Shown: positions 1 through 51,849 of the stretch, one piece after another | How positions within the stretch are numbered: position 1 is the first letter of the stretch | How the letters are laid out: each line of letters begins with the position of its first letter | Virus record (IMG/VR): IMGVR_UViG_3300015263_001238 | Coordinates: 1 to 51,849 of that record | Source: a virus | DNA: 51,849 nucleotides | Strand: one strand, 5' to 3' | Made by a program: the position numbers and the translations under genes | The notes under the pieces: generated by a model | What the model was told of the DNA's origin: nothing | Database searches by the model: none | The model's input: the letters and a program-made list of their open reading frames with translations, nothing else

Positions 1-336
1 ATCCGTGGTGATCAGGAAGAATCCCTGTTTCGACCCGACGAGTGGCTGGACGGTGAACACCTCCCCGCCTACGGCGTTCTTCTTGAAGTCCAGGGAAACC
101 GCTGTCTGCGTCGGGTCCTTGGTCTGGGTCTTGAGGGCCAGGAAACTCACCGAGGAGACGTTGTCCAAGCCGATCTGTAGATCGGCGGTGGACGCAGGAA
201 CCAATGTCTTCCATGTCCCACCTTCTCCAAGGCCATCCGACACTACTTCCCAGGCAATACTACCTAGATCGGCAGTATCAGTCTGGGAACACGAAGATAC
301 TTTGACGCTTCCACTCTGTCGAAGTCTGATAGCCAT
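1..336 (-). CDS. Partial tail/fibre-region protein, C-terminus outside window
   Basis: The reading frame begins with ATG at 336 and stays open for 112 codons to the window edge, so only the N-terminal part is seen. The product starts MAIRLRQSGSVKV and is rich in Ser, Thr, Val and Asp with predicted beta character, like the neighbouring adsorption proteins. It follows the stop of the 623-residue gene by nine bases, so it is probably co-transcribed. No recognisable domain; function unknown. Confidence rests on the open frame, tight spacing and shared strand. Confidence 0.6.
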   Translation of the reverse strand, partial: MAIRLRQSGSVKVSSCSQTDTADLGSIAWEVVSDGLGEGGTWKTLVPASTADLQIGLDNVSSVSFLALKTQTKDPTQTAVSLDFKKNAVGGEVFTVQPLVGSKQGFFLITTD

Positions 337-345
337 ACAAGGACT

Positions 346-2217
346 CTACGGCAAATCGTAATCTATTTCCATCGCACAAGCCGCTACACCTCCACCGCCC
401 GCCGACACGATCTCTACCGTATAGTTGTATCCCGTAGCAATCACCTCCGTTAGTGTCGAGATCGTCAACACCTGGATATTTCCCGATTGGTCAGTGGGCC
501 CTGCGGTAGACCCCACTTGCACCGGGGAACTCATGTCGCTTCCACCGATGTTGTGGGCGGTACGCCAGAATTTGGCCTCGACAGTATTGCCTGGAGAATC
601 TTCCACGATCACCCGAAGCTCGAGTACCCGCTTACCCACGTCGAGAGTGATAGGCATCATCCAGGGATTTATGAATCCTGCTCCGGCGGCAACGCGTCCA
701 TCGACTCCTACTGAAACTCCAGACGCACCGATGAGACCAACCTCGAGTCCTTCCACGGCTGTCATCATCAACGTACGTAAGCCGTGCTTGAACCTGCCAG
801 TGGAACTCACAGTGATGTGTTGCCCCGCCCCAGCGGTAACTCCTGCATTGGCAGTAATCGACCCAGAGGCGGTAAGAGTGGTCACCGTTGAATTCCCAAT
901 GACATCGAGAGTAGTCGCTAGATCCAAGGATACGGCATCGATATCCTGCGCATCCAACGTGCTCTTTACGGTAAGCGTACCACTCGACGAACGCAGGTCA
1001 GGCGGAGGCTCGGTGTCGTCCACCTTTCCGAAAATGATCGCGTCAAGGACATGATCATACTCCATCGTCGCACCCCGATTGTTACCTACAAGAGTAGCAT
1101 CGCGGCTACGGAGAGTGACAATGGATGCATCCACAGGCTCCCCGTATTTCTCGTCGCCTACGACAGCCTTGTTGGCTACCCAGATCTGAAGGTAACCAAT
1201 TCGCAGAGCATTCGCAGTGCTCGCCCATTGGTTCCCCGTGAAGACGATCTCGACGCGATCCAGGACATCTTCGGGCGCGGGAAAGGTCTTGTCGTGGACA
1301 ACGGCCCCTCCACTCAACAGCGCGAGGTTGATTGGAAAGGATGTCGTCGATGTCGATAAACCGTCGTCTGCACGAAACACCAGATTCAACGAACAAGTGC
1401 CCACGATGGACGGAACGCTCTGCACGTCCTCTGTCCATCGAACTCGAACACGGCGTCCCGTCGTTACCGACTTCCCAATACGCTGACGCAAGTACGTATC
1501 GATCGTCGTAGCGGTGACAACTGGATTGAATACCGCCCCATCAGCCCCAGTGTGGTTGAATCCCGCCCTCCACTGTGCATTCCCGCCGTCGGCATCGAAA
1601 TGCCAAAAGGGAATCGTTTTCCCAGTCTCGAAGGGATCCGCCGAACTGCCCAGTTGGAAATCCGCGTTCTTCAGGACAGGCAACCACGGTGTAGCGTCTG
1701 GCATGGGGTTGGCCCACGCATAAGTACGAAAATCCGCGCCTATGTTCGCCGCTGGAATGGGAGCGTTGTTGTTCGCGGGAATCGTCACGGTTCCGAGAAC
1801 AACGAGTTCTGGGTACTCGGCGGCAATCGTGAACTCGTCGGTAGGAGATAGTTCATACGCTCGCAACGTGACCGTCGTCGGAGAACCCACCGCGTAGGTC
1901 GCGTACAAACAAAGCACCCACGTCTTTTCGAAAAATGGGTCTACCAGACCGCTCAGATCGGCATCGAACGACCCAAGATCTCGGATCGTCAACGCATATC
2001 CTGTAGAGGTATGGAATAGTGCCACACTGTCCAGATAGTCCGGATCCGGGGAAACGGTTACCGAGTTCTTGTTGATAGCATCCTCGGTAAGGAGAAACCC
2101 GCGATAGGTACCGCGCGCGGAGTGGATGTCCTTCGCGTTCAACCCCTCTGTAAGGTAGGGCTCGCGATATCGGACTTTTGCAACAGTTTCGGCGAAGATT
2201 GTGAGCGTCGTCGGCAT
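346..2217 (-). CDS. Large beta-rich tail/fibre structural protein (623 aa)
   Basis: A 623-residue protein rich in Thr, Val, Ala and Gly. Residues about 1-370 look like beta-sandwich material. Residues about 410-480 hold short alternating repeats (TLTVKST, DVIGNSTVTTLTASGS) typical of beta-helical or trimeric fibre shafts, followed by a globular C-terminal region. Its ATG at 2217 is immediately adjacent to the stop of the gene above, so translation is probably coupled. Position at the distal end of the adsorption module suggests an exposed fibre or decoration protein. This is inference from composition and context; I recognise no named family. Confidence 0.6.
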   Translation of the reverse strand: MPTTLTIFAETVAKVRYREPYLTEGLNAKDIHSARGTYRGFLLTEDAINKNSVTVSPDPDYLDSVALFHTSTGYALTIRDLGSFDADLSGLVDPFFEKTWVLCLYATYAVGSPTTVTLRAYELSPTDEFTIAAEYPELVVLGTVTIPANNNAPIPAANIGADFRTYAWANPMPDATPWLPVLKNADFQLGSSADPFETGKTIPFWHFDADGGNAQWRAGFNHTGADGAVFNPVVTATTIDTYLRQRIGKSVTTGRRVRVRWTEDVQSVPSIVGTCSLNLVFRADDGLSTSTTSFPINLALLSGGAVVHDKTFPAPEDVLDRVEIVFTGNQWASTANALRIGYLQIWVANKAVVGDEKYGEPVDASIVTLRSRDATLVGNNRGATMEYDHVLDAIIFGKVDDTEPPPDLRSSSGTLTVKSTLDAQDIDAVSLDLATTLDVIGNSTVTTLTASGSITANAGVTAGAGQHITVSSTGRFKHGLRTLMMTAVEGLEVGLIGASGVSVGVDGRVAAGAGFINPWMMPITLDVGKRVLELRVIVEDSPGNTVEAKFWRTAHNIGGSDMSSPVQVGSTAGPTDQSGNIQVLTISTLTEVIATGYNYTVEIVSAGGGGVAACAMEIDYDLP

Positions 2218-2766
2218 TCAGAATGTGATCCTTATGAAATTCTCTAGCGGTAAGGGTTGTTTTACCTGCTCTGGAAAAGTCGCATAAGCGACCAATAACT
2301 TCTCCCCGCTCTCGACAGGGTGATCTGCGAACACACCAATCTCGAAAATGCTGGGTTTGTTGCCAAACCCATCATCGTTGAAATCGATGGTCTCGAGGCG
2401 GCAACGGATTCGGATGGTCGTAGGAGCCTCGAAGAGGAAGTCGGCCCCAGTGAGAGCCTTCTCGAAGGTTGCCAGGCTGTCCGAAGGGTAGCGCTGATCC
2501 GCGGGGGCACGCGTTGGGTCTACCACGCAATCGAGGTCTTGGATGAGGGGAGCACTCACCCGGCGTAAGTCGGAAACAGGCGCCCTGGGTACCGCTCCTG
2601 ATCCAGTATCGATCCATCCCCCCTCTCCTACCTTGAAGGTCTTGATTCGAGGATCCCATTCGGAAGCCCCTGTATCAGTTACACTTGCTGGAATGAAGAG
2701 TCCCCCCAAGATCTGGGGGAGATACAACCGAGCATCATCGGTAACCACTCCTGGAATTACAGCCAT
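2218..2766 (-). CDS. Hypothetical tail-region protein (182 aa)
   Basis: A 182-residue protein beginning MAVIPGVVTDDARLYLPQIL, with a purine-rich ribosome-binding stretch (gaagggtgaagga) just before its ATG. It is acidic to neutral and mixed alpha/beta, without transmembrane segments or recognised motifs. It abuts the downstream fibre-like gene without a gap, which suggests the two act together, perhaps as connector and fibre or fibre and chaperone. The 59 bases between it and the gpI-like gene hold no clear signal beyond the ribosome-binding site. Function unknown. Confidence 0.55.
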   Translation of the reverse strand: MAVIPGVVTDDARLYLPQILGGLFIPASVTDTGASEWDPRIKTFKVGEGGWIDTGSGAVPRAPVSDLRRVSAPLIQDLDCVVDPTRAPADQRYPSDSLATFEKALTGADFLFEAPTTIRIRCRLETIDFNDDGFGNKPSIFEIGVFADHPVESGEKLLVAYATFPEQVKQPLPLENFIRITF

Positions 2767-2825
2767 TCCTTCACCCTTCTATAGCGCCGGCAAACTACAT
2801 CGGAAGCCCTGATTTGTAAAGCATC

Positions 2826-5174
2826 CTACGGAGTTTCCACGGTCGCTCCGAGATTGAACGCCGCGCCCAGACCTTGGACGCGCAAGGGAACGAGTTGGAC
2901 ATGTATCGGCGTAGTCTCTTCCAGGCGAGCGAGCACACGATTGAACGCGTTCTCCACCGCCACTCCTGTTTCTTCCGAAATCGTGTCGGCTGTTACCCGT
3001 GCCAACACCTTGGAAGACGCGCAAAAATCACATGACGTATTGACGGGGCAGACGTATCGCAGGATCGCCGATCCGGTCGTGGGCGCGACAGCTGCTTTCA
3101 CTTCGAAGGTGTAGACCGTTCCCGCAACAAGGGCAGGAACGGTCTCTACGAAGAAGGAGACGTTCGCAGAGTCGATGAACAGCCAATTGCGGACCGCCAG
3201 GATGACAGCCGCGGTACCGTTGACGGCAGAAGGCCCTTGTGGAGGACCATCATCCACCGTCACCAAGAACACTCCCGGGGCCAACGGCGAAACCGCGGTG
3301 ACCAGAACCTCTACGTCCGCGAAGAAGTCATCCTCGAAACAATATTTGTCCACGCCGAAGTAGTTCGTCGATTGGACCGGAAGTCCATCTATGATGACCT
3401 CCATCAGATCAGAATCGAATTCATCGAAGTTTGGCAATGTAGGGGGAGTCTCCACGTATAGTTTGACGACGGCCCAGACGAGGGATCCGTTATTGGCCTC
3501 TGGCAAGGTCACCGTATCGGCCATACGCATTTCCACCGTTGTGACATTGATGAACGTCTCGATGGTGTAGAGCGTGTTGTTTCCAAGAACGGCCGCCCCT
3601 GTCACACGAATGTGGGAACCCACGTCACTGGCGCCGAACTGCGCGGTCGGAGAACTGAATCGGACAAGCCCCGCAACCTCGGAGAGCGTCCCGTCTACTC
3701 CTGTACGGCCTTCCCCCGGATCCCCCACTTCGAGGAAATTCGTGAGAAGACTGGAAATGTCGATAGAAATACGATAGAGCGCACTAACCTCGACATTGTA
3801 GCCAGAAATGCTACCGATGATCTCGTACGCCTTCGCTGTACCCTTTCGGGAAATCCATCGCGATACGTTGGCGACCCAACTTCGCTGCCTATTTTCGTTT
3901 TCCTGGTTGTCTACCGCAATGCCAAAGTCTCGAGCCAACCAGGAGATGAGCGCGGGCGCCCTGAGTTGGACCTTGGTCCGGTCGTCATATGTCGTCGGAA
4001 CGCGCATCTCCCATGTCAATGGGCCGGCGTCTACCGCGAGAGAGGCGTCGAGAGTGACCGTGGTACTGTCCACGAAAGCGATGATCTCGAAGGTGCCGTT
4101 GTGACTGGGAGTCGCCGATCCCCGAATAGTGAGTACCTTGCCGACGTCGTCCGCGGTGAACTCTCCGCTCGTCAGCTGGAAGTCCGTAGCCGACAGTAGC
4201 AATCCCGATACCCCCGACGCCTGGATCGTCCCAGAAGGTTCGATGGCCCCGAAGATATCCAGTTCGGCAAACGGAAGCAGTGCCCAGAAAAAAGCTACTC
4301 CTGTAGGTATCGGAGAATTTCCATCCACGTCTTGGAGAATCGCTTCAGTGGCATCGACGACCTCGATGATTTCCCATCGCGTGTTGTTACCGGGTTCGAC
4401 CGACGTGGATATCGAGATCACACGGCCGGCGTCTGCTTGCGTCAGTGCGATGGAAGCAGAGATGAAGTGAGAGAAGCCGTCGATGGTACCATCTCGTCCT
4501 TCCCGATCCGTGAGATAGTTTGGGTCTTTATCCAGGGAAGGAAAAGACCTCCGCGCCAGGACCTCGAAATCGGCGCGACCATCATTCAAGATCCAACTCG
4601 GCTTGATGGCAGCTACGTCTCCCCACGCTCGTAGCGTGATGACCCCCTCGATCTCCTCCACGACCGGCCGCAACTCCCACGTCAAGAGCCCCGCGTCGGT
4701 ACTCAAGTTTGGTTCGGTGAGGACCGTAGTCGGGTTGACGATGGACGCAATGACGACCGTTCGGTTGTTTTCGGGAAACACCGAGTTCAGGATCGTCAAT
4801 TCCTTGCCGATGTCGGATGTCGTAAACCTGGCTTTGGGCGCGATGAATCGACTGATCGCGTCTACTCTCGCATCACTTCCCCGCTGCTCCAGATCACCAG
4901 AAGGACGAATGCGTTCACCGAGGGTAACGAATTGGATCTCGTCGAAGCGTGTGCGAACAGTCAGGGGATCACGCACTGTTTCCAGAGACTGGATGGACCG
5001 ACGCAGTTCATCGAACGAGGAACGAAGACTTTCAGCGAATGTCTCCAGTAGACCCCCGGCGCTCTCATCAGTCGTCCGGTAGATCTCGGGAATATACTCG
5101 TACAATACCCTTTTCGACCATTTCCACTCCCCGAAGGGCTCTGACCCAAAGGGCCCTGATCCAAATCCTGGCAT
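2826..5174 (-). CDS. gpI-like baseplate/tail protein with inserted repeat modules (782 aa)
   Basis: The N-terminus (residues about 20-80, YEYIPEIYR then GGLLETFAESL) and the segment at about 404-462 (SWLARDFGIAV, WISRKGTAKAYEIIG) resemble the P2 gpI family of baseplate proteins that join baseplate to fibres. Four copies of a beta module of about 65 residues (near 106-170, 234-300, 324-392 and 500-572) are inserted around this core, each with a pattern of D-x-G, two Asn/Gly and a closing LTWE- or LVWA-type strand. The C-terminus (about 650-782) carries a CPVNTSCDFC cysteine cluster. P2 gpI is under 200 residues, so this protein is greatly enlarged. Its stop lies 59 bases before the next gene. 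Confidence 0.6.
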   Translation of the reverse strand: MPGFGSGPFGSEPFGEWKWSKRVLYEYIPEIYRTTDESAGGLLETFAESLRSSFDELRRSIQSLETVRDPLTVRTRFDEIQFVTLGERIRPSGDLEQRGSDARVDAISRFIAPKARFTTSDIGKELTILNSVFPENNRTVVIASIVNPTTVLTEPNLSTDAGLLTWELRPVVEEIEGVITLRAWGDVAAIKPSWILNDGRADFEVLARRSFPSLDKDPNYLTDREGRDGTIDGFSHFISASIALTQADAGRVISISTSVEPGNNTRWEIIEVVDATEAILQDVDGNSPIPTGVAFFWALLPFAELDIFGAIEPSGTIQASGVSGLLLSATDFQLTSGEFTADDVGKVLTIRGSATPSHNGTFEIIAFVDSTTVTLDASLAVDAGPLTWEMRVPTTYDDRTKVQLRAPALISWLARDFGIAVDNQENENRQRSWVANVSRWISRKGTAKAYEIIGSISGYNVEVSALYRISIDISSLLTNFLEVGDPGEGRTGVDGTLSEVAGLVRFSSPTAQFGASDVGSHIRVTGAAVLGNNTLYTIETFINVTTVEMRMADTVTLPEANNGSLVWAVVKLYVETPPTLPNFDEFDSDLMEVIIDGLPVQSTNYFGVDKYCFEDDFFADVEVLVTAVSPLAPGVFLVTVDDGPPQGPSAVNGTAAVILAVRNWLFIDSANVSFFVETVPALVAGTVYTFEVKAAVAPTTGSAILRYVCPVNTSCDFCASSKVLARVTADTISEETGVAVENAFNRVLARLEETTPIHVQLVPLRVQGLGAAFNLGATVETP

Positions 5175-6260
5175 CTAGGTTCCTATCACCTTGGATACCA
5201 CGATCCCGGTCAAAGGCCCAGGGCCCGTGTACTCTGTTCCGAGAGCGTCGATGAAAGACGCCGTCCAGTACACGACTCGCGCCAGACCCGTATCGACAGC
5301 ACGCATCCTGTACCGCAAATTCGTTCCCACTCCAGCCGTCAATGTCACCAATTCCCCCGGAGCAACAAGGAGGTTGTTGTCATTGTACATGACCTCGAAA
5401 ACCCCCGGCCCATCTGCGTATTCCCGACCAGGCGCAGACAGTTGGTTCAGGTCCGCATACATCACTTCATAGGTCGAAGGCCCATCTTCGTACAGTCTTC
5501 CCGGTGCATTTCCGGTCTCCATGTCCATACCTGCCGGAATAGTGGTGGCAAACGCCGGAGCGGAGACAGGGCCGGGGGACCAATCCCCGTCTCCTCCAGA
5601 AGACGCCATCGTCGAATTGACGTGGTGTGCTCCCCCCTTCCAGAGATTCAGATGTAGGTTGCTGTGAGAAGTCGTATTTCTATAGGTAAACAGATAGTCG
5701 GAAGCAATCTGCGCACCGCTGCGAATCTCATTGACCCACAACTGATAATTGAAGAGAAGACCATCGAGACCGTCCGCGCTAATCTTGTCGAGGCCGATAC
5801 GCGCGCCGTTATCAGAAACCACGACGCTGGAGCAGTCGGTTCCGCTGACAACCGTACCATTCCCCCTGCTCGTCGTGTCGGTGAACAATTCCGCGATCGT
5901 CGCCACGGGGTTAGCGACGGTAAAGACGAGAGCCATATGCACGTATGTCCCGGCCGACACGAGTGCGTTGATGTCCCACTCGACATCTACGTGTTCATTG
6001 GCAAGAGGTGCCGCTCCCCCGACCTCCTGTACACGCATCCGTAACCTATGCGAACCTGCCGAATCCGTCTTCCAGATGCGGACCGCATTCCCACCGGATG
6101 TATGAGCCAGCTCCAGAAAGAGTTGGTCTTCCCCCGCAACCAGACTCTCTGGACGCCACCACGTCATCCATGTGAAATTCCCCGTCAAGCCCGAGAAGTT
6201 CGTCCCGGAGCTGAAGACGTAGTTGCTGCTCGCCCTCTCGAAGTCTGCGGCCACAGTCAT
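5175..6260 (-). CDS. LamG/concanavalin-like tail protein (361 aa)
   Basis: Residues about 1-215 have the character of a LamG/concanavalin-type jelly roll: an N-terminal FERASSNYV strand, FTWMTWWRPE, VHMALVF, RIGLDK and LDGLLFNYQLWV followed by NLHLNLWKGG. Such domains commonly bind carbohydrate, which fits an adsorption protein. Residues about 250-300 contain two copies of a short strand pair around GR.Y.DGPS/G.(Y/F)EVMY, and the end resembles a fibronectin-like strand set (NLRYRMRAV). Its stop is adjacent to the ATG of the gpI-like gene downstream. Domain assignment is by pattern only. Confidence 0.6.
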   Translation of the reverse strand: MTVAADFERASSNYVFSSGTNFSGLTGNFTWMTWWRPESLVAGEDQLFLELAHTSGGNAVRIWKTDSAGSHRLRMRVQEVGGAAPLANEHVDVEWDINALVSAGTYVHMALVFTVANPVATIAELFTDTTSRGNGTVVSGTDCSSVVVSDNGARIGLDKISADGLDGLLFNYQLWVNEIRSGAQIASDYLFTYRNTTSHSNLHLNLWKGGAHHVNSTMASSGGDGDWSPGPVSAPAFATTIPAGMDMETGNAPGRLYEDGPSTYEVMYADLNQLSAPGREYADGPGVFEVMYNDNNLLVAPGELVTLTAGVGTNLRYRMRAVDTGLARVVYWTASFIDALGTEYTGPGPLTGIVVSKVIGT

Positions 6261-6263
6261 CGA

Positions 6264-7565
6264 TCAACTGAACTCCGGAATATCCCCGTTCCAAGGCAGT
6301 ATGATACTTCCTATCGATATGTACTGTCTTGTGAGATCGTCTGGGAATGTCGTCCCTTGAATGACCCCTGTCGATGTCCACCAAATGTCCGCGAGTTGTC
6401 CAAGACGAGACTTCGACGTCAGTGCCGTAGTGAACAACCCTATGGGATAGAACGGCCACTCGCCGGTAAGTTCGTTCGGTACCGTGAGATTCTCCCCATT
6501 CGTCGCTGTTCCGTAGCCCTCAGAGGTCAAGTATATATCAACACTGTGATTGTCTGGAATATCCGGATCTGCGGAAGGAATCCTCGTCCCGATGCAGTAT
6601 GCCGTATCATTCAACTTCGCATAGGTCGCTGTCTGTAGTCCATCACTGTCCGCCATTCCCGTAATCACCGGAGTCACCGGATCGGCGCTCCAAGAGGGGT
6701 GGGGATTGAGCACGGTCTCATCGAACCAGAACAGGGAAGCGACGCCATTATACGTTCCAACGAGTCGAGTATTCTCACCATCCGACGAAATCATCAGGTG
6801 TAGTTTGGCGATGAACGCTCCAGGAGAATCGAATGGCGATGTCGTGTTAGGTTCGAAGTCCTTGTGGGCTTGACGTGAGCCGGATGGAGTCACGACCGTG
6901 GTTCCCACCGGCCCAGCGGAAACAGAACCGGACGCGATCAGGATGTTCGGCGCAGTCACACCGCGTGAAACCGAATGCTCTCGGCTGATCGTAGAGTTCG
7001 TATTGCCCCAGACACACCAGTACGTTCCCGTTACCGCGTTCCTGACCACGAAATAGGATCTGTTGGTAGTATCTCCAAACCAGTCACTCCTGGTACGAAG
7101 CGCATCTACGCCATCGTTTTGACTACCGATCCAAGACGTAGCGGGTTGCTTGACAACATGATCGAGAATCCACGGATTGGAAAAGTTACCCCCGATGATG
7201 TTGAAGCTCCCGTTCACCGCCTCGGCCACGCCGCTCCCGTTGGTATACCGGATCTCAGCGCTACTCGGAACGGAGGTGATAGCGAAATCCCCATTGTTCC
7301 CCGCTGAAGTAGACCCACGAATCTTGACGGTCTTTCCCACCCACCCGACGTCAGCCGAAAACTGGGTGATCCCCTGGATCGCGAAAGTCCCGCCCCCGAT
7401 GTCTACGAAAGTCCCGTTCTTGTAACCGTGCCCGATGGTGTCGGTGAGGAGGTTCTTTATGCTGATGTACGCATGGTAATGGCTCTGCTCGATATTGGTC
7501 CCTTCATAAGCAGTCGGCACGTTCGTGCGATACTCCCATGTCTTCGTAAGTATTGGATATGCCAC
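6264..7565 (-). CDS. Tail fibre-type protein, paralogue of next gene upstream (433 aa)
   Basis: I choose the GTG at 7565 because it is preceded by a good ribosome-binding site (gaggaga) and yields VAYPILTKTWEYRTN, which matches the N-terminus of the adjacent gene (MALPPLEKTWEYDVN). A longer frame reaches 7703 but would overlap the neighbour heavily. Residues about 55-140 carry a beta module with GGTFAIQG, FSADVGW, IRGS and AGNNGDFAIT, also found in the paralogue and the gpI-like protein. The product is Ser/Thr/Trp-rich and soluble. Likely a receptor-binding or decoration protein arisen by tandem duplication. Confidence 0.6.
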   Translation of the reverse strand: MAYPILTKTWEYRTNVPTAYEGTNIEQSHYHAYISIKNLLTDTIGHGYKNGTFVDIGGGTFAIQGITQFSADVGWVGKTVKIRGSTSAGNNGDFAITSVPSSAEIRYTNGSGVAEAVNGSFNIIGGNFSNPWILDHVVKQPATSWIGSQNDGVDALRTRSDWFGDTTNRSYFVVRNAVTGTYWCVWGNTNSTISREHSVSRGVTAPNILIASGSVSAGPVGTTVVTPSGSRQAHKDFEPNTTSPFDSPGAFIAKLHLMISSDGENTRLVGTYNGVASLFWFDETVLNPHPSWSADPVTPVITGMADSDGLQTATYAKLNDTAYCIGTRIPSADPDIPDNHSVDIYLTSEGYGTATNGENLTVPNELTGEWPFYPIGLFTTALTSKSRLGQLADIWWTSTGVIQGTTFPDDLTRQYISIGSIILPWNGDIPEFS

Positions 7566-7567
7566 AG

Positions 7568-8935
7568 TTATCCTCTCCTCAGCACGGAACCGTTCCAAGG
7601 AATCATGAAGTTGCCCAACTTGAGGCGCGTCCGCGCGGTACTGCCCGGAAAATAGCTTCCAGAAGGAGCCGACCAGAGACCATCGCTCTCGTTCACGGCC
7701 CATACATCTACCAGTCTACCAATACGACCACGAACCCCTACGGTCGTGGCAGCCAACCCGACTCGGTAGAACAGCCACTTCGGAGGATCCAGGCGATCTG
7801 GAGTTCCATCGTGGATCTCGGGCAGTTGACTCGCATCTGCGAATTCTGTTGTCCACACCAGATTGTTGACGAAGGGGCCGCCGTCTGTTCCCAGGTGGTC
7901 TATCGTCGCTTTCACACGAGCAGTATCGGTAAGACTATCGATGGTCCAGAATTCGGCATCCGTGGCCGAACCCCACATCATGACATTCTGATCGCCCGAC
8001 CAAGGCCGAGGAGCGGCGATGAAATCCGCGTGCGCCGGACATTTCTGGAAAACAGCGCCGTTACCGATTCGACTGTTCGCTGTATTGAAATAGAACGTGT
8101 GGAAACCATCACTCGATATGGCGAGATGACCGAACCACGATCGGCTCTTCGCGTCTCCGGAAGTGCCGATCCACGCGACGGCGTTCAGGCTCGTTTGCCT
8201 GTCGGTAGCAGTAGGAATCACGGTAGCGGTCCCTCCCGAGAACCCGATCTCGGGGGACATGTCGAAGCGCGCGCGGATCCAGTCGAAGGACGCGCTGTCC
8301 GTACGGTGAGTCATACAAAATTGCGCCCCCGTAACCGTATTCTCCCATACAAACCAAGACTTGTTCCCTACATCCGATGTAGAAGATTGAAGGTCATTGA
8401 TCGAAATCCATCTGTCCACCTTATCATGCCCGGACCCACGCCCCGTCGAACCTGCCCCTGAACCCTGACAACGCCAGGGGCTCATAACCCCACCGGCCCC
8501 GCTCGTGAAACTTCCGCGAGATATACGCCAACTACTCGTCGTGTTGGACAGTACCTCCGCCACTCCCCCAGCATTGGCAATATGCAAAATCTCGGTACCG
8601 ATCACTGAAGTTATCTGGAAGACTCCGTTGTTCCCCCCGTTCACAGCTCCTACGACCTCGATATACTTGCCTACGAGAGCAGCAGTGAACACGTCCGAAC
8701 CCAAAACGACGATGTTCCCCGCCCTGTTCGCGATATTCGTTACCGTCAAGGAGTAGGTGACACCCGGAGTAACAGACGCAATCGTCCCTCCAATCCCGTG
8801 GTGGGATTGGTCGAGTAATTGATCCTTGACCAATATGGAAAGTTGCGCGCCGGCGGTCTCGTCACTGCCAGTGGATATAGCCCACTCGCGATTGACGTCG
8901 TACTCCCAGGTCTTTTCGAGCGGCGGTAGTGCCAT
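7568..8935 (-). CDS. Tail fibre-type protein, tandem paralogue (455 aa)
   Basis: This 455-residue product shares with the next gene the KTWEY N-terminal motif, an early 'SILVKDQLLD' / 'SIKNLLTD' segment, the GGNNGVFQIT module, an NTVTGAQFCM / NAVTGTYWCV segment and a C-terminal MIPWNGSVL / ILPWNGDIP ending. The two are thus clear tandem duplicates that have diverged. It overlaps the upstream gene by one base. Predicted all-beta and soluble; a role in adsorption is inferred from location only. Confidence 0.6.
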   Translation of the reverse strand: MALPPLEKTWEYDVNREWAISTGSDETAGAQLSILVKDQLLDQSHHGIGGTIASVTPGVTYSLTVTNIANRAGNIVVLGSDVFTAALVGKYIEVVGAVNGGNNGVFQITSVIGTEILHIANAGGVAEVLSNTTSSWRISRGSFTSGAGGVMSPWRCQGSGAGSTGRGSGHDKVDRWISINDLQSSTSDVGNKSWFVWENTVTGAQFCMTHRTDSASFDWIRARFDMSPEIGFSGGTATVIPTATDRQTSLNAVAWIGTSGDAKSRSWFGHLAISSDGFHTFYFNTANSRIGNGAVFQKCPAHADFIAAPRPWSGDQNVMMWGSATDAEFWTIDSLTDTARVKATIDHLGTDGGPFVNNLVWTTEFADASQLPEIHDGTPDRLDPPKWLFYRVGLAATTVGVRGRIGRLVDVWAVNESDGLWSAPSGSYFPGSTARTRLKLGNFMIPWNGSVLRRG

Positions 8936-9771
8936 CAGGACACCCTCAATTCTGCCGAATACAGTTCTATGGACTCCCCGCCCAGCGGTGGGGCGCCTAA
9001 GAGGATTCGCACCTCGTATATGTGTTCGGGGTCATCTATCTCCCCCAACCCCGCCCCGCGTGTCAACACCACTTCATCCTTCACGGTACTCGTAGACGTG
9101 AAGGTGAGTTCGGCGACCGTCTCTCCATCGGTAACATTGATGAGTTGGACCTTGTTCGTTAGGCCGATATCACCGTTGGCCGCGACGGCGCGAAACACCA
9201 TGGAGGAAACAGGATCGTGGGTGACAGGAGTGAAAGCGAAAGCCCCTACTACCAGAGGGATGTCCGAGTCGTGTGATTCGCGACCTCCGGCCCAGAGGAT
9301 AGTCGATCCAGACCCCCCGCTCGTAGAGAATATCGGAGTAGTCAGACCAGTAGGTAACTCCAAGCCATGTCGGAAGAACACGGAGTTCCCGGAGCGAATG
9401 GCGATGATGTACGCAGTATCACTGCTCGGAACCCTGGCCGCGGATACCGCCGCCAACGCGCTGTTCCCGGTAGGGCTCCTTACTAGATCGACATAGAAAC
9501 ACTCACCCTCTTCCAAGACGACCGTCGTCGGAGCCACTGAAAACTTGAACCCCTTGATAGGGGAGAAAATCTCCAAGGGGGCGTCGAACGTGAGAGAGTT
9601 GCTCCCCGCTGTAAAGATGAAGTCCCCTCCGCCTCCAATAACGATCTCTCTGTCCTCCCGGGCGGCGTAACCCGAGGCGTCGATGGCCCTTACGAAATCC
9701 TCGAACGCCGTAAACCACGGATCTTGGTGCTCCGAAGGGTAGGGAAACGTCATGCGGTCGGAATTCGGCAT
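8935..9771 (-). CDS. Fibre/adaptor with shared N-terminal domain (278 aa)
   Basis: Residues 1-105 closely match the N-terminus of the 594-residue protein encoded at 11935-13719: both begin MPN..RM...PYPSEHQDPW and continue with SGYAAREDR and EGE(C/L)FYVDLVR. The C-terminal half differs. A conserved N-terminal domain with variable remainder is the usual arrangement of fibres that dock to one virion site through the same anchor. Start and stop overlap both neighbours by one base (8935 and 9771). No catalytic motif is seen. Confidence 0.6.
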   Translation of the reverse strand: MPNSDRMTFPYPSEHQDPWFTAFEDFVRAIDASGYAAREDREIVIGGGGDFIFTAGSNSLTFDAPLEIFSPIKGFKFSVAPTTVVLEEGECFYVDLVRSPTGNSALAAVSAARVPSSDTAYIIAIRSGNSVFFRHGLELPTGLTTPIFSTSGGSGSTILWAGGRESHDSDIPLVVGAFAFTPVTHDPVSSMVFRAVAANGDIGLTNKVQLINVTDGETVAELTFTSTSTVKDEVVLTRGAGLGEIDDPEHIYEVRILLGAPPLGGESIELYSAELRVS

Positions 9772-10493
9772 CAGCTACCCCCAGAAGCCTTCTTGGCCAC
9801 GATATCGAATATCCGAATGATCTCTCCTCCAAAAGAGCCTGTTCGGGATAGACTCCGCACTGCGAATCCGACTTTCCTGGACGTAGCGAATCCTGCCGTA
9901 TTCCCCAGATATAATCCGTGCCCTGCGATGCGCCCCCACCCGCAACCAACCATACCCGCATAACTTGTCGAGCTCGTCCTTACGACAGCGTTGGAGTCGA
10001 AGAGGGGCAGGATCTCTGGACTCGTGAACAAGATCGACGGTACTCCTGCTTCGATAGCGAGAGTACGCAGTTCGACTTCAGGAGATCCCCCGGGATCGAT
10101 GTCCCAGACCGACAAGACGTGGTCGTATATTCCGATGAACCGATCCAGGGAACCGATAGATTGGGTATAGGACAAATCGAAGAAGTCGTGCGTGATCACA
10201 AGATCGTGGTCTTCTTGGGGTAGTTCCAGTACGACATAGACAGGGCCTGTAGCATTCGTCCATGCCACCGGCGCCTTCAACTCCAGATGCGCAGGGACCG
10301 CCCCAGTCGTAGGTTTGTAGGTCAGTTGCCACCCTTGCGCCAACGGATCGATGATTTGGATTCCCTGGATACCAGTACGATCCCAGCGATATAGGTTGTC
10401 TCCCGAGCTGGTATTTTCCAATACGAATTTCCTCGTCGCGGCGTCGTCCGCCGAGACGGGGGATCGCATGGATTGGTGTGCCAGTTTGATCAT
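9771..10493 (-). CDS. Hypothetical fibre-associated protein (240 aa)
   Basis: The ATG at 10493 overlaps the stop of the glycosyltransferase gene as ATGA, which favours it over a GTG at 10562 that would overlap by 73 bases. The product starts MIKLAHQSMRSPVSADDAAT; this 'SP..ADDAATRKFV' pattern is commonly seen at the N-termini of phage fibre proteins that begin with a short helical anchor. The rest is beta-rich with a Ser/Gly C-terminus. It sits between the glycosyltransferase and a fibre paralogue, so it may be the glycosylated or chaperoned partner. Function is otherwise unknown. Confidence 0.5.
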   Translation of the reverse strand: MIKLAHQSMRSPVSADDAATRKFVLENTSSGDNLYRWDRTGIQGIQIIDPLAQGWQLTYKPTTGAVPAHLELKAPVAWTNATGPVYVVLELPQEDHDLVITHDFFDLSYTQSIGSLDRFIGIYDHVLSVWDIDPGGSPEVELRTLAIEAGVPSILFTSPEILPLFDSNAVVRTSSTSYAGMVGCGWGRIAGHGLYLGNTAGFATSRKVGFAVRSLSRTGSFGGEIIRIFDIVAKKASGGS

Positions 10494-11938
10494 ATTGGAA
10501 GAGACATCCTGATCTGACGTTTCTTTCGAAGATTCGAAGCCGCGTCCCTCATGTCTTGCCACGCCATGAGGAGTCTACCGAAACCCCCTATGATCTTCTT
10601 GGTGGTTTCGATCCTTTCTCTTGGAGAGCCTCGTAAATCCTTTGGGGTAGCGTAATCGTCCGTTTTGGAAGAGTCGGCATGCAATTTCAAGACAGCATCC
10701 ATCGCAGTATGCCATCCTCTCGGCACATCCCGAAGACGATAGGCTGTTCTTCGTGCTTCGATCTTTCGAACTAGATGCTCTCCTCTCATCTGCATGGACG
10801 ACCGTAACCAGTCCTCGAAGCCGTCACCTGCAATGTCTTGTACGTGAGCACCTGCGCGCGAGAACCCCCCACGGACATCTTGCAGCGCTTCCGCTAGGAC
10901 ATCGTGGAGACGCACATCCACGCCCCAGTCCAGACTCGCTCGTGTGAATTTCTCGTTTCCTGGTGGGTCATGTACTTGCGCAAAAGGAAGAAAGGCCACA
11001 ACGGCCGGACCATTGCACGCTCGATAGATTGCGCCGTACAGACTCTCCCCTCCCCTTCCACTCGACACATGGGCGGGAAGAAAAGGAGGAAGAAGTCTCG
11101 AATTATCGAGTCCCGCCACTCGAGAAGAGAAAAAAGAACCCACTTGTACGCAAAGTCCCGCGGGCGCGCGCATGGCCGCTCGTGTCAGTTTGACCTTTTC
11201 TCGAAGGTTGGTCATCGTCAGACCACCCTTCAGTGCCGGATAACCGGACCAGGAAAAGCCAATATCCCCCACTAGACCGGCCTGCGTCATCACGATAGGA
11301 CCCGATCGCAATTCCCCACAGACCACGTGGTCCCTCTCGCACGCATGCATGATTTCAGAAGGAGTTCTCCCCAATAAGGCGCTCGACTCCTTCACGACGT
11401 CGATCTTCCCAGGCGTGTTACGAACCTTCAGTAGAGCATCGTCCCGACTATCGAAAAACCAGAAATCGGTTGGATCCGACACAAGGGGGTCGTTCTCGTT
11501 TGGATCCAGTCTTCGGAAATGCGCCAGTTTCTGCGGGACCGGGATCGTCTCGGCCGTCGTGTCATCGTCCGCCATGAGGATCGACCTACCACAGGTCTCC
11601 AACAGCAGTGCGTTACGGGCGGCACCCGCGTTGAAGCCGAGGCCCGATGGATCCCCCAGCCCGAACATGACTGCATCCCTGTCTAGCCCTTCTTTTACCA
11701 ACACCGATACATAGGATTGTATCTCTCGTAAGGATACGTATCGAATCCCCGTGAAGCGCAGTTGATGCGAGACCGAAGTGAGGACTTCACGGTTGGCGTT
11801 TCGTGTGGTTGGATCCGTAGAACCGTCCACGACGAGAACCGTGATCTTGTGTCTCTGCGCGTTATCTACGTAGGACCGAACAGCCCTTCCAAGCAAAGCA
11901 GGGCGATCCTTTGTCGGTATGGCGATGGTATCGATCAT
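10490..11938 (-). CDS. Family-2 type glycosyltransferase (482 aa)
   Basis: The ATG at 11938 overlaps the stop of the upstream fibre gene as ATGA. Residues 1-40 (IAIPTKDRPALLGRAVRSYV, then ITVLVVDGST) are the nucleotide-sugar-binding start of a GT-A fold. Residues about 100-128 (GFNAGAARN, then ILMADDDTT) give the conserved acidic DxD-type metal site at about 124-126. Residues about 330-482 are helical and basic, without a clear domain. It would transfer a sugar to a phage fibre or to a host surface glycan; the substrate cannot be told. The 12-bp palindrome described elsewhere also occurs inside this gene. Confidence 0.75.
   Translation of the reverse strand: MIDTIAIPTKDRPALLGRAVRSYVDNAQRHKITVLVVDGSTDPTTRNANREVLTSVSHQLRFTGIRYVSLREIQSYVSVLVKEGLDRDAVMFGLGDPSGLGFNAGAARNALLLETCGRSILMADDDTTAETIPVPQKLAHFRRLDPNENDPLVSDPTDFWFFDSRDDALLKVRNTPGKIDVVKESSALLGRTPSEIMHACERDHVVCGELRSGPIVMTQAGLVGDIGFSWSGYPALKGGLTMTNLREKVKLTRAAMRAPAGLCVQVGSFFSSRVAGLDNSRLLPPFLPAHVSSGRGGESLYGAIYRACNGPAVVAFLPFAQVHDPPGNEKFTRASLDWGVDVRLHDVLAEALQDVRGGFSRAGAHVQDIAGDGFEDWLRSSMQMRGEHLVRKIEARRTAYRLRDVPRGWHTAMDAVLKLHADSSKTDDYATPKDLRGSPRERIETTKKIIGGFGRLLMAWQDMRDAASNLRKKRQIRMSLPI
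11321..11332. repeat. Palindrome GACCACGTGGTC, copy within glycosyltransferase gene
   Basis: One of four exact copies of this 12-bp palindrome in the window and the only one inside a coding region, where it encodes Asp-His-Val-Val. It may be fortuitous coding sequence or a genuine site tolerated in the gene. Confidence 0.6.
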
Positions 11939-13719
11939 GAGTGGTTCTGGGTTATCGAACACAACATGACTGTCGCCGTACCCGCCACCTCCGCGCGCAC
12001 ATAACAGGAGATCATGTCCTCTGCATTCGCCGCCGCCGTGATCGTAGGGGTCCCCCCGGGAAACAGGTAGGCGGATCCGAATCCCAGTGTCCAGCCTCCC
12101 ATGGCATCCTGACGAACAGCGATGTTGATGACATACCCTGCACCTACGTTCGTAGGATTCGCCAGATCGCTGTTCTGCGTCAACTTCAAGTCGAAATTAT
12201 AGCTGACGTCGCCATCTACCACGATCCCGGCACCATCCGAGAGTGTGGATTGTAGGGCGGGCACCATGGGAACATATCCCGCGCCGTTCTCGGAAACTTC
12301 GAACCTCTGTGTGGACTGGTTGTAGCGGATCCTCCCCTTGTTCGCCGGCGATACCGCCACAGCACTCCCGGCCCCGCCCTCGATATAGTTGTTGTTCGTC
12401 CCACCCCCTCCTGGCTCCTGACTGAAGTCCAGATGAGATGCCACCAACGCCTGATCGTTGTGATCGGCAATCAGTTCATCGGTTGCAGGGTCGATTACCC
12501 ATTGCGCCGTATTGTTGGCGAAGAGAATCAGGGGATGGTTGGAGACCGCGCCTACCCAACCCGCCTGTACCGGATCTGTAGAAAGTCCCGATCGAATCTG
12601 CGTCTCTGTACCGGAAACCTCGTCCGTCTTGAGGACGAGGGAAGGACCCGCCGCTCGCGCAAGAAGGAGGTCATAGGAGCTAGCAGGAGGATTGGCGGGG
12701 TCGGCGCCAATGCGAACATCATCGGTGCTGGTAAGCAAGTGGACAATCGCGCCTGTCTTGTCCCACGTATCGACACGAGGATCGTTGTCCCCTACGGAAA
12801 TAGGATTGGTAGCCAACACGGGCGCTACAGATAGCTTGGTAAGACCCTTCTGCGCCAACGAGGCGTCTGGGATACTACTCGGCTCCACATCGATACCGAC
12901 AAGCATCGCCAAATTGACCGTAAGCCCGCCATCCAAGCCCGATAGGTTATCATAGGCTGCCGGCACGACCTCGACCGTCAAGGCATCGTCCGCTACGACG
13001 GCCCAAGTCCCAGAAGGCGCGGTTATCTGGCGAGACGATGGATACGTCGTATTGAGTTGGGTCGTCAGCGTTGCCACACCGTTACGCCTGACTGTTACAT
13101 CGATCGTCCCGCTATTCACCGGCTCGGTGATCTCCAACGAGAGCCCGATGAGCGATCCCGGGTAGATCACACGCCCTACGGTCGATTCAACGGTGGTCGA
13201 TGACCCATCCGGGATGGAGAATGTGGATTCGCGCTCGAAAGTATCGGAGAGAGGTCCACCACCAGCACCCCCCTCGAAAACATTGAAGGACTCTCCATCT
13301 CCGATCTTCTTCCCAAAACGGAAGAATACGGACGAACCACTGCGAACTCCGATCACGAGCCGCGTGTCCGATGTAGGCACCTGAGAGGATACGACAGGCG
13401 TCAGGGCCTGTCCGGCGCTGGGGGCGCGTACCAGATCCACATAGAACAACTCACCTTCTTGTAGAGAAACGCTGCCAGCGGGAACAGTGAAAAAATACCC
13501 CTTGATCGTGGAGTAGATCTTCAAATCCGCGTCCCACGAGAGAACCCCTGTTCCCGCTGTAAACGACCAGATGGCCGCGCTCCCGAAAACGATGTTCCTA
13601 TCCTCCCTGGCCGCATACCCAGAAGAGTCGATAGCCGTGACTAGATCTTCGAAGGACTGAAACCACGGGTCCTGATGCTCCGAAGGATAGGGCCAGCCCA
13701 TTCGAGACGTATTAGGCAC
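11935..13719 (-). CDS. Tail fibre-type protein with shared anchor domain (594 aa)
   Basis: The GTG at 13719, preceded by cggag, gives MPNTSRMGWPYPSEHQDPW, matching the 278-residue fibre downstream through about residue 105. The middle (about 165-290) is beta-rich, and residues about 430-594 (NNNYIEGGAGSAVAVSP, RIRYNQSTQRFEVSENG) resemble the fibre tips of many phages, with a trimer-like C-terminal sandwich. The glycosyltransferase gene follows with an ATGA overlap, so the two are translationally coupled. Probably the longer of two alternative or stacked receptor-binding fibres. Confidence 0.6.
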   Translation of the reverse strand: MPNTSRMGWPYPSEHQDPWFQSFEDLVTAIDSSGYAAREDRNIVFGSAAIWSFTAGTGVLSWDADLKIYSTIKGYFFTVPAGSVSLQEGELFYVDLVRAPSAGQALTPVVSSQVPTSDTRLVIGVRSGSSVFFRFGKKIGDGESFNVFEGGAGGGPLSDTFERESTFSIPDGSSTTVESTVGRVIYPGSLIGLSLEITEPVNSGTIDVTVRRNGVATLTTQLNTTYPSSRQITAPSGTWAVVADDALTVEVVPAAYDNLSGLDGGLTVNLAMLVGIDVEPSSIPDASLAQKGLTKLSVAPVLATNPISVGDNDPRVDTWDKTGAIVHLLTSTDDVRIGADPANPPASSYDLLLARAAGPSLVLKTDEVSGTETQIRSGLSTDPVQAGWVGAVSNHPLILFANNTAQWVIDPATDELIADHNDQALVASHLDFSQEPGGGGTNNNYIEGGAGSAVAVSPANKGRIRYNQSTQRFEVSENGAGYVPMVPALQSTLSDGAGIVVDGDVSYNFDLKLTQNSDLANPTNVGAGYVINIAVRQDAMGGWTLGFGSAYLFPGGTPTITAAANAEDMISCYVRAEVAGTATVMLCSITQNHS

Positions 13720-13734
13720 GATTCATTCTCCGAC

Positions 13735-13748
13735 AGACCACGTGGTCT
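13735..13748. repeat. Palindrome AGACCACGTGGTCT between tail genes
   Basis: A perfect 14-bp palindrome containing the repeated 12-mer. It lies one base after the stop of the 122-residue gene and 15 bases before the GTG of the 594-residue fibre gene, upstream of that gene's ribosome-binding site. There is no T-run after it on either strand, so it is not a simple terminator. It could be an operator or an mRNA hairpin. Confidence 0.7.
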
Positions 13749-13749
13749 C

Positions 13750-14118
13750 CTACACAAGAACTGTCACCCCGGTGACAACCTCGAAGATACTCGGCCGCAC
13801 GACAACATGACGTGCCCCGCTAGGAAGAACGATCCAAATGTCGAACCGGTACTTCCCCGGGTCGATGTTGGTATCTGAAGGGTACAGGAAAATCTCTGCG
13901 GTTCCTCGAGTAGCTGGAGAGGCGATTTCGATCTGCGCCGTATCGGAGGATATCTTTTGAATGACGCAATCCCTCTCCGCCTCCCTCTTCTTCACCGTGA
14001 AATACAAGGTGGAACCCGTCAGATCAACCAAGTTCCCGGCCCCGTCTTTCACGGTCAGGTTCAGTGTCTTCGTCTCCCCTCGATAAACCTCCAGGGAATT
14101 TGCAGGAGACAGGATCAT
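13750..14118 (-). CDS. BppU-like immunoglobulin-fold tail protein (122 aa)
   Basis: The sequence pattern (YRGETKTLNLTVKDGAGN, DLTGSTLYFTVKK, then GTAEIFLYPSDT and GKYRFDIWIVLPSG) matches the small Ig-like domain at the N-terminus of siphophage baseplate upper proteins and many stand-alone phage tail proteins. The usual length is about 110-130 residues, so this is a complete single domain. Its ATG overlaps the upstream stop as ATGA. Probably an adaptor between baseplate and fibre. The identification is by pattern and is moderately secure. Confidence 0.6.
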   Translation of the reverse strand: MILSPANSLEVYRGETKTLNLTVKDGAGNLVDLTGSTLYFTVKKREAERDCVIQKISSDTAQIEIASPATRGTAEIFLYPSDTNIDPGKYRFDIWIVLPSGARHVVVRPSIFEVVTGVTVLV

Positions 14119-14480
14119 GGGTCGCAGACCTCCAGAAATCCTACAATATCCGTTCTCGATTCCAGTAATCCTGTAATCTGCGCAGGTGCGTCCGCAACGA
14201 CCCCAAAAATGCTCTCGACCACGTTGAGGTCGGGGGTCGTGTCCAGAAAGAACACCTGAAGTACGTCAGGGTTTGGGCCCGAAGATTGCGGCGCTTCCTC
14301 GAGGGTGATCTCCCCGAGAATTGGGTTGGATTCGGTCCATCCGTCCGATAAAGAAGGTTCGAGGAGAACTCCGTTCAACCAAACCGCCGTAGACCCTACG
14401 GCATAGGAGGAAGAGACCGTAAAGACCTTATTGACTCCGTCTACCACCCCCGAAGGCACTTCGAAATGAGGCTGACCCAT
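14115..14480 (-). CDS. Small fibre-adaptor protein (121 aa)
   Basis: ATG at 14480 is chosen because aaagga lies just upstream and because the product then starts MGQPHFEVPSGVVDGVNKVF, parallel to the next gene (MPRPRFETAAGAVNGVNKVF). A longer frame to 14552 would overlap that gene. The shared pattern (VNKVF, VS..Y..GS, V.LNGVLL, GWTE, L.EAP) is a small beta domain often found repeated within phage fibres. A C-terminal extension of about 35 residues is unique to this copy. Likely an adaptor or fibre-base protein. Confidence 0.6.
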   Translation of the reverse strand: MGQPHFEVPSGVVDGVNKVFTVSSSYAVGSTAVWLNGVLLEPSLSDGWTESNPILGEITLEEAPQSSGPNPDVLQVFFLDTTPDLNVVESIFGVVADAPAQITGLLESRTDIVGFLEVCDP

Positions 14481-14523
14481 GACAGTCCTTTCTACCTCGT
14501 TCGAGGTGTACGTGGCAATAACA

Positions 14524-14760
14524 TCATCCAGGGATGTAATAGATCCGTACAACGTCTAAAGCGCCTGTCATCTTGGGAGCTTCGTTCAGACGGACTCTCT
14601 TGTGTCCCAACTCCGTCCAACCGCCCTCGAGTTCCTTTCGTAACAGAACACCATTCAAGAACACACGAACCGATCCGGGAAGGTAGTTGTTACTCACAAG
14701 GAAAACCTTGTTCACCCCGTTTACCGCTCCCGCTGCTGTCTCGAACCTCGGACGGGGCAT
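14524..14760 (-). CDS. Small fibre-adaptor protein, paralogue (78 aa)
   Basis: A 78-residue single-domain version of the gene that follows it, with the same VNGVNKVFLVS and FLNGVLL strands and the DVVRIYY end. Its ATG at 14760 directly abuts the stop of the gene upstream. The 43 bases between the two paralogues carry the ribosome-binding site of the second. Tandem duplication of a short domain is the simplest reading. Confidence 0.6.
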   Translation of the reverse strand: MPRPRFETAAGAVNGVNKVFLVSNNYLPGSVRVFLNGVLLRKELEGGWTELGHKRVRLNEAPKMTGALDVVRIYYIPG

Positions 14761-15282
14761 CTACTCCTCTGTCCAAAGAAGTCCAACAGCGTTCCTACCC
14801 CCGTTCAATGTCACCTGATGTACTACCACGCCCTCGCCCTCGGCCAACATGATGGGCTTCGTATGTGTCTCTCCAAAACGCCAAACATACCCGCTAGCCG
14901 GAACCGTGTTGGCTTGCAGACCGTGCTGAGAAACTATATCCGAGGCTACCCCTCCGGTAACTGTTGGCCCCGATCGGACCTCCGTGACAGCGTCTGCGTC
15001 AGTGGAATCTCGCTTCTTTGGCGCGATTACCGAACCCCCTGTATGTGCTGTTATACTCCTGAGTTGGATATCCAGAATCGTGTCCGTTCCCAACGTAGAC
15101 AGAGGGTAGTATTCCAATGTCCATATTTTTATCAGCCTGCCTGACCCGTTTGGATTCAAGAGGGATAGCATCGCCTTATCCGTACTCAAGGAGGGACCGG
15201 CCAACTGGGAAGTGACGTAATAGGTCGCAACGCGCGCAGGGCAGATCGCAAGAGAACCGTCCGCATTCTTCAGAAAAGCCAT
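14761..15282 (-). CDS. Hypothetical tail-region protein (173 aa)
   Basis: A 173-residue beta-rich protein starting MAFLKNADGSLAICPARVAT. The central part (LSLLNPNGSGRLIKIWTLEY and later GYVWRFGETH, KPIMLAEGEGVVVHQVTLNG) resembles a jelly-roll-like decoration domain, but I cannot assign a family. Its start overlaps the stop of the long repeat fibre by one base, which implies co-production with that fibre. Possibly a fibre cap or accessory adhesin; function is otherwise unknown. Confidence 0.55.
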   Translation of the reverse strand: MAFLKNADGSLAICPARVATYYVTSQLAGPSLSTDKAMLSLLNPNGSGRLIKIWTLEYYPLSTLGTDTILDIQLRSITAHTGGSVIAPKKRDSTDADAVTEVRSGPTVTGGVASDIVSQHGLQANTVPASGYVWRFGETHTKPIMLAEGEGVVVHQVTLNGGRNAVGLLWTEE

Positions 15283-17066
15283 TAGATTGTATAACCTCGT
15301 AGATCGAAATCGATTTCTAGCGCCGCCGCGGATAGTCGTCTTCGCACAACAATCAGGCGTGTGTTGACCCCGTCCCCTACCATAACCGTGCCGTCACGAG
15401 TAGTATGAATATCCGGATAGATGATCTCTAAGGACTCCCCGGCCACGTAGAAACGGGAAATGAGATGATCTATAGGTCCCGCGGTCCGCCAGTATAATTC
15501 TATCACCGATCCGTTTTCCGACGTGTCCCCCTCAGTACCGATTACTGCGGACTGTAGATAGACGTTTATGCCGTTACCGATGATCGCGCCGAGCGACGTG
15601 TGCGGGGAGGGGACGGCCCCACCAGATCCGACGTCCAAAAGCGCATCATTGACTGCGAAAGTAAGCACCGTAGCAACAGCGGGCGGCTGCGCAGGCTGCG
15701 AAGCCACACGAAGAATCCCAGTAGACTCCGTAGCCAACATGCGCGCGGCGTCATTGCTATCTTTTCCGAGAACAAGTACACCGTGCAATGCTGATACCGA
15801 TACTTGCGCATCGGTAACAGGATCAATAATGTTAGTCCCGTCACCGACCTTCACTCGGCCTAGCCAGTTATCTCCTGCGGGGAGAGCGTCTGTGTGGATG
15901 ATCTGAAGATCTCCACTGGCGTCTACCACCACATCGTTCGTCCCGTCCGTGATTCGAGTGAATTGCGCTTTGTTGGTCTGATTGTCCGCAGTAGCCCTTG
16001 TAGCCAACGTCGTCTCGGTGGCGAAGTCCTCCGCGTTGAAGTCGGAACGAAACCCCGTCAACGAAGCTTCGGTAGCACGCGTGGCGAGCGTTGTCTCTGT
16101 TGCAAAATCCTCTGCATTGAAGTCTGAGCGAAGACCTGTCAGAGTGGTCTCGGTAGCGCGTGTTGCGAGAGTCGTTTCCGTCGCAAAATCCTCTGCGTTG
16201 AAATCCGCGCGAAGACCAGATAGCGTGGCTTCAGTTGAACGAGTTGCAAGGGTGGTCTCGGTAGCAGCGTCTGGAGGAAGCGTCTGCGGACTCGTGTGAA
16301 GCGCTTCTACATCGACTCCCACGGGATTGCTTGTGATATCCGCGGAGATGGAAGACCCTTTTACTCCAGATCGAATGATAGCCTTCTGCAACCCATTGGT
16401 CTGATTGGCAGACGTCGCCAGCGTCGCCACTGTAACCTCTGTGGCCAACGTAGATACTGTCGCCTCCGTGGCTCGAGTCGAGAGTGGAACGTCGATATTC
16501 CCCTCGATACTCGATAGTGTCGTTTCTAGCGCTACTCCTGCTAAAGTAGCTTCTGTAGCGGCTCCAGCGGGAAGAACACTACTGGCAACATCTATAGCGC
16601 CAATGTTGTTCGTTCCGGCAGGGAGCGGATCTACGATCTGTTTGATTCCGTCCGTATCCTTTATCGCGGCCAGCGTAGCTTCGGTTGCTCGCGTAGACAG
16701 CGTGGTCTGGGTAGCAAAGTCCTTGCTATCCAGAGAAGCCAGAGTGACCTGCGTGGCGAAATCCTTCCCCTCCAGAGAAGCCAGCGTTGTTTGGGTGGCG
16801 AAATCTTTGCCCTCCAACGCTGCCAATGTGGTTTGTGTAGCGAAATCCTTTCCTTCCAAGGCAACCAGAGTCGTCTGGGTAGCAAAGTCCTTGGCTTCCA
16901 AAGAAGCCAATGTCTCCTGGGTCGCGGGATTGACCTGGCTTCCCCCCGCATCGAGAATCTTCCCTACTGTCTGGAGTCGATAGACACCGCCGTCGAGTAC
17001 GATTGCCACCGGACTACCATCGACGTCGTAGAGGACCGACCCTTGAAGAGATTTGGAAGCGCTCAT
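15282..17066 (-). CDS. Repeat-rich tail fibre shaft protein (594 aa)
   Basis: Residues about 48-130 hold five near-perfect 14-residue repeats of the type KDFATQTTLxxLEG, and residues about 268-360 hold three to four 27-residue repeats (AEDFATETTLATRATE then LTGLRSDFN). Similar 'ATxTTLxxL' repeats also fill 169-222. Such heptad-like, Ala/Thr/Leu-rich repeats form elongated trimeric shafts in phage fibres. The N-terminus (SVLYDVDGSPVAIVLDGG) and the C-terminal 150 residues (IELYWRTAGP, LIVVRRRLSA) are globular. Its ATG overlaps the stop of the 110-residue gene as ATGA. Confidence 0.65.
   Translation of the reverse strand: MSASKSLQGSVLYDVDGSPVAIVLDGGVYRLQTVGKILDAGGSQVNPATQETLASLEAKDFATQTTLVALEGKDFATQTTLAALEGKDFATQTTLASLEGKDFATQVTLASLDSKDFATQTTLSTRATEATLAAIKDTDGIKQIVDPLPAGTNNIGAIDVASSVLPAGAATEATLAGVALETTLSSIEGNIDVPLSTRATEATVSTLATEVTVATLATSANQTNGLQKAIIRSGVKGSSISADITSNPVGVDVEALHTSPQTLPPDAATETTLATRSTEATLSGLRADFNAEDFATETTLATRATETTLTGLRSDFNAEDFATETTLATRATEASLTGFRSDFNAEDFATETTLATRATADNQTNKAQFTRITDGTNDVVVDASGDLQIIHTDALPAGDNWLGRVKVGDGTNIIDPVTDAQVSVSALHGVLVLGKDSNDAARMLATESTGILRVASQPAQPPAVATVLTFAVNDALLDVGSGGAVPSPHTSLGAIIGNGINVYLQSAVIGTEGDTSENGSVIELYWRTAGPIDHLISRFYVAGESLEIIYPDIHTTRDGTVMVGDGVNTRLIVVRRRLSAAALEIDFDLRGYTI
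15987..16265 (-). repeat. 27-codon (81-bp) tandem repeats in fibre gene
   Basis: Three to four imperfect copies of an 81-bp unit encoding EDFATETTLATRATE plus LTGLRSDFNA. Copies differ mostly at synonymous or conservative positions. They are prone to length change by recombination. Confidence 0.75.
16677..16925 (-). repeat. 14-codon (42-bp) tandem repeats in fibre gene
   Basis: Five consecutive copies of a 42-bp unit encoding KDFATQTTLxxLEG, flanked by degenerate half copies. It is a second, different repeat array in the same fibre gene and indicates shaft growth by unit duplication. Confidence 0.75.
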
Positions 17067-17395
17067 CGAGTGATCTCCGTCCCAAACAAGGTGAAGGACA
17101 CTCCTCCTAGATTGGAGTACACCCGAACCTCATCAGCGGCAGCCAGCGTCATTCCGATAGTCGCGAAGATCGAGTCATTCTTCAACACGCGAACATCATA
17201 GTATATGTATTGCTTCGGGTCGTCGGGTTCACCGCCGACTGCTACAGACACACGGATTTCCCTGTTGGCCGCTGTCCTGTTCGCAACGACGATCGTCGAA
17301 GTAACGACCGAGGTAATGCCTGGGACCGTGTACAACGTCGTAAGCGTCGCTGCTGATGGGTCGGCCTGCCCCAATACTTTGATCGTCTCTGGCAA
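17063..17395 (-). CDS. Small tail/fibre-base protein (110 aa), TTG start
   Basis: The frame begins with TTG at 17395, preceded by gggaggt, an unusually strong ribosome-binding site that supports the rare start. The product (PETIKVLGQADPSA, TLYTVPGITSVVTSTIVVAN, REIRVSVAVGG, DVRVLKNDSIFATIGMTLAA, DEVRVYSNLGGVSF) is a single beta-sandwich resembling small phage fibre-base or decoration proteins. It is coupled by ATGA overlap to the repeat fibre downstream. Probably a connector at the fibre base; the exact family is not named. Confidence 0.6.
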   Translation of the reverse strand: MPETIKVLGQADPSAATLTTLYTVPGITSVVTSTIVVANRTAANREIRVSVAVGGEPDDPKQYIYYDVRVLKNDSIFATIGMTLAAADEVRVYSNLGGVSFTLFGTEITR

Positions 17396-17396
17396 T

Positions 17397-18581
17397 CTAA
17401 CCTCCCATCAGTAAGAAATGGCGCGCGTATCCCTGGTCTCCTCTGGTTGCCGATTCCAATACCCCTCCCAGGAAATCCTGTTCTTCGAAGTCTTCTAGGG
17501 CCTTGCGCTCGGTGAAACATAGATTCACCGGAACACCTCCGAGGTCAGAGCCGTTGATCGTCTCCAACCCACCCCCCGTCGAATCGAGGCGAACATAAGT
17601 AACTTGAACCCGGGCAGGAGATGTGCCCGTAATCGTACTCCCGTCCGTTAGACCAGATTCGCCTTGGAGGAGGCCGTGGATCGTACGCCCATCCGAAAAC
17701 AGGTGGTCGCGCGTGTCCCCATGAACGATATCTACAAGGTTCTTGGGGGAGAGGGCGGATATACCAGGAACCGTATCGAGTACAGCACTACCGAAAACCC
17801 CAGAGTGCGCGGCCACGACCGTTCCATTGGTTGTAACCGACCCTACAGCAGCCGTCGTGTTGGAAGGAAGTTCTCCGACCCCCAGAACCGATACATCCCC
17901 TCCCAACCCCCCGGAGAGCGTTCCGCCTCCCCATGAGCCCCCGGATAGTGTTTCAGTCGTATCGATGGTGTTCCCAAACGTTCCGGCTTTCAACGCTGTG
18001 ACGCCCATCGTAGACCCTAGGCCCATCTCTGCAAACACGTCCTGATTAGCAGATGTCGAGGCGGCGTAAGCGGTTCCTGCGCCGACCGACAGGTTGATCG
18101 CCGCAACCAGATTTCTCAGGGAGTCGGCCGGAGTGGCACCGATCGAAACGCTTCCATCTACATCGACAAGAACCGATTTAAACGTATAGGTCTTCGTTCC
18201 GATGACGACTGTCTCGGCGTCGTTGGCGTTTCCAACAAGTGTAAGAATACCAGTGGCCGGAGCCGCGAGATCGACAACGATGTCTACCAGGCTGCACGCC
18301 GAGACCAGGACACGTTTTCGTTCCAAAGCATGGAGGTCGGTATTCAGATCATTGACGCCTCGCTGTTCCCCTGTGTCCAACACCGAGGGAACATTGAGGT
18401 CGTCCCACCAGTTCCCCGCTCGATTGTGTAGCAGGGTATTCAACTGAGATCGTACATTGTTCAGGTCGTCTTCGATATGAGAAGGATCGACCTCGAACGC
18501 CGTCTCGGAAGGAGCCGTGGTGTCGGTATACGTTACCGACGGTCGGACCTGGATATCCTGTCGAACAAAAGTACGGCTCAT
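17397..18581 (-). CDS. Tail/fibre-region structural protein (394 aa)
   Basis: The product starts MSRTFVRQDIQVRPSVTYTD. Residues about 30-95 are helical with RSQLNTLLHNRAGNWWDDL, a pattern seen in phage proteins that attach to the baseplate and bear collar-like coils. Residues 110-270 are Gly/Thr/Val-rich and beta-rich (TKTYTF, DSLRNLVAAINL resembling flagellin- or adhesin-like repeats). It is the first adsorption gene downstream of the FtsZ-like gene, 44 bases beyond that gene's stop. Virion role is inferred from neighbours; no firm family. Confidence 0.55.
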   Translation of the reverse strand: MSRTFVRQDIQVRPSVTYTDTTAPSETAFEVDPSHIEDDLNNVRSQLNTLLHNRAGNWWDDLNVPSVLDTGEQRGVNDLNTDLHALERKRVLVSACSLVDIVVDLAAPATGILTLVGNANDAETVVIGTKTYTFKSVLVDVDGSVSIGATPADSLRNLVAAINLSVGAGTAYAASTSANQDVFAEMGLGSTMGVTALKAGTFGNTIDTTETLSGGSWGGGTLSGGLGGDVSVLGVGELPSNTTAAVGSVTTNGTVVAAHSGVFGSAVLDTVPGISALSPKNLVDIVHGDTRDHLFSDGRTIHGLLQGESGLTDGSTITGTSPARVQVTYVRLDSTGGGLETINGSDLGGVPVNLCFTERKALEDFEEQDFLGGVLESATRGDQGYARHFLLMGG

Positions 18582-18625
18582 GTAGCCGTAGTCTACCCGA
18601 GAATCTGCCCGCTCTTCAAGGCAAG

Positions 18626-19810
18626 TCAGTGAGAGAGGGCTTCCAATTCATCGAGGCGCGTCTGTGGGGGTTCCAAACCACTCACGATGGTGAAAACCTC
18701 TAGTCCCGGCTTCGACCCTTCGTAGATTCCGGAGTGCAGCGTGATGCCATCATTCCCCAGCGCCCGGCCAAGAGAATGGAAGGCGTAATCAACGTACTCC
18801 ATAGGAATCTCTTTGAATACATCATCATGTGCTACTACAACAAGTCCGGCCGTATTGGCCTTGGAGAGATCGAACCCATCCGCAAGAAGAGAACCTTTCA
18901 GGTTCTTGCGAACCGCCAGGGAGATGTCCTCTCTTCCCCTCCATTTCGGAACTCGTGTTCTCCCGAAAATCATGAGCCCGTTCTTTATGACGCCTTTGTA
19001 GTCGGATCGGTCGAACGTGTTGTAAGGGGAATCCTGAGCCGCCAGGAGATTGAAGGTGTGAAATGTGCCGGTGAACGTGTCATTCGCCACCTTCCAAAAC
19101 AACTTCACGGGCAGGCCCGGATACAGTTCGTGGATCTTGGAGTTGTCCACCAAAACGAGGGAGCTGATCTGGTTCTTCCTGAGCTTGTCGAGCGCCAGGT
19201 TGACCGCCGCCAGGGCGTTCCGCTGCACGCGTGCACCCTCGGATCGCTTTGGTAGCGTCATGATGACGCCTACGCTCTTGTAGAAGGGTTTCTCGATATT
19301 CGTGGACTTGGCGTGTTCACGCATGGCATCGAGAATCACAGGCCACGCCCCTGTCCCCGAACCTCCGCCGCTGCCAACACAAACATAGAGATACTCGGCC
19401 CCTTCCCCCCAAGCCCGCATGAAGAGATCCATGATCTCCTCGTAGCTCTCCTTGGCAGCCAGTTCCCCCTGCGCCGGGTCTTTTCCAGCCCCTCCTCGAT
19501 TGTTGCCAATGACGAGTTTCCGGTCTTCTCCCAGGACAAGACTTTTCAGATCTTGTTCTGTCGTGTTGACCGCGCACACACGCCGATAGCCGAAGTTGTA
19601 GAACGACTCGGCTATCCTCCCTCCTCCCTGGCCGACTCCGACGAAGGCCATCTTCACAGCCGAAGTAAACGTGTCCTTGTTTGGGTCCACTCGTGGACGG
19701 GCGTAGGAGGCGTAGGAGGTCTCGGGTATGTCTACAGTGGGCGCCGGGTCCACACCTATCACATCGTACAGAGGATCTGGAATTTCGGGAAGTTCGCTCA
19801 TGGCCGGCAT
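18626..19810 (-). CDS. FtsZ/tubulin-superfamily GTPase (394 aa)
   Basis: This has the full FtsZ/tubulin layout. A nucleotide-binding loop VGVGQGGGRIAE lies at about 57-68, the T3-like loop GNNRGGAGKDP at about 102-112 and the tubulin signature GSGGGSGTGA at about 146-155. Helix 7 equivalents (FWKVANDTF, NLLAAQD) follow at 238-260. The T7 synergy loop DRSDYKG at 267-273 keeps both aspartates needed to hydrolyse GTP in the neighbouring subunit. The C-terminal domain runs to VFTIVSGLE with a 15-residue tail. An N-terminal extension of about 50 residues precedes the fold. ATG at 19810 sits just after gaggt; ATG at 19801 is the alternative. It should form GTP-dependent filaments in the infected cell. 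It lies between gpJ and fibre genes, so it is probably expressed late. Confidence 0.85.
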   Translation of the reverse strand: MPAMSELPEIPDPLYDVIGVDPAPTVDIPETSYASYARPRVDPNKDTFTSAVKMAFVGVGQGGGRIAESFYNFGYRRVCAVNTTEQDLKSLVLGEDRKLVIGNNRGGAGKDPAQGELAAKESYEEIMDLFMRAWGEGAEYLYVCVGSGGGSGTGAWPVILDAMREHAKSTNIEKPFYKSVGVIMTLPKRSEGARVQRNALAAVNLALDKLRKNQISSLVLVDNSKIHELYPGLPVKLFWKVANDTFTGTFHTFNLLAAQDSPYNTFDRSDYKGVIKNGLMIFGRTRVPKWRGREDISLAVRKNLKGSLLADGFDLSKANTAGLVVVAHDDVFKEIPMEYVDYAFHSLGRALGNDGITLHSGIYEGSKPGLEVFTIVSGLEPPQTRLDELEALSH

Positions 19811-19820
19811 TCTACCTCGG

Positions 19821-22016
19821 TTACGAGGTACTTGCCACCGATTCGGTGACAATCGTGATGGTTCCCTTCGTAATCACTTCGCTGGCATCGATCACGAGAT
19901 TCCCGTCCGGATCCACACGATCTGGATTGGTAAGACTAGTAATCGGGTCGATGTGGCCGATAATGTCAACGTTGACAAAGGACACTCCTCCGATCAGGAG
20001 AACTACATCGATCAAGTCAGATACGTACAATCCTACGCCGAATCTACGATCTCGAAGAATTCCATCGACAGCCGTCTCGACCTCCGAGGCTGTTACAGAT
20101 TCGGAGTACCCTGTTCGGACACCTACCCTGAAATCGATGATCGCTGGGATGAGGAAGTCTTCCCCTGATACTACTTCCACGACATGCGTCACCTCTTTGC
20201 GAGCATCCAGGAAATCCTGGACCGCGGCAATCAACGCGATCGATGGAGCCGTGTAGAAACCTCCAGCGTTCCTGGCCAGGATGGGAACCGTCACGAGGTT
20301 CGCCTTGCAGTCTGCGGCCAGGATGCGATCTACGTGGGTCTCGATCGCGAGGAGATAAGTCTCTACATCTGTCGCTTGGTCCGTAACAACGATATCAATG
20401 GTCTGGAGTTGGAGCCATATTCCAGACGGTGCCCCGCTATCCCCGACAGCCGACACGATGGAAGCTCGAGAATTCTCCGCCAGGTACATGTAGGTTCCAG
20501 GAGTCACGACATCCAGTCCGATGTCCGCCGCTGCATCCTTTGCCGTACCCATCGAAGCCACTTCAGAATCCACGCTGGTCGCGATGCTACTAGAGCTACC
20601 ACTGATGTTCGTTGCTTCTACCTGTACTCGATCCCAATGCGCTTTGAGCGCATCCTTGTCCCCGGAAGTGAGCTGACTCGGGCCTCCGGTAGATATGGCG
20701 TCGATGGCAGCCTTCCCATCTGAAACAAACGTGGACATAACCGACGAGCTGGCGGTGATTTCCGATGCCAGATTCTTTACTGCGCGGGCGCTCGTGATGG
20801 CTGTATCCAACTCGGTATCGATATCCGAAGCCAGTGAAGCCGTCGAGGACAGATACGTCTGGATATCGGTGAGAGAAGCTAGGATTCCGGTGAGGGCGGT
20901 AGATATGAGAGCCAAGGCAGCGTCGGTAGTGGGTTCGGTAGGCAGGATCACTCCTCGCACGTCATCCAACAGGGATTGGAGGGCCAGGTCGGATGTCGCA
21001 GATCGACTGGAAAAAGCCTGCGCTACAGCCACACGACCAAACAAAGGGTCCGCGAAGGATCCGGCCAACGCCTCGTAATCGGAGCGCGTGACCGCCACGA
21101 ACCGCGACTTGAATACATCCCCGGCGAAGATCTTGGCGTGCGTCAAATCTTCAGGGCCGTCCCCTCCACTAGATCCTCGCGGGTTGTTGATGGATAGGTT
21201 CACCGTCTGGAAGTTGACCACCAGCGGAGTGACTACATCCGTAATGGTTCCGGCGTTCACGAGTCCTTCTTTGCCTCGCCCCGCGACATAGGAGATATCG
21301 ATGCTCACGCCTGCCAACGGAATGTTACCCGCCACACCATCACCAAACCTAACAGCCGGGGGGTCGTCATTGTAGAGCACCTCGAACTGGTCGGTAACAT
21401 CGAACGTGAGGAATTCGCTCTCCTCCCAAGGAGACCCATCCACCAGTACCACGACAGAACCTGCTATTACGTACGCAGCATCTGGAACGCGTTGGAGTCG
21501 GAAAGATTGGCTCACCGTTCCATCTGAAACGAAGGACTCGGTGAATGTGACTCCCTGATAGCAAGGGACCCTTTTCACAACCCCGTTGTTCTGTTCCGTC
21601 GGGGTCCAAGTCACCTCTTGTGCAGCTTCGAATACAAGATCGTTCGGGCCTTGAAACTGGAAACCTGTAGGGATGGTTACGCCTACGGTAAGAGGATTCA
21701 CGATGGAGACATCGAGATCCACCGAAGCAGAAACGGCGGCGCGCATCTTATACCCGAGCTGTCGAGTGATTCGCGACACGGATTTGCGCGTGCGAGCTGT
21801 TTCCAGATACAGGTCGGTCGTACGTCGATCGAGGTAGAAACTCAACGAATCGAGACCGAAGGCGATCACGTCGATTAGCATGATCCCCAGCGAGGACAGA
21901 GCAAAATCGTTGAAGTCCTCGGCAAACTTGATCTGCATCCTCGACTGGAGATCGTCGAAGTGCGAGTCGAAATCCAGACCTGAGAACTTGGCCCTGTTTA
22001 GTTCGGCTACACCCAT
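19821..22016 (-). CDS. gpJ-like baseplate wedge protein (731 aa)
   Basis: Residues 1-340 and 569-731 fit the baseplate J / T4 gp6 family: a helical start (FNDFALSSLGIMLIDVIAF, DSLSFYLDRRTTDLYLETAR), then IPTGFQFQG, VRFGDGVAGNIPLAG, NPRGSSGGDGPED, TRSDYEALA and a C-terminal GEDFLIPAIIDFRVGVR. The protein forms the wedge ring of the contractile baseplate. About 230 residues (340-568) are an Ala/Ser/Thr/Asp-rich, apparently helical insertion between TRSDYEALA and the C-terminal part, not usual for the family. It follows the gp25-like gene by one base. Confidence 0.85.
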   Translation of the reverse strand: MGVAELNRAKFSGLDFDSHFDDLQSRMQIKFAEDFNDFALSSLGIMLIDVIAFGLDSLSFYLDRRTTDLYLETARTRKSVSRITRQLGYKMRAAVSASVDLDVSIVNPLTVGVTIPTGFQFQGPNDLVFEAAQEVTWTPTEQNNGVVKRVPCYQGVTFTESFVSDGTVSQSFRLQRVPDAAYVIAGSVVVLVDGSPWEESEFLTFDVTDQFEVLYNDDPPAVRFGDGVAGNIPLAGVSIDISYVAGRGKEGLVNAGTITDVVTPLVVNFQTVNLSINNPRGSSGGDGPEDLTHAKIFAGDVFKSRFVAVTRSDYEALAGSFADPLFGRVAVAQAFSSRSATSDLALQSLLDDVRGVILPTEPTTDAALALISTALTGILASLTDIQTYLSSTASLASDIDTELDTAITSARAVKNLASEITASSSVMSTFVSDGKAAIDAISTGGPSQLTSGDKDALKAHWDRVQVEATNISGSSSSIATSVDSEVASMGTAKDAAADIGLDVVTPGTYMYLAENSRASIVSAVGDSGAPSGIWLQLQTIDIVVTDQATDVETYLLAIETHVDRILAADCKANLVTVPILARNAGGFYTAPSIALIAAVQDFLDARKEVTHVVEVVSGEDFLIPAIIDFRVGVRTGYSESVTASEVETAVDGILRDRRFGVGLYVSDLIDVVLLIGGVSFVNVDIIGHIDPITSLTNPDRVDPDGNLVIDASEVITKGTITIVTESVASTS

Positions 22017-22017
22017 A

Positions 22018-22395
22018 CTATCCGTTCGTGTTGGTCGCCAGCGGAACCGCGACCGAATCTTGCTGACCCGTTAGTGAGACAATGTAGTTGATTGTCACGA
22101 TCGCCTCGGAACCATCTCGTTCGACCGCTATACCCCGTACGATGACACGCGGCTCGAACTTGGCAATGGATGCCGATAGTTCGTCTCGCATGAGTTCGGC
22201 CAACAGCACGTTGTTATTCTCGAAGATGAAGGAGTACGCAGCCGATCCAAAATCGGGACGCATCACCCTCTCCCCACGAGCAGTCGTTACGATCTGGATC
22301 AAGGACTGCTTGATCAACTCCTCGTCGGTGACTTCCGCGGGAAATGTCGTCGAGTTCTTCCCGAAAGGAAAGGCTATGCCGCGATAGGTCGCCAC
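22018..22395 (-). CDS. gp25-like baseplate wedge protein (125 aa)
   Basis: This matches the T4 gp25 / P2 gpW family in length (about 120-130) and motifs: the N-terminal GIAFPFGKN, then QSLIQIVTTARGERVMRPDFG with the conserved GER-M-P-x-FG, ELMRDELSASIAKFEPR and the closing VTINYIV strand. The protein is part of the inner baseplate wedge that triggers sheath contraction. Gene order gp25-gpJ is the common one in contractile phages. High confidence. Confidence 0.9.
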   Translation of the reverse strand: MATYRGIAFPFGKNSTTFPAEVTDEELIKQSLIQIVTTARGERVMRPDFGSAAYSFIFENNNVLLAELMRDELSASIAKFEPRVIVRGIAVERDGSEAIVTINYIVSLTGQQDSVAVPLATNTNG

Positions 22396-22401
22396 GGTTC
22401 T

Positions 22402-22872
22402 CTATAATATCGGCACCGGAGGAACAGGACCAGGGGGTTGGACAAATACCAAGCGGGTCGCCACATCGAAACAGTTTGCCAGCTTGGCGGCGGCTACACC
22501 TGAAGGCACCTTGGGGTTCGTAAACGAGGAACCGAGACAAGACCCAAGAACCGAAGATCCTGCCCACGAAACCACGACCCCCACCCCAAACACGACTGGA
22601 GGGGTGAGCCAAAAAGTCGTGATCCCTCCGATCATGCTTTGTGACGCGGCCGCAGCACCACCTCTAGGATTGAACCCACTCGCGAGTACATTCGCCATGC
22701 GCATCATCTCGGTACCCGTAAGAACTGCCGGGCCAGCGCCTATCGCCGTTGCCGATCGGGCGTAGTCGGCATAGATCTTTGCCATCTTGTTGGCGGCTTC
22801 TCGCGGAGATTTTGGGGGGTTCCGGATGATATCCAGGAACCCGTTCTGCAAGATGATACGGTTCAGGGGCAC
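22402..22872 (-). CDS. Baseplate-region hypothetical protein with hydrophobic segment (156 aa)
   Basis: GTG at 22872 is preferred: it shares one base with the stop of the gpV-like gene and has aaggtgg upstream, whereas a longer frame to 22944 would overlap that gene by 73 bases. Residues about 85-130 (TTFWLTPPVVFGVGVVVSWA then GSSVLGSCLGSS) form a hydrophobic, Gly-rich stretch, and the end is Pro-rich. Lying between the spike and gp25 genes, it could be a spike-tip or hub accessory. It lacks the PAAR motif. Family unknown. Confidence 0.6.
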   Translation of the reverse strand: MPLNRIILQNGFLDIIRNPPKSPREAANKMAKIYADYARSATAIGAGPAVLTGTEMMRMANVLASGFNPRGGAAAASQSMIGGITTFWLTPPVVFGVGVVVSWAGSSVLGSCLGSSFTNPKVPSGVAAAKLANCFDVATRLVFVQPPGPVPPVPIL

Positions 22873-23657
22873 TACACCACCTTCACTCGCGTAGAGAGCA
22901 CCGTGGAAGGGGCCGGAACGAGAGGAGGCGAAGACGGACCCCACGCTGTCCCGTGCGTGTGACCATCGCTATAACGGATGAAATCATCTCCTCGTATCAC
23001 TCTTTGCCCTTCTCCTGCTATTTCGATCTGCGACGCATCGAGCCGGATGACACCATCCTGGATTTCGATCTTTTGATCCTCCTTGAAGACTAGCGTAACG
23101 CCTCCATCCTCGAACACCAGCTTCGCTGTTTCTCCTGTACGACTCGGAGTAACCGAGCGATCGTCCGGCGCAGATGCCGGCTTGTGCCATGTTATCTCCA
23201 ACGACTGCTCCCCGTCCGTGTCGTCGAATACGATCCTATGCCCGCCTCGTGTAATGAACCCCCTCCGCTCAGGAATCCTGTTCTCTAGTCCTACATCGTT
23301 GGTGGCGAACTCGGACGGTACGTCCGCTGTTCCGTACCACCCTCCGATATACAGTGTCGGCTTTGACGGGTCTCCCTGTTCGAAGAAGACACGAACGCTG
23401 TCCCCAACTTCGGGCGGCCAGAAGACACCGCGATTCGGTCCAGCTGGAAAAGCGGGGTCGATCCAGACATTCATGGCAGTCACCTGCCCTACTTTCGGTA
23501 CAACCGCTTGCACGCGTCCCCTGTTCTGAGGGTCGTCGTTCCGTACTACCTTCCCTCGATAACACCCATAGTATTTGTTGAAATACTCCAATCCGTACAA
23601 CACGAGATTTTCGAAGAACCTGGCGAAACTACTGGTATTCGTTGGATCTAGCGCCAT
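22872..23657 (-). CDS. gpV / gp5-like baseplate spike protein (261 aa)
   Basis: Residues about 30-120 form the OB-fold of the contractile-tail spike: YGCYRGKVVRNDDPQNRGRV, VPKVGQV, WIDPAFPAG, GVFWPPEVGDSVRVFFEQGD and PTLYIGGWYG. After it comes a beta-helix-like stretch (SLEITW, AKLVFEDGG, VTLVFKEDQKIEIQDG) ending in RYSDGHTHG. No lysozyme domain is inserted, unlike T4 gp5. The protein is the puncturing spike at the tip of the tail tube. It follows directly on the hub-like gene. Confidence 0.85.
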   Translation of the reverse strand: MALDPTNTSSFARFFENLVLYGLEYFNKYYGCYRGKVVRNDDPQNRGRVQAVVPKVGQVTAMNVWIDPAFPAGPNRGVFWPPEVGDSVRVFFEQGDPSKPTLYIGGWYGTADVPSEFATNDVGLENRIPERRGFITRGGHRIVFDDTDGEQSLEITWHKPASAPDDRSVTPSRTGETAKLVFEDGGVTLVFKEDQKIEIQDGVIRLDASQIEIAGEGQRVIRGDDFIRYSDGHTHGTAWGPSSPPLVPAPSTVLSTRVKVV

Positions 23658-25379
23658 CTACTCCACCTCCGTCGGTTCCCTCATCCCTCTTTGATCCTTC
23701 TGCTCTTTTTCCTTGCTGGCTTTACCCTTCGGCCCCTTTCCCTTCACCTGATCTGCCAGATTCGCGGCATTGCTGAAGCACTCGATAGACATAGTCGATC
23801 CTGCCGAGCCAAGAGTGAACCGCTGTTTGTACACGGCGTACCGCCCCTTATCGATTCGTTGCCCGAGCCCTCGCACCTCGATTACGTCTCCCGGGAAAAG
23901 GTGTGGGTCGGCAAAGGACTCGACGGTCAGATTGATCCCCATCGAAAATGACTTGGAGGCGAATTCAGCCTTCGCTTGGGCTACCGCCGAACCATCCACC
24001 GGAGAGCCTGGAAATTTGGTCGCTCCGTCCCCCGTGTTCGGATCAGTAGATGGATAGTTCGGAGCGTCTACCGGAGTCCCTCCACCCTCGTGAGTACGTC
24101 CTACCTGAGCGTCGTCATCACCAATCAACACTCGATCGATTTCCCCAGTCTCGCTATTCACGTCGGACATGAACAGCCCACGACTCGAAGCGGAGAGATA
24201 TATGTGCATATTGGGACTGGACGCAGATAGGATAGGAAATGTCGAAGCCGCAGGTCCCAACACACCTCGTGGGTAATCGTAGAGCCGGAAAGTGCGTTTG
24301 GTATCGCCTACAAGCGCCTTGTTTCTCGGAAAAATGTGAAGGATGTTCTTCCTCGACTCCTGTCCCGTTCTCTTCCGATCTACATCCCATAATAGGAAAC
24401 ACTGCGCCTCGGAAGCCATCTTCCAGATGAACGTCCAATCTGTCTGACCTCCCTGAGTGACTCCATCAAGCCTCTCTTCTTTCAGGAGACGATACGCTTC
24501 GGCGTCCGCTTCCTTCGTAACGTCCGAAGTGTCCACGATGATGTCTCTCGGCTTCGTTGCACCTATCGTAGTCTTCCCCGTCGTCAATACATCCGTACGC
24601 CTGGCACGGAGTTGGTTCTCCCTCTCCGCTATCGCTCGCTGGACTCTCGAAGACTTCGCTTTCGCTTTCGCCTTGATCAGGGCGTCTATCGCAATGTCGA
24701 AATCCCCAATCCCCAGACGCGAAGGATCCAGATTGAGCAACGCATCCACTTTCTTCTTCGAGCCGTCCAGGTCGTTTGCCGTCTTCACCCAAATTTGGGC
24801 TTCACCTGTGTTTGGAGCGAACGACTGACCTCTTTCGGTCTTCGCCTCGGCTGTGCGTCCTTCCGCTACTGCCCGAATCATGTCCTCGCGCGTCGCGTTG
24901 ACAAAAGTACGAGAACCGCTCTGACGAACCGCGCTGAATCCTCCAACACCTTGCGCATTCAGGGTAATCGTCACATCACTCCCCAAGGAGACCTCGGGTT
25001 TCAGTAGTATTCCGGAGTATACCGCCGAGAGTACAGCAGTCCCGGATGTATTGCTGATGTACCCGAACTGGACTTCGAGGACGGAGTTGCCCCACTCCAT
25101 CAACTCGCTGTCCAAGAAATTGATGGCATCCCGATAAGGAGGAGTCAGTTGTACCTGGATGATGGGCAAATGCGCCAACTGGATCTCGATCGAGATCTCC
25201 TGGACGAAAGCGAGAGCACGGGTGTTCCTGAGACCATGCCCAAGATTCGCCAAGCGTTCTTTCGGTAACCGCATCCACAGAGGAAACCGATCGTTCTTGT
25301 ATACAATGGCAGCCGAAATAAACGGATTCGAGAAGTCGAATCGATCCGCACTAGAAGATGTACCCAGAACAGCCATCAA
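23658..25379 (-). CDS. gpD / gp27-like baseplate hub protein (573 aa)
   Basis: The N-terminal part (residues about 50-190: IQLAHLPIIQVQLTPPYRDA, VLEVQFGYIS, YSGILLKPEVSL, VTITLNAQGVGG, RTFVNATREDMIRAVAEG) and the C-terminal part (about 480-550: FADPHLFPGDVIEVRGLGQ, GRYAVYKQRFTL) match hub proteins of the gpD/gp27 class. A basic, helical insertion of about 60-100 residues (205-300) separates the halves. The last 30 residues are Lys/Glu-rich. Located directly upstream of the spike gene, as expected. Start overlaps the LysM gene as ATGA. Confidence 0.75.
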   Translation of the reverse strand: MMAVLGTSSSADRFDFSNPFISAAIVYKNDRFPLWMRLPKERLANLGHGLRNTRALAFVQEISIEIQLAHLPIIQVQLTPPYRDAINFLDSELMEWGNSVLEVQFGYISNTSGTAVLSAVYSGILLKPEVSLGSDVTITLNAQGVGGFSAVRQSGSRTFVNATREDMIRAVAEGRTAEAKTERGQSFAPNTGEAQIWVKTANDLDGSKKKVDALLNLDPSRLGIGDFDIAIDALIKAKAKAKSSRVQRAIAERENQLRARRTDVLTTGKTTIGATKPRDIIVDTSDVTKEADAEAYRLLKEERLDGVTQGGQTDWTFIWKMASEAQCFLLWDVDRKRTGQESRKNILHIFPRNKALVGDTKRTFRLYDYPRGVLGPAASTFPILSASSPNMHIYLSASSRGLFMSDVNSETGEIDRVLIGDDDAQVGRTHEGGGTPVDAPNYPSTDPNTGDGATKFPGSPVDGSAVAQAKAEFASKSFSMGINLTVESFADPHLFPGDVIEVRGLGQRIDKGRYAVYKQRFTLGSAGSTMSIECFSNAANLADQVKGKGPKGKASKEKEQKDQRGMREPTEVE

Positions 25380-25696
25380 AACACTGCCTGATTGAACAAT
25401 TCCTGAAGAACGAATCTCGGAGAAGGAATGATGATGATGTCCCCCTCACTGAAATCAGTGGGGATGATCTCTCTATCGTTGCGAACCGCGATCACCCACC
25501 AGAGCTTTGGATCTCCGTAATATCTGGTAGCTAGACGGTCCAGTCGTTCTTGCAATCCGCCCTGTACCTGATACACGATATCGTCATCCTGCTCTGGAAT
25601 CTCTGGAAGATAGGCCACCTCCCAAAACTCCACGCCGTCTGCAAGGAGCAGGTCTACGAAACGCAGGCGACTATGATCTGGAACCCTTACCGCCAT
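25376..25696 (-). CDS. LysM-type tail protein, gpX/gp53-like (106 aa)
   Basis: Residues about 45-95 (YQVQGGLQERLDRLATRYYG, PKLWWVIAVRN, DFSEGDIIIIPS) form a LysM-like domain with the usual WW and final IIIIPS strand. Small LysM proteins next to the tape measure are the P2 gpX and T4 gp53 type baseplate proteins, which join hub and wedges. Length and position both fit. It lies one base after the tape-measure stop. Confidence 0.8.
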   Translation of the reverse strand: MAVRVPDHSRLRFVDLLLADGVEFWEVAYLPEIPEQDDDIVYQVQGGLQERLDRLATRYYGDPKLWWVIAVRNDREIIPTDFSEGDIIIIPSPRFVLQELFNQAVF

Positions 25697-25697
25697 C

Positions 25698-28600
25698 CTA
25701 GTGATCCACTTGGTAGTTCAACCCTATACCACCAACACCAGGGCGAATATTCCTCCCCGATGTACCAGGAGTCGCCGCACTCGTCTTCATGTCCAAGGAC
25801 CTCAAGGATTCTTTCATCGACTCAGCGAGCTTTGCGAAGTCCCTCGTATACCAATCGGGCCAGTGCGTCGCTTCGTAGAGTTGGCGTTGCCCCTCCTCGA
25901 TGGTGTCCTTCTTGAAAGAAGTCCGCACATTCGGAGCACGCCCCTCGTCCAAAGCCCGTTGCTCTGCCGGCGTACGTTCAGTCGCGGCATAGGCTGCGGC
26001 CGCTGTCGTCTTCAGTTCCATGGCCATCACCTTGGAATCGACACGGATCCGCTTCATGATCCCTTGAACATACTTTCCAATCTCGGCAAATATGTCCTGG
26101 AAGATCCCCTTGAGTTGGGATTTCATGTCCATCGCCGCAGCCAGCACCTTGCTGAAAACCTCGCTCGCGATGACCGCGATGTTCTTGGACCCGGCAAACC
26201 TCTTGTCGAATTCCTCCCAGAACTTGGACAGGGCTTTCTGCGCCTCCTCGAAAGCCTTCGTAGATGTCGGACCAAGATCGATGAGCCCCTTCTGTATTTC
26301 CCCTAGTTTGGCAAGCAGCCCGAGGAACTCCTCCTTCACCACCTTCAAGTTCTCTTTGAAAGTCGTGGTGTTGATGTTGGCGATCTCGGTGAGCATACCT
26401 CTCGCCTCATCACTGGTGAACCCCAACTTCTGCACCTCTCCCTGCATATCCTGAGTAGCAGCCTTCCCCTTGTCGATCAGGGTCTTCATCTTCTCTTCTG
26501 TTCCCGTAATGAAGGTGTTGAGACCGTCGTTCAAACCACTCGACAACTTCAGTGATTCATCCTGCACCGTCTGCCGCAACGCGCCTGCCATCTCGTCGTA
26601 TCGCTGCCGAGTCGCATCGACTTGCGCTTGGATCTGGGTCTGGCTCAAATTCGAAGTGCTCTGGATAGCTAGGATCTCCCCCTCCATAGCCGCCTTCAGA
26701 TCCTCGAGCAAGAGTTTCGTCTTGCTGCGCGCCTCCTCGTTACCGGCGCTGATGCTCGCCACGATGTCCTGATTCGCCAAAGACCACGCGTCCGAGGTAG
26801 AACGCGCCACCATCTTCATGAAATCGGCAGACTTCTGCGCATCGAATCGCACCGATTCCCAATGCTGTGCCCAGTTCCCCGTCGAAATATCGATCTGCGT
26901 TTCCAGTTGGGTGTTGTAGTTCGCCGCCATGGCTTCCAGATCCTTGTAAGCCTTGGCCTGTTGCTCCCTCGTCATATTGTGTTTGTTCTGTTCGATCCAC
27001 AACGCTCTCGTCGCCACTTGATTCAACAGGTCCTCGCGCTGTTGTTCGAACCGGATCGCCGCTGCCATGTCCGTGGTTCGAATCTTGTCGATTCGATCTT
27101 TCGCCTGGGACATGGACTTCTCGATGGCCATACCCTGTAGACCGATGGTCTGTAATGACAAGCCGTACTGATCCCGATATTGCTGACTCGCCTCCCCGTA
27201 CTTCTGCATCGCTTCCTCCCACCCCTTCGTTCCCGCGCCTTTCCCCTGCTTCTCCAACATCTCCAGCTGACGGTTGTGCTCGGCCTGTAACTTGATCGCC
27301 TCACGGTATTGTTCCACGCCAGTGATTCGTCCGTAGTCGAGATCCTTGGCCGCGTGTACTGCTTTCACGACCTCCCCATGAGCATCCTGAACATACCTGA
27401 CAACGGCGTCCGCTGCTTTGACGATTTCTCCTCCGGTGGTCTTGGTCATACCCTTGTAGGTAGCGCTGACCTCGAGGGCCTTGAACCTGGCCAAATCGGC
27501 GCTGCTCGAGATCTGCTCCTGTACGCCCTTGGACATTCCGACCGCAGACGCAGAAGCTCTGGCCTGCCCCTGGTCCAACTTCTGATTCATATTCTCGGCC
27601 AGCTGTTCGACAAGCTTGGAATTCGTGAGCGCGCTACCCGTAATCGAATTCCACGCTGAAGAAGCGGCCCCTGACACCGTATTCCATGCTCGCTTCGCCG
27701 CGCCTGCTACGCTGTCCCAGATCCCACCAAAAAAGCCCTCTATGCGATTCCATGCAGATTCGATCCATCGAATGGGGGCGGTTACCACGATCTTGATCTT
27801 GTCCCAGACCCAACCAGCCCCTGTTTCTACAGCGTCCCAAACCCCAGAAAAGAAGTTCTTTACCCCTCCCCATACGGCTTCTATCGCCTTCACAGGAAGA
27901 AGGATGATGCTCTTTACGCCGTCCCACGCCTCCATCGCCGTCGATCCGATAGCATCCCAAATACTCGAAAAGAAATCTCCGATTGCCGCCCATGCAGGTT
28001 TGATGACGTGGTCCACTGGCCAAGTAAGGACTCCGCCGATCTGTTCCCACGCCCACGACGCTGTTGCCCTTATAGCCTCCCAGATGACACCAAACATCTT
28101 CACCGTACCCCACCAAATCGCCTTCGCGGTGTAGTAGGGCGCGAGAAGCCAATACTTCATGATCTTAGCAAACCATTTCACGCCTGCCGCAATCGTGTCC
28201 CAAAGCGCCTCGAAGAAACCAGAGATCGGCCCCCAGTATTTCTTGACGACGTAGGCTACACCCACAATCGCCAACCCGATCGCGGCCGCTAACGCGATGA
28301 ACGGAGCCCACGCGAGGAGAACTGGGACGGCCGCCGCGATCCAAGCCGCCGACGCCGATACAGCGGCAGCAACGAAACCCGCGGCTGTTGCCACTGCTCC
28401 GGCAATCATCGTGGCGTTGGCCACTACCCACGCCGCCGCAGTCCGAGTAGCAGACCATACGGCTTTGGCAGCCGCTTCCACGTACAGTGGGAGCATGACC
28501 GTTATCCACTCGTAAGCGTAGACGATCATCTCTTTCATCGTCGTCGCCCATGCAATCCCCGTACGGATCGCGCTCTTCACCGCAGCGGCGGCAGCCATGT

Positions 28601-31316
28601 ACTGTTGGGCGATAAAAGTCGCGACGGCCTTTATCGTGCCAATGACCCACTTCACAGACGCAACCGCCCATTTAGCAAAAATGAACCCAATCACGGCTAC
28701 CGCTACGCTCTTCAGCATGAAAAAGGCTGCTTCTATCGCTCCAAACCATTTCGGGAACCTCTGTTGAAGGTAGTCCTTCATTCCATCCAACACCTGGAAA
28801 GCCGCTGCCACCGCAGCCTGGAAAGCGCTGAGGAAGATGCCTGGTAGTTTGTAGAGTACGAACGCGATACCCCCAAGCGCATTCGGAAGAATCGTTCCCA
28901 CGAGTAGCGTCATGAGACGTCCGACGTACTCACCTATCTTTCCGAGGACGGCGTTCACCTCTTCCGGATACTTCTGCATGAGAGTTCCCAGCGCCACGAG
29001 ACCACCAATGATCAGCCAAGGCCCTGGGACAAGTTCGAAGAGGGCCTTCCCCACAACGCCAATACCCTTCGCCAAGGGAAGCATGATCCCGGCCAGCTTA
29101 CTCAGGATACCGAAGATCGGAGTGAACTTTCCTATGGCGAACGCGCCGATAATAAGCCCTGCCGAACCCCCCAGTGTTTCCTTGAGCTTCTGGTTGAATG
29201 GTTTCGAACCATCCGACCATATCTCTCCCATCGTACTCCACCACTCTTGGATATAGTTCTTTACGAAGGCAATCGCGGTCGTGACGGCGTACCGCAGCGC
29301 TGATCCGATTTTCTCTCCCCATTCAGCGGCTCTGCTCTTCCCCGCACCTCCTGGATCGATTCCCCCGATAAGGGTGTCCCATACGCCCCCTACGAAATCA
29401 TACACATGCGGAAGGAAACTCTTCAGACGTTCTAGTTGCTTACCTAGAAAATCCACGGACTGGGTGAATTTCTCCTTCACGGTGGTAGCTATGATCGCCA
29501 AAGCCTCGTCAGTGCTCTTCCCCTCCATACGCAATTTGGCAAACCACCCTATGGCGACAGCCAGTGCGGCAGCAATCAGGAACAGAGGAGACAAGAGCAT
29601 ATTGAAGCGGAATCCAAGAGAACCCAATACGCCGGCCATGGGCGTGACCTCTTTCAAGATCTCGCCGAGCACAGCCGCCATGGGGCGCAACGTCTTCGGA
29701 AGAAGAGCCATAACGCCTAGTTGATGCAATTCGGAGAACTTGGAAATCACCGCAGCGAGCGGACCGCCTCTCTCGACGAGACCCCGCAGTTGGTCATTGA
29801 ACTTGCTGAATTCCTTTCCTGTGTCACTGACGAATACACGCGCTTCCTTGCGCGCAATAGCCCTGAAACTCATTACGAAGGAGTCCTTGGCTAGTTCGAA
29901 AGAGTCCGCCAAGGTACGACCTGTTCGGTGTGCTTCCTTTCCAAGTTTTCCAAGGTCTGCTGGCGTCTTCTTGACGCTCTTCATCAGATCCAACGTGGCG
30001 TCATCGGCACTCCGGAAGAAGTTCACCAGTGTCGCCGCCTGATCTGGGCCAAACACTGACTCCATCTGTCCGTGGAGTAGTGTGAAATCTATGTCTTTCC
30101 CTACCCTCTTTGCATCCCTCACCATACCCGCCAGACCTGCGAGGAATTCATCAGGTCCTTGCGTCATCGTGTCGAACGCGACCCCGATGTCCCCAACAGA
30201 TATCCCGAGCGCCTTGTGAAACTGGTCGATGTCCGTCTGAGTGCCGGCGAACATCCCCTTGAACGTCTCCTTGGCCTTGATCATGGTCTCGGAGATCTGC
30301 ATTGCGCTTTCTCGAGCCTGATCCGAAGATTGCCCGACCTGCATGAACCCGGAAGCAAGGGCGGCTGTAGAAGCCGCATAGCTGGCCAAATCCTTGCTAT
30401 CCAGCGACTTCCCCATCATGGAAGCTCGACGCCGAAGAAGGTCCATCATCTTCGGCATATCATTCATTGCGGCCGTTACATCCCCGGAGATCTGTCCCAT
30501 CATCGTGAATGAACCGATGACCTGGTTGATCTGTTCATCGGTCATCCCGAATTCTTTTCGCATCCGAAGACCGGAGTTGCGCAAGACATCGGCATTCACG
30601 CCGAAGGCTGCACTGAATCTGGCTACTTCCTGCGCCGACTTGAAACCCATCGCACGCAGCTCATCGCCTGCCTCCGTCCACGCGCGTAAGGACAATGCCG
30701 CTGTGTTGGCATCGACATTCAAGCTCTTGGCCATCCCCGCCGCTCGTCCTGAAAACGCGGACAATGCTTTACCAGTGAATCCGAAGTTGGCGCCCGTAGC
30801 CCGCGTCGTAACGCTCAGTTGTTGCATCTCGGCTTCTAGGCCAATGGTGAGATTCCTTCCCGCCGTAGCGATGTTACCGATGCCGTCAGCGATGTCCTTC
30901 AACACCGATAGTTGAATCGATTGAATGAAGGTTTGCAGTTTGCTCTGACGAGCAATGGTATTCACCTTCTCCAAAGCGTCCCGGATGAAGTTGAACCCTC
31001 CCCCTATACGTCTTTGGGCGGATTCCATAACCGAAGAGTCGCTATGGAAACTGTCGGCGGCGTCGCGGCTGGCCTCGGGTAAGTCCTTTCCAAGACGCAT
31101 GGAGAGCGTCTCGACAGCCTCGGATAGTCGATTTATTGGATCCGCGCTACCGAGAGAAGCCGCTTTCCCGATGTCGGCTTTGTCGGCGGCTCGACCCATC
31201 TGAGCCATCGTCTCCGCCATGCGATCAAACCCGGCCGTAACCTGGTCTTGCTTGGCAGTAAGACCATTATCCTTGGCTCCAAAGGAGAACCCGAGTCCTA
31301 GAAAATTCAGGGCGAT
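25698..31316 (-). CDS. Tape measure protein (about 1872 aa), apparent ATC start
   Basis: The longest gene, placed between tail chaperone and baseplate genes, is the tape measure that sets tail length and passes into the host. Hydrophobic helices lie in the middle (AVAIGW, LIIGAFAIGKFTPIFGILSK, VAVIGFIFAKWAVAS) and a Trp-rich repeat block follows; the last third is coiled coil. The first ATG is at 31220 and has no ribosome-binding site. The frame continues upstream for 32 further convincing codons (NFLGLGFSFGAKDNGL) to ATC at 31316, ten bases after gaggag, with a CTG at 31310 as alternative. There is no ATG, GTG or TTG before the in-frame stop. The tape-measure call is certain; the start is not. 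Confidence 0.85.
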   Translation of the reverse strand: MALNFLGLGFSFGAKDNGLTAKQDQVTAGFDRMAETMAQMGRAADKADIGKAASLGSADPINRLSEAVETLSMRLGKDLPEASRDAADSFHSDSSVMESAQRRIGGGFNFIRDALEKVNTIARQSKLQTFIQSIQLSVLKDIADGIGNIATAGRNLTIGLEAEMQQLSVTTRATGANFGFTGKALSAFSGRAAGMAKSLNVDANTAALSLRAWTEAGDELRAMGFKSAQEVARFSAAFGVNADVLRNSGLRMRKEFGMTDEQINQVIGSFTMMGQISGDVTAAMNDMPKMMDLLRRRASMMGKSLDSKDLASYAASTAALASGFMQVGQSSDQARESAMQISETMIKAKETFKGMFAGTQTDIDQFHKALGISVGDIGVAFDTMTQGPDEFLAGLAGMVRDAKRVGKDIDFTLLHGQMESVFGPDQAATLVNFFRSADDATLDLMKSVKKTPADLGKLGKEAHRTGRTLADSFELAKDSFVMSFRAIARKEARVFVSDTGKEFSKFNDQLRGLVERGGPLAAVISKFSELHQLGVMALLPKTLRPMAAVLGEILKEVTPMAGVLGSLGFRFNMLLSPLFLIAAALAVAIGWFAKLRMEGKSTDEALAIIATTVKEKFTQSVDFLGKQLERLKSFLPHVYDFVGGVWDTLIGGIDPGGAGKSRAAEWGEKIGSALRYAVTTAIAFVKNYIQEWWSTMGEIWSDGSKPFNQKLKETLGGSAGLIIGAFAIGKFTPIFGILSKLAGIMLPLAKGIGVVGKALFELVPGPWLIIGGLVALGTLMQKYPEEVNAVLGKIGEYVGRLMTLLVGTILPNALGGIAFVLYKLPGIFLSAFQAAVAAAFQVLDGMKDYLQQRFPKWFGAIEAAFFMLKSVAVAVIGFIFAKWAVASVKWVIGTIKAVATFIAQQYMAAAAAVKSAIRTGIAWATTMKEMIVYAYEWITVMLPLYVEAAAKAVWSATRTAAAWVVANATMIAGAVATAAGFVAAAVSASAAWIAAAVPVLLAWAPFIALAAAIGLAIVGVAYVVKKYWGPISGFFEALWDTIAAGVKWFAKIMKYWLLAPYYTAKAIWWGTVKMFGVIWEAIRATASWAWEQIGGVLTWPVDHVIKPAWAAIGDFFSSIWDAIGSTAMEAWDGVKSIILLPVKAIEAVWGGVKNFFSGVWDAVETGAGWVWDKIKIVVTAPIRWIESAWNRIEGFFGGIWDSVAGAAKRAWNTVSGAASSAWNSITGSALTNSKLVEQLAENMNQKLDQGQARASASAVGMSKGVQEQISSSADLARFKALEVSATYKGMTKTTGGEIVKAADAVVRYVQDAHGEVVKAVHAAKDLDYGRITGVEQYREAIKLQAEHNRQLEMLEKQGKGAGTKGWEEAMQKYGEASQQYRDQYGLSLQTIGLQGMAIEKSMSQAKDRIDKIRTTDMAAAIRFEQQREDLLNQVATRALWIEQNKHNMTREQQAKAYKDLEAMAANYNTQLETQIDISTGNWAQHWESVRFDAQKSADFMKMVARSTSDAWSLANQDIVASISAGNEEARSKTKLLLEDLKAAMEGEILAIQSTSNLSQTQIQAQVDATRQRYDEMAGALRQTVQDESLKLSSGLNDGLNTFITGTEEKMKTLIDKGKAATQDMQGEVQKLGFTSDEARGMLTEIANINTTTFKENLKVVKEEFLGLLAKLGEIQKGLIDLGPTSTKAFEEAQKALSKFWEEFDKRFAGSKNIAVIASEVFSKVLAAAMDMKSQLKGIFQDIFAEIGKYVQGIMKRIRVDSKVMAMELKTTAAAAYAATERTPAEQRALDEGRAPNVRTSFKKDTIEEGQRQLYEATHWPDWYTRDFAKLAESMKESLRSLDMKTSAATPGTSGRNIRPGVGGIGLNYQVDH
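27700..28215 (-). repeat. Trp-rich repeat block of the tape measure
   Basis: About four divergent units of roughly 40 codons, each with a FF..(I/V)WD(A/S)(I/V) core followed by a second Trp and a hydrophobic turn (FFSSIWDAIG, FFSGVWDAVE, FFGGIWDSVA). Repeats of this type are common in tape measures, and their copy number relates to tail length. Confidence 0.65.
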
Positions 31317-31369
31317 GGCTACTGCGCTCCTCTCGAGTCTCTAGTCCCAGACGAGGCGATTCGGATGAG

Positions 31370-31385
31370 CGGACCACGTGGTCCG
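31370..31385. repeat. Palindrome CGGACCACGTGGTCCG between chaperone and tape measure
   Basis: A perfect 16-bp palindrome holding the repeated 12-mer. It abuts the stop of the frameshifted chaperone extension (TAA at 31386-31388) and lies 54 bases upstream of the inferred tape-measure start. As RNA it can form a six-pair stem with an ACGU loop. No T-run follows. Confidence 0.75.
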
Positions 31386-31565
31386 TTACCTATTCCGTCT
31401 TGCCTCGGCTTCCTGATGCCGCTTCTTTTCCAACTCATTCTTTCGACAAATCATCCGATGCCGCCTGGCAACGGGCATCGACATGATCGCATCGTAAGGA
31501 ATGTGGAAAGACTCCATCAGATAGAAGATCTCGCTCTCTAGCTCGTCTGGGATTCCGAAGGGAAA
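31386..31565 (-). CDS. C-terminal extension made by -1 frameshift of chaperone gene
   Basis: In the -1 frame relative to the chaperone gene, a conserved-looking segment runs from the slip site to TAA at 31386: FGIPDELESEIFYLMESF, then PYDAIMSMPVARRHRM and a Lys/Arg/Glu tail. The pattern resembles the C-terminal frames of tail assembly chaperones located just before the tape measure. The only internal ATG (31517) lacks a ribosome-binding site and would remove the LESEIFYL helix. A frameshift product of about 328 residues is thus more likely than a separate 43-residue protein. Confidence 0.55.
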   Translation of the reverse strand, partial: FPFGIPDELESEIFYLMESFHIPYDAIMSMPVARRHRMICRKNELEKKRHQEAEARRNR

Positions 31566-32371
31566 AAGAAGGACGACTGGCCTACATCCAGTTCCTGTTT
31601 GAAGGATGCCCCGCACTCTGGGCAGTCCAAGTCTACCTCGGTTTCCACCCCTCCCTCTACCTGTTCGAACGACTTCCGAAGAAAGGATCGATCCAAGGAG
31701 CCCAACTTCTTCACCGTATCCAGGTTTGGTCTCTTTCCGTCGATCTCCTGAACGCGCATCAAGATGGCGAGGGACAGCGAATCGGTTTTCTTCTTGTTGA
31801 GTTGATCGAGTTGTTCTTCGCCATGTCCAGTCATCGGCGTGAAGGTAACCTTCTTCTTGGAAGAAGGTAGAACGGCAGCATGAGTCCGCTTGTACGGGTC
31901 GTCCATTGATTGGATCTTCAAATCCGACAAGTCGATGGTATAGCTGGTCGAAGCTGCGCATGTCTTACACGCAGTCTTGAACGTGTAGGCGTCACCGACA
32001 GTAACCCGTCGAATCGCGAAGATGCAGAACAGACGATCTCCGACCGTAAGATCCTTGACCACCTTCGAAAGTTGACCCTTGTCCGTGATGGTGCCTACGC
32101 GCTCGACGCAGGAAGCAATGAGGTCATTGATCTTCTTGTTCCCCGGGATCTTCGGGTTGGCGAGCATGTCCTCTTCGTAACCCGTGATCTCGTGGACCTT
32201 CACTTCGCGGTGAAGATTTCCATCCGCGTCGATATACCCACAAGGAAGATCGAACACACCTACAGAAGACTTTGGCTCCTGGATCTGATTCAGGAGGATA
32301 GTCGCCGCGATGTTGGGATCGATCTTCGCATCGGGCACATCCTCACCCGGCATGATACTTTCGTCTGACAT
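31538..32371 (-). CDS. Zinc-binding tail assembly chaperone / T4-type baseplate protein (277 aa)
   Basis: The product resembles the T4 baseplate (gp26-type) protein group: an early LPCGYIDADGNLHREVKVHE strand, then EITGYEEDMLAN, a central helical stretch, and two cysteine pairs, ACKTC near residue 135 and CPECG near 254, which suggest a split zinc ribbon. Its position immediately before the tape measure is also that of the tail chaperone, and a likely -1 frameshift near its end supports this role. It may act in hub assembly, chaperoning the tape measure, or both. The ATG shares one base with the stop of the RHH gene (TAATG). Confidence 0.6.
   Translation of the reverse strand: MSDESIMPGEDVPDAKIDPNIAATILLNQIQEPKSSVGVFDLPCGYIDADGNLHREVKVHEITGYEEDMLANPKIPGNKKINDLIASCVERVGTITDKGQLSKVVKDLTVGDRLFCIFAIRRVTVGDAYTFKTACKTCAASTSYTIDLSDLKIQSMDDPYKRTHAAVLPSSKKKVTFTPMTGHGEEQLDQLNKKKTDSLSLAILMRVQEIDGKRPNLDTVKKLGSLDRSFLRKSFEQVEGGVETEVDLDCPECGASFKQELDVGQSSFFFPSESQTS
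31562..31568 (-). other. Candidate -1 ribosomal frameshift site C-TTT-TTC
   Basis: In the chaperone frame the sequence reads TTC TTT TTC CCT. Slipping back one base over C-TTT-TTC gives CTT TTT CCC and enters the frame of the conserved extension. The A-site codon re-pairs well (TTC to TTT) but the P-site has a first-base mismatch. It is a plausible but non-canonical heptamer, seven codons before the 0-frame stop. Confidence 0.5.
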
Positions 32372-32943
32372 TATACGCTCCTCTGGTCGTCTCGATCTTT
32401 TTCGGATTCATATACCATTACGAGGGCCTTCAGCGCCTCCGTCACAGACATGCCCCTCCGATCGAGCATGATCTTGAATGTGTCGTAGGTGGCTTTCGGT
32501 ACCCAGGCATTGATCTTCACATCGTCTACGCCTTCAACATCCTGGTATTGCTCCAAGTCGTCGAACTGCTTTTCTGACTGGAGATATCTCCCCATCAAAT
32601 AGCGAATGAGAGCACTCTTGGACTTGAATCCTCGGTCGGAGCACAGCCCGTTGCTCATGCGTTCGAACAACCGACGACTCACCCAGAAATTGATCGGTCG
32701 GTTGTCGGCGTGTTGCATCTTGGATCGATGAGCATCCGTCGCGATCTCGCACGCTCTACAGATGATATAGGCGTTGTCAGGAGATAGCTGACCCCCCGCT
32801 TCTTCTGGTACGATCATCTTGAGTGTAAGCTTCGCCCTGCTTCCACATCCGTTGCATCGGTTCCCTGTCCGTCTCCACACCTCCGCCTGCCAATCAGGAT
32901 TCGCGGCACAGCCCTCTTCGGAATGGCCTACTACAATCTCCAT
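32371..32943 (-). CDS. HNH-derived zinc knuckle with two ribbon-helix-helix domains (190 aa)
   Basis: Residues 28-72 have two CxxC pairs (C30/C33 and C62/C65) with GGQLSPDNAY between, which is the scaffold of an HNH nuclease; the histidines expected near LKMIVP are absent, so cleavage is unlikely. Two segments, 82-121 (RPINFWVSRRLFERM, then SKSALIRYLMGRYL) and 142-180 (VKINAWVPKATYDTFKIML, then SVTEALKALVMVYES), each show the strand-helix-helix pattern of RHH (Arc/CopG) DNA-binding domains. A DNA-binding regulator is the best reading. It overlaps the chaperone start and abuts the 77-residue gene. Confidence 0.6.
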   Translation of the reverse strand: MEIVVGHSEEGCAANPDWQAEVWRRTGNRCNGCGSRAKLTLKMIVPEEAGGQLSPDNAYIICRACEIATDAHRSKMQHADNRPINFWVSRRLFERMSNGLCSDRGFKSKSALIRYLMGRYLQSEKQFDDLEQYQDVEGVDDVKINAWVPKATYDTFKIMLDRRGMSVTEALKALVMVYESEKDRDDQRSV

Positions 32944-33177
32944 CTACGCCTCCTGCTTGTCGTCGTAGTACAAATCGAAGAAATCCTCGTACTCCGCTGG
33001 AATAGTGTAATCCCCGCCGATTGGAAACTGTCGGCGTAGCATCGCGCGATCTCCACCCAAAGGGACAGGGAAAGCACCTACATTAGCCGACACGGTCTGT
33101 TCGTTCTGCTGCTGTAGGAGGGCCTCGGTGTCCAAGGTTTCCCAACGAGCCGATCCTGATCTGGTGTGTCTCGACAT
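32944..33177 (-). CDS. Small acidic hypothetical protein (77 aa)
   Basis: A 77-residue protein, MSRHTRSGSARWETLD at the start and YEDFFDLYYDDKQEA at the acidic end. There are no cysteines or membrane segments. Its stop abuts the ATG of the RHH gene, so they are probably made together. The 51 bases upstream, to the HAD-like gene, hold no clear terminator or promoter. Function is unknown. Confidence 0.5.
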   Translation of the reverse strand: MSRHTRSGSARWETLDTEALLQQQNEQTVSANVGAFPVPLGGDRAMLRRQFPIGGDYTIPAEYEDFFDLYYDDKQEA

Positions 33178-33228
33178 GGCTAAACGTTACCACCAAATCG
33201 CCCGTTACACCAGGAAAGAAGTATAGAA

Positions 33229-33597
33229 TCAGGAGTTCCCGGAATTTTTCCAATCGTCCGAGTCGTACGGAAGATCGCAGGGCATGAGTAACAACCCTAG
33301 GTTCGCTCCTGTAGAAGCGGCATAGGCTGCGTGGTCATCCAAGTGCAAATCGATTCCAAGTTGCTTCCTCGATACGATCTTGCAGCGCTCTCCATCCCGA
33401 CCCCAATTCGCACTATGAACCCTCTCGGCGGGGATCTGGATATCATTGGCCGCTAGTAACGCTATGGCGCGCTCAGTAGGCATATCCGTCAGGATATAGA
33501 CCTCGACATCCTCGGATCGCTCCAAGGCGCGAACGAGTGGAACAAATACCTGCGGGGCACGAGACAACAGCCCTCCAATGTCGAAAGATACTCGCAT
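33229..33597 (-). CDS. Degenerate HAD-like protein (122 aa)
   Basis: ATG at 33597 has gaggg eight bases upstream; a TTG at 33612 overlapping the upstream stop is the alternative. The layout recalls the HAD phosphatase fold: strand plus Asp in RVSFDIGGLL (motif I, with the second Asp replaced by Gly), VYILTDMP (motif II Thr), a Lys near IVSRKQLGID, and LHLDDH (motif III acidic pair). Loss of the second motif I Asp makes phosphatase activity doubtful. It may be a nucleotide-binding or degraded nucleotidase-like protein linked to the reductase upstream. Confidence 0.5.
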   Translation of the reverse strand: MRVSFDIGGLLSRAPQVFVPLVRALERSEDVEVYILTDMPTERAIALLAANDIQIPAERVHSANWGRDGERCKIVSRKQLGIDLHLDDHAAYAASTGANLGLLLMPCDLPYDSDDWKNSGNS

Positions 33598-33608
33598 CGT
33601 AGACACCC

Positions 33609-33914
33609 TCAAAGCGCGCTGCTAATGAGATCCCCATGAACACGGATTGCATCGGAAAGGCGTTTCCGGGCAGTAGCGAGTACGTCTGCGAGACGTGCGG
33701 CATCATTCGACCCGGCGAGCCGTGCCTTCGTCACATCCGTTTCCGCGACAACAACCTCTACCGCAGCCAGCAAGACATCGGGTCCTGCCTGAATGAGAGC
33801 ATCTCCGCCTACAAGAACATTCGCCAGCAACCCCGCGGCATACGAGTATCTCGTAACAACACTGGAGAGCGTATGACACCTTTCCTTTAGATCTTGGATG
33901 TCCTTCTCAGTCAT
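33609..33914 (-). CDS. Small helical hypothetical protein (101 aa)
   Basis: A 101-residue, Ala/Leu/Val-rich protein that should be almost wholly helical (LKERCHTLSSVV, ALIQAGPDVLLAAVEVVVAE, AARLADVLATARKRLS). Its ribosome-binding site (gaggt) overlaps the stop region of the ribonucleotide reductase gene, suggesting coupling. No clear membrane span, no catalytic motif. A small accessory to nucleotide metabolism is possible but unsupported. Confidence 0.5.
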   Translation of the reverse strand: MTEKDIQDLKERCHTLSSVVTRYSYAAGLLANVLVGGDALIQAGPDVLLAAVEVVVAETDVTKARLAGSNDAARLADVLATARKRLSDAIRVHGDLISSAL

Positions 33915-33923
33915 CTCGTGACC

Positions 33924-36209
33924 TCAACATTTGCTGTACCCACACGACTCGCACACGTCACAACCCCCACCACGGGAAAGGGTAGGCGCCTTGCACTGAG
34001 GGCACAGATCGTGCTTGGGCGGAAACTTTGGACGAATCCCTCCATTGCGACGAGCCAAGTAATCTTGAAAAGCTTGCCCTACACCGTCCGGAGCGGAAGA
34101 GATGCGATTCAAACCAAATCCGTTGGAGGCTCCACCTATGTTCCGGAGTTGCTCTGCCAACGCTTCGAGACGCTTATCGGGCCGAATAGGAGAAGGTATG
34201 GCGAGAGCATAGCTTACCGCCCGGCCCAGGGCTTCCATCACCGCAGTCACCTCACTACCGGATTTCCCAGATATGATGAAGCATTCGAACGGCTGCCCGT
34301 CCTCGGGATGATCGTCGATGACGGTATGCACGGTCCCGTGGGCCGTCTTCTTGGAAATCGTTGTTCCATGCCTATAGCCGTCGGCCGGAATGTGACGACG
34401 TGCCTTTGGCAGCATCTCCAATAACTCCTTCGTAGCCTCACCGTGATTCACTTTTCCTACATTCAAGACCTGCGACTTACGACTCCCATCACGGTACACG
34501 GTGATACCTTTGCAGCCTAGCTCCCATGCCAAATCGTAAGCCGCTTCCACGTCTTCCACGGTAGCCGTATTCGGCATGTTGATCGTCTTGCTGACAGCGT
34601 CTTCTACATGCGCCTGGAAGGCCGCCTGCATCTTGACGTGCCAATCGTAACGAATGTCCAACGACGTCCGGAATACCTCTCTCCATTTCTTGGGGACGGC
34701 TTCCAGATCCGACACGCTTCCTTTCTCGGCCACCTCGCGCATCAGATCCTCGCTGTACCACCCCTCTCGTTTAGAGACGTCCACGAATACCTGATTCACG
34801 TCCACCATCTCCATGTCAGCCTGATTGCGGATCATGGCCACACTGAACAAAGGTTCGATGCCGGAGGAACATCCCGCAATGATGGAGATAGAGCCTGTTG
34901 GAGCGATGACTGTAACCGTACTGTTCCGTCGCGGCTTGTCGCCTCGAGCCGCCCATCTGGATTCGGACCAGTGCTCGAACGGACCACGCTTCTCTGCCAA
35001 AACTTCGCTTGCCTTGACCGCCTCCTCATTTATCAGGCGCATGGTCTGCACGCCCAACTTGAGCGCCTGATCACTATCGTAGGGTATCCCACATCGAAGT
35101 AGAAGATCGGCCCAACCCATCACACCAATGCCTATCTTCCGACATTTCCTGGTCATGTCCCCTATCTGGGGAACAGGATAATTGTTGATGGTCAGTACGT
35201 TGTCCAAGAAGTGGACACAATGATGGACGACGCTAGCAAGTCGATCGAAATCCAACACAAGAACACCGTCGCGCTCGAAATAGAACTTGGACAGATTTAC
35301 GGATCCCAGCGTGCAAGCATCGTAGGCGCGCAGCGGAACCTCTCCGCATGGATTGGTAGCTTCGATATCCCCGAGATACGAAGATAGAGGATCCAGAGCG
35401 TTGACGCGATCGATGAAAAATAAGCCCGGTTCTCCGCTATAATGCGCGTTCTGTATGATCCGATCCCAAACATCCCGAGCTTGGTATTTCCCAACGACCG
35501 ATCCCGATACCGGATGGACGATTTCGTACTCTCCACCCGAATAGAGAGACTTCATGAAAGCATCGGTTATACCAACGCTTATATTGAAGTTGGTAAGACC
35601 ATGACCGCATGTCTTGCGACCAAATCCAGAGCAGACGTCGCAAGCAACTCGTTTGCAGTCGATGAACTCGAGAATATCTGGATGGTCTACTCGAAGGATG
35701 CCCATGTTGGCCCCTCGTCGTATCCCCGCCTGTTTCACGCATTCGGTGACAGCGTTGTACATCCGCATGAAAGACACGGGACCGGAGGCGGCCCCGCCTG
35801 TTCCAGCCACGAAATCATTGCGAGGTCGAATCCTACTGTAGCTGAATCCCGTCCCTCCTCCTGTCTTGTGCACGAGGGCCGCGTTCTTCGCGGTGTCCAT
35901 GATGGCATCCATACGATCTTCGATAGGGAGAACAAAACAGGCCGACAGTTGGCCGTCCACTCTCCCTGCATTCGCGAGGCACGGGGTGTTGGGAAGAAAG
36001 TCCAACCGGGCCATCATGTTGTAGAACGCCGTCTCTGCCGCTGTTGGATCCTCTCCGTATTGAATGTCCGCACGAGCTACTGCTTTGGCAACTCGACTGA
36101 ACAATTCCTTCGGAGTCTCTACAACCTCCCCTTTGTCATTCTTGAGCAGGTAACGGCGGCGCAACACCTGGATGGCGTTGTTGTTCAACACAGGTTCGAC
36201 TACGGGCAC
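33924..36209 (-). CDS. nrdJ: Class II (B12-dependent) ribonucleotide reductase (761 aa)
   Basis: It reduces ribonucleotides to deoxyribonucleotides for phage DNA synthesis, using adenosylcobalamin to make the radical. Seen: FLPNTPCLANAG (71-82), the redox cysteine C91 in SACFVLP, KTGGGTGFSYSRIRP, the radical cysteine C288 in NPCGE, its partner C299 in ACTLGSVNLS, TGSISIIAGCSSG, and a C-terminal cysteine cluster (CPQC, CDVCESCGYSKC) that recycles the active site or binds zinc. Length is normal for NrdJ. A Cys-rich insertion (C185-C201) precedes LTNFNISVG. GTG start with ggagg upstream. It is a metabolic gene set inside the tail operon. Confidence 0.9.
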   Translation of the reverse strand: MPVVEPVLNNNAIQVLRRRYLLKNDKGEVVETPKELFSRVAKAVARADIQYGEDPTAAETAFYNMMARLDFLPNTPCLANAGRVDGQLSACFVLPIEDRMDAIMDTAKNAALVHKTGGGTGFSYSRIRPRNDFVAGTGGAASGPVSFMRMYNAVTECVKQAGIRRGANMGILRVDHPDILEFIDCKRVACDVCSGFGRKTCGHGLTNFNISVGITDAFMKSLYSGGEYEIVHPVSGSVVGKYQARDVWDRIIQNAHYSGEPGLFFIDRVNALDPLSSYLGDIEATNPCGEVPLRAYDACTLGSVNLSKFYFERDGVLVLDFDRLASVVHHCVHFLDNVLTINNYPVPQIGDMTRKCRKIGIGVMGWADLLLRCGIPYDSDQALKLGVQTMRLINEEAVKASEVLAEKRGPFEHWSESRWAARGDKPRRNSTVTVIAPTGSISIIAGCSSGIEPLFSVAMIRNQADMEMVDVNQVFVDVSKREGWYSEDLMREVAEKGSVSDLEAVPKKWREVFRTSLDIRYDWHVKMQAAFQAHVEDAVSKTINMPNTATVEDVEAAYDLAWELGCKGITVYRDGSRKSQVLNVGKVNHGEATKELLEMLPKARRHIPADGYRHGTTISKKTAHGTVHTVIDDHPEDGQPFECFIISGKSGSEVTAVMEALGRAVSYALAIPSPIRPDKRLEALAEQLRNIGGASNGFGLNRISSAPDGVGQAFQDYLARRNGGIRPKFPPKHDLCPQCKAPTLSRGGGCDVCESCGYSKC

Positions 36210-36238
36210 ACGGCCTCCATGAATATCTTTTCTCAGTC

Positions 36239-36967
36239 CTACGCAGTGAGACTGAGCTCTTCGATCATCTCTGGCTGGATCTCGATCTCCATGATCGATA
36301 TATCACTCGCCTGCGCATCGAAATCTCCACCTACCTTATACCTGATAGGAAGGCAGTCGTGAAGAACCCACGCCTTGGCTGGGATACGAATCTTGAATTC
36401 GAATGGACCAAAAGCCGCACTTCCACCAAACCCGGCCAATCCTCCAATAGCGGCCCCTTCGGCTAATGTACTCACAATGGCCTTTCCAAAGTTTCCCGGG
36501 ACACTAGAAGAAATGAGGCCCGAATTCGCCGCTACAAGGGCAGACTGCGCAACTCCTGATACCGATGTAGCGCTTATGGGGTTACGAGCAAAGAACTGTA
36601 AGAGTACCAATGTTCGTCTCGGGGTAGGCCCACCGATGGACACATAACTACCAGCTGATCGGCTCTGGAAGCCTTGGGGATCTCCTGTCACAGCCGCTAC
36701 TGTCCAACGCCAAAAGTCGGAATCCGCGAAAGTGACTCCGCGTGTAAGAGTCATCGGATCGACGTTCGCCTTCTTTATTACCCGGCGTTTGAAATGCCAG
36801 TTACCTTCGTTGAAGTCGTACATGTCGAAGGAGACGCTTGGAGCGGTGATCGACTTGAACCCCGACAACGGGTTGAAGATCGGCAAGGAAAAGCCCTCGA
36901 TAGGGGCCACGTCGAACAGCCAAAAGGGAAATACCTGGAGAAAGTCGGAGAATGCTGTTCTAGCCAC
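36239..36967 (-). CDS. Second gp19-type tail tube-like protein (242 aa)
   Basis: GTG at 36967 follows aaggtg closely and gives VARTAFSDFLQVFPFWLFDV; a longer frame would run through the terminator and the upstream gene. It shares with the tube gene the strands MTLTRGV..(S)DFWRW and CLPIRYKVGGDFDAQASDIS, so it is a paralogue of the gp19 fold. A 75-residue Gly/Ala/Ser-rich insertion (about 130-200, SVSGVAQSALVAANSGLISS and following) is extra. By analogy with T4 gp54 it may start or cap the tube rather than build it. It lies just after the terminator, so it is likely less expressed. Confidence 0.7.
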   Translation of the reverse strand: MARTAFSDFLQVFPFWLFDVAPIEGFSLPIFNPLSGFKSITAPSVSFDMYDFNEGNWHFKRRVIKKANVDPMTLTRGVTFADSDFWRWTVAAVTGDPQGFQSRSAGSYVSIGGPTPRRTLVLLQFFARNPISATSVSGVAQSALVAANSGLISSSVPGNFGKAIVSTLAEGAAIGGLAGFGGSAAFGPFEFKIRIPAKAWVLHDCLPIRYKVGGDFDAQASDISIMEIEIQPEMIEELSLTA

Positions 36968-37011
36968 AGAACACCTTCGAGTTGATGTCCACCATACTAC
37001 CGCATCAAACC

Positions 37012-37041
37012 AAAAACGGGCAGGACCACGTGGTCTGCCCG
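37012..37041 (-). terminator. Rho-independent terminator after tail tube gene
   Basis: On the minus strand a stem of about 12 pairs (CGGGCA with TGCCCG, then GACC with GGTC, one bulged base, ACGT-type loop) is followed at once by TTTTT. It starts 25 bases after the tube stop codon. Its tip is the repeated palindrome GACCACGTGGTC at 37024-37035. Confidence 0.85.
37024..37035. repeat. Palindrome GACCACGTGGTC at terminator tip
   Basis: Exact copy of the 12-mer found at three other places. Here it forms the distal half of the terminator stem downstream of the tail tube gene. Confidence 0.8.
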
Positions 37042-37065
37042 TCTCATGTTTCCATCGAGGTGCTG

Positions 37066-37644
37066 TTACGCCGGGGGTTGGTGCTCTTCGACCTCGAAGT
37101 GTTCGTAGGCCAGATCCAGTTCCATGATGGAGATCTCGGACGCCGTAGCGTCTAGATCGCCCGCGACCTTGTGACGAATCGGAAAGCACTCGCGAACATG
37201 ATAGGTACGTCCTGGAAGGTCTGTGTTGAGATTGGTCTTGTTCGCTTGACCGCCCGAAGCCGGGGCCGAGCGGACGAGAGACGCATCTCTGTGAAAGTGC
37301 CGGATAGCGAGATCCGCACGGTACTCGTTGGCAGGACCGGCGTCAGCACCTTCGATAACCAGCCGGAGCCAGCGCCAGAAAGTACCATCGCCACGCGCCA
37401 CACCACGAGAGAGCGTGATGTCGGACATGCTCGGGTTACCCGGGTACTTCCGGGTGTAGACCATTTGACCCTCTTTGTACTCGACCGCCTCGATGGTCGC
37501 TTCTGGGGTTGTCACGGCGGAGAACCCGGCATCAGGTCTGCCGTTCCCTGTGACTAGATCTACGTCGGAGTTACCGTCCACGGCGGCCACGAGAACGTGG
37601 AATCTCATTGAGTGGAGAAAGTCTTGTGCTAGAGCGCGAGCCAT
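37066..37644 (-). CDS. Tail tube protein, T4 gp19-like (192 aa)
   Basis: Length and motifs fit the gp19 tube family: an N-terminal FHVLVAAVDG, GFSAVTTPEATIEAVEYKEG, the conserved YTRKYPGNPSMSDITLSRGV, DGTFWRWL and the closing CFPIRHKVAGDLDATASEIS. It polymerises into the inner tube of the contractile tail. A very strong ribosome-binding site (gaggaggt) and a terminator shortly after the stop agree with high expression. It lies downstream of the sheath gene as usual, separated from it by one gene. Confidence 0.9.
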   Translation of the reverse strand: MARALAQDFLHSMRFHVLVAAVDGNSDVDLVTGNGRPDAGFSAVTTPEATIEAVEYKEGQMVYTRKYPGNPSMSDITLSRGVARGDGTFWRWLRLVIEGADAGPANEYRADLAIRHFHRDASLVRSAPASGGQANKTNLNTDLPGRTYHVRECFPIRHKVAGDLDATASEISIMELDLAYEHFEVEEHQPPA

Positions 37645-37673
37645 TTTTCACCTCCTCGGGCAAATCGCCTAGG

Positions 37674-38363
37674 TTACGCCACCATTACCAAGAATACGAC
37701 GGAACCATCAGGCGCCGTAGTCGTATCTACCGAATTCTCGGTCGAGTCGAATACACCGGCTTCGGTAATCCCGTCGGCGAACAAGACATTGGCACTTCCG
37801 ATCTGCACGGAGATCCCTAGAATGTCTCCTGTCTGCACCGTCGCCGTGGCCCCGCTCGCCCCTACCGTGGCTTTTGAAATCGCCGTGACCGCCTTGAAGA
37901 TCTTGGCGCCTGCAACAGTAGAGTTGGCAACCGCTACATTGACCTCCGTTTGAGCCTGATCGAATTGATCGGTTCCAACGATGGTAACGTCTCCGCCGTC
38001 GTACCCTAGACCGTAGACCACATCCAATGTCCTTGGCACATCAGGATCGGTAAACGGCCCAGGGAAGACATTGGGGTCGGTCGCCGGAACCGAAGCATGA
38101 ACCGCGACAGCTGGAGCGTCCGGCGCGCCCAAGTTGATTACCGACTCGGCGCCCTGGAGAGAACCTGCAAGTTTCTCGGCAGCGCTGAGTGTAATCGTAT
38201 AAGACAGGGTACCTGCCGCGACGTTGGTTAGGAAACTGGACATTCCCTGAACATCGGACTCGGTCCGCTGCGTAGAAAGAGTGCCGTTCGCGGGAACGAA
38301 AGCGTAGAGTTCCTGTACCAGGACAGGCTCGGACGTGTTGTTCGTTATTGTAAGAGTGGCCAC
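37674..38363 (-). CDS. Tail-region structural protein between sheath and tube (229 aa)
   Basis: A 229-residue protein starting MATLTITNNTSEPVLVQELYAFVPANGTLS, almost devoid of cysteine, rich in Ala, Val and Thr and predicted beta with a helical centre. It sits between the sheath and tube genes with 27-29 base gaps, so a structural role in the tail is likely. Similar short proteins in other phages are decoration or collar components. No family assigned. Confidence 0.6.
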   Translation of the reverse strand: MATLTITNNTSEPVLVQELYAFVPANGTLSTQRTESDVQGMSSFLTNVAAGTLSYTITLSAAEKLAGSLQGAESVINLGAPDAPAVAVHASVPATDPNVFPGPFTDPDVPRTLDVVYGLGYDGGDVTIVGTDQFDQAQTEVNVAVANSTVAGAKIFKAVTAISKATVGASGATATVQTGDILGISVQIGSANVLFADGITEAGVFDSTENSVDTTTAPDGSVVFLVMVA

Positions 38364-38390
38364 TTGATTACCTTTCTGCTTGATCCTCGG

Positions 38391-40886
38391 CTAGCCCAAC
38401 GTGATTTGGGTAAAGCGGAATCTCACGAATTCTGCCGGAGTATTTGCGGCGACACCGACGTCGATGATGACCTGGCCCGCCGCTACGCTGGAAGCATCGT
38501 TGTTCGATTCGTCCACGATAACGAAGAACGCCTCGGAGGGAGATCCTCCGGCGAACAAGCCCTCGTTGAACTGGTTGTTGAGGAACCCTTGGAGTTGCGC
38601 CTTGATCTTGGCCCACAGAGCAGGACCATTGTTCTCGAACACGATCCAATGGGTCGCGTTGTACACCGACTTTTCCAGGAACATGAAGAGGCGGCGCACG
38701 TTGATGTACCTCCACTCGATTTCCTGAGCAATGGTCCGAACTCCCCATACTGCTAATCCCGTATGTGGGGAACTGATTAACGGATTGATCTTGTTCGGGT
38801 ACACGAAATCCCGCTCGGACGGGGTAGGATTCAATTCCAGTCCGAGGAGAAACCGGAGTTGGCCGTCCACAGTACCGCCGGGGGCTTTTCCGACATTCTT
38901 GGACGCATCGGTACGAGCGTAGATGCCTGCAATATGCCCAACCGCGGGCATCGTCAATGGCCGATTGTCCGCGAGAGGGTCTGCAACCCGAACCCACGGC
39001 CAGTAGACGGCGGCAAACTTCGAAAACCGGCCCAGATCGAACCGGAACCAATCCACAGCCTCTTGCGCAGAAGAGGCCACAGGCGGCTGGAGGATGGCAA
39101 AGCGATCACCCCCGGAAGGCTGCGTAGCGCGCCCATCCACGTAATCGAGGATATCTCCAGTGATAGTGACATCTCCGACAAAATCGGGAACGACGATTTG
39201 CATCAGTTCCTCGATCCGGTTCAGGGCAAACAGTCCTTCGGCATTCGCTTCTAGGAGCGCGGCGTTGGAAATCTGATTCCGTCCGTAGGTACCAGAAGAG
39301 AAGGTACCATTGGTTCCACCCGTGAAGGATTCAATATGCTGCGATTCCACCGCCGCAGTGCTGTAACTCAAAGTCACGAGCGTAGTCGCGTCGATGGGAT
39401 TGAGCAACGTAACGACGATTGCGCCGGAGGTGTAATTGATCGTGTTCGTGCCTGCGGCATCTACCGAACCAATCAGATTCCCCGCCCCGTCATCCGTGAC
39501 GGTAAGAGAAGCTCCGAGTGTATCGGTGTAGGAGATGACGACCGATCGAGGAGAGACCGGAGCGGCAGATGCTGTCGTCGCGGTAAACTCCCGGCCCGCC
39601 GTCGATTCATCCCCACCACCGATGATCTCGGTCTTCGCTATACCGTCGATTTGAAGAGGAGCCTCATCTCCACCCGGCTCATTGACCGTTACGTAGTCGG
39701 ACAGCTCATTGATGACATCAGGGAAATACTGTGGATCGGAGGAATCCGAGAAGCTGAGACCCTCGTAGGTCTCCACGATATCAAAATTGCCCGTAGAGGT
39801 GTTCAGTAGCAAGACATTGAACTTGTATCGTGAATACGAGTTCGTACTGGCGGTGTAATAGTCCTGATCCCCCTCGATAGAGATACGCAAGTCATTGGCC
39901 CAAGTTCCCGCCGAGATAGGATCGAGGTCCCAGGCATAGATCTGATAAGTGGCCAGGAGGGGGGCCTGATCGTGGGCTGCGGTAGATAGGGTGATCGACC
40001 ACGCGCCAGTCGTGTAGTCGATAGCCCCCGGACCGGTGAGAACAGTGCCGGCGGGGAAAACTCCCAATCCATCGTCAGTTACACTGAGATCCGCGGAAGC
40101 CGGGGTGTAATCCACCGTGAAGGCGCCAGGGACGCCATTCGGGATATCGACACCAGCAAATTCTACCGAGAAAAACCCAGATCGATGATCGATGGTGACC
40201 ACCGTTCCAGCGCCGTTGGTCGCGCTCGCGATGGCGGTAATCGCCGGAACTGCGAGAGTCGTGGGGGTGGCGCCATCCGGATCGAAGTTCAGAGTGAACG
40301 TTCCCGGGACCACGGCGAACTGTTCGGGGTCGTAGGCGGGAATGCTCGCCGGATTGATCCTACCTTCGTAGACAGCCGTCGCAGCCACGAGACTAACGTT
40401 GCCGCTGTCATCACGGTTGCGAATGGCTTCGGCCGCGACCGGGGTCCCGTCCTCACGCCATCGCAAGGTCACCGAAGCAGGAACCAGCGGCGATGCGCCG
40501 CCATTCACGTTGAGTAGAGTAGTCAGGTCCGTCTGTGAGAAGGCGGTAGTAACTCCATCTCCAGTCTCCAATACCTGATCGGTCCACTGGCTGTCGATCA
40601 GAGCATCCGCGGTAAGCGCGTCCGAAGGGACAACACGAACAACGAACGCACGACGACCGCCGTTGGCAAAGTAGGCAGCCATGGACAGCGGCAAGAAGGA
40701 ATCACTAACGATGGGTCCGAATGTCCGAACGAAGTTCTCGAACGACGTTACGAGAGTAGCTACGTTGGTGGGCCCCTTCTGCGTGAATCCTACGGCTCCC
40801 AGATTCGATGTCGAAACCGCCTGGATGACCTGTACCTGGGAAGGTACTTCCTCGATGAAGACGCCTGGACTAAGAATCTCGGCCAT
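38391..40886 (-). CDS. Tail sheath protein (831 aa)
   Basis: The N-terminus MAEILSPGVFIEEVPSQVQ with AVGFTQKGPTNVATLVTSF, VRTFGP and AAYFANGGRRAFVVRV is the sheath signature. The C-terminus has the domain that locks subunits (YINVRRLFMFLEKSV, WIVFENN, LWAKIKAQLQGFLNNQFNEG, AFFVIVDESNN, TPAEFVRFRFTQI). A middle region of about 400 residues holds several TLTVTDDG..G-type beta modules, an enlargement over the usual 480-660 residues. It forms the contractile outer sleeve. Strong identification. Confidence 0.95.
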   Translation of the reverse strand: MAEILSPGVFIEEVPSQVQVIQAVSTSNLGAVGFTQKGPTNVATLVTSFENFVRTFGPIVSDSFLPLSMAAYFANGGRRAFVVRVVPSDALTADALIDSQWTDQVLETGDGVTTAFSQTDLTTLLNVNGGASPLVPASVTLRWREDGTPVAAEAIRNRDDSGNVSLVAATAVYEGRINPASIPAYDPEQFAVVPGTFTLNFDPDGATPTTLAVPAITAIASATNGAGTVVTIDHRSGFFSVEFAGVDIPNGVPGAFTVDYTPASADLSVTDDGLGVFPAGTVLTGPGAIDYTTGAWSITLSTAAHDQAPLLATYQIYAWDLDPISAGTWANDLRISIEGDQDYYTASTNSYSRYKFNVLLLNTSTGNFDIVETYEGLSFSDSSDPQYFPDVINELSDYVTVNEPGGDEAPLQIDGIAKTEIIGGGDESTAGREFTATTASAAPVSPRSVVISYTDTLGASLTVTDDGAGNLIGSVDAAGTNTINYTSGAIVVTLLNPIDATTLVTLSYSTAAVESQHIESFTGGTNGTFSSGTYGRNQISNAALLEANAEGLFALNRIEELMQIVVPDFVGDVTITGDILDYVDGRATQPSGGDRFAILQPPVASSAQEAVDWFRFDLGRFSKFAAVYWPWVRVADPLADNRPLTMPAVGHIAGIYARTDASKNVGKAPGGTVDGQLRFLLGLELNPTPSERDFVYPNKINPLISSPHTGLAVWGVRTIAQEIEWRYINVRRLFMFLEKSVYNATHWIVFENNGPALWAKIKAQLQGFLNNQFNEGLFAGGSPSEAFFVIVDESNNDASSVAAGQVIIDVGVAANTPAEFVRFRFTQITLG

Positions 40887-40888
40887 GG

Positions 40889-41191
40889 CTACCTCTTGTT
40901 CTCGGACGATTCAGTTACAGGAACGTCCAAAAGTTGTTCTTTCTCAGGCTCCAACACTGGAGCAGGATCTACTGTCGGAACTGCGGTCTTGGGAACCGTG
41001 GGCATGGGCGGGGGAGGTACAGAGGGTTTCTTGGGAGGAACCAACATCCCCTTCTGTACGTATTTCGTCACCGCCGCGCAACCAGCGTCCTCCCGAGATA
41101 TTTCGAGGAAGGATTTGGCCGCTATTACTGTAGGTCCGCTAGGGAGCGATAGAGAGAGTGGACCTCTCGTCTTGTTATAGTATCGAGGCAT
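40889..41191 (-). CDS. Small Pro-rich tail protein (100 aa)
   Basis: ATG at 41191 is chosen since the frame above it overlaps the preceding gene and the N-terminus then reads MPRYYNKTRGPLSLSLPSGP. Residues 15-55 resemble a compact domain (TVIAAKSFLEISREDAGC); the C-terminal half is Pro/Val/Glu-rich and probably disordered (KKPSVPPPPMPTVPKTAVPT). It lies between the 255-residue neck protein and the sheath. A joining or chaperone role is possible. Confidence 0.55.
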   Translation of the reverse strand: MPRYYNKTRGPLSLSLPSGPTVIAAKSFLEISREDAGCAAVTKYVQKGMLVPPKKPSVPPPPMPTVPKTAVPTVDPAPVLEPEKEQLLDVPVTESSENKR

Positions 41192-41192
41192 C

Positions 41193-41960
41193 TCATATCC
41201 CCCGGATTTGTTGCGTCGTGATCGTCGGCAAGGCAGTAACCGTGGCCATGGTCTCCGGATCCAACAGATCCAGTTCACCCTCTACTCTCAAAGTGACGGC
41301 AAAGCCTACCACACGATCCGCCACTTCGGGAACATCGTCAAGGTGAGAAATCGACTCTTGAAAGGCTTCATAGGTTCTACCGTCTCCGACGGAGTCTACC
41401 AAATGTACCAGACAATAGGGAGGATATACACGAAGAATAGCATTCAGTATTGCATTCGCCTGGTTGGTTCCGCCACCTCGGTTGTGCGCGAAGATCGAGA
41501 TAGTGTACGAGATGTCGTAGGGTACAGCCTGTTGTAGTTGTTCCATACGACTGAATCCGAATACATTCGCGGATTCCGGGCGTCCTGGGCTCGTATTGAC
41601 AACCGTCTGGTTACCTGTCGCGGAAGGAGCGCGGTACTGCAAGGATCCGGGATGCCAGCGATTCATTGTCGGAGTAATGTCATCACGCCGACAGACGATG
41701 AGAGGAAAGTCGTACTTCTCCCAGATGTCCTCGGGAAAAGCAAAAACGATGGGAACCCCCGGGATCCCCTCTCTACTAACGCGTCCTCGGACTCCAGGCA
41801 CATCCAGGTAGTAGTTTCTAGGCTCTCCACGCTCGTTGTAGAAGAGCGTCGCGCCCATCGTCGTCACCACACCCTTGTCGAAATCACGAAGGCTCACCGT
41901 TCCGGTCGGGGACCGACCTTCCAGCCTATCGCGAAGTGCCAAAGTTGCGGAGTCTTCCAC
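41193..41960 (-). CDS. Neck/tail-completion type protein (255 aa)
   Basis: A 255-residue soluble protein starting MEDSATLALRDRLEGRSPTG. The central part (AVPYDISYTISIFAHNRGGG, ANAILNAILRVYPPYCLVHL) suits the alpha/beta fold of tail-terminator or completion proteins, whose usual place is between neck genes and the sheath. The end carries VVGFAVTLRVEGELDLLD, a strand typical of that group. Identification is by pattern and context only; T4 gp15 or gp3 would be the functional analogues. Confidence 0.55.
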   Translation of the reverse strand: MEDSATLALRDRLEGRSPTGTVSLRDFDKGVVTTMGATLFYNERGEPRNYYLDVPGVRGRVSREGIPGVPIVFAFPEDIWEKYDFPLIVCRRDDITPTMNRWHPGSLQYRAPSATGNQTVVNTSPGRPESANVFGFSRMEQLQQAVPYDISYTISIFAHNRGGGTNQANAILNAILRVYPPYCLVHLVDSVGDGRTYEAFQESISHLDDVPEVADRVVGFAVTLRVEGELDLLDPETMATVTALPTITTQQIRGI

Positions 41961-41963
41961 GGA

Positions 41964-42434
41964 TCAATCCATCGAGACGGAATCGAGAACAACGCGCGCA
42001 AACCCTACCGTCTTGGCTTTTCCTAACCAAATAGAGATCTCGTCATCAGACGAGTCCTCTTCTGGCATAGGAGGCATGTCTCCTTCTTCCGCAGCCATTT
42101 CAGCAGCGTCGAAAATCGCATTGACAGCCCCTTCCTCGCTCATATCGGTGGAGTCGAGAATCGCATCGAGGATGGAGTCCAGATACATGTTGAAAGCATC
42201 GTTCGCATCTGTTGGGTTCTCGGCTCCGCTATTCCCCGCCATCGCCTCGTCGCCCGCCGCTGTACCGCCCACCGTCATCTCCGCCAAGTCGTTTTCCAAC
42301 TCCATACGGATACGATCGAGTATATCGGACTCTCTCATGGCACGTCCTGTAGACTCTGTCGCATCGAAACCTTCCTCTAACTGGGACCGAAGTCGATCCA
42401 GGATGTTGGAAGTGTGCTCATTCATCGAATACAT
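41964..42434 (-). CDS. Acidic helical hypothetical protein (156 aa)
   Basis: ATG at 42434 is preceded by aggaga at suitable spacing; an earlier start at 42461 would overlap the upstream gene. The protein is strongly acidic (many Asp and Glu), low in aromatics, and has helical heptad stretches (SNILDRLRSQLEEGFDATE, SDILDRIRMELENDLAEM). The C-terminus (ISIWLGKAKTVGFARVVLDS) is a short folded segment. It may be a chaperone or assembly factor for the basic protein upstream. Function unknown. Confidence 0.5.
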   Translation of the reverse strand: MYSMNEHTSNILDRLRSQLEEGFDATESTGRAMRESDILDRIRMELENDLAEMTVGGTAAGDEAMAGNSGAENPTDANDAFNMYLDSILDAILDSTDMSEEGAVNAIFDAAEMAAEEGDMPPMPEEDSSDDEISIWLGKAKTVGFARVVLDSVSMD

Positions 42435-42457
42435 TTTTCTCTCTCTCCTGAAGGGCG

Positions 42458-43282
42458 TCATCTTGGAACCCGAACGCCCAATCTCTTCTGGAACGGTAGG
42501 TAATCCCGAACTTGGGATGTTCGTATCTTACTCTTTGTCTTGATCTTCTTCCAGTTTTTCCACAGTGTAAAGGACGGTCTGATCAAAGATGCACGAATTT
42601 TAGGATCCCGCCGCATCTCCAGGAGGCCATCCCGGATCGCATGACGCAGACTGGGGCGCCAATGGGGTTCAGCCTTCCGGCCGATGCCAAACTCCAGCCG
42701 AAAAGCTTCGAAGGCTACGTCGGGAACCGTCTTCGCCACACGAACGCTGTCGGGACGAACAACAGGGATGCGCTTCCCTACTCGCGCAAGTTCGGCCCGC
42801 CATAGCCTTCGATCAGCCGTCCTTCTTTTTTGGATCTTTTCGACTTCTCGCACCCTGACCTTACGGGATACGAGTACGGCGTCTGAACGAGCTGGAACGA
42901 ATGGAAGGGTTCGTAGCGTCCAGGGACTGTACTTTTCTAGTATTTGTATTTCCGGTTTCACTTTCTTGAGCCGAGGACGAGCCCGGACATACAAGACGGT
43001 GTCTGGCGTTTCCAAGTCGCGAACCACACGAGAACGAGGATTGGCCCGCACCGCGAATGCCACCTGTTCTCCGAGGCCCGCCACTTCTACCACTTCCAAA
43101 GAGGTTCGATAGGCATTCCAGTCATCCCCTTTGGGGATGTGGTCCACTAGGCTCTCTTGTACTCTTTTCGCCGTACTGTAGACGATATTACGCTTTAGTG
43201 CGTGAGTTCGATCTTTCCATTGATGAACCACACGCAGAGAAAGATCGTTCCCCCGCTTGAAGGAAAATCGCAGACTCACCAA
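42458..43282 (-). CDS. Basic hypothetical neck-region protein (274 aa)
   Basis: A very basic protein (Arg/Lys-rich throughout, RRTADRRLWRAELARVGKR, KNWKKIKTKSKIRTS) with an N-terminal segment LRVVHQWKDRTHALKRNIVY. Residues 20-130 resemble the alpha/beta core of HK97 gp10-type completion proteins, but weakly. It lies in the neck cluster and abuts the 149-residue gene. DNA contact at the head-tail joint is possible from its charge. The pairing with an acidic gene downstream is notable. Confidence 0.5.
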   Translation of the reverse strand: MVSLRFSFKRGNDLSLRVVHQWKDRTHALKRNIVYSTAKRVQESLVDHIPKGDDWNAYRTSLEVVEVAGLGEQVAFAVRANPRSRVVRDLETPDTVLYVRARPRLKKVKPEIQILEKYSPWTLRTLPFVPARSDAVLVSRKVRVREVEKIQKRRTADRRLWRAELARVGKRIPVVRPDSVRVAKTVPDVAFEAFRLEFGIGRKAEPHWRPSLRHAIRDGLLEMRRDPKIRASLIRPSFTLWKNWKKIKTKSKIRTSQVRDYLPFQKRLGVRVPR

Positions 43283-43732
43283 CTAGTAGCCCCGCTTACT
43301 AGCGTAATACGCCTCTACTTCTCCGATCGCGCGCATCAGCGATTTCTTCTCGGGGCCAATGAGTTGCTGTGCGGTGAACGTTCCGTTTCCTCCACGAATG
43401 AGGGTTTTCGGATCCAGTGTCCCCCTATCCGGGCAAACATCGGCCAGGAGACGTACATGTTTCTCGCACACGCCTACCGTCCTGATCCGTCCTTCCGCGC
43501 GTACACCAAAATCCGCGTCTTCCCCGCATACAAAACACCATCGAGAAAAATCCGTGATGGGTCCTCGATACTCGGGAAAGTCTCCGCCGGCTGCCGGACC
43601 CGCACAATCGGCTTTGGCGAGACAACCATCCCCGGGCACACCGCGCTCGCGGGCCTGCCAGTAATTGGTGCATGTCGCGCAGATCGAGCTTAACCCTCCC
43701 TGCATAGCTAGAGCTACCTTGACTGGATTCAT
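43283..43732 (-). CDS. Cysteine-rich (zinc?) small protein (149 aa)
   Basis: The product has several close Cys/His groups: CATC near residue 18-21, C37 and C43, CFVCGE near 66-69 and CEKH near 88-91, followed by VCPDRG. Such spacing suggests two zinc sites. The C-terminal third is helical (PEKKSLMRAIGEVEAYYASK). Its start overlaps a 17-codon frame by ATGA. Role unknown; phage neck clusters do sometimes hold zinc-finger proteins. Confidence 0.5.
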   Translation of the reverse strand: MNPVKVALAMQGGLSSICATCTNYWQARERGVPGDGCLAKADCAGPAAGGDFPEYRGPITDFSRWCFVCGEDADFGVRAEGRIRTVGVCEKHVRLLADVCPDRGTLDPKTLIRGGNGTFTAQQLIGPEKKSLMRAIGEVEAYYASKRGY

Positions 43733-43782
43733 CGGTAACCGCCCTTTATCGCCTTCGCCGCTTCTAGCATGTCGAGGGCCAT
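43729..43782 (-). CDS. Possible 17-codon coupled mini-gene
   Basis: The otherwise empty 49-base gap contains ATG GCC CTC ... TGA encoding MALDMLEAAKAIKGGYR. It overlaps the upstream stop as TGATG and the downstream start as ATGA, which would couple three genes in series. It is too short for confident calling; the overlap may merely aid reinitiation. Confidence 0.25.
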   Translation of the reverse strand: MALDMLEAAKAIKGGYR

Positions 43783-44432
43783 CAGTCGTTCGCCATCCTG
43801 CGCTCGGGAGTAAATTTCGTGTCGCGCTTGAGATTCAATTTGAAGCCCACGAACCCCGGTTGATCGAATATGTGGCCGTCTTCATCCACCTTGGTGACAT
43901 CAAAGAAATACCCCGCCCCCTCGATATCCTGTTCCAGGACACTGTATTTCTTGTAGAAAGGTTCGTTCCAAAAACGAACGACGTCATGCTCTGCGGGAAC
44001 AGGAGCCCCAGCCTGTTCGACGGAGAGGCGAGGAAGCCATAGAGTAGCCGTCCAGATACCCTTCAATCCTGATTCTCCTGCTTCCGGGTTGGATTCTGGG
44101 TATTCGACGAAACCCTTCAAAACGTACGATCCCTGGAACACACGTTCGATAGGCTCATCGTAGAGAGGATCTCGTACCGACCCCTCGATATCGAGGTGGA
44201 ACAGTTCGATGCTAACCCCGGCAATGTCGATCTGTTCTTTTGCCCAACATGACAAAATCGGCTCTTCAGCGCGGGATAACTCGAACGTGCAACTCTGGTT
44301 TTCCAAGGCAAGAAGCGCATCCATCGGTTCTACACAACCGCAAGCCCCTTCCACACAGGAGGGTAGCAAATCGGTAAGAGGCGTGCCGTGGGTCGAACAG
44401 GGGCCACCTCTGTTTCCGCAAGAACAAGACAT
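43782..44432 (-). CDS. Neck-region protein with cysteine-rich N-terminus (216 aa)
   Basis: The first 35 residues carry seven cysteines (CSCGNRGGPC, SCVEGACGC), then comes a beta-rich body (CTFELSRAEEPILSCWAKEQ, GVSIELFHLDIEGSV, FQGSYVLKGFVEYP) and a C-terminal FVGFKLNLKRDTKF. The body resembles virion neck or collar proteins in layout only. Two bases separate it from the neck protein upstream. Zinc binding or a disulfide-rich cap are both possible. Confidence 0.5.
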   Translation of the reverse strand: MSCSCGNRGGPCSTHGTPLTDLLPSCVEGACGCVEPMDALLALENQSCTFELSRAEEPILSCWAKEQIDIAGVSIELFHLDIEGSVRDPLYDEPIERVFQGSYVLKGFVEYPESNPEAGESGLKGIWTATLWLPRLSVEQAGAPVPAEHDVVRFWNEPFYKKYSVLEQDIEGAGYFFDVTKVDEDGHIFDQPGFVGFKLNLKRDTKFTPERRMAND

Positions 44433-44435
44433 GGA

Positions 44436-45185
44436 CTACCCCGCAAGAAAGTGCATAGGCATGGCGCTCATCCCGATCTCTTCATCCAAAGCATTGATTT
44501 CCTCTCTACCCTCACTGATCAGATCTCGCCCATCGAGAGAAGCCGACCCCTGCGCAGTAGGGAAACTGTCGTACTTGGAACGAATACGGCCTACAATCAA
44601 CTTCGCTCCTGCCAACGCATAGCGCTTGATGAGATCGTGATCTCTCTCGGCGAGTTGATTGATGGCGAAGGTAGTGGTCTTGTACTCGAGGAGCAGACGC
44701 GAAGAGTTCCTCGGCAACGGAAAAATATGAAGCATCCGACCGTTCTGCCTCCAATCGAACTCGGCGCCTAGAATGCGCTTGGCCGTTTCGATATACTGGA
44801 GAGTCTGCACGAAACTGGAATAGATCCCGGCAGACGAGGGAGCCGCAAACACATCATAGGGAACCCTGTCATCGACTAGAATGAACGGCGAAAAGATCAA
44901 CGAGAAGTCCAGGGGCGCGGCAGAAGGCACTACGTCGATGACGGTGTCAACATCTTCATCGAGGCAGTAAGCAGTCACCCCGTCGATAGCCTGTATGACG
45001 TTGTAGCGGATCACGCCCTTCTTGGCAGCAAACCAACGTTTGGCGTTCTCCAAAGCATCACACAGTTGCTCCTTGGTCAATTCGATTTTTACCAACGGAC
45101 AGCCTAATTGACGGAGGATCCATTCCCTCGTCTGCGCATCGTCCATCAACTGGAGGTTGAAAGGCGGGCACTGTTCGTTGGTCAT
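44436..45185 (-). CDS. Neck protein, T4 gp13/gp14-class (249 aa)
   Basis: The N-terminal helical pattern (QTREWILRQLGCPLVKIELT, EQLCDALENAKRWFAAKKG) is characteristic of neck or head-completion proteins of large T4-type and related phages. It is followed by YIETAKRILGAEFDWRQNG, LHIFPLPRNSSRLLLEYKT and DLIKRYALAGAKLIVGRIRS. It probably closes the head at the tail joint. Length (about 250) is normal for this class. It lies downstream of the capsid gene, the usual place. Confidence 0.65.
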   Translation of the reverse strand: MTNEQCPPFNLQLMDDAQTREWILRQLGCPLVKIELTKEQLCDALENAKRWFAAKKGVIRYNVIQAIDGVTAYCLDEDVDTVIDVVPSAAPLDFSLIFSPFILVDDRVPYDVFAAPSSAGIYSSFVQTLQYIETAKRILGAEFDWRQNGRMLHIFPLPRNSSRLLLEYKTTTFAINQLAERDHDLIKRYALAGAKLIVGRIRSKYDSFPTAQGSASLDGRDLISEGREEINALDEEIGMSAMPMHFLAG

Positions 45186-45193
45186 GACTTATT

Positions 45194-45547
45194 CTACCGT
45201 ACCGAAGAAGTCGATTCCAGATCTTCGATACCCGTAAGAACACTATCTGCGGCATTTGTCAGTGCACTATCATCGATAGTCTCGTCGGCGCTGGACGCGG
45301 ATGATGTCGGAGACAGCGCTGTCCGCATTTCGACAACGGCATCCTTCATACGAGAAGCCGCGCCAATAAGGTTCTCCAATTCGCTAATGACTATATAGGC
45401 TAATTGGATCATCTTGGAATCACATTCGTCCTGAAGCAAAGAAGGAGTAGGGGCCTCCACTACCTGTTCGAAAGAAACCTCGACCGGTATCTCTCCTGTC
45501 GCCCCGAGGGATTCCAGTTCCGCAAGAATATCGTCTGTTCTACTCAT
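45194..45547 (-). CDS. Small hypothetical protein after capsid gene (117 aa)
   Basis: A 117-residue acidic, Ser/Ala/Glu-rich helical protein (IQLAYIVISELENLIGAASR in the middle). It lies just after the terminator that follows the capsid gene and nine bases before the neck gene. No motif is recognised. A head-tail joining or chaperone role is only a guess from position. Confidence 0.5.
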   Translation of the reverse strand: MSRTDDILAELESLGATGEIPVEVSFEQVVEAPTPSLLQDECDSKMIQLAYIVISELENLIGAASRMKDAVVEMRTALSPTSSASSADETIDDSALTNAADSVLTGIEDLESTSSVR

Positions 45548-45564
45548 TCCCCCATCCTACAAGC

Positions 45565-45615
45565 AAAAAACCCCAAAAGAAAACCCTCCAGGGTGGCACA
45601 TCCCCAGAGGGTTTT
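45565..45615 (-). terminator. Strong terminator after major capsid gene
   Basis: The outer arms AAAACCCTC and GAGGGTTTT (45580-45615) pair perfectly, with further inner GGG/CCC pairing. On the minus strand the hairpin is followed by CTTTT, GGGG and TTTTTT. The symmetrical A/T flanks could also stop transcription in the plus direction. It lies 20 bases after the capsid stop. Confidence 0.85.
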
Positions 45616-45634
45616 CGATCCAGCAAAGCGCTAG

Positions 45635-47149
45635 TTACAAGTTGATGATACGAACCTGCCCGTAGAAGTCAGGCCGAAGGATCTTCTTGGCGTAACGAGT
45701 ACGGAGACCCTTACGGAACGAGAAGTCGTTCGGGTCGAGGAACGTCGGGGTGACCTGAAGAGGTATGTACGGCGCCCACACGTACCCCGCATCGAGATAC
45801 GATCCCCCCTTTAGGCCGAGTAGCATCTGGTCGCGGGCGAAGAACGGGTCTTCGTAGATCAACCACTTGTTCGACATCGTACCAGTCTTGTAGATCCCGA
45901 ACTGACCGTGCTGAACGATCGGCCGCGGTACATCTACCCCGGTAAGATCTCCCGCGCCTGCGGAGGGGCCACCCGGAGTCACCCATAGAGGACGGAAGTC
46001 GCCATGGCTCTGGAGCGAGGTGAGAAGTGCCGAAATCTCGGGCGACGTAACGATCCAGTTCGCAGGTGCCCGGAGGGTCTTCTTGTGAATCAGATTCGAC
46101 ACTGTCGCCAAAGTAGTGATCAGCGATCGAAGATGATCCAGTTCGTTGATCCCGGCCGGAGGAACACGATCGAAAGAAGACGTGGTTCCGGTAGACGCCA
46201 GGAACAGGTCGTCGATGACTTCTCGATCGATCTCCAGTGCGATCTCCTGGGCCACGGCAGAGACGATCTCCGTCTCGGCATCAAGGCCGTGGAACGCTCG
46301 AAGATCTTCCGCGGCCTCGCTGGACCAAAGGGCCTTGAGCCGACGAGACTGCGCCTCGACCGCGGCCTTCTTCACATCGAGATTGATCTGCGGCACCCTC
46401 GAGGAAAGCTCCCCATCGAAGGTATAGTACGCCTTGATTTGATTCCCGTTCGCTGCCGCAGCGGTGAACTTGAACGCGGAGATGGCCCCGTTCGAGTAGT
46501 TCACGGTACCGGCGATGACGTCACCAGTGAAACCACCGGCGCCGTTGTCGGTCGCTTCCTGTACCGTAGATCCATCTACCGCCGAAATCTCACGAACGAC
46601 GAGAGAGTACCCCCTCGACGCATCCAACGGACGGACAGGAGTAAACCCTAGAGTCGCAGCCAGCGCTGTACCGCCGCCACCAAAAGCCGCTCCATCGCCC
46701 GTGGCCAAGATCTCACCCTTGACGGACTCTGACGAGTAGTCGCGATCGAAATCCCGTGGGAACACCGAGCCGGCAACGGTTCCGCCCTTGGTAGTGCCAT
46801 AAATGTAGTCCAGGAAGAAGACTGCCCCTATCGGCGCGGTCATTGGCTGGACCGATACGATTTCGTTCGCGATCAGGTTCGGGAACACCCTACGAAGCAC
46901 CGGGAAGATGAACTTCGTAAAGCTTCCGACGTTGATCGTACGGGTATCCTCCGTCATGTTCTTGAGGTGCACGGCCTGATTTTCGAACAGCATCGCCATG
47001 CAACCGAGAATGTAGCGGTCGGTCTCCGTACGGTCAGGCAAGCCCTCCAAGAGAGGACTCCACTTTTGGACCAACTTGCCAACGTAACTCAGGTCGGCAA
47101 CCGATCCCCGGCCCTCCTCGAGCCGAATTTTTCGCGCTTCTACGCCCAT
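45635..47149 (-). CDS. Major capsid protein, T4 gp23-like (504 aa)
   Basis: This fits the gp23 family: N-terminal WSPLLEGLPDRTETDRYILG, the conserved FPVLRRVFPNLIANEIVSVQ PM followed by GAVFFLDYIYG, AAEDLRAFHGLDAETEIVS, the A-domain (ANWIVTSPEISALL) and the C-terminal YVWAPYIPLQVTPTFLDPND. It has the HK97 fold and makes the head shell. Aaggaga lies just upstream of the ATG, and the terminator downstream suits high expression. It follows the protease/scaffold gene, the usual gp21-gp22-gp23 order. Confidence 0.95.
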   Translation of the reverse strand: MGVEARKIRLEEGRGSVADLSYVGKLVQKWSPLLEGLPDRTETDRYILGCMAMLFENQAVHLKNMTEDTRTINVGSFTKFIFPVLRRVFPNLIANEIVSVQPMTAPIGAVFFLDYIYGTTKGGTVAGSVFPRDFDRDYSSESVKGEILATGDGAAFGGGGTALAATLGFTPVRPLDASRGYSLVVREISAVDGSTVQEATDNGAGGFTGDVIAGTVNYSNGAISAFKFTAAAANGNQIKAYYTFDGELSSRVPQINLDVKKAAVEAQSRRLKALWSSEAAEDLRAFHGLDAETEIVSAVAQEIALEIDREVIDDLFLASTGTTSSFDRVPPAGINELDHLRSLITTLATVSNLIHKKTLRAPANWIVTSPEISALLTSLQSHGDFRPLWVTPGGPSAGAGDLTGVDVPRPIVQHGQFGIYKTGTMSNKWLIYEDPFFARDQMLLGLKGGSYLDAGYVWAPYIPLQVTPTFLDPNDFSFRKGLRTRYAKKILRPDFYGQVRIINL

Positions 47150-47188
47150 TGTATTCTCCTTGTGCGGGACTGGTTTTCCCCGAGTCTG

Positions 47189-48727
47189 TTAACGGCGGTT
47201 GATTCCCGCCATTCGTTGCAGCGTACTCATGGGGACCTCGAAGAGGTCCGTCTCTCTCGCTGTTCGCGTTTCTTCGGTAAGAACAGAATTTTCCATCGTC
47301 CGAGAGCCGAGACGTCGTCGTATACGGGCCCGCATATCCGACGCCTCGTCGAGATCGTGAGGATCGCTCTCGGTGTGTTGTTCGATTAGGGCGTCGATGT
47401 CATCAGTCGATGCCGCTCCAGAGCTCTCGATCAGCGCACTTATCTTGGCAGCCCGTGGATGACTACGAAGCTTCTGCGCAGTGTACAACTTGAGCGCCAT
47501 CTGCTTGTTGGTTTGAGCCAGTCGCAACGAGATGTCCTCGCTCTTCTTCGCACGAGCATTCGCCTCTTCTACCAGCGATTGCGCCTGAACACTGATCTGT
47601 TCCGCCTGCTCGACAAGCTTCGCATCCGCGGCTTCCGCCTTGGTACGTTTCGCCGCGAGTTGCTCCCTGACCGACTCGACACGAGCCTTCAATTCAGCCG
47701 CACTGGAGAACTTCTTGACATCTCCAAGAAGATTGCGCACGAGTTCCCCATCCGGGTCATCCCTGAGCACACGCTCCAAGTAGAATTTGTACCCCGCCTC
47801 TTTGGCTACGTTTCCTAGCTTCTCGCCCTCTTCTTCGAGGTCTTGGATACGTAGTTCTTGTTCGGCCAACCGCTTCTTGAGCGCCTTGATCTCATCATCT
47901 TTGGCACTCACGATCGCCTCCGCATCTTCGGGAAGAATGTAGGGGCGAACAAGAGACTTGATCTGTTCGACTACCTTGAAGGACCCGGCTACAGAAGGAT
48001 CCGAAAGGAGTTCTCCTCGAATCTCTTCACGCAACTCTGCGCGCATGTTGGCTAGAGTCGCAAGCAGTTTGTCAGGAAGACCCGACTCTTCCTTGGCAAC
48101 CTCCGCTTCCAAAGCTTTGGCCCACTCTGCGGCCTTCTTCTTGTCCACAACAGCGTGCCGGCGCACGTCCGAGTCTTCGCGGCTGTTCTCGTTCAACTTC
48201 GCCATTGGAAACTCCACACCCTCGAAAAACACGTCGGGATAAGCAGTCGCGTCCGCAGGGTCGGCGACGAAATCGAAAGTCACCAGACGATAATCGTCTT
48301 GAACCTCGTCCACACCTTCATCGTTGGATCGGACAGAGCCAAAACCACGTGAGCTGACGCCGACCTTGCACCCTGACTTGAGGAGGGCTTCGAGGATCTT
48401 ACCCTTCTCCGTTGGCAGGATTTCGGCCTCTCCGACCAAGATCCCGTCGTCTAGTTTCATCCCTGTAACAATATGCGAGACGCGCTGAAGAGACGTACGG
48501 CCGTCCGTAGGATGATCGATCTCCCCGAACAAGTTGCGCTCGTTCATCTTGCTCTCGAGACGCTTCATCTCGTTCGCCCAGATCTTCTGGGAGTAGAGAC
48601 GCTTGTTCTCGGTAGCCACCCCAGCACGCGCAAACTCGCCGCGCACGACAGTCTTTCCCGCCTTCCCTCCACTCTCTATGAGTTGGAGAGATGTGGGAAT
48701 CACATCTATCAATTCTTTGCGTGCCAT
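47189..48727 (-). CDS. Prohead protease fused to coiled-coil scaffold (512 aa)
   Basis: Residues 1-175 are a gp21-type serine protease: VVRGEFARAG, GEIDHP with the likely catalytic His72, GVSSRG with Ser125/126, and TFDFVADPADA with the acidic partner. Residues about 200-470 are long Glu/Lys/Ala-rich coiled coil (DEIKALKKRLAEQELRIQDL, EQAEQISVQAQSLVEEANAR), the character of the gp22 scaffold core. In T4 these are two genes; here they are one. It would assemble as core and then cleave itself and the head proteins. The C-terminus VPMSTLQRMAGINRR is a typical capsid-binding end. Confidence 0.8.
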   Translation of the reverse strand: MARKELIDVIPTSLQLIESGGKAGKTVVRGEFARAGVATENKRLYSQKIWANEMKRLESKMNERNLFGEIDHPTDGRTSLQRVSHIVTGMKLDDGILVGEAEILPTEKGKILEALLKSGCKVGVSSRGFGSVRSNDEGVDEVQDDYRLVTFDFVADPADATAYPDVFFEGVEFPMAKLNENSREDSDVRRHAVVDKKKAAEWAKALEAEVAKEESGLPDKLLATLANMRAELREEIRGELLSDPSVAGSFKVVEQIKSLVRPYILPEDAEAIVSAKDDEIKALKKRLAEQELRIQDLEEEGEKLGNVAKEAGYKFYLERVLRDDPDGELVRNLLGDVKKFSSAAELKARVESVREQLAAKRTKAEAADAKLVEQAEQISVQAQSLVEEANARAKKSEDISLRLAQTNKQMALKLYTAQKLRSHPRAAKISALIESSGAASTDDIDALIEQHTESDPHDLDEASDMRARIRRRLGSRTMENSVLTEETRTARETDLFEVPMSTLQRMAGINRR

Positions 48728-48906
48728 TAGTACCTACGCCACCTGAACTTACCGTGCATCGGAGTGAATGCTAGTTTCGATCTTGTCTTCTTCTTGACTT
48801 TGCGCTTCTTGCGCTTGACTGGATTACCGTCGTACCCGATGGCCTCTTTGCGTCCGCTGGAGTAGGCTGTTCGCCTACGTCGCCACGCTTCGAAGACATT
48901 TGCTAT
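48727..48906 (-). CDS. Small very basic head-region protein (59 aa), apparent ATA start
   Basis: Between the protease and the bipolar protein, one frame encodes IANVFEAWRRRRTAYSSGRK, then GYDGNPVKRKKRKVKKKTRS and FTPMHGKFRWRRY, ending in a TAA that shares a base with the protease ATG (TAATG). It looks like a genuine capsid-core or DNA-contact protein. No ATG, GTG or TTG lies between the preceding in-frame stop and this sequence. The first candidate is ATA at 48906, overlapping the upstream TAG as ATAG. A different frame has ATG at 48898 (42 residues) but poorer protein character. A frameshift from the gene upstream is the other reading. Confidence 0.5.
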   Translation of the reverse strand: MANVFEAWRRRRTAYSSGRKEAIGYDGNPVKRKKRKVKKKTRSKLAFTPMHGKFRWRRY

Positions 48907-49685
48907 CGCGTCATTCTTCTCCGTGCGGTGGCCATACGACTCCGCACGAAAGAAGGGTCCTGCACGCTCTCCTCCATGTCGTCCTCGTCCTCATCTTCGT
49001 CATCCTCGTCATCCTCGTCTTCGTCATCCTCCTCGGTGAGATCGGCATAGAACTCCAACCCTTCTACCAACGCATCCATCTGCTCCTGGAAGATCTTTTC
49101 CAACTCTTCCTCTGCGATCTCGTCGTCCTCTTCCAGGCTATTCAGCTTGGTAGCGACCTTGGCCGCCGACTCCGCGAGTCGCGGAAAGAACCCGGACGCG
49201 CTCTCCACATCCTCGACGAATTCCTGTTCCATCTCTTCGGAAAGCTCCCTAGAGTCGAAGAAATCGCCCAACATCTCAGCGATGATCGCGATATTGGCGA
49301 AAGAACGAATCGCAGTGTCGAGGTTCGACTCGGCGCTGTTCCCCTCGTCGATCTGGCTGACGATATTCTGGATGTCTTCGAGAATACCCGTAAGATTTTG
49401 TGGATTGTTCGACTCATGAGCACGAAGCCACGCCATACGACGCTTGCCTTTGGCAGTCTTGGCGCGCTTCGCACGTCGCCGAAGAATAGACGCCTTGTGT
49501 GCGCGATAGTAACTTTTACTGGCTCGCTTCTCCGCTTGAGAAGATCGCTGAGTCTTCTTGGCAACCCTTCCACCAGCCATCCGACGACGAGCGACCCGCC
49601 GCTCGTCCAAGGATTCCCCTGGCTCGGTCAGCCCGATCTGCGCGAAGTCCTCTTCGAGCGAAGTGATTATGATATTCTTGTTCAT
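48903..49685 (-). CDS. Bipolar basic/acidic head core protein (260 aa)
   Basis: ATG at 49685 follows ggaagagga; the longer frame overlaps the gene upstream. Residues 25-85 are very basic (RRVARRRMAGGRVAKKTQRS, KASILRRRAKRAKTAKGKRR); 95-200 are helical and acidic; about 220-238 are nearly all Asp and Glu; the end is basic again. Such charge-segregated proteins belong to the prohead core (the T4 gp67/gp68 functional class), and the place just before the protease fits. No enzymatic motif. The role is inferred from composition and order. Confidence 0.55.
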   Translation of the reverse strand: MNKNIIITSLEEDFAQIGLTEPGESLDERRVARRRMAGGRVAKKTQRSSQAEKRASKSYYRAHKASILRRRAKRAKTAKGKRRMAWLRAHESNNPQNLTGILEDIQNIVSQIDEGNSAESNLDTAIRSFANIAIIAEMLGDFFDSRELSEEMEQEFVEDVESASGFFPRLAESAAKVATKLNSLEEDDEIAEEELEKIFQEQMDALVEGLEFYADLTEEDDEDEDDEDDEDEDEDDMEESVQDPSFVRSRMATARRRMTR

Positions 49686-49698
49686 CGTCCTCTTCCTA

Positions 49699-50610
49699 TC
49701 AGCCCTCGCCAAGACGAGAGGCCATCCGCGAAATGAAACTGCCCGCGACATCCATCTTGGAAAATCGCTCGGTAGCTAGATCGTACAATCTCCCAAGAGT
49801 GCCTATCTGAGTGACATGCGTCGGCGCCCCTTTTGCTATCGTCCCCAGCCGACCTAGGTCCTCTAGGAGATCTTCGGCAAAAGAGGTGAATGTCGTCATC
49901 GTGTCTTCCTTTGGTATAGGAAGACTCCGAACGGAGGCGCAAGCACTGTGTATGTCTTTCTCGAGTCCATCTATTCGTTCGTAGAGTACACCAAAGTCGT
50001 CTGTTAGCAAGCCCCTATAGCCCGCAAGGTCCTCTCGGATTGATGATCCATCATACAACCTATGGAACTTAGGACGCAAGCGTCTATTTTCCAATATTTC
50101 GATATCGGATCCGAGGGAGCGTCGAATACGGGTTTCACACGCCTCGTACAGGCGCAACCAAGGACAACTCCGAGAAATGGAGGAAAACCAGGACTCTGCC
50201 AAACCCACACCCGCGCCAGACCATTTCCCTGATAGCGCAAGCAGTCCGCGTAGGCGATCTTCTGCCGTCTCTGCGGAACCTTGTCGGTAGAGGTCGATGA
50301 CCGACACAGCCTCGGTCTGTAGAAATTCGTCTAAGTCGTCCTCATCGTACGAAGGAACAGCAACGCGCTCTACAATAGATAGGAGCATCTTGCCGTCAAG
50401 AGCACTTTCGTACTTGACGCGCAGACAGCGGCCATCGTCGGCCGCAACGAGAGCATACCCGGGAAAGGTCCCCAACAAGTAGGTTTCTACTTTGGATCCA
50501 AACAACGCCTCCGCCTGTTCCTGGATTTCCGCGTCCAGTGACGAAATGACGCTCTCGTAACTCCCACGGGAGAGTCGGCGCATATCGTCTGTCGGAATGA
50601 ACCGAGGCAT
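49699..50610 (-). CDS. Hypothetical protein after portal gene (303 aa)
   Basis: A 303-residue mainly helical protein starting MPRFIPTDDMRRLSRGSYES. Residues about 40-110 (AEALFGSKVETYLLGTFPGY, LLSIVERVAVPSYDEDDLDE) look alpha/beta; the remainder is helical with heptads (YERIDGLEKDIHSACASVRS). It lies between portal and head core genes. The 66 bases to the portal stop contain a TTGACA but no well-spaced -10. Function is unknown; a head assembly role is likely from position. Confidence 0.55.
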   Translation of the reverse strand: MPRFIPTDDMRRLSRGSYESVISSLDAEIQEQAEALFGSKVETYLLGTFPGYALVAADDGRCLRVKYESALDGKMLLSIVERVAVPSYDEDDLDEFLQTEAVSVIDLYRQGSAETAEDRLRGLLALSGKWSGAGVGLAESWFSSISRSCPWLRLYEACETRIRRSLGSDIEILENRRLRPKFHRLYDGSSIREDLAGYRGLLTDDFGVLYERIDGLEKDIHSACASVRSLPIPKEDTMTTFTSFAEDLLEDLGRLGTIAKGAPTHVTQIGTLGRLYDLATERFSKMDVAGSFISRMASRLGEG

Positions 50611-50676
50611 CGTTATAGGAAAGCTACCCGGACTCTACAGGAAATGTCAAGGATCTTTGTACTCATATGATCGATT

Positions 50677-51849
50677 CTAGCGATTACCAGACGATTTCGC
50701 GATCTCGCGAACAAGACTGCGTACTTCATCGAGCCTTCCCCTGACGATCTTGTTCTGCCGAAGAAGCGTGTCCATCTTGTCCCCTGCCCGTTTCTCGGCC
50801 TCTCGACTCCCTCGAAACAATTCCTCTTCGGAGATTCCGCGCACCCTGCCAACAAGCTTCGGCCTAGAGGATCTGTGCGAGAACAATGCTCTCCGGAAGC
50901 GACGCATACTGGCAGCCGCATCTGGGCCAGAAACAGACTCAGGGCTCATCTCCCCGCCAGGAGACTCACTCGAAGCGGCAGGAGCCCCTGGCGCCGATCC
51001 CTCGAATCCGCCTTCCTCCTGCGGTTGAAGGCTCTGAGCCGCTGCTTGCCCTTTTCCTTCTGCCGTCAAATCACGAATCGTGTCCTCTTCGCGTTGTTTG
51101 ATGACCGTCTCGATCTCCTTGTCGCCCATACCAAAGACATTGGCCAGCACCCAGTGGATGGATACGTGCTCGCGCATACGACTCGCCAGATCGGCGCGGG
51201 CATTACGAACCTCCAGTTGCGCAAGTTCGAAGATGGATGACGGCGTAGTCATGTGTATCTCGTAATCGACTTTAGCCGGGTCCACGCCGAGGGCGGCCAT
51301 GTGGGTTCTGGCTACCTTCGAAAAGCCGTTACGTAACTCACGTTGCACACGAAGCACCGTACGAGCGAAACGTGTGTCTTCCGAGGAGAGGACTGCTCGC
51401 GCTACGCCTTCTTCTTGCCCCAAATACGCTTTTGGTACTTTTATCGCCGAAAAAAGTTTGTTCTGGAAATATTCGATGTCGTCCATGTGTTGCCAGCTCG
51501 GAGAACCGACAACCTCGATACGAGTCGAATCTGTTCCTTTCCTGGTCGGAATGAAGAAATCGTCGTCTTGGGACAAGACGTCCATTTTTAGAGCCAGATT
51601 CCCGCTTGGGTCTACGAATTTCCGCTTCTTGAACTGCTGACGAACGCGATTGACGAAAGCCATCCCCTCGCGCGGAGGTAGATCACCTGTATCTATATAG
51701 AAAGCATAGCGCTCGGGAGCCCGCTGGAGTCGATAGATGAGCGCGGCGTCTTCCAGGAGCAGGAGGCGCTTCCATATCCAGCGTGCAGAATCGAGAATCG
51801 ACATGCCGTAGATCGATCGGCGTTGCTTGCTTCGAAGACGAAAATGAAC
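50677..51849 (-). CDS. Portal protein, T4 gp20-like, N-terminus outside window
   Basis: The frame is open to the window edge: upstream of the internal ATG at 51804 it reads HFRLRSKQRRSIYGMSILD, so the start is outside. Motifs of gp20-type portals are visible: SARWIWKRLLLLEDAALIYR, RAPERYAFYIDTGDLPP, LSQDDDFFIP, DDIEYFQNKLFSAIKVPKAY and RFARTVLRVQRELRNGFSKV. The last 120 residues are Ser/Pro/Gly-rich, then basic and helical. It forms the twelve-fold ring through which DNA enters and leaves the head. Firm identification. Confidence 0.9.
   Translation of the reverse strand, partial: VHFRLRSKQRRSIYGMSILDSARWIWKRLLLLEDAALIYRLQRAPERYAFYIDTGDLPPREGMAFVNRVRQQFKKRKFVDPSGNLALKMDVLSQDDDFFIPTRKGTDSTRIEVVGSPSWQHMDDIEYFQNKLFSAIKVPKAYLGQEEGVARAVLSSEDTRFARTVLRVQRELRNGFSKVARTHMAALGVDPAKVDYEIHMTTPSSIFELAQLEVRNARADLASRMREHVSIHWVLANVFGMGDKEIETVIKQREEDTIRDLTAEGKGQAAAQSLQPQEEGGFEGSAPGAPAASSESPGGEMSPESVSGPDAAASMRRFRRALFSHRSSRPKLVGRVRGISEEELFRGSREAEKRAGDKMDTLLRQNKIVRGRLDEVRSLVREIAKSSGNR

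Follow-up and report, generated by a model that had tools for sequence, protein, structure and literature searches.

A distinct viral family of tubulin GTPases, separate from PhuZ and FtsZ, in a T4-type-head, contractile-tailed phage and its relatives

Two groups of phage tubulins are named in the literature, PhuZ and TubZ (PMC7950403, PMC7824862), and a 2026 review covers PhuZ, with TubZ not being named (PMC13282480). Tubulins have been noted only in phages with large genomes (PMC7950403), and PhuZ serves to transport capsids and to centre the phage nucleus (PMC13282480). Work on the phage cytoskeleton rests on PhuZ, which is tied to the phage nucleus, and on the TubZ of one plasmid-like phage. 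PhuZ had been taken, in an initial annotation of the DNA described here, to be encoded away from virion genes. This does not hold for two phages: in phiKZ, 9.5 kb separate the sheath gene from the start of phuZ (gp39), which follows a virion protein gene at a distance of 2.6 kb, and phuZ of JM-2012 is found 4.6 kb from its sheath gene.

The window, i.e. the whole stretch of DNA analysed, is a 51.8-kb IMG/VR virus record. On its minus strand, genes follow in the order portal, S77 prohead protease, gp23-type major capsid protein (MCP), adaptor, sheath, tube, RNR large subunit, tape measure, hub, spike, gp25, gp6/gpJ-type wedge, tubulin and fibre-like genes (Table 1), and the window belongs to a T4-type-head, contractile-tailed phage. 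The RNR large subunit gene (33924-36209), with a weakly matched B12-type insertion domain, sits inside the tail cluster, after the tube genes and before that of the tape measure protein. Two tandem tube-like paralogues are present (36239-37189 and 37066-37644), being ~44 kb apart in the related record G009.

The tubulin gene is encoded on the minus strand, which the initial annotation did not state, from the ATG at 19810 to the stop at 18626, and a 10-bp gap separates it from the stop of the upstream wedge gene. The placement originally given, between gpJ and fibre genes, is right on the upstream side, where a gp6/gpJ-type wedge is found, while the downstream genes are virion-like and only weakly identified. 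Approximately residues 93-230 of the first downstream product (17397-18581) match an insertion carried by the sheath protein in G003, G007 and G008, which suggests that a virion-surface domain may be shared between this protein and the sheath of the relatives.

Table 1. Coordinates of the tubulin gene, its motifs and neighbouring genes in the window, and of the relatives with an insert (last row, positions in their own sequences)
Feature	Coordinates	Strand	Evidence or remark
Major capsid protein, T4 gp23 type	45635..47149	-	phrog_138, E 2e-67
Tail sheath	38391..40886	-	phrog_23, E 4e-51; Phage_sheath_1
Tape measure protein, 1840 aa	25698..31220	-	Profile match
Upstream neighbour: baseplate wedge protein, gp6/gpJ type, 731 aa	19821..22016	-	phrog_219, E 1.2e-32; syntenic in relatives
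Shine-Dalgarno-like GAGGT before the tubulin ATG	19814..19818	-	Sequence read
Tubulin/FtsZ-superfamily GTPase gene	18626..19810	-	394 aa, stop included; ORF, Pfam, PDB, AF2, Foldseek
Disordered N-terminal tail, residues 1-45	19676..19810	-	AF2 pLDDT <50 at 1-25 and 32-40; not in FtsZ/PhuZ alignments
Tail motif LPEIP, residues 7-11, then DPLY, 12-15	19778..19792	-	Motif count in tails; recurrent in the family
Tail motif VDIPE, residues 26-30	19721..19735	-	Alignments and AF2; slightly ordered in the model
T1 loop GVGQGGGR, residues 58-65	19616..19639	-	Conserved in relatives
T3 loop GGAGKD, residues 106-111	19478..19495	-	Alignment; near-invariant in the viral tubulin family
T4 G-box GGGSGTG, residues 148-154	19349..19369	-	Alignment
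T7 catalytic loop NTFDRSD, residues 264-270	19001..19021	-	Alignment; insert site N264/T265 of relatives is 19019/19018 here
Downstream neighbour, 394 aa	17397..18581	-	Comparison with relatives; conserved beside the baseplate or in the fibre region
ORFs with T7-loop insert	L003 9611-12274; L040 9650-12271; L042 9605-11878		Intein-like ends, LAGLIDADG-like motifs

A complete FtsZ/tubulin GTPase had been recognized at this locus, and the Pfam match, the T loops and the AF2 fold all agree with it. The 394-aa protein matches PF00091 (Tubulin) with an E-value of 2.5e-15, at 57.7 bits against a curated cut-off of 33 bits, while the TubZ-like_C Pfam reaches 14 bits against a cut-off of 26 bits. A single-sequence phmmer search of the PDB has an archaeal FtsZ as the top match (E 3.7e-19), and with a profile of 11 relatives the top match turns to TubZ/RepX (E 5e-29). 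The best PHROG match is phrog_17961 (E 2.7e-7), the function of which is not known. The AF2 model obtained from 23 family sequences has a pLDDT of 85.7 and a pTM of 0.85 (an earlier model from 4 sequences, with a pLDDT of 59, was set aside). It shows the two-domain tubulin fold, and its top Foldseek match, along the full chain, is B. thuringiensis TubZ (E 8e-26, TM 0.72-0.76), followed by CetZ and FtsZ.

The T1, T3, T4 and T7 loops (the last being TFDRSD, with two acidic residues) are ordered and conserved across 23 relatives, and the consensus over the 23 members is GGA[GA]KD for T3, GGG[ST]GxG for T4 and [ST]FDxx[DE] for T7. Exceptions in T7 were seen in a few distant members, with AFDxxD in L084, TCDxxD in L087 and the second acid lost in L098, the most distant of the 23 relatives and the sole one without it. 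Values of dN/dS range from 0.03 to 0.17 among tubulin relatives, for pairs with usable dS. We conclude that the window gene is a real tubulin/FtsZ GTPase under purifying selection. As initially proposed, its product is predicted from the intact loops, the fold and this selection to bind GTP and polymerise.

TubZ/RepX of Bacillales plasmids (PDB 2xka, 4ei7) is the best match both by full-length fold (TM ~0.75) and by profile. It has a similar length, shares the FDxxE/D form of T7 and the LP..E and DN motifs, and shows 22-25% identity, but the viral tubulin has a disordered N-terminal tail and lacks a long C-terminal one. PhuZ of Chimalliviridae (phiKZ gp39) is likewise phage-encoded, found in large genomes and devoid of a TubR partner. 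However, identity to PhuZ is only 14-17%, the T4, T5 and T6 of PhuZ are diverged whereas those of the viral tubulin are canonical, and the window protein does not have the long acidic C-terminal tail of PhuZ. The C-terminal tail is indeed short, as noted initially, since the last helix of the AF2 model spans residues 383-393 and the chain stops one residue later. FtsZ shares the PF00091 domain and a canonical T4, with 22-26% core identity, and differs in T7, which is N-h-D-F-A-D in FtsZ and TFDxxD in the viral tubulin. The window protein is also without an FtsZ-type C-terminal peptide, having instead an N-terminal tail with a look-alike motif.

In a first tree, 21 viral members form one group (100/99), with PhuZ (100/99) and FtsZ (100/100) as separate groups and plasmid TubZ as sister to the viral family (96/91). 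Joining the viral family with FtsZ (AU p 0.056) or with PhuZ (AU p 0.067) was not formally rejected. In a second tree, long rows were removed and gp138 of Bacillus phage G and more members were added. The viral family is recovered at 83/96, with PhuZ apart at 100/100 and FtsZ apart at 98/99, while the family plus FtsZ is equally likely (AU p 0.57). The sister relation with TubZ, favoured in the first tree, was lost with these additions and is not supported in the second. These results show a distinct viral tubulin family, separate from PhuZ and FtsZ and found only in viral contigs here. By fold and profile, TubZ is its likeliest neighbour, on a branch that differs between the trees. The difference from PhuZ claimed by the initial annotation is borne out by the separate clades in both trees, and a PhuZ ortholog is ruled out by tree and loops. 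A recently captured, non-functional copy of a host ftsZ, for which superfamily membership is the only point in favour, has practically no chance of being the right explanation. It is refuted by the monophyly of the viral family, by the low core identity to FtsZ and by the dN/dS values, and the full-length fold is TubZ-like. Phylogeny, which had been suggested as the check on such a copy, gives instead a separate viral family under selection.

We found no study of this family in the literature searched, prior mention being possible, and its members are probably present in UniProt as 'FtsZ' and in PHROGs as proteins of unknown function. The best viral fold match is A0A6J5RW92 (E 2e-36; 26% identity), annotated as 'FtsZ cell division GTPase' of an uncultured Caudovirales phage. 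This protein, by annotation only, and phrog_17961 probably belong to the viral tubulin family and are unstudied. Phage G gp138 (putative FtsZ-like) was the sole isolate match with a family member as query (24%), and its long branch groups weakly with plasmid TubZ (90/70), membership in the family not being established. In this cultivable phage, gp138 (L203:3989-5119) is preceded by a gene of 97-98 aa, as in TubR-TubZ loci.

The N-terminal extension of ~50 residues noted initially is present and disordered in the AF2 model, and a tail precedes the core in every close member of the family. The pattern [ILMV]P[DENA].[PLV] was found in 18 of 27 tails, whereas 2000 shuffles gave 2.7 on average and 8 at most, although the pattern was picked after the sequences were seen and the enrichment is inflated by relatedness. 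This motif may resemble the IPxF core of the FtsZ C-terminal peptide, which we regard as a lead only. Phage proteins targeting FtsZ exist, and the viral tubulin could act as a decoy or poison for host FtsZ, blocking cell division, if the acidic [DE]hxhP motifs of the tail do recall that core. We consider this improbable: the full catalytic set and 55-70% identity are kept across phages of 51-65% GC, the family is not an FtsZ descendant in the first tree and, to our knowledge, phage FtsZ inhibitors are small proteins that are not GTPases.

Some members carry additional segments. An insert of ~330 aa is found inside the T7 loop, between N264 and T265, in 3 of the 9 close relatives (L003, L040 and L042), at an identical site, being absent from L041, L002, L005, L006, L039 and the window. 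Pfam detected no intein domain in it, but a block A-like CVDAxTEALTxRGW, TPxHRW, a C-terminal VTGN|T, LAGLIDADG-like motifs and a clean extein junction suggest that it is intein-like. We see such inserts in the T7 loop as a further sign of an essential GTPase site. A 1058-aa protein of G005 (L036:6566-9742) has a weak match to an intein splicing domain, and inteins may recur in this phage group. Another segment, a conserved N-terminal domain of ~85 aa (PPPFHxL...SGFxVxDLLQQL), is fused to the tubulin in L003, L040 and L041. This domain had no PHROG match, and a free-standing paralogue was found at L041:20824-21078, in the same contig as the fused copy.

Scans of viral contigs revealed nine loci above ~55% identity and then many at 28-45%, and in the widest scan 224 stretches encode a relative, a count that rests on only two peptide patterns. 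No relative was found by pattern scans of ~85,000 prokaryote species genomes, a collection that would show few plasmid-like prophages. With the window protein as query against 50,697 phage records (INPHARED), there was no relative apart from FtsZ-like matches in unannotated gut contigs. Related records reach 185-194 kb, the carriers being phages larger than 180 kb with pol A-type replication.

The position of the gene had been read as a hint of a job in virion assembly, progeny positioning or interference with host FtsZ, and we mapped the window genes on nine related records. The head and tail module is syntenic with the window in G002, G003, G005, G007, G008 and, for the part present, G009, but only the window and its near-copy G001 have the tubulin immediately behind the wedge gene. 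Its distance downstream of the wedge gene is ~15 kb in G003, G007 and G008, where the tubulin lies among fibre genes, ~39 kb in G002 and ~45 kb in G005, if this record is circularly permuted. In G009 the tubulin is one of the non-structural genes that fill ~44 kb from one tube-like gene to the other, ahead of the tape measure, and in G004 no gene neighbour of the tubulin is common with the window. The G004 contig encodes a GpA-type terminase, and its tubulin shares 67% identity with that of the window; almost all other genes of the contig are unrelated. Among 15 more distant carriers, many of them fragments, no MCP homologue or sheath domain was detected, and in two distant groups the tubulin is 3-5 kb from the portal gene. 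In most of the distant genome pairs, the tubulin ranks first or second by identity among the proteins in common, comparable to the MCP. The protein is thus kept, while its genomic place is mobile.

A role in virion or tail assembly would be consistent with the arrangement of the window lineage, where the gene starts 10 bp after the wedge gene and runs with virion genes, with the location among fibre genes in three relatives and with the proximity to the portal gene in some distant members. We give it a slim chance, since the position varies even between phages that have the complete tail module in common, the 15 distant carriers have no detectable sheath and there is no fused virion domain common to the family, the 85-aa domain being present in three members only. 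Because the place varies among relatives with the same head and tail module, position is no guide to function: the tail-cluster place is peculiar to the window lineage and is no clue to what the protein does. The gene, being on the strand of the virion genes, is probably expressed together with them, and its product is probably not part of the tail.

The closeness to TubZ/RepX, the top match by profile and by full-length fold and the sister group in the first tree, would fit a TubZ-type partition filament, by which the phage would be retained outside the chromosome (as a pseudolysogen or plasmid-prophage) when cells divide; TubZ of c-st has this role, and there is precedent in c-st and in jumbo phages (PMC7950403, PMC7824862). 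We regard this as possible but unlikely. In the TubZ plasmids compared (c-st, pXO1 and pBtoxis, as toxin or virulence elements, were left out), a small gene of ~100-120 aa occupies the usual TubR place directly before TubZ, whereas in the nine related records there is no conserved gene upstream of the viral tubulin and no TubR. We were not able to find a tubC-type iteron array beside the viral tubulin at three loci. The second tree does not support the TubZ sister relation, and no family member appeared in the ~85,000 prokaryote species genomes, where few plasmid-like prophages are expected.

We suggest, with an even chance of being right, that the protein forms a GTP-dependent tubulin filament that, in phages lacking a phage nucleus, serves to position their DNA or capsids. 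A tblastn search for chimallin in 10 records, which are fragmentary and where a remote chimallin could be missed, found none, and no Rpb2 domain was found in 7 of 8 records. The exception is G004, the record behind L005, where a single 2059-aa ORF (L023:2979-9158) contains Rpb2 and Rpb1 domains, i.e. a fused beta-beta' RNA polymerase. Subunits would bind GTP between neighbouring monomers, and the T7 loop of one subunit (D267 and D270) would trigger hydrolysis in the next, the filament growing and shrinking as a result of this cycle. The disordered N-terminal tail, with its hydrophobic-P-acidic-x-P motif, may take the role of the C-terminal tail of PhuZ, docking on a partner or on the adjacent subunit. 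Within the crowded host cell, empty capsids or replicating DNA of the phage would be positioned by the filaments, which would do the work of PhuZ in phages that lack a nucleus. Since identity to PhuZ is so low, the analogy of function draws only on phage size and on the lack of a partition partner. Against this positioning role we count that the nearest family by profile and fold, TubZ, is a plasmid partitioner, and that the fused RNA polymerase of G004 implies differing lifestyles among carriers. No conserved adaptor tying filaments to DNA or capsids was found in the related records.

More broadly, and with somewhat less than an even chance, we propose a third major phage tubulin lineage, occurring widely among uncultivated phages and not depending on the phage nucleus. 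Its disordered N-terminal arm, with the conserved motif, would set filament contacts or cargo, and the filament would move genomes or capsids in ordinary T4-type-head myoviruses and other phages. That a large myovirus lineage, with no nucleus genes detected in it, keeps a third, intact tubulin family as one of its best-conserved proteins, and that more than 200 stretches in viral metagenomes match this family, suggests that active intracellular positioning may be far commoner among phages than thought. The viral tubulin family makes it testable whether such positioning needs a nucleus at all.
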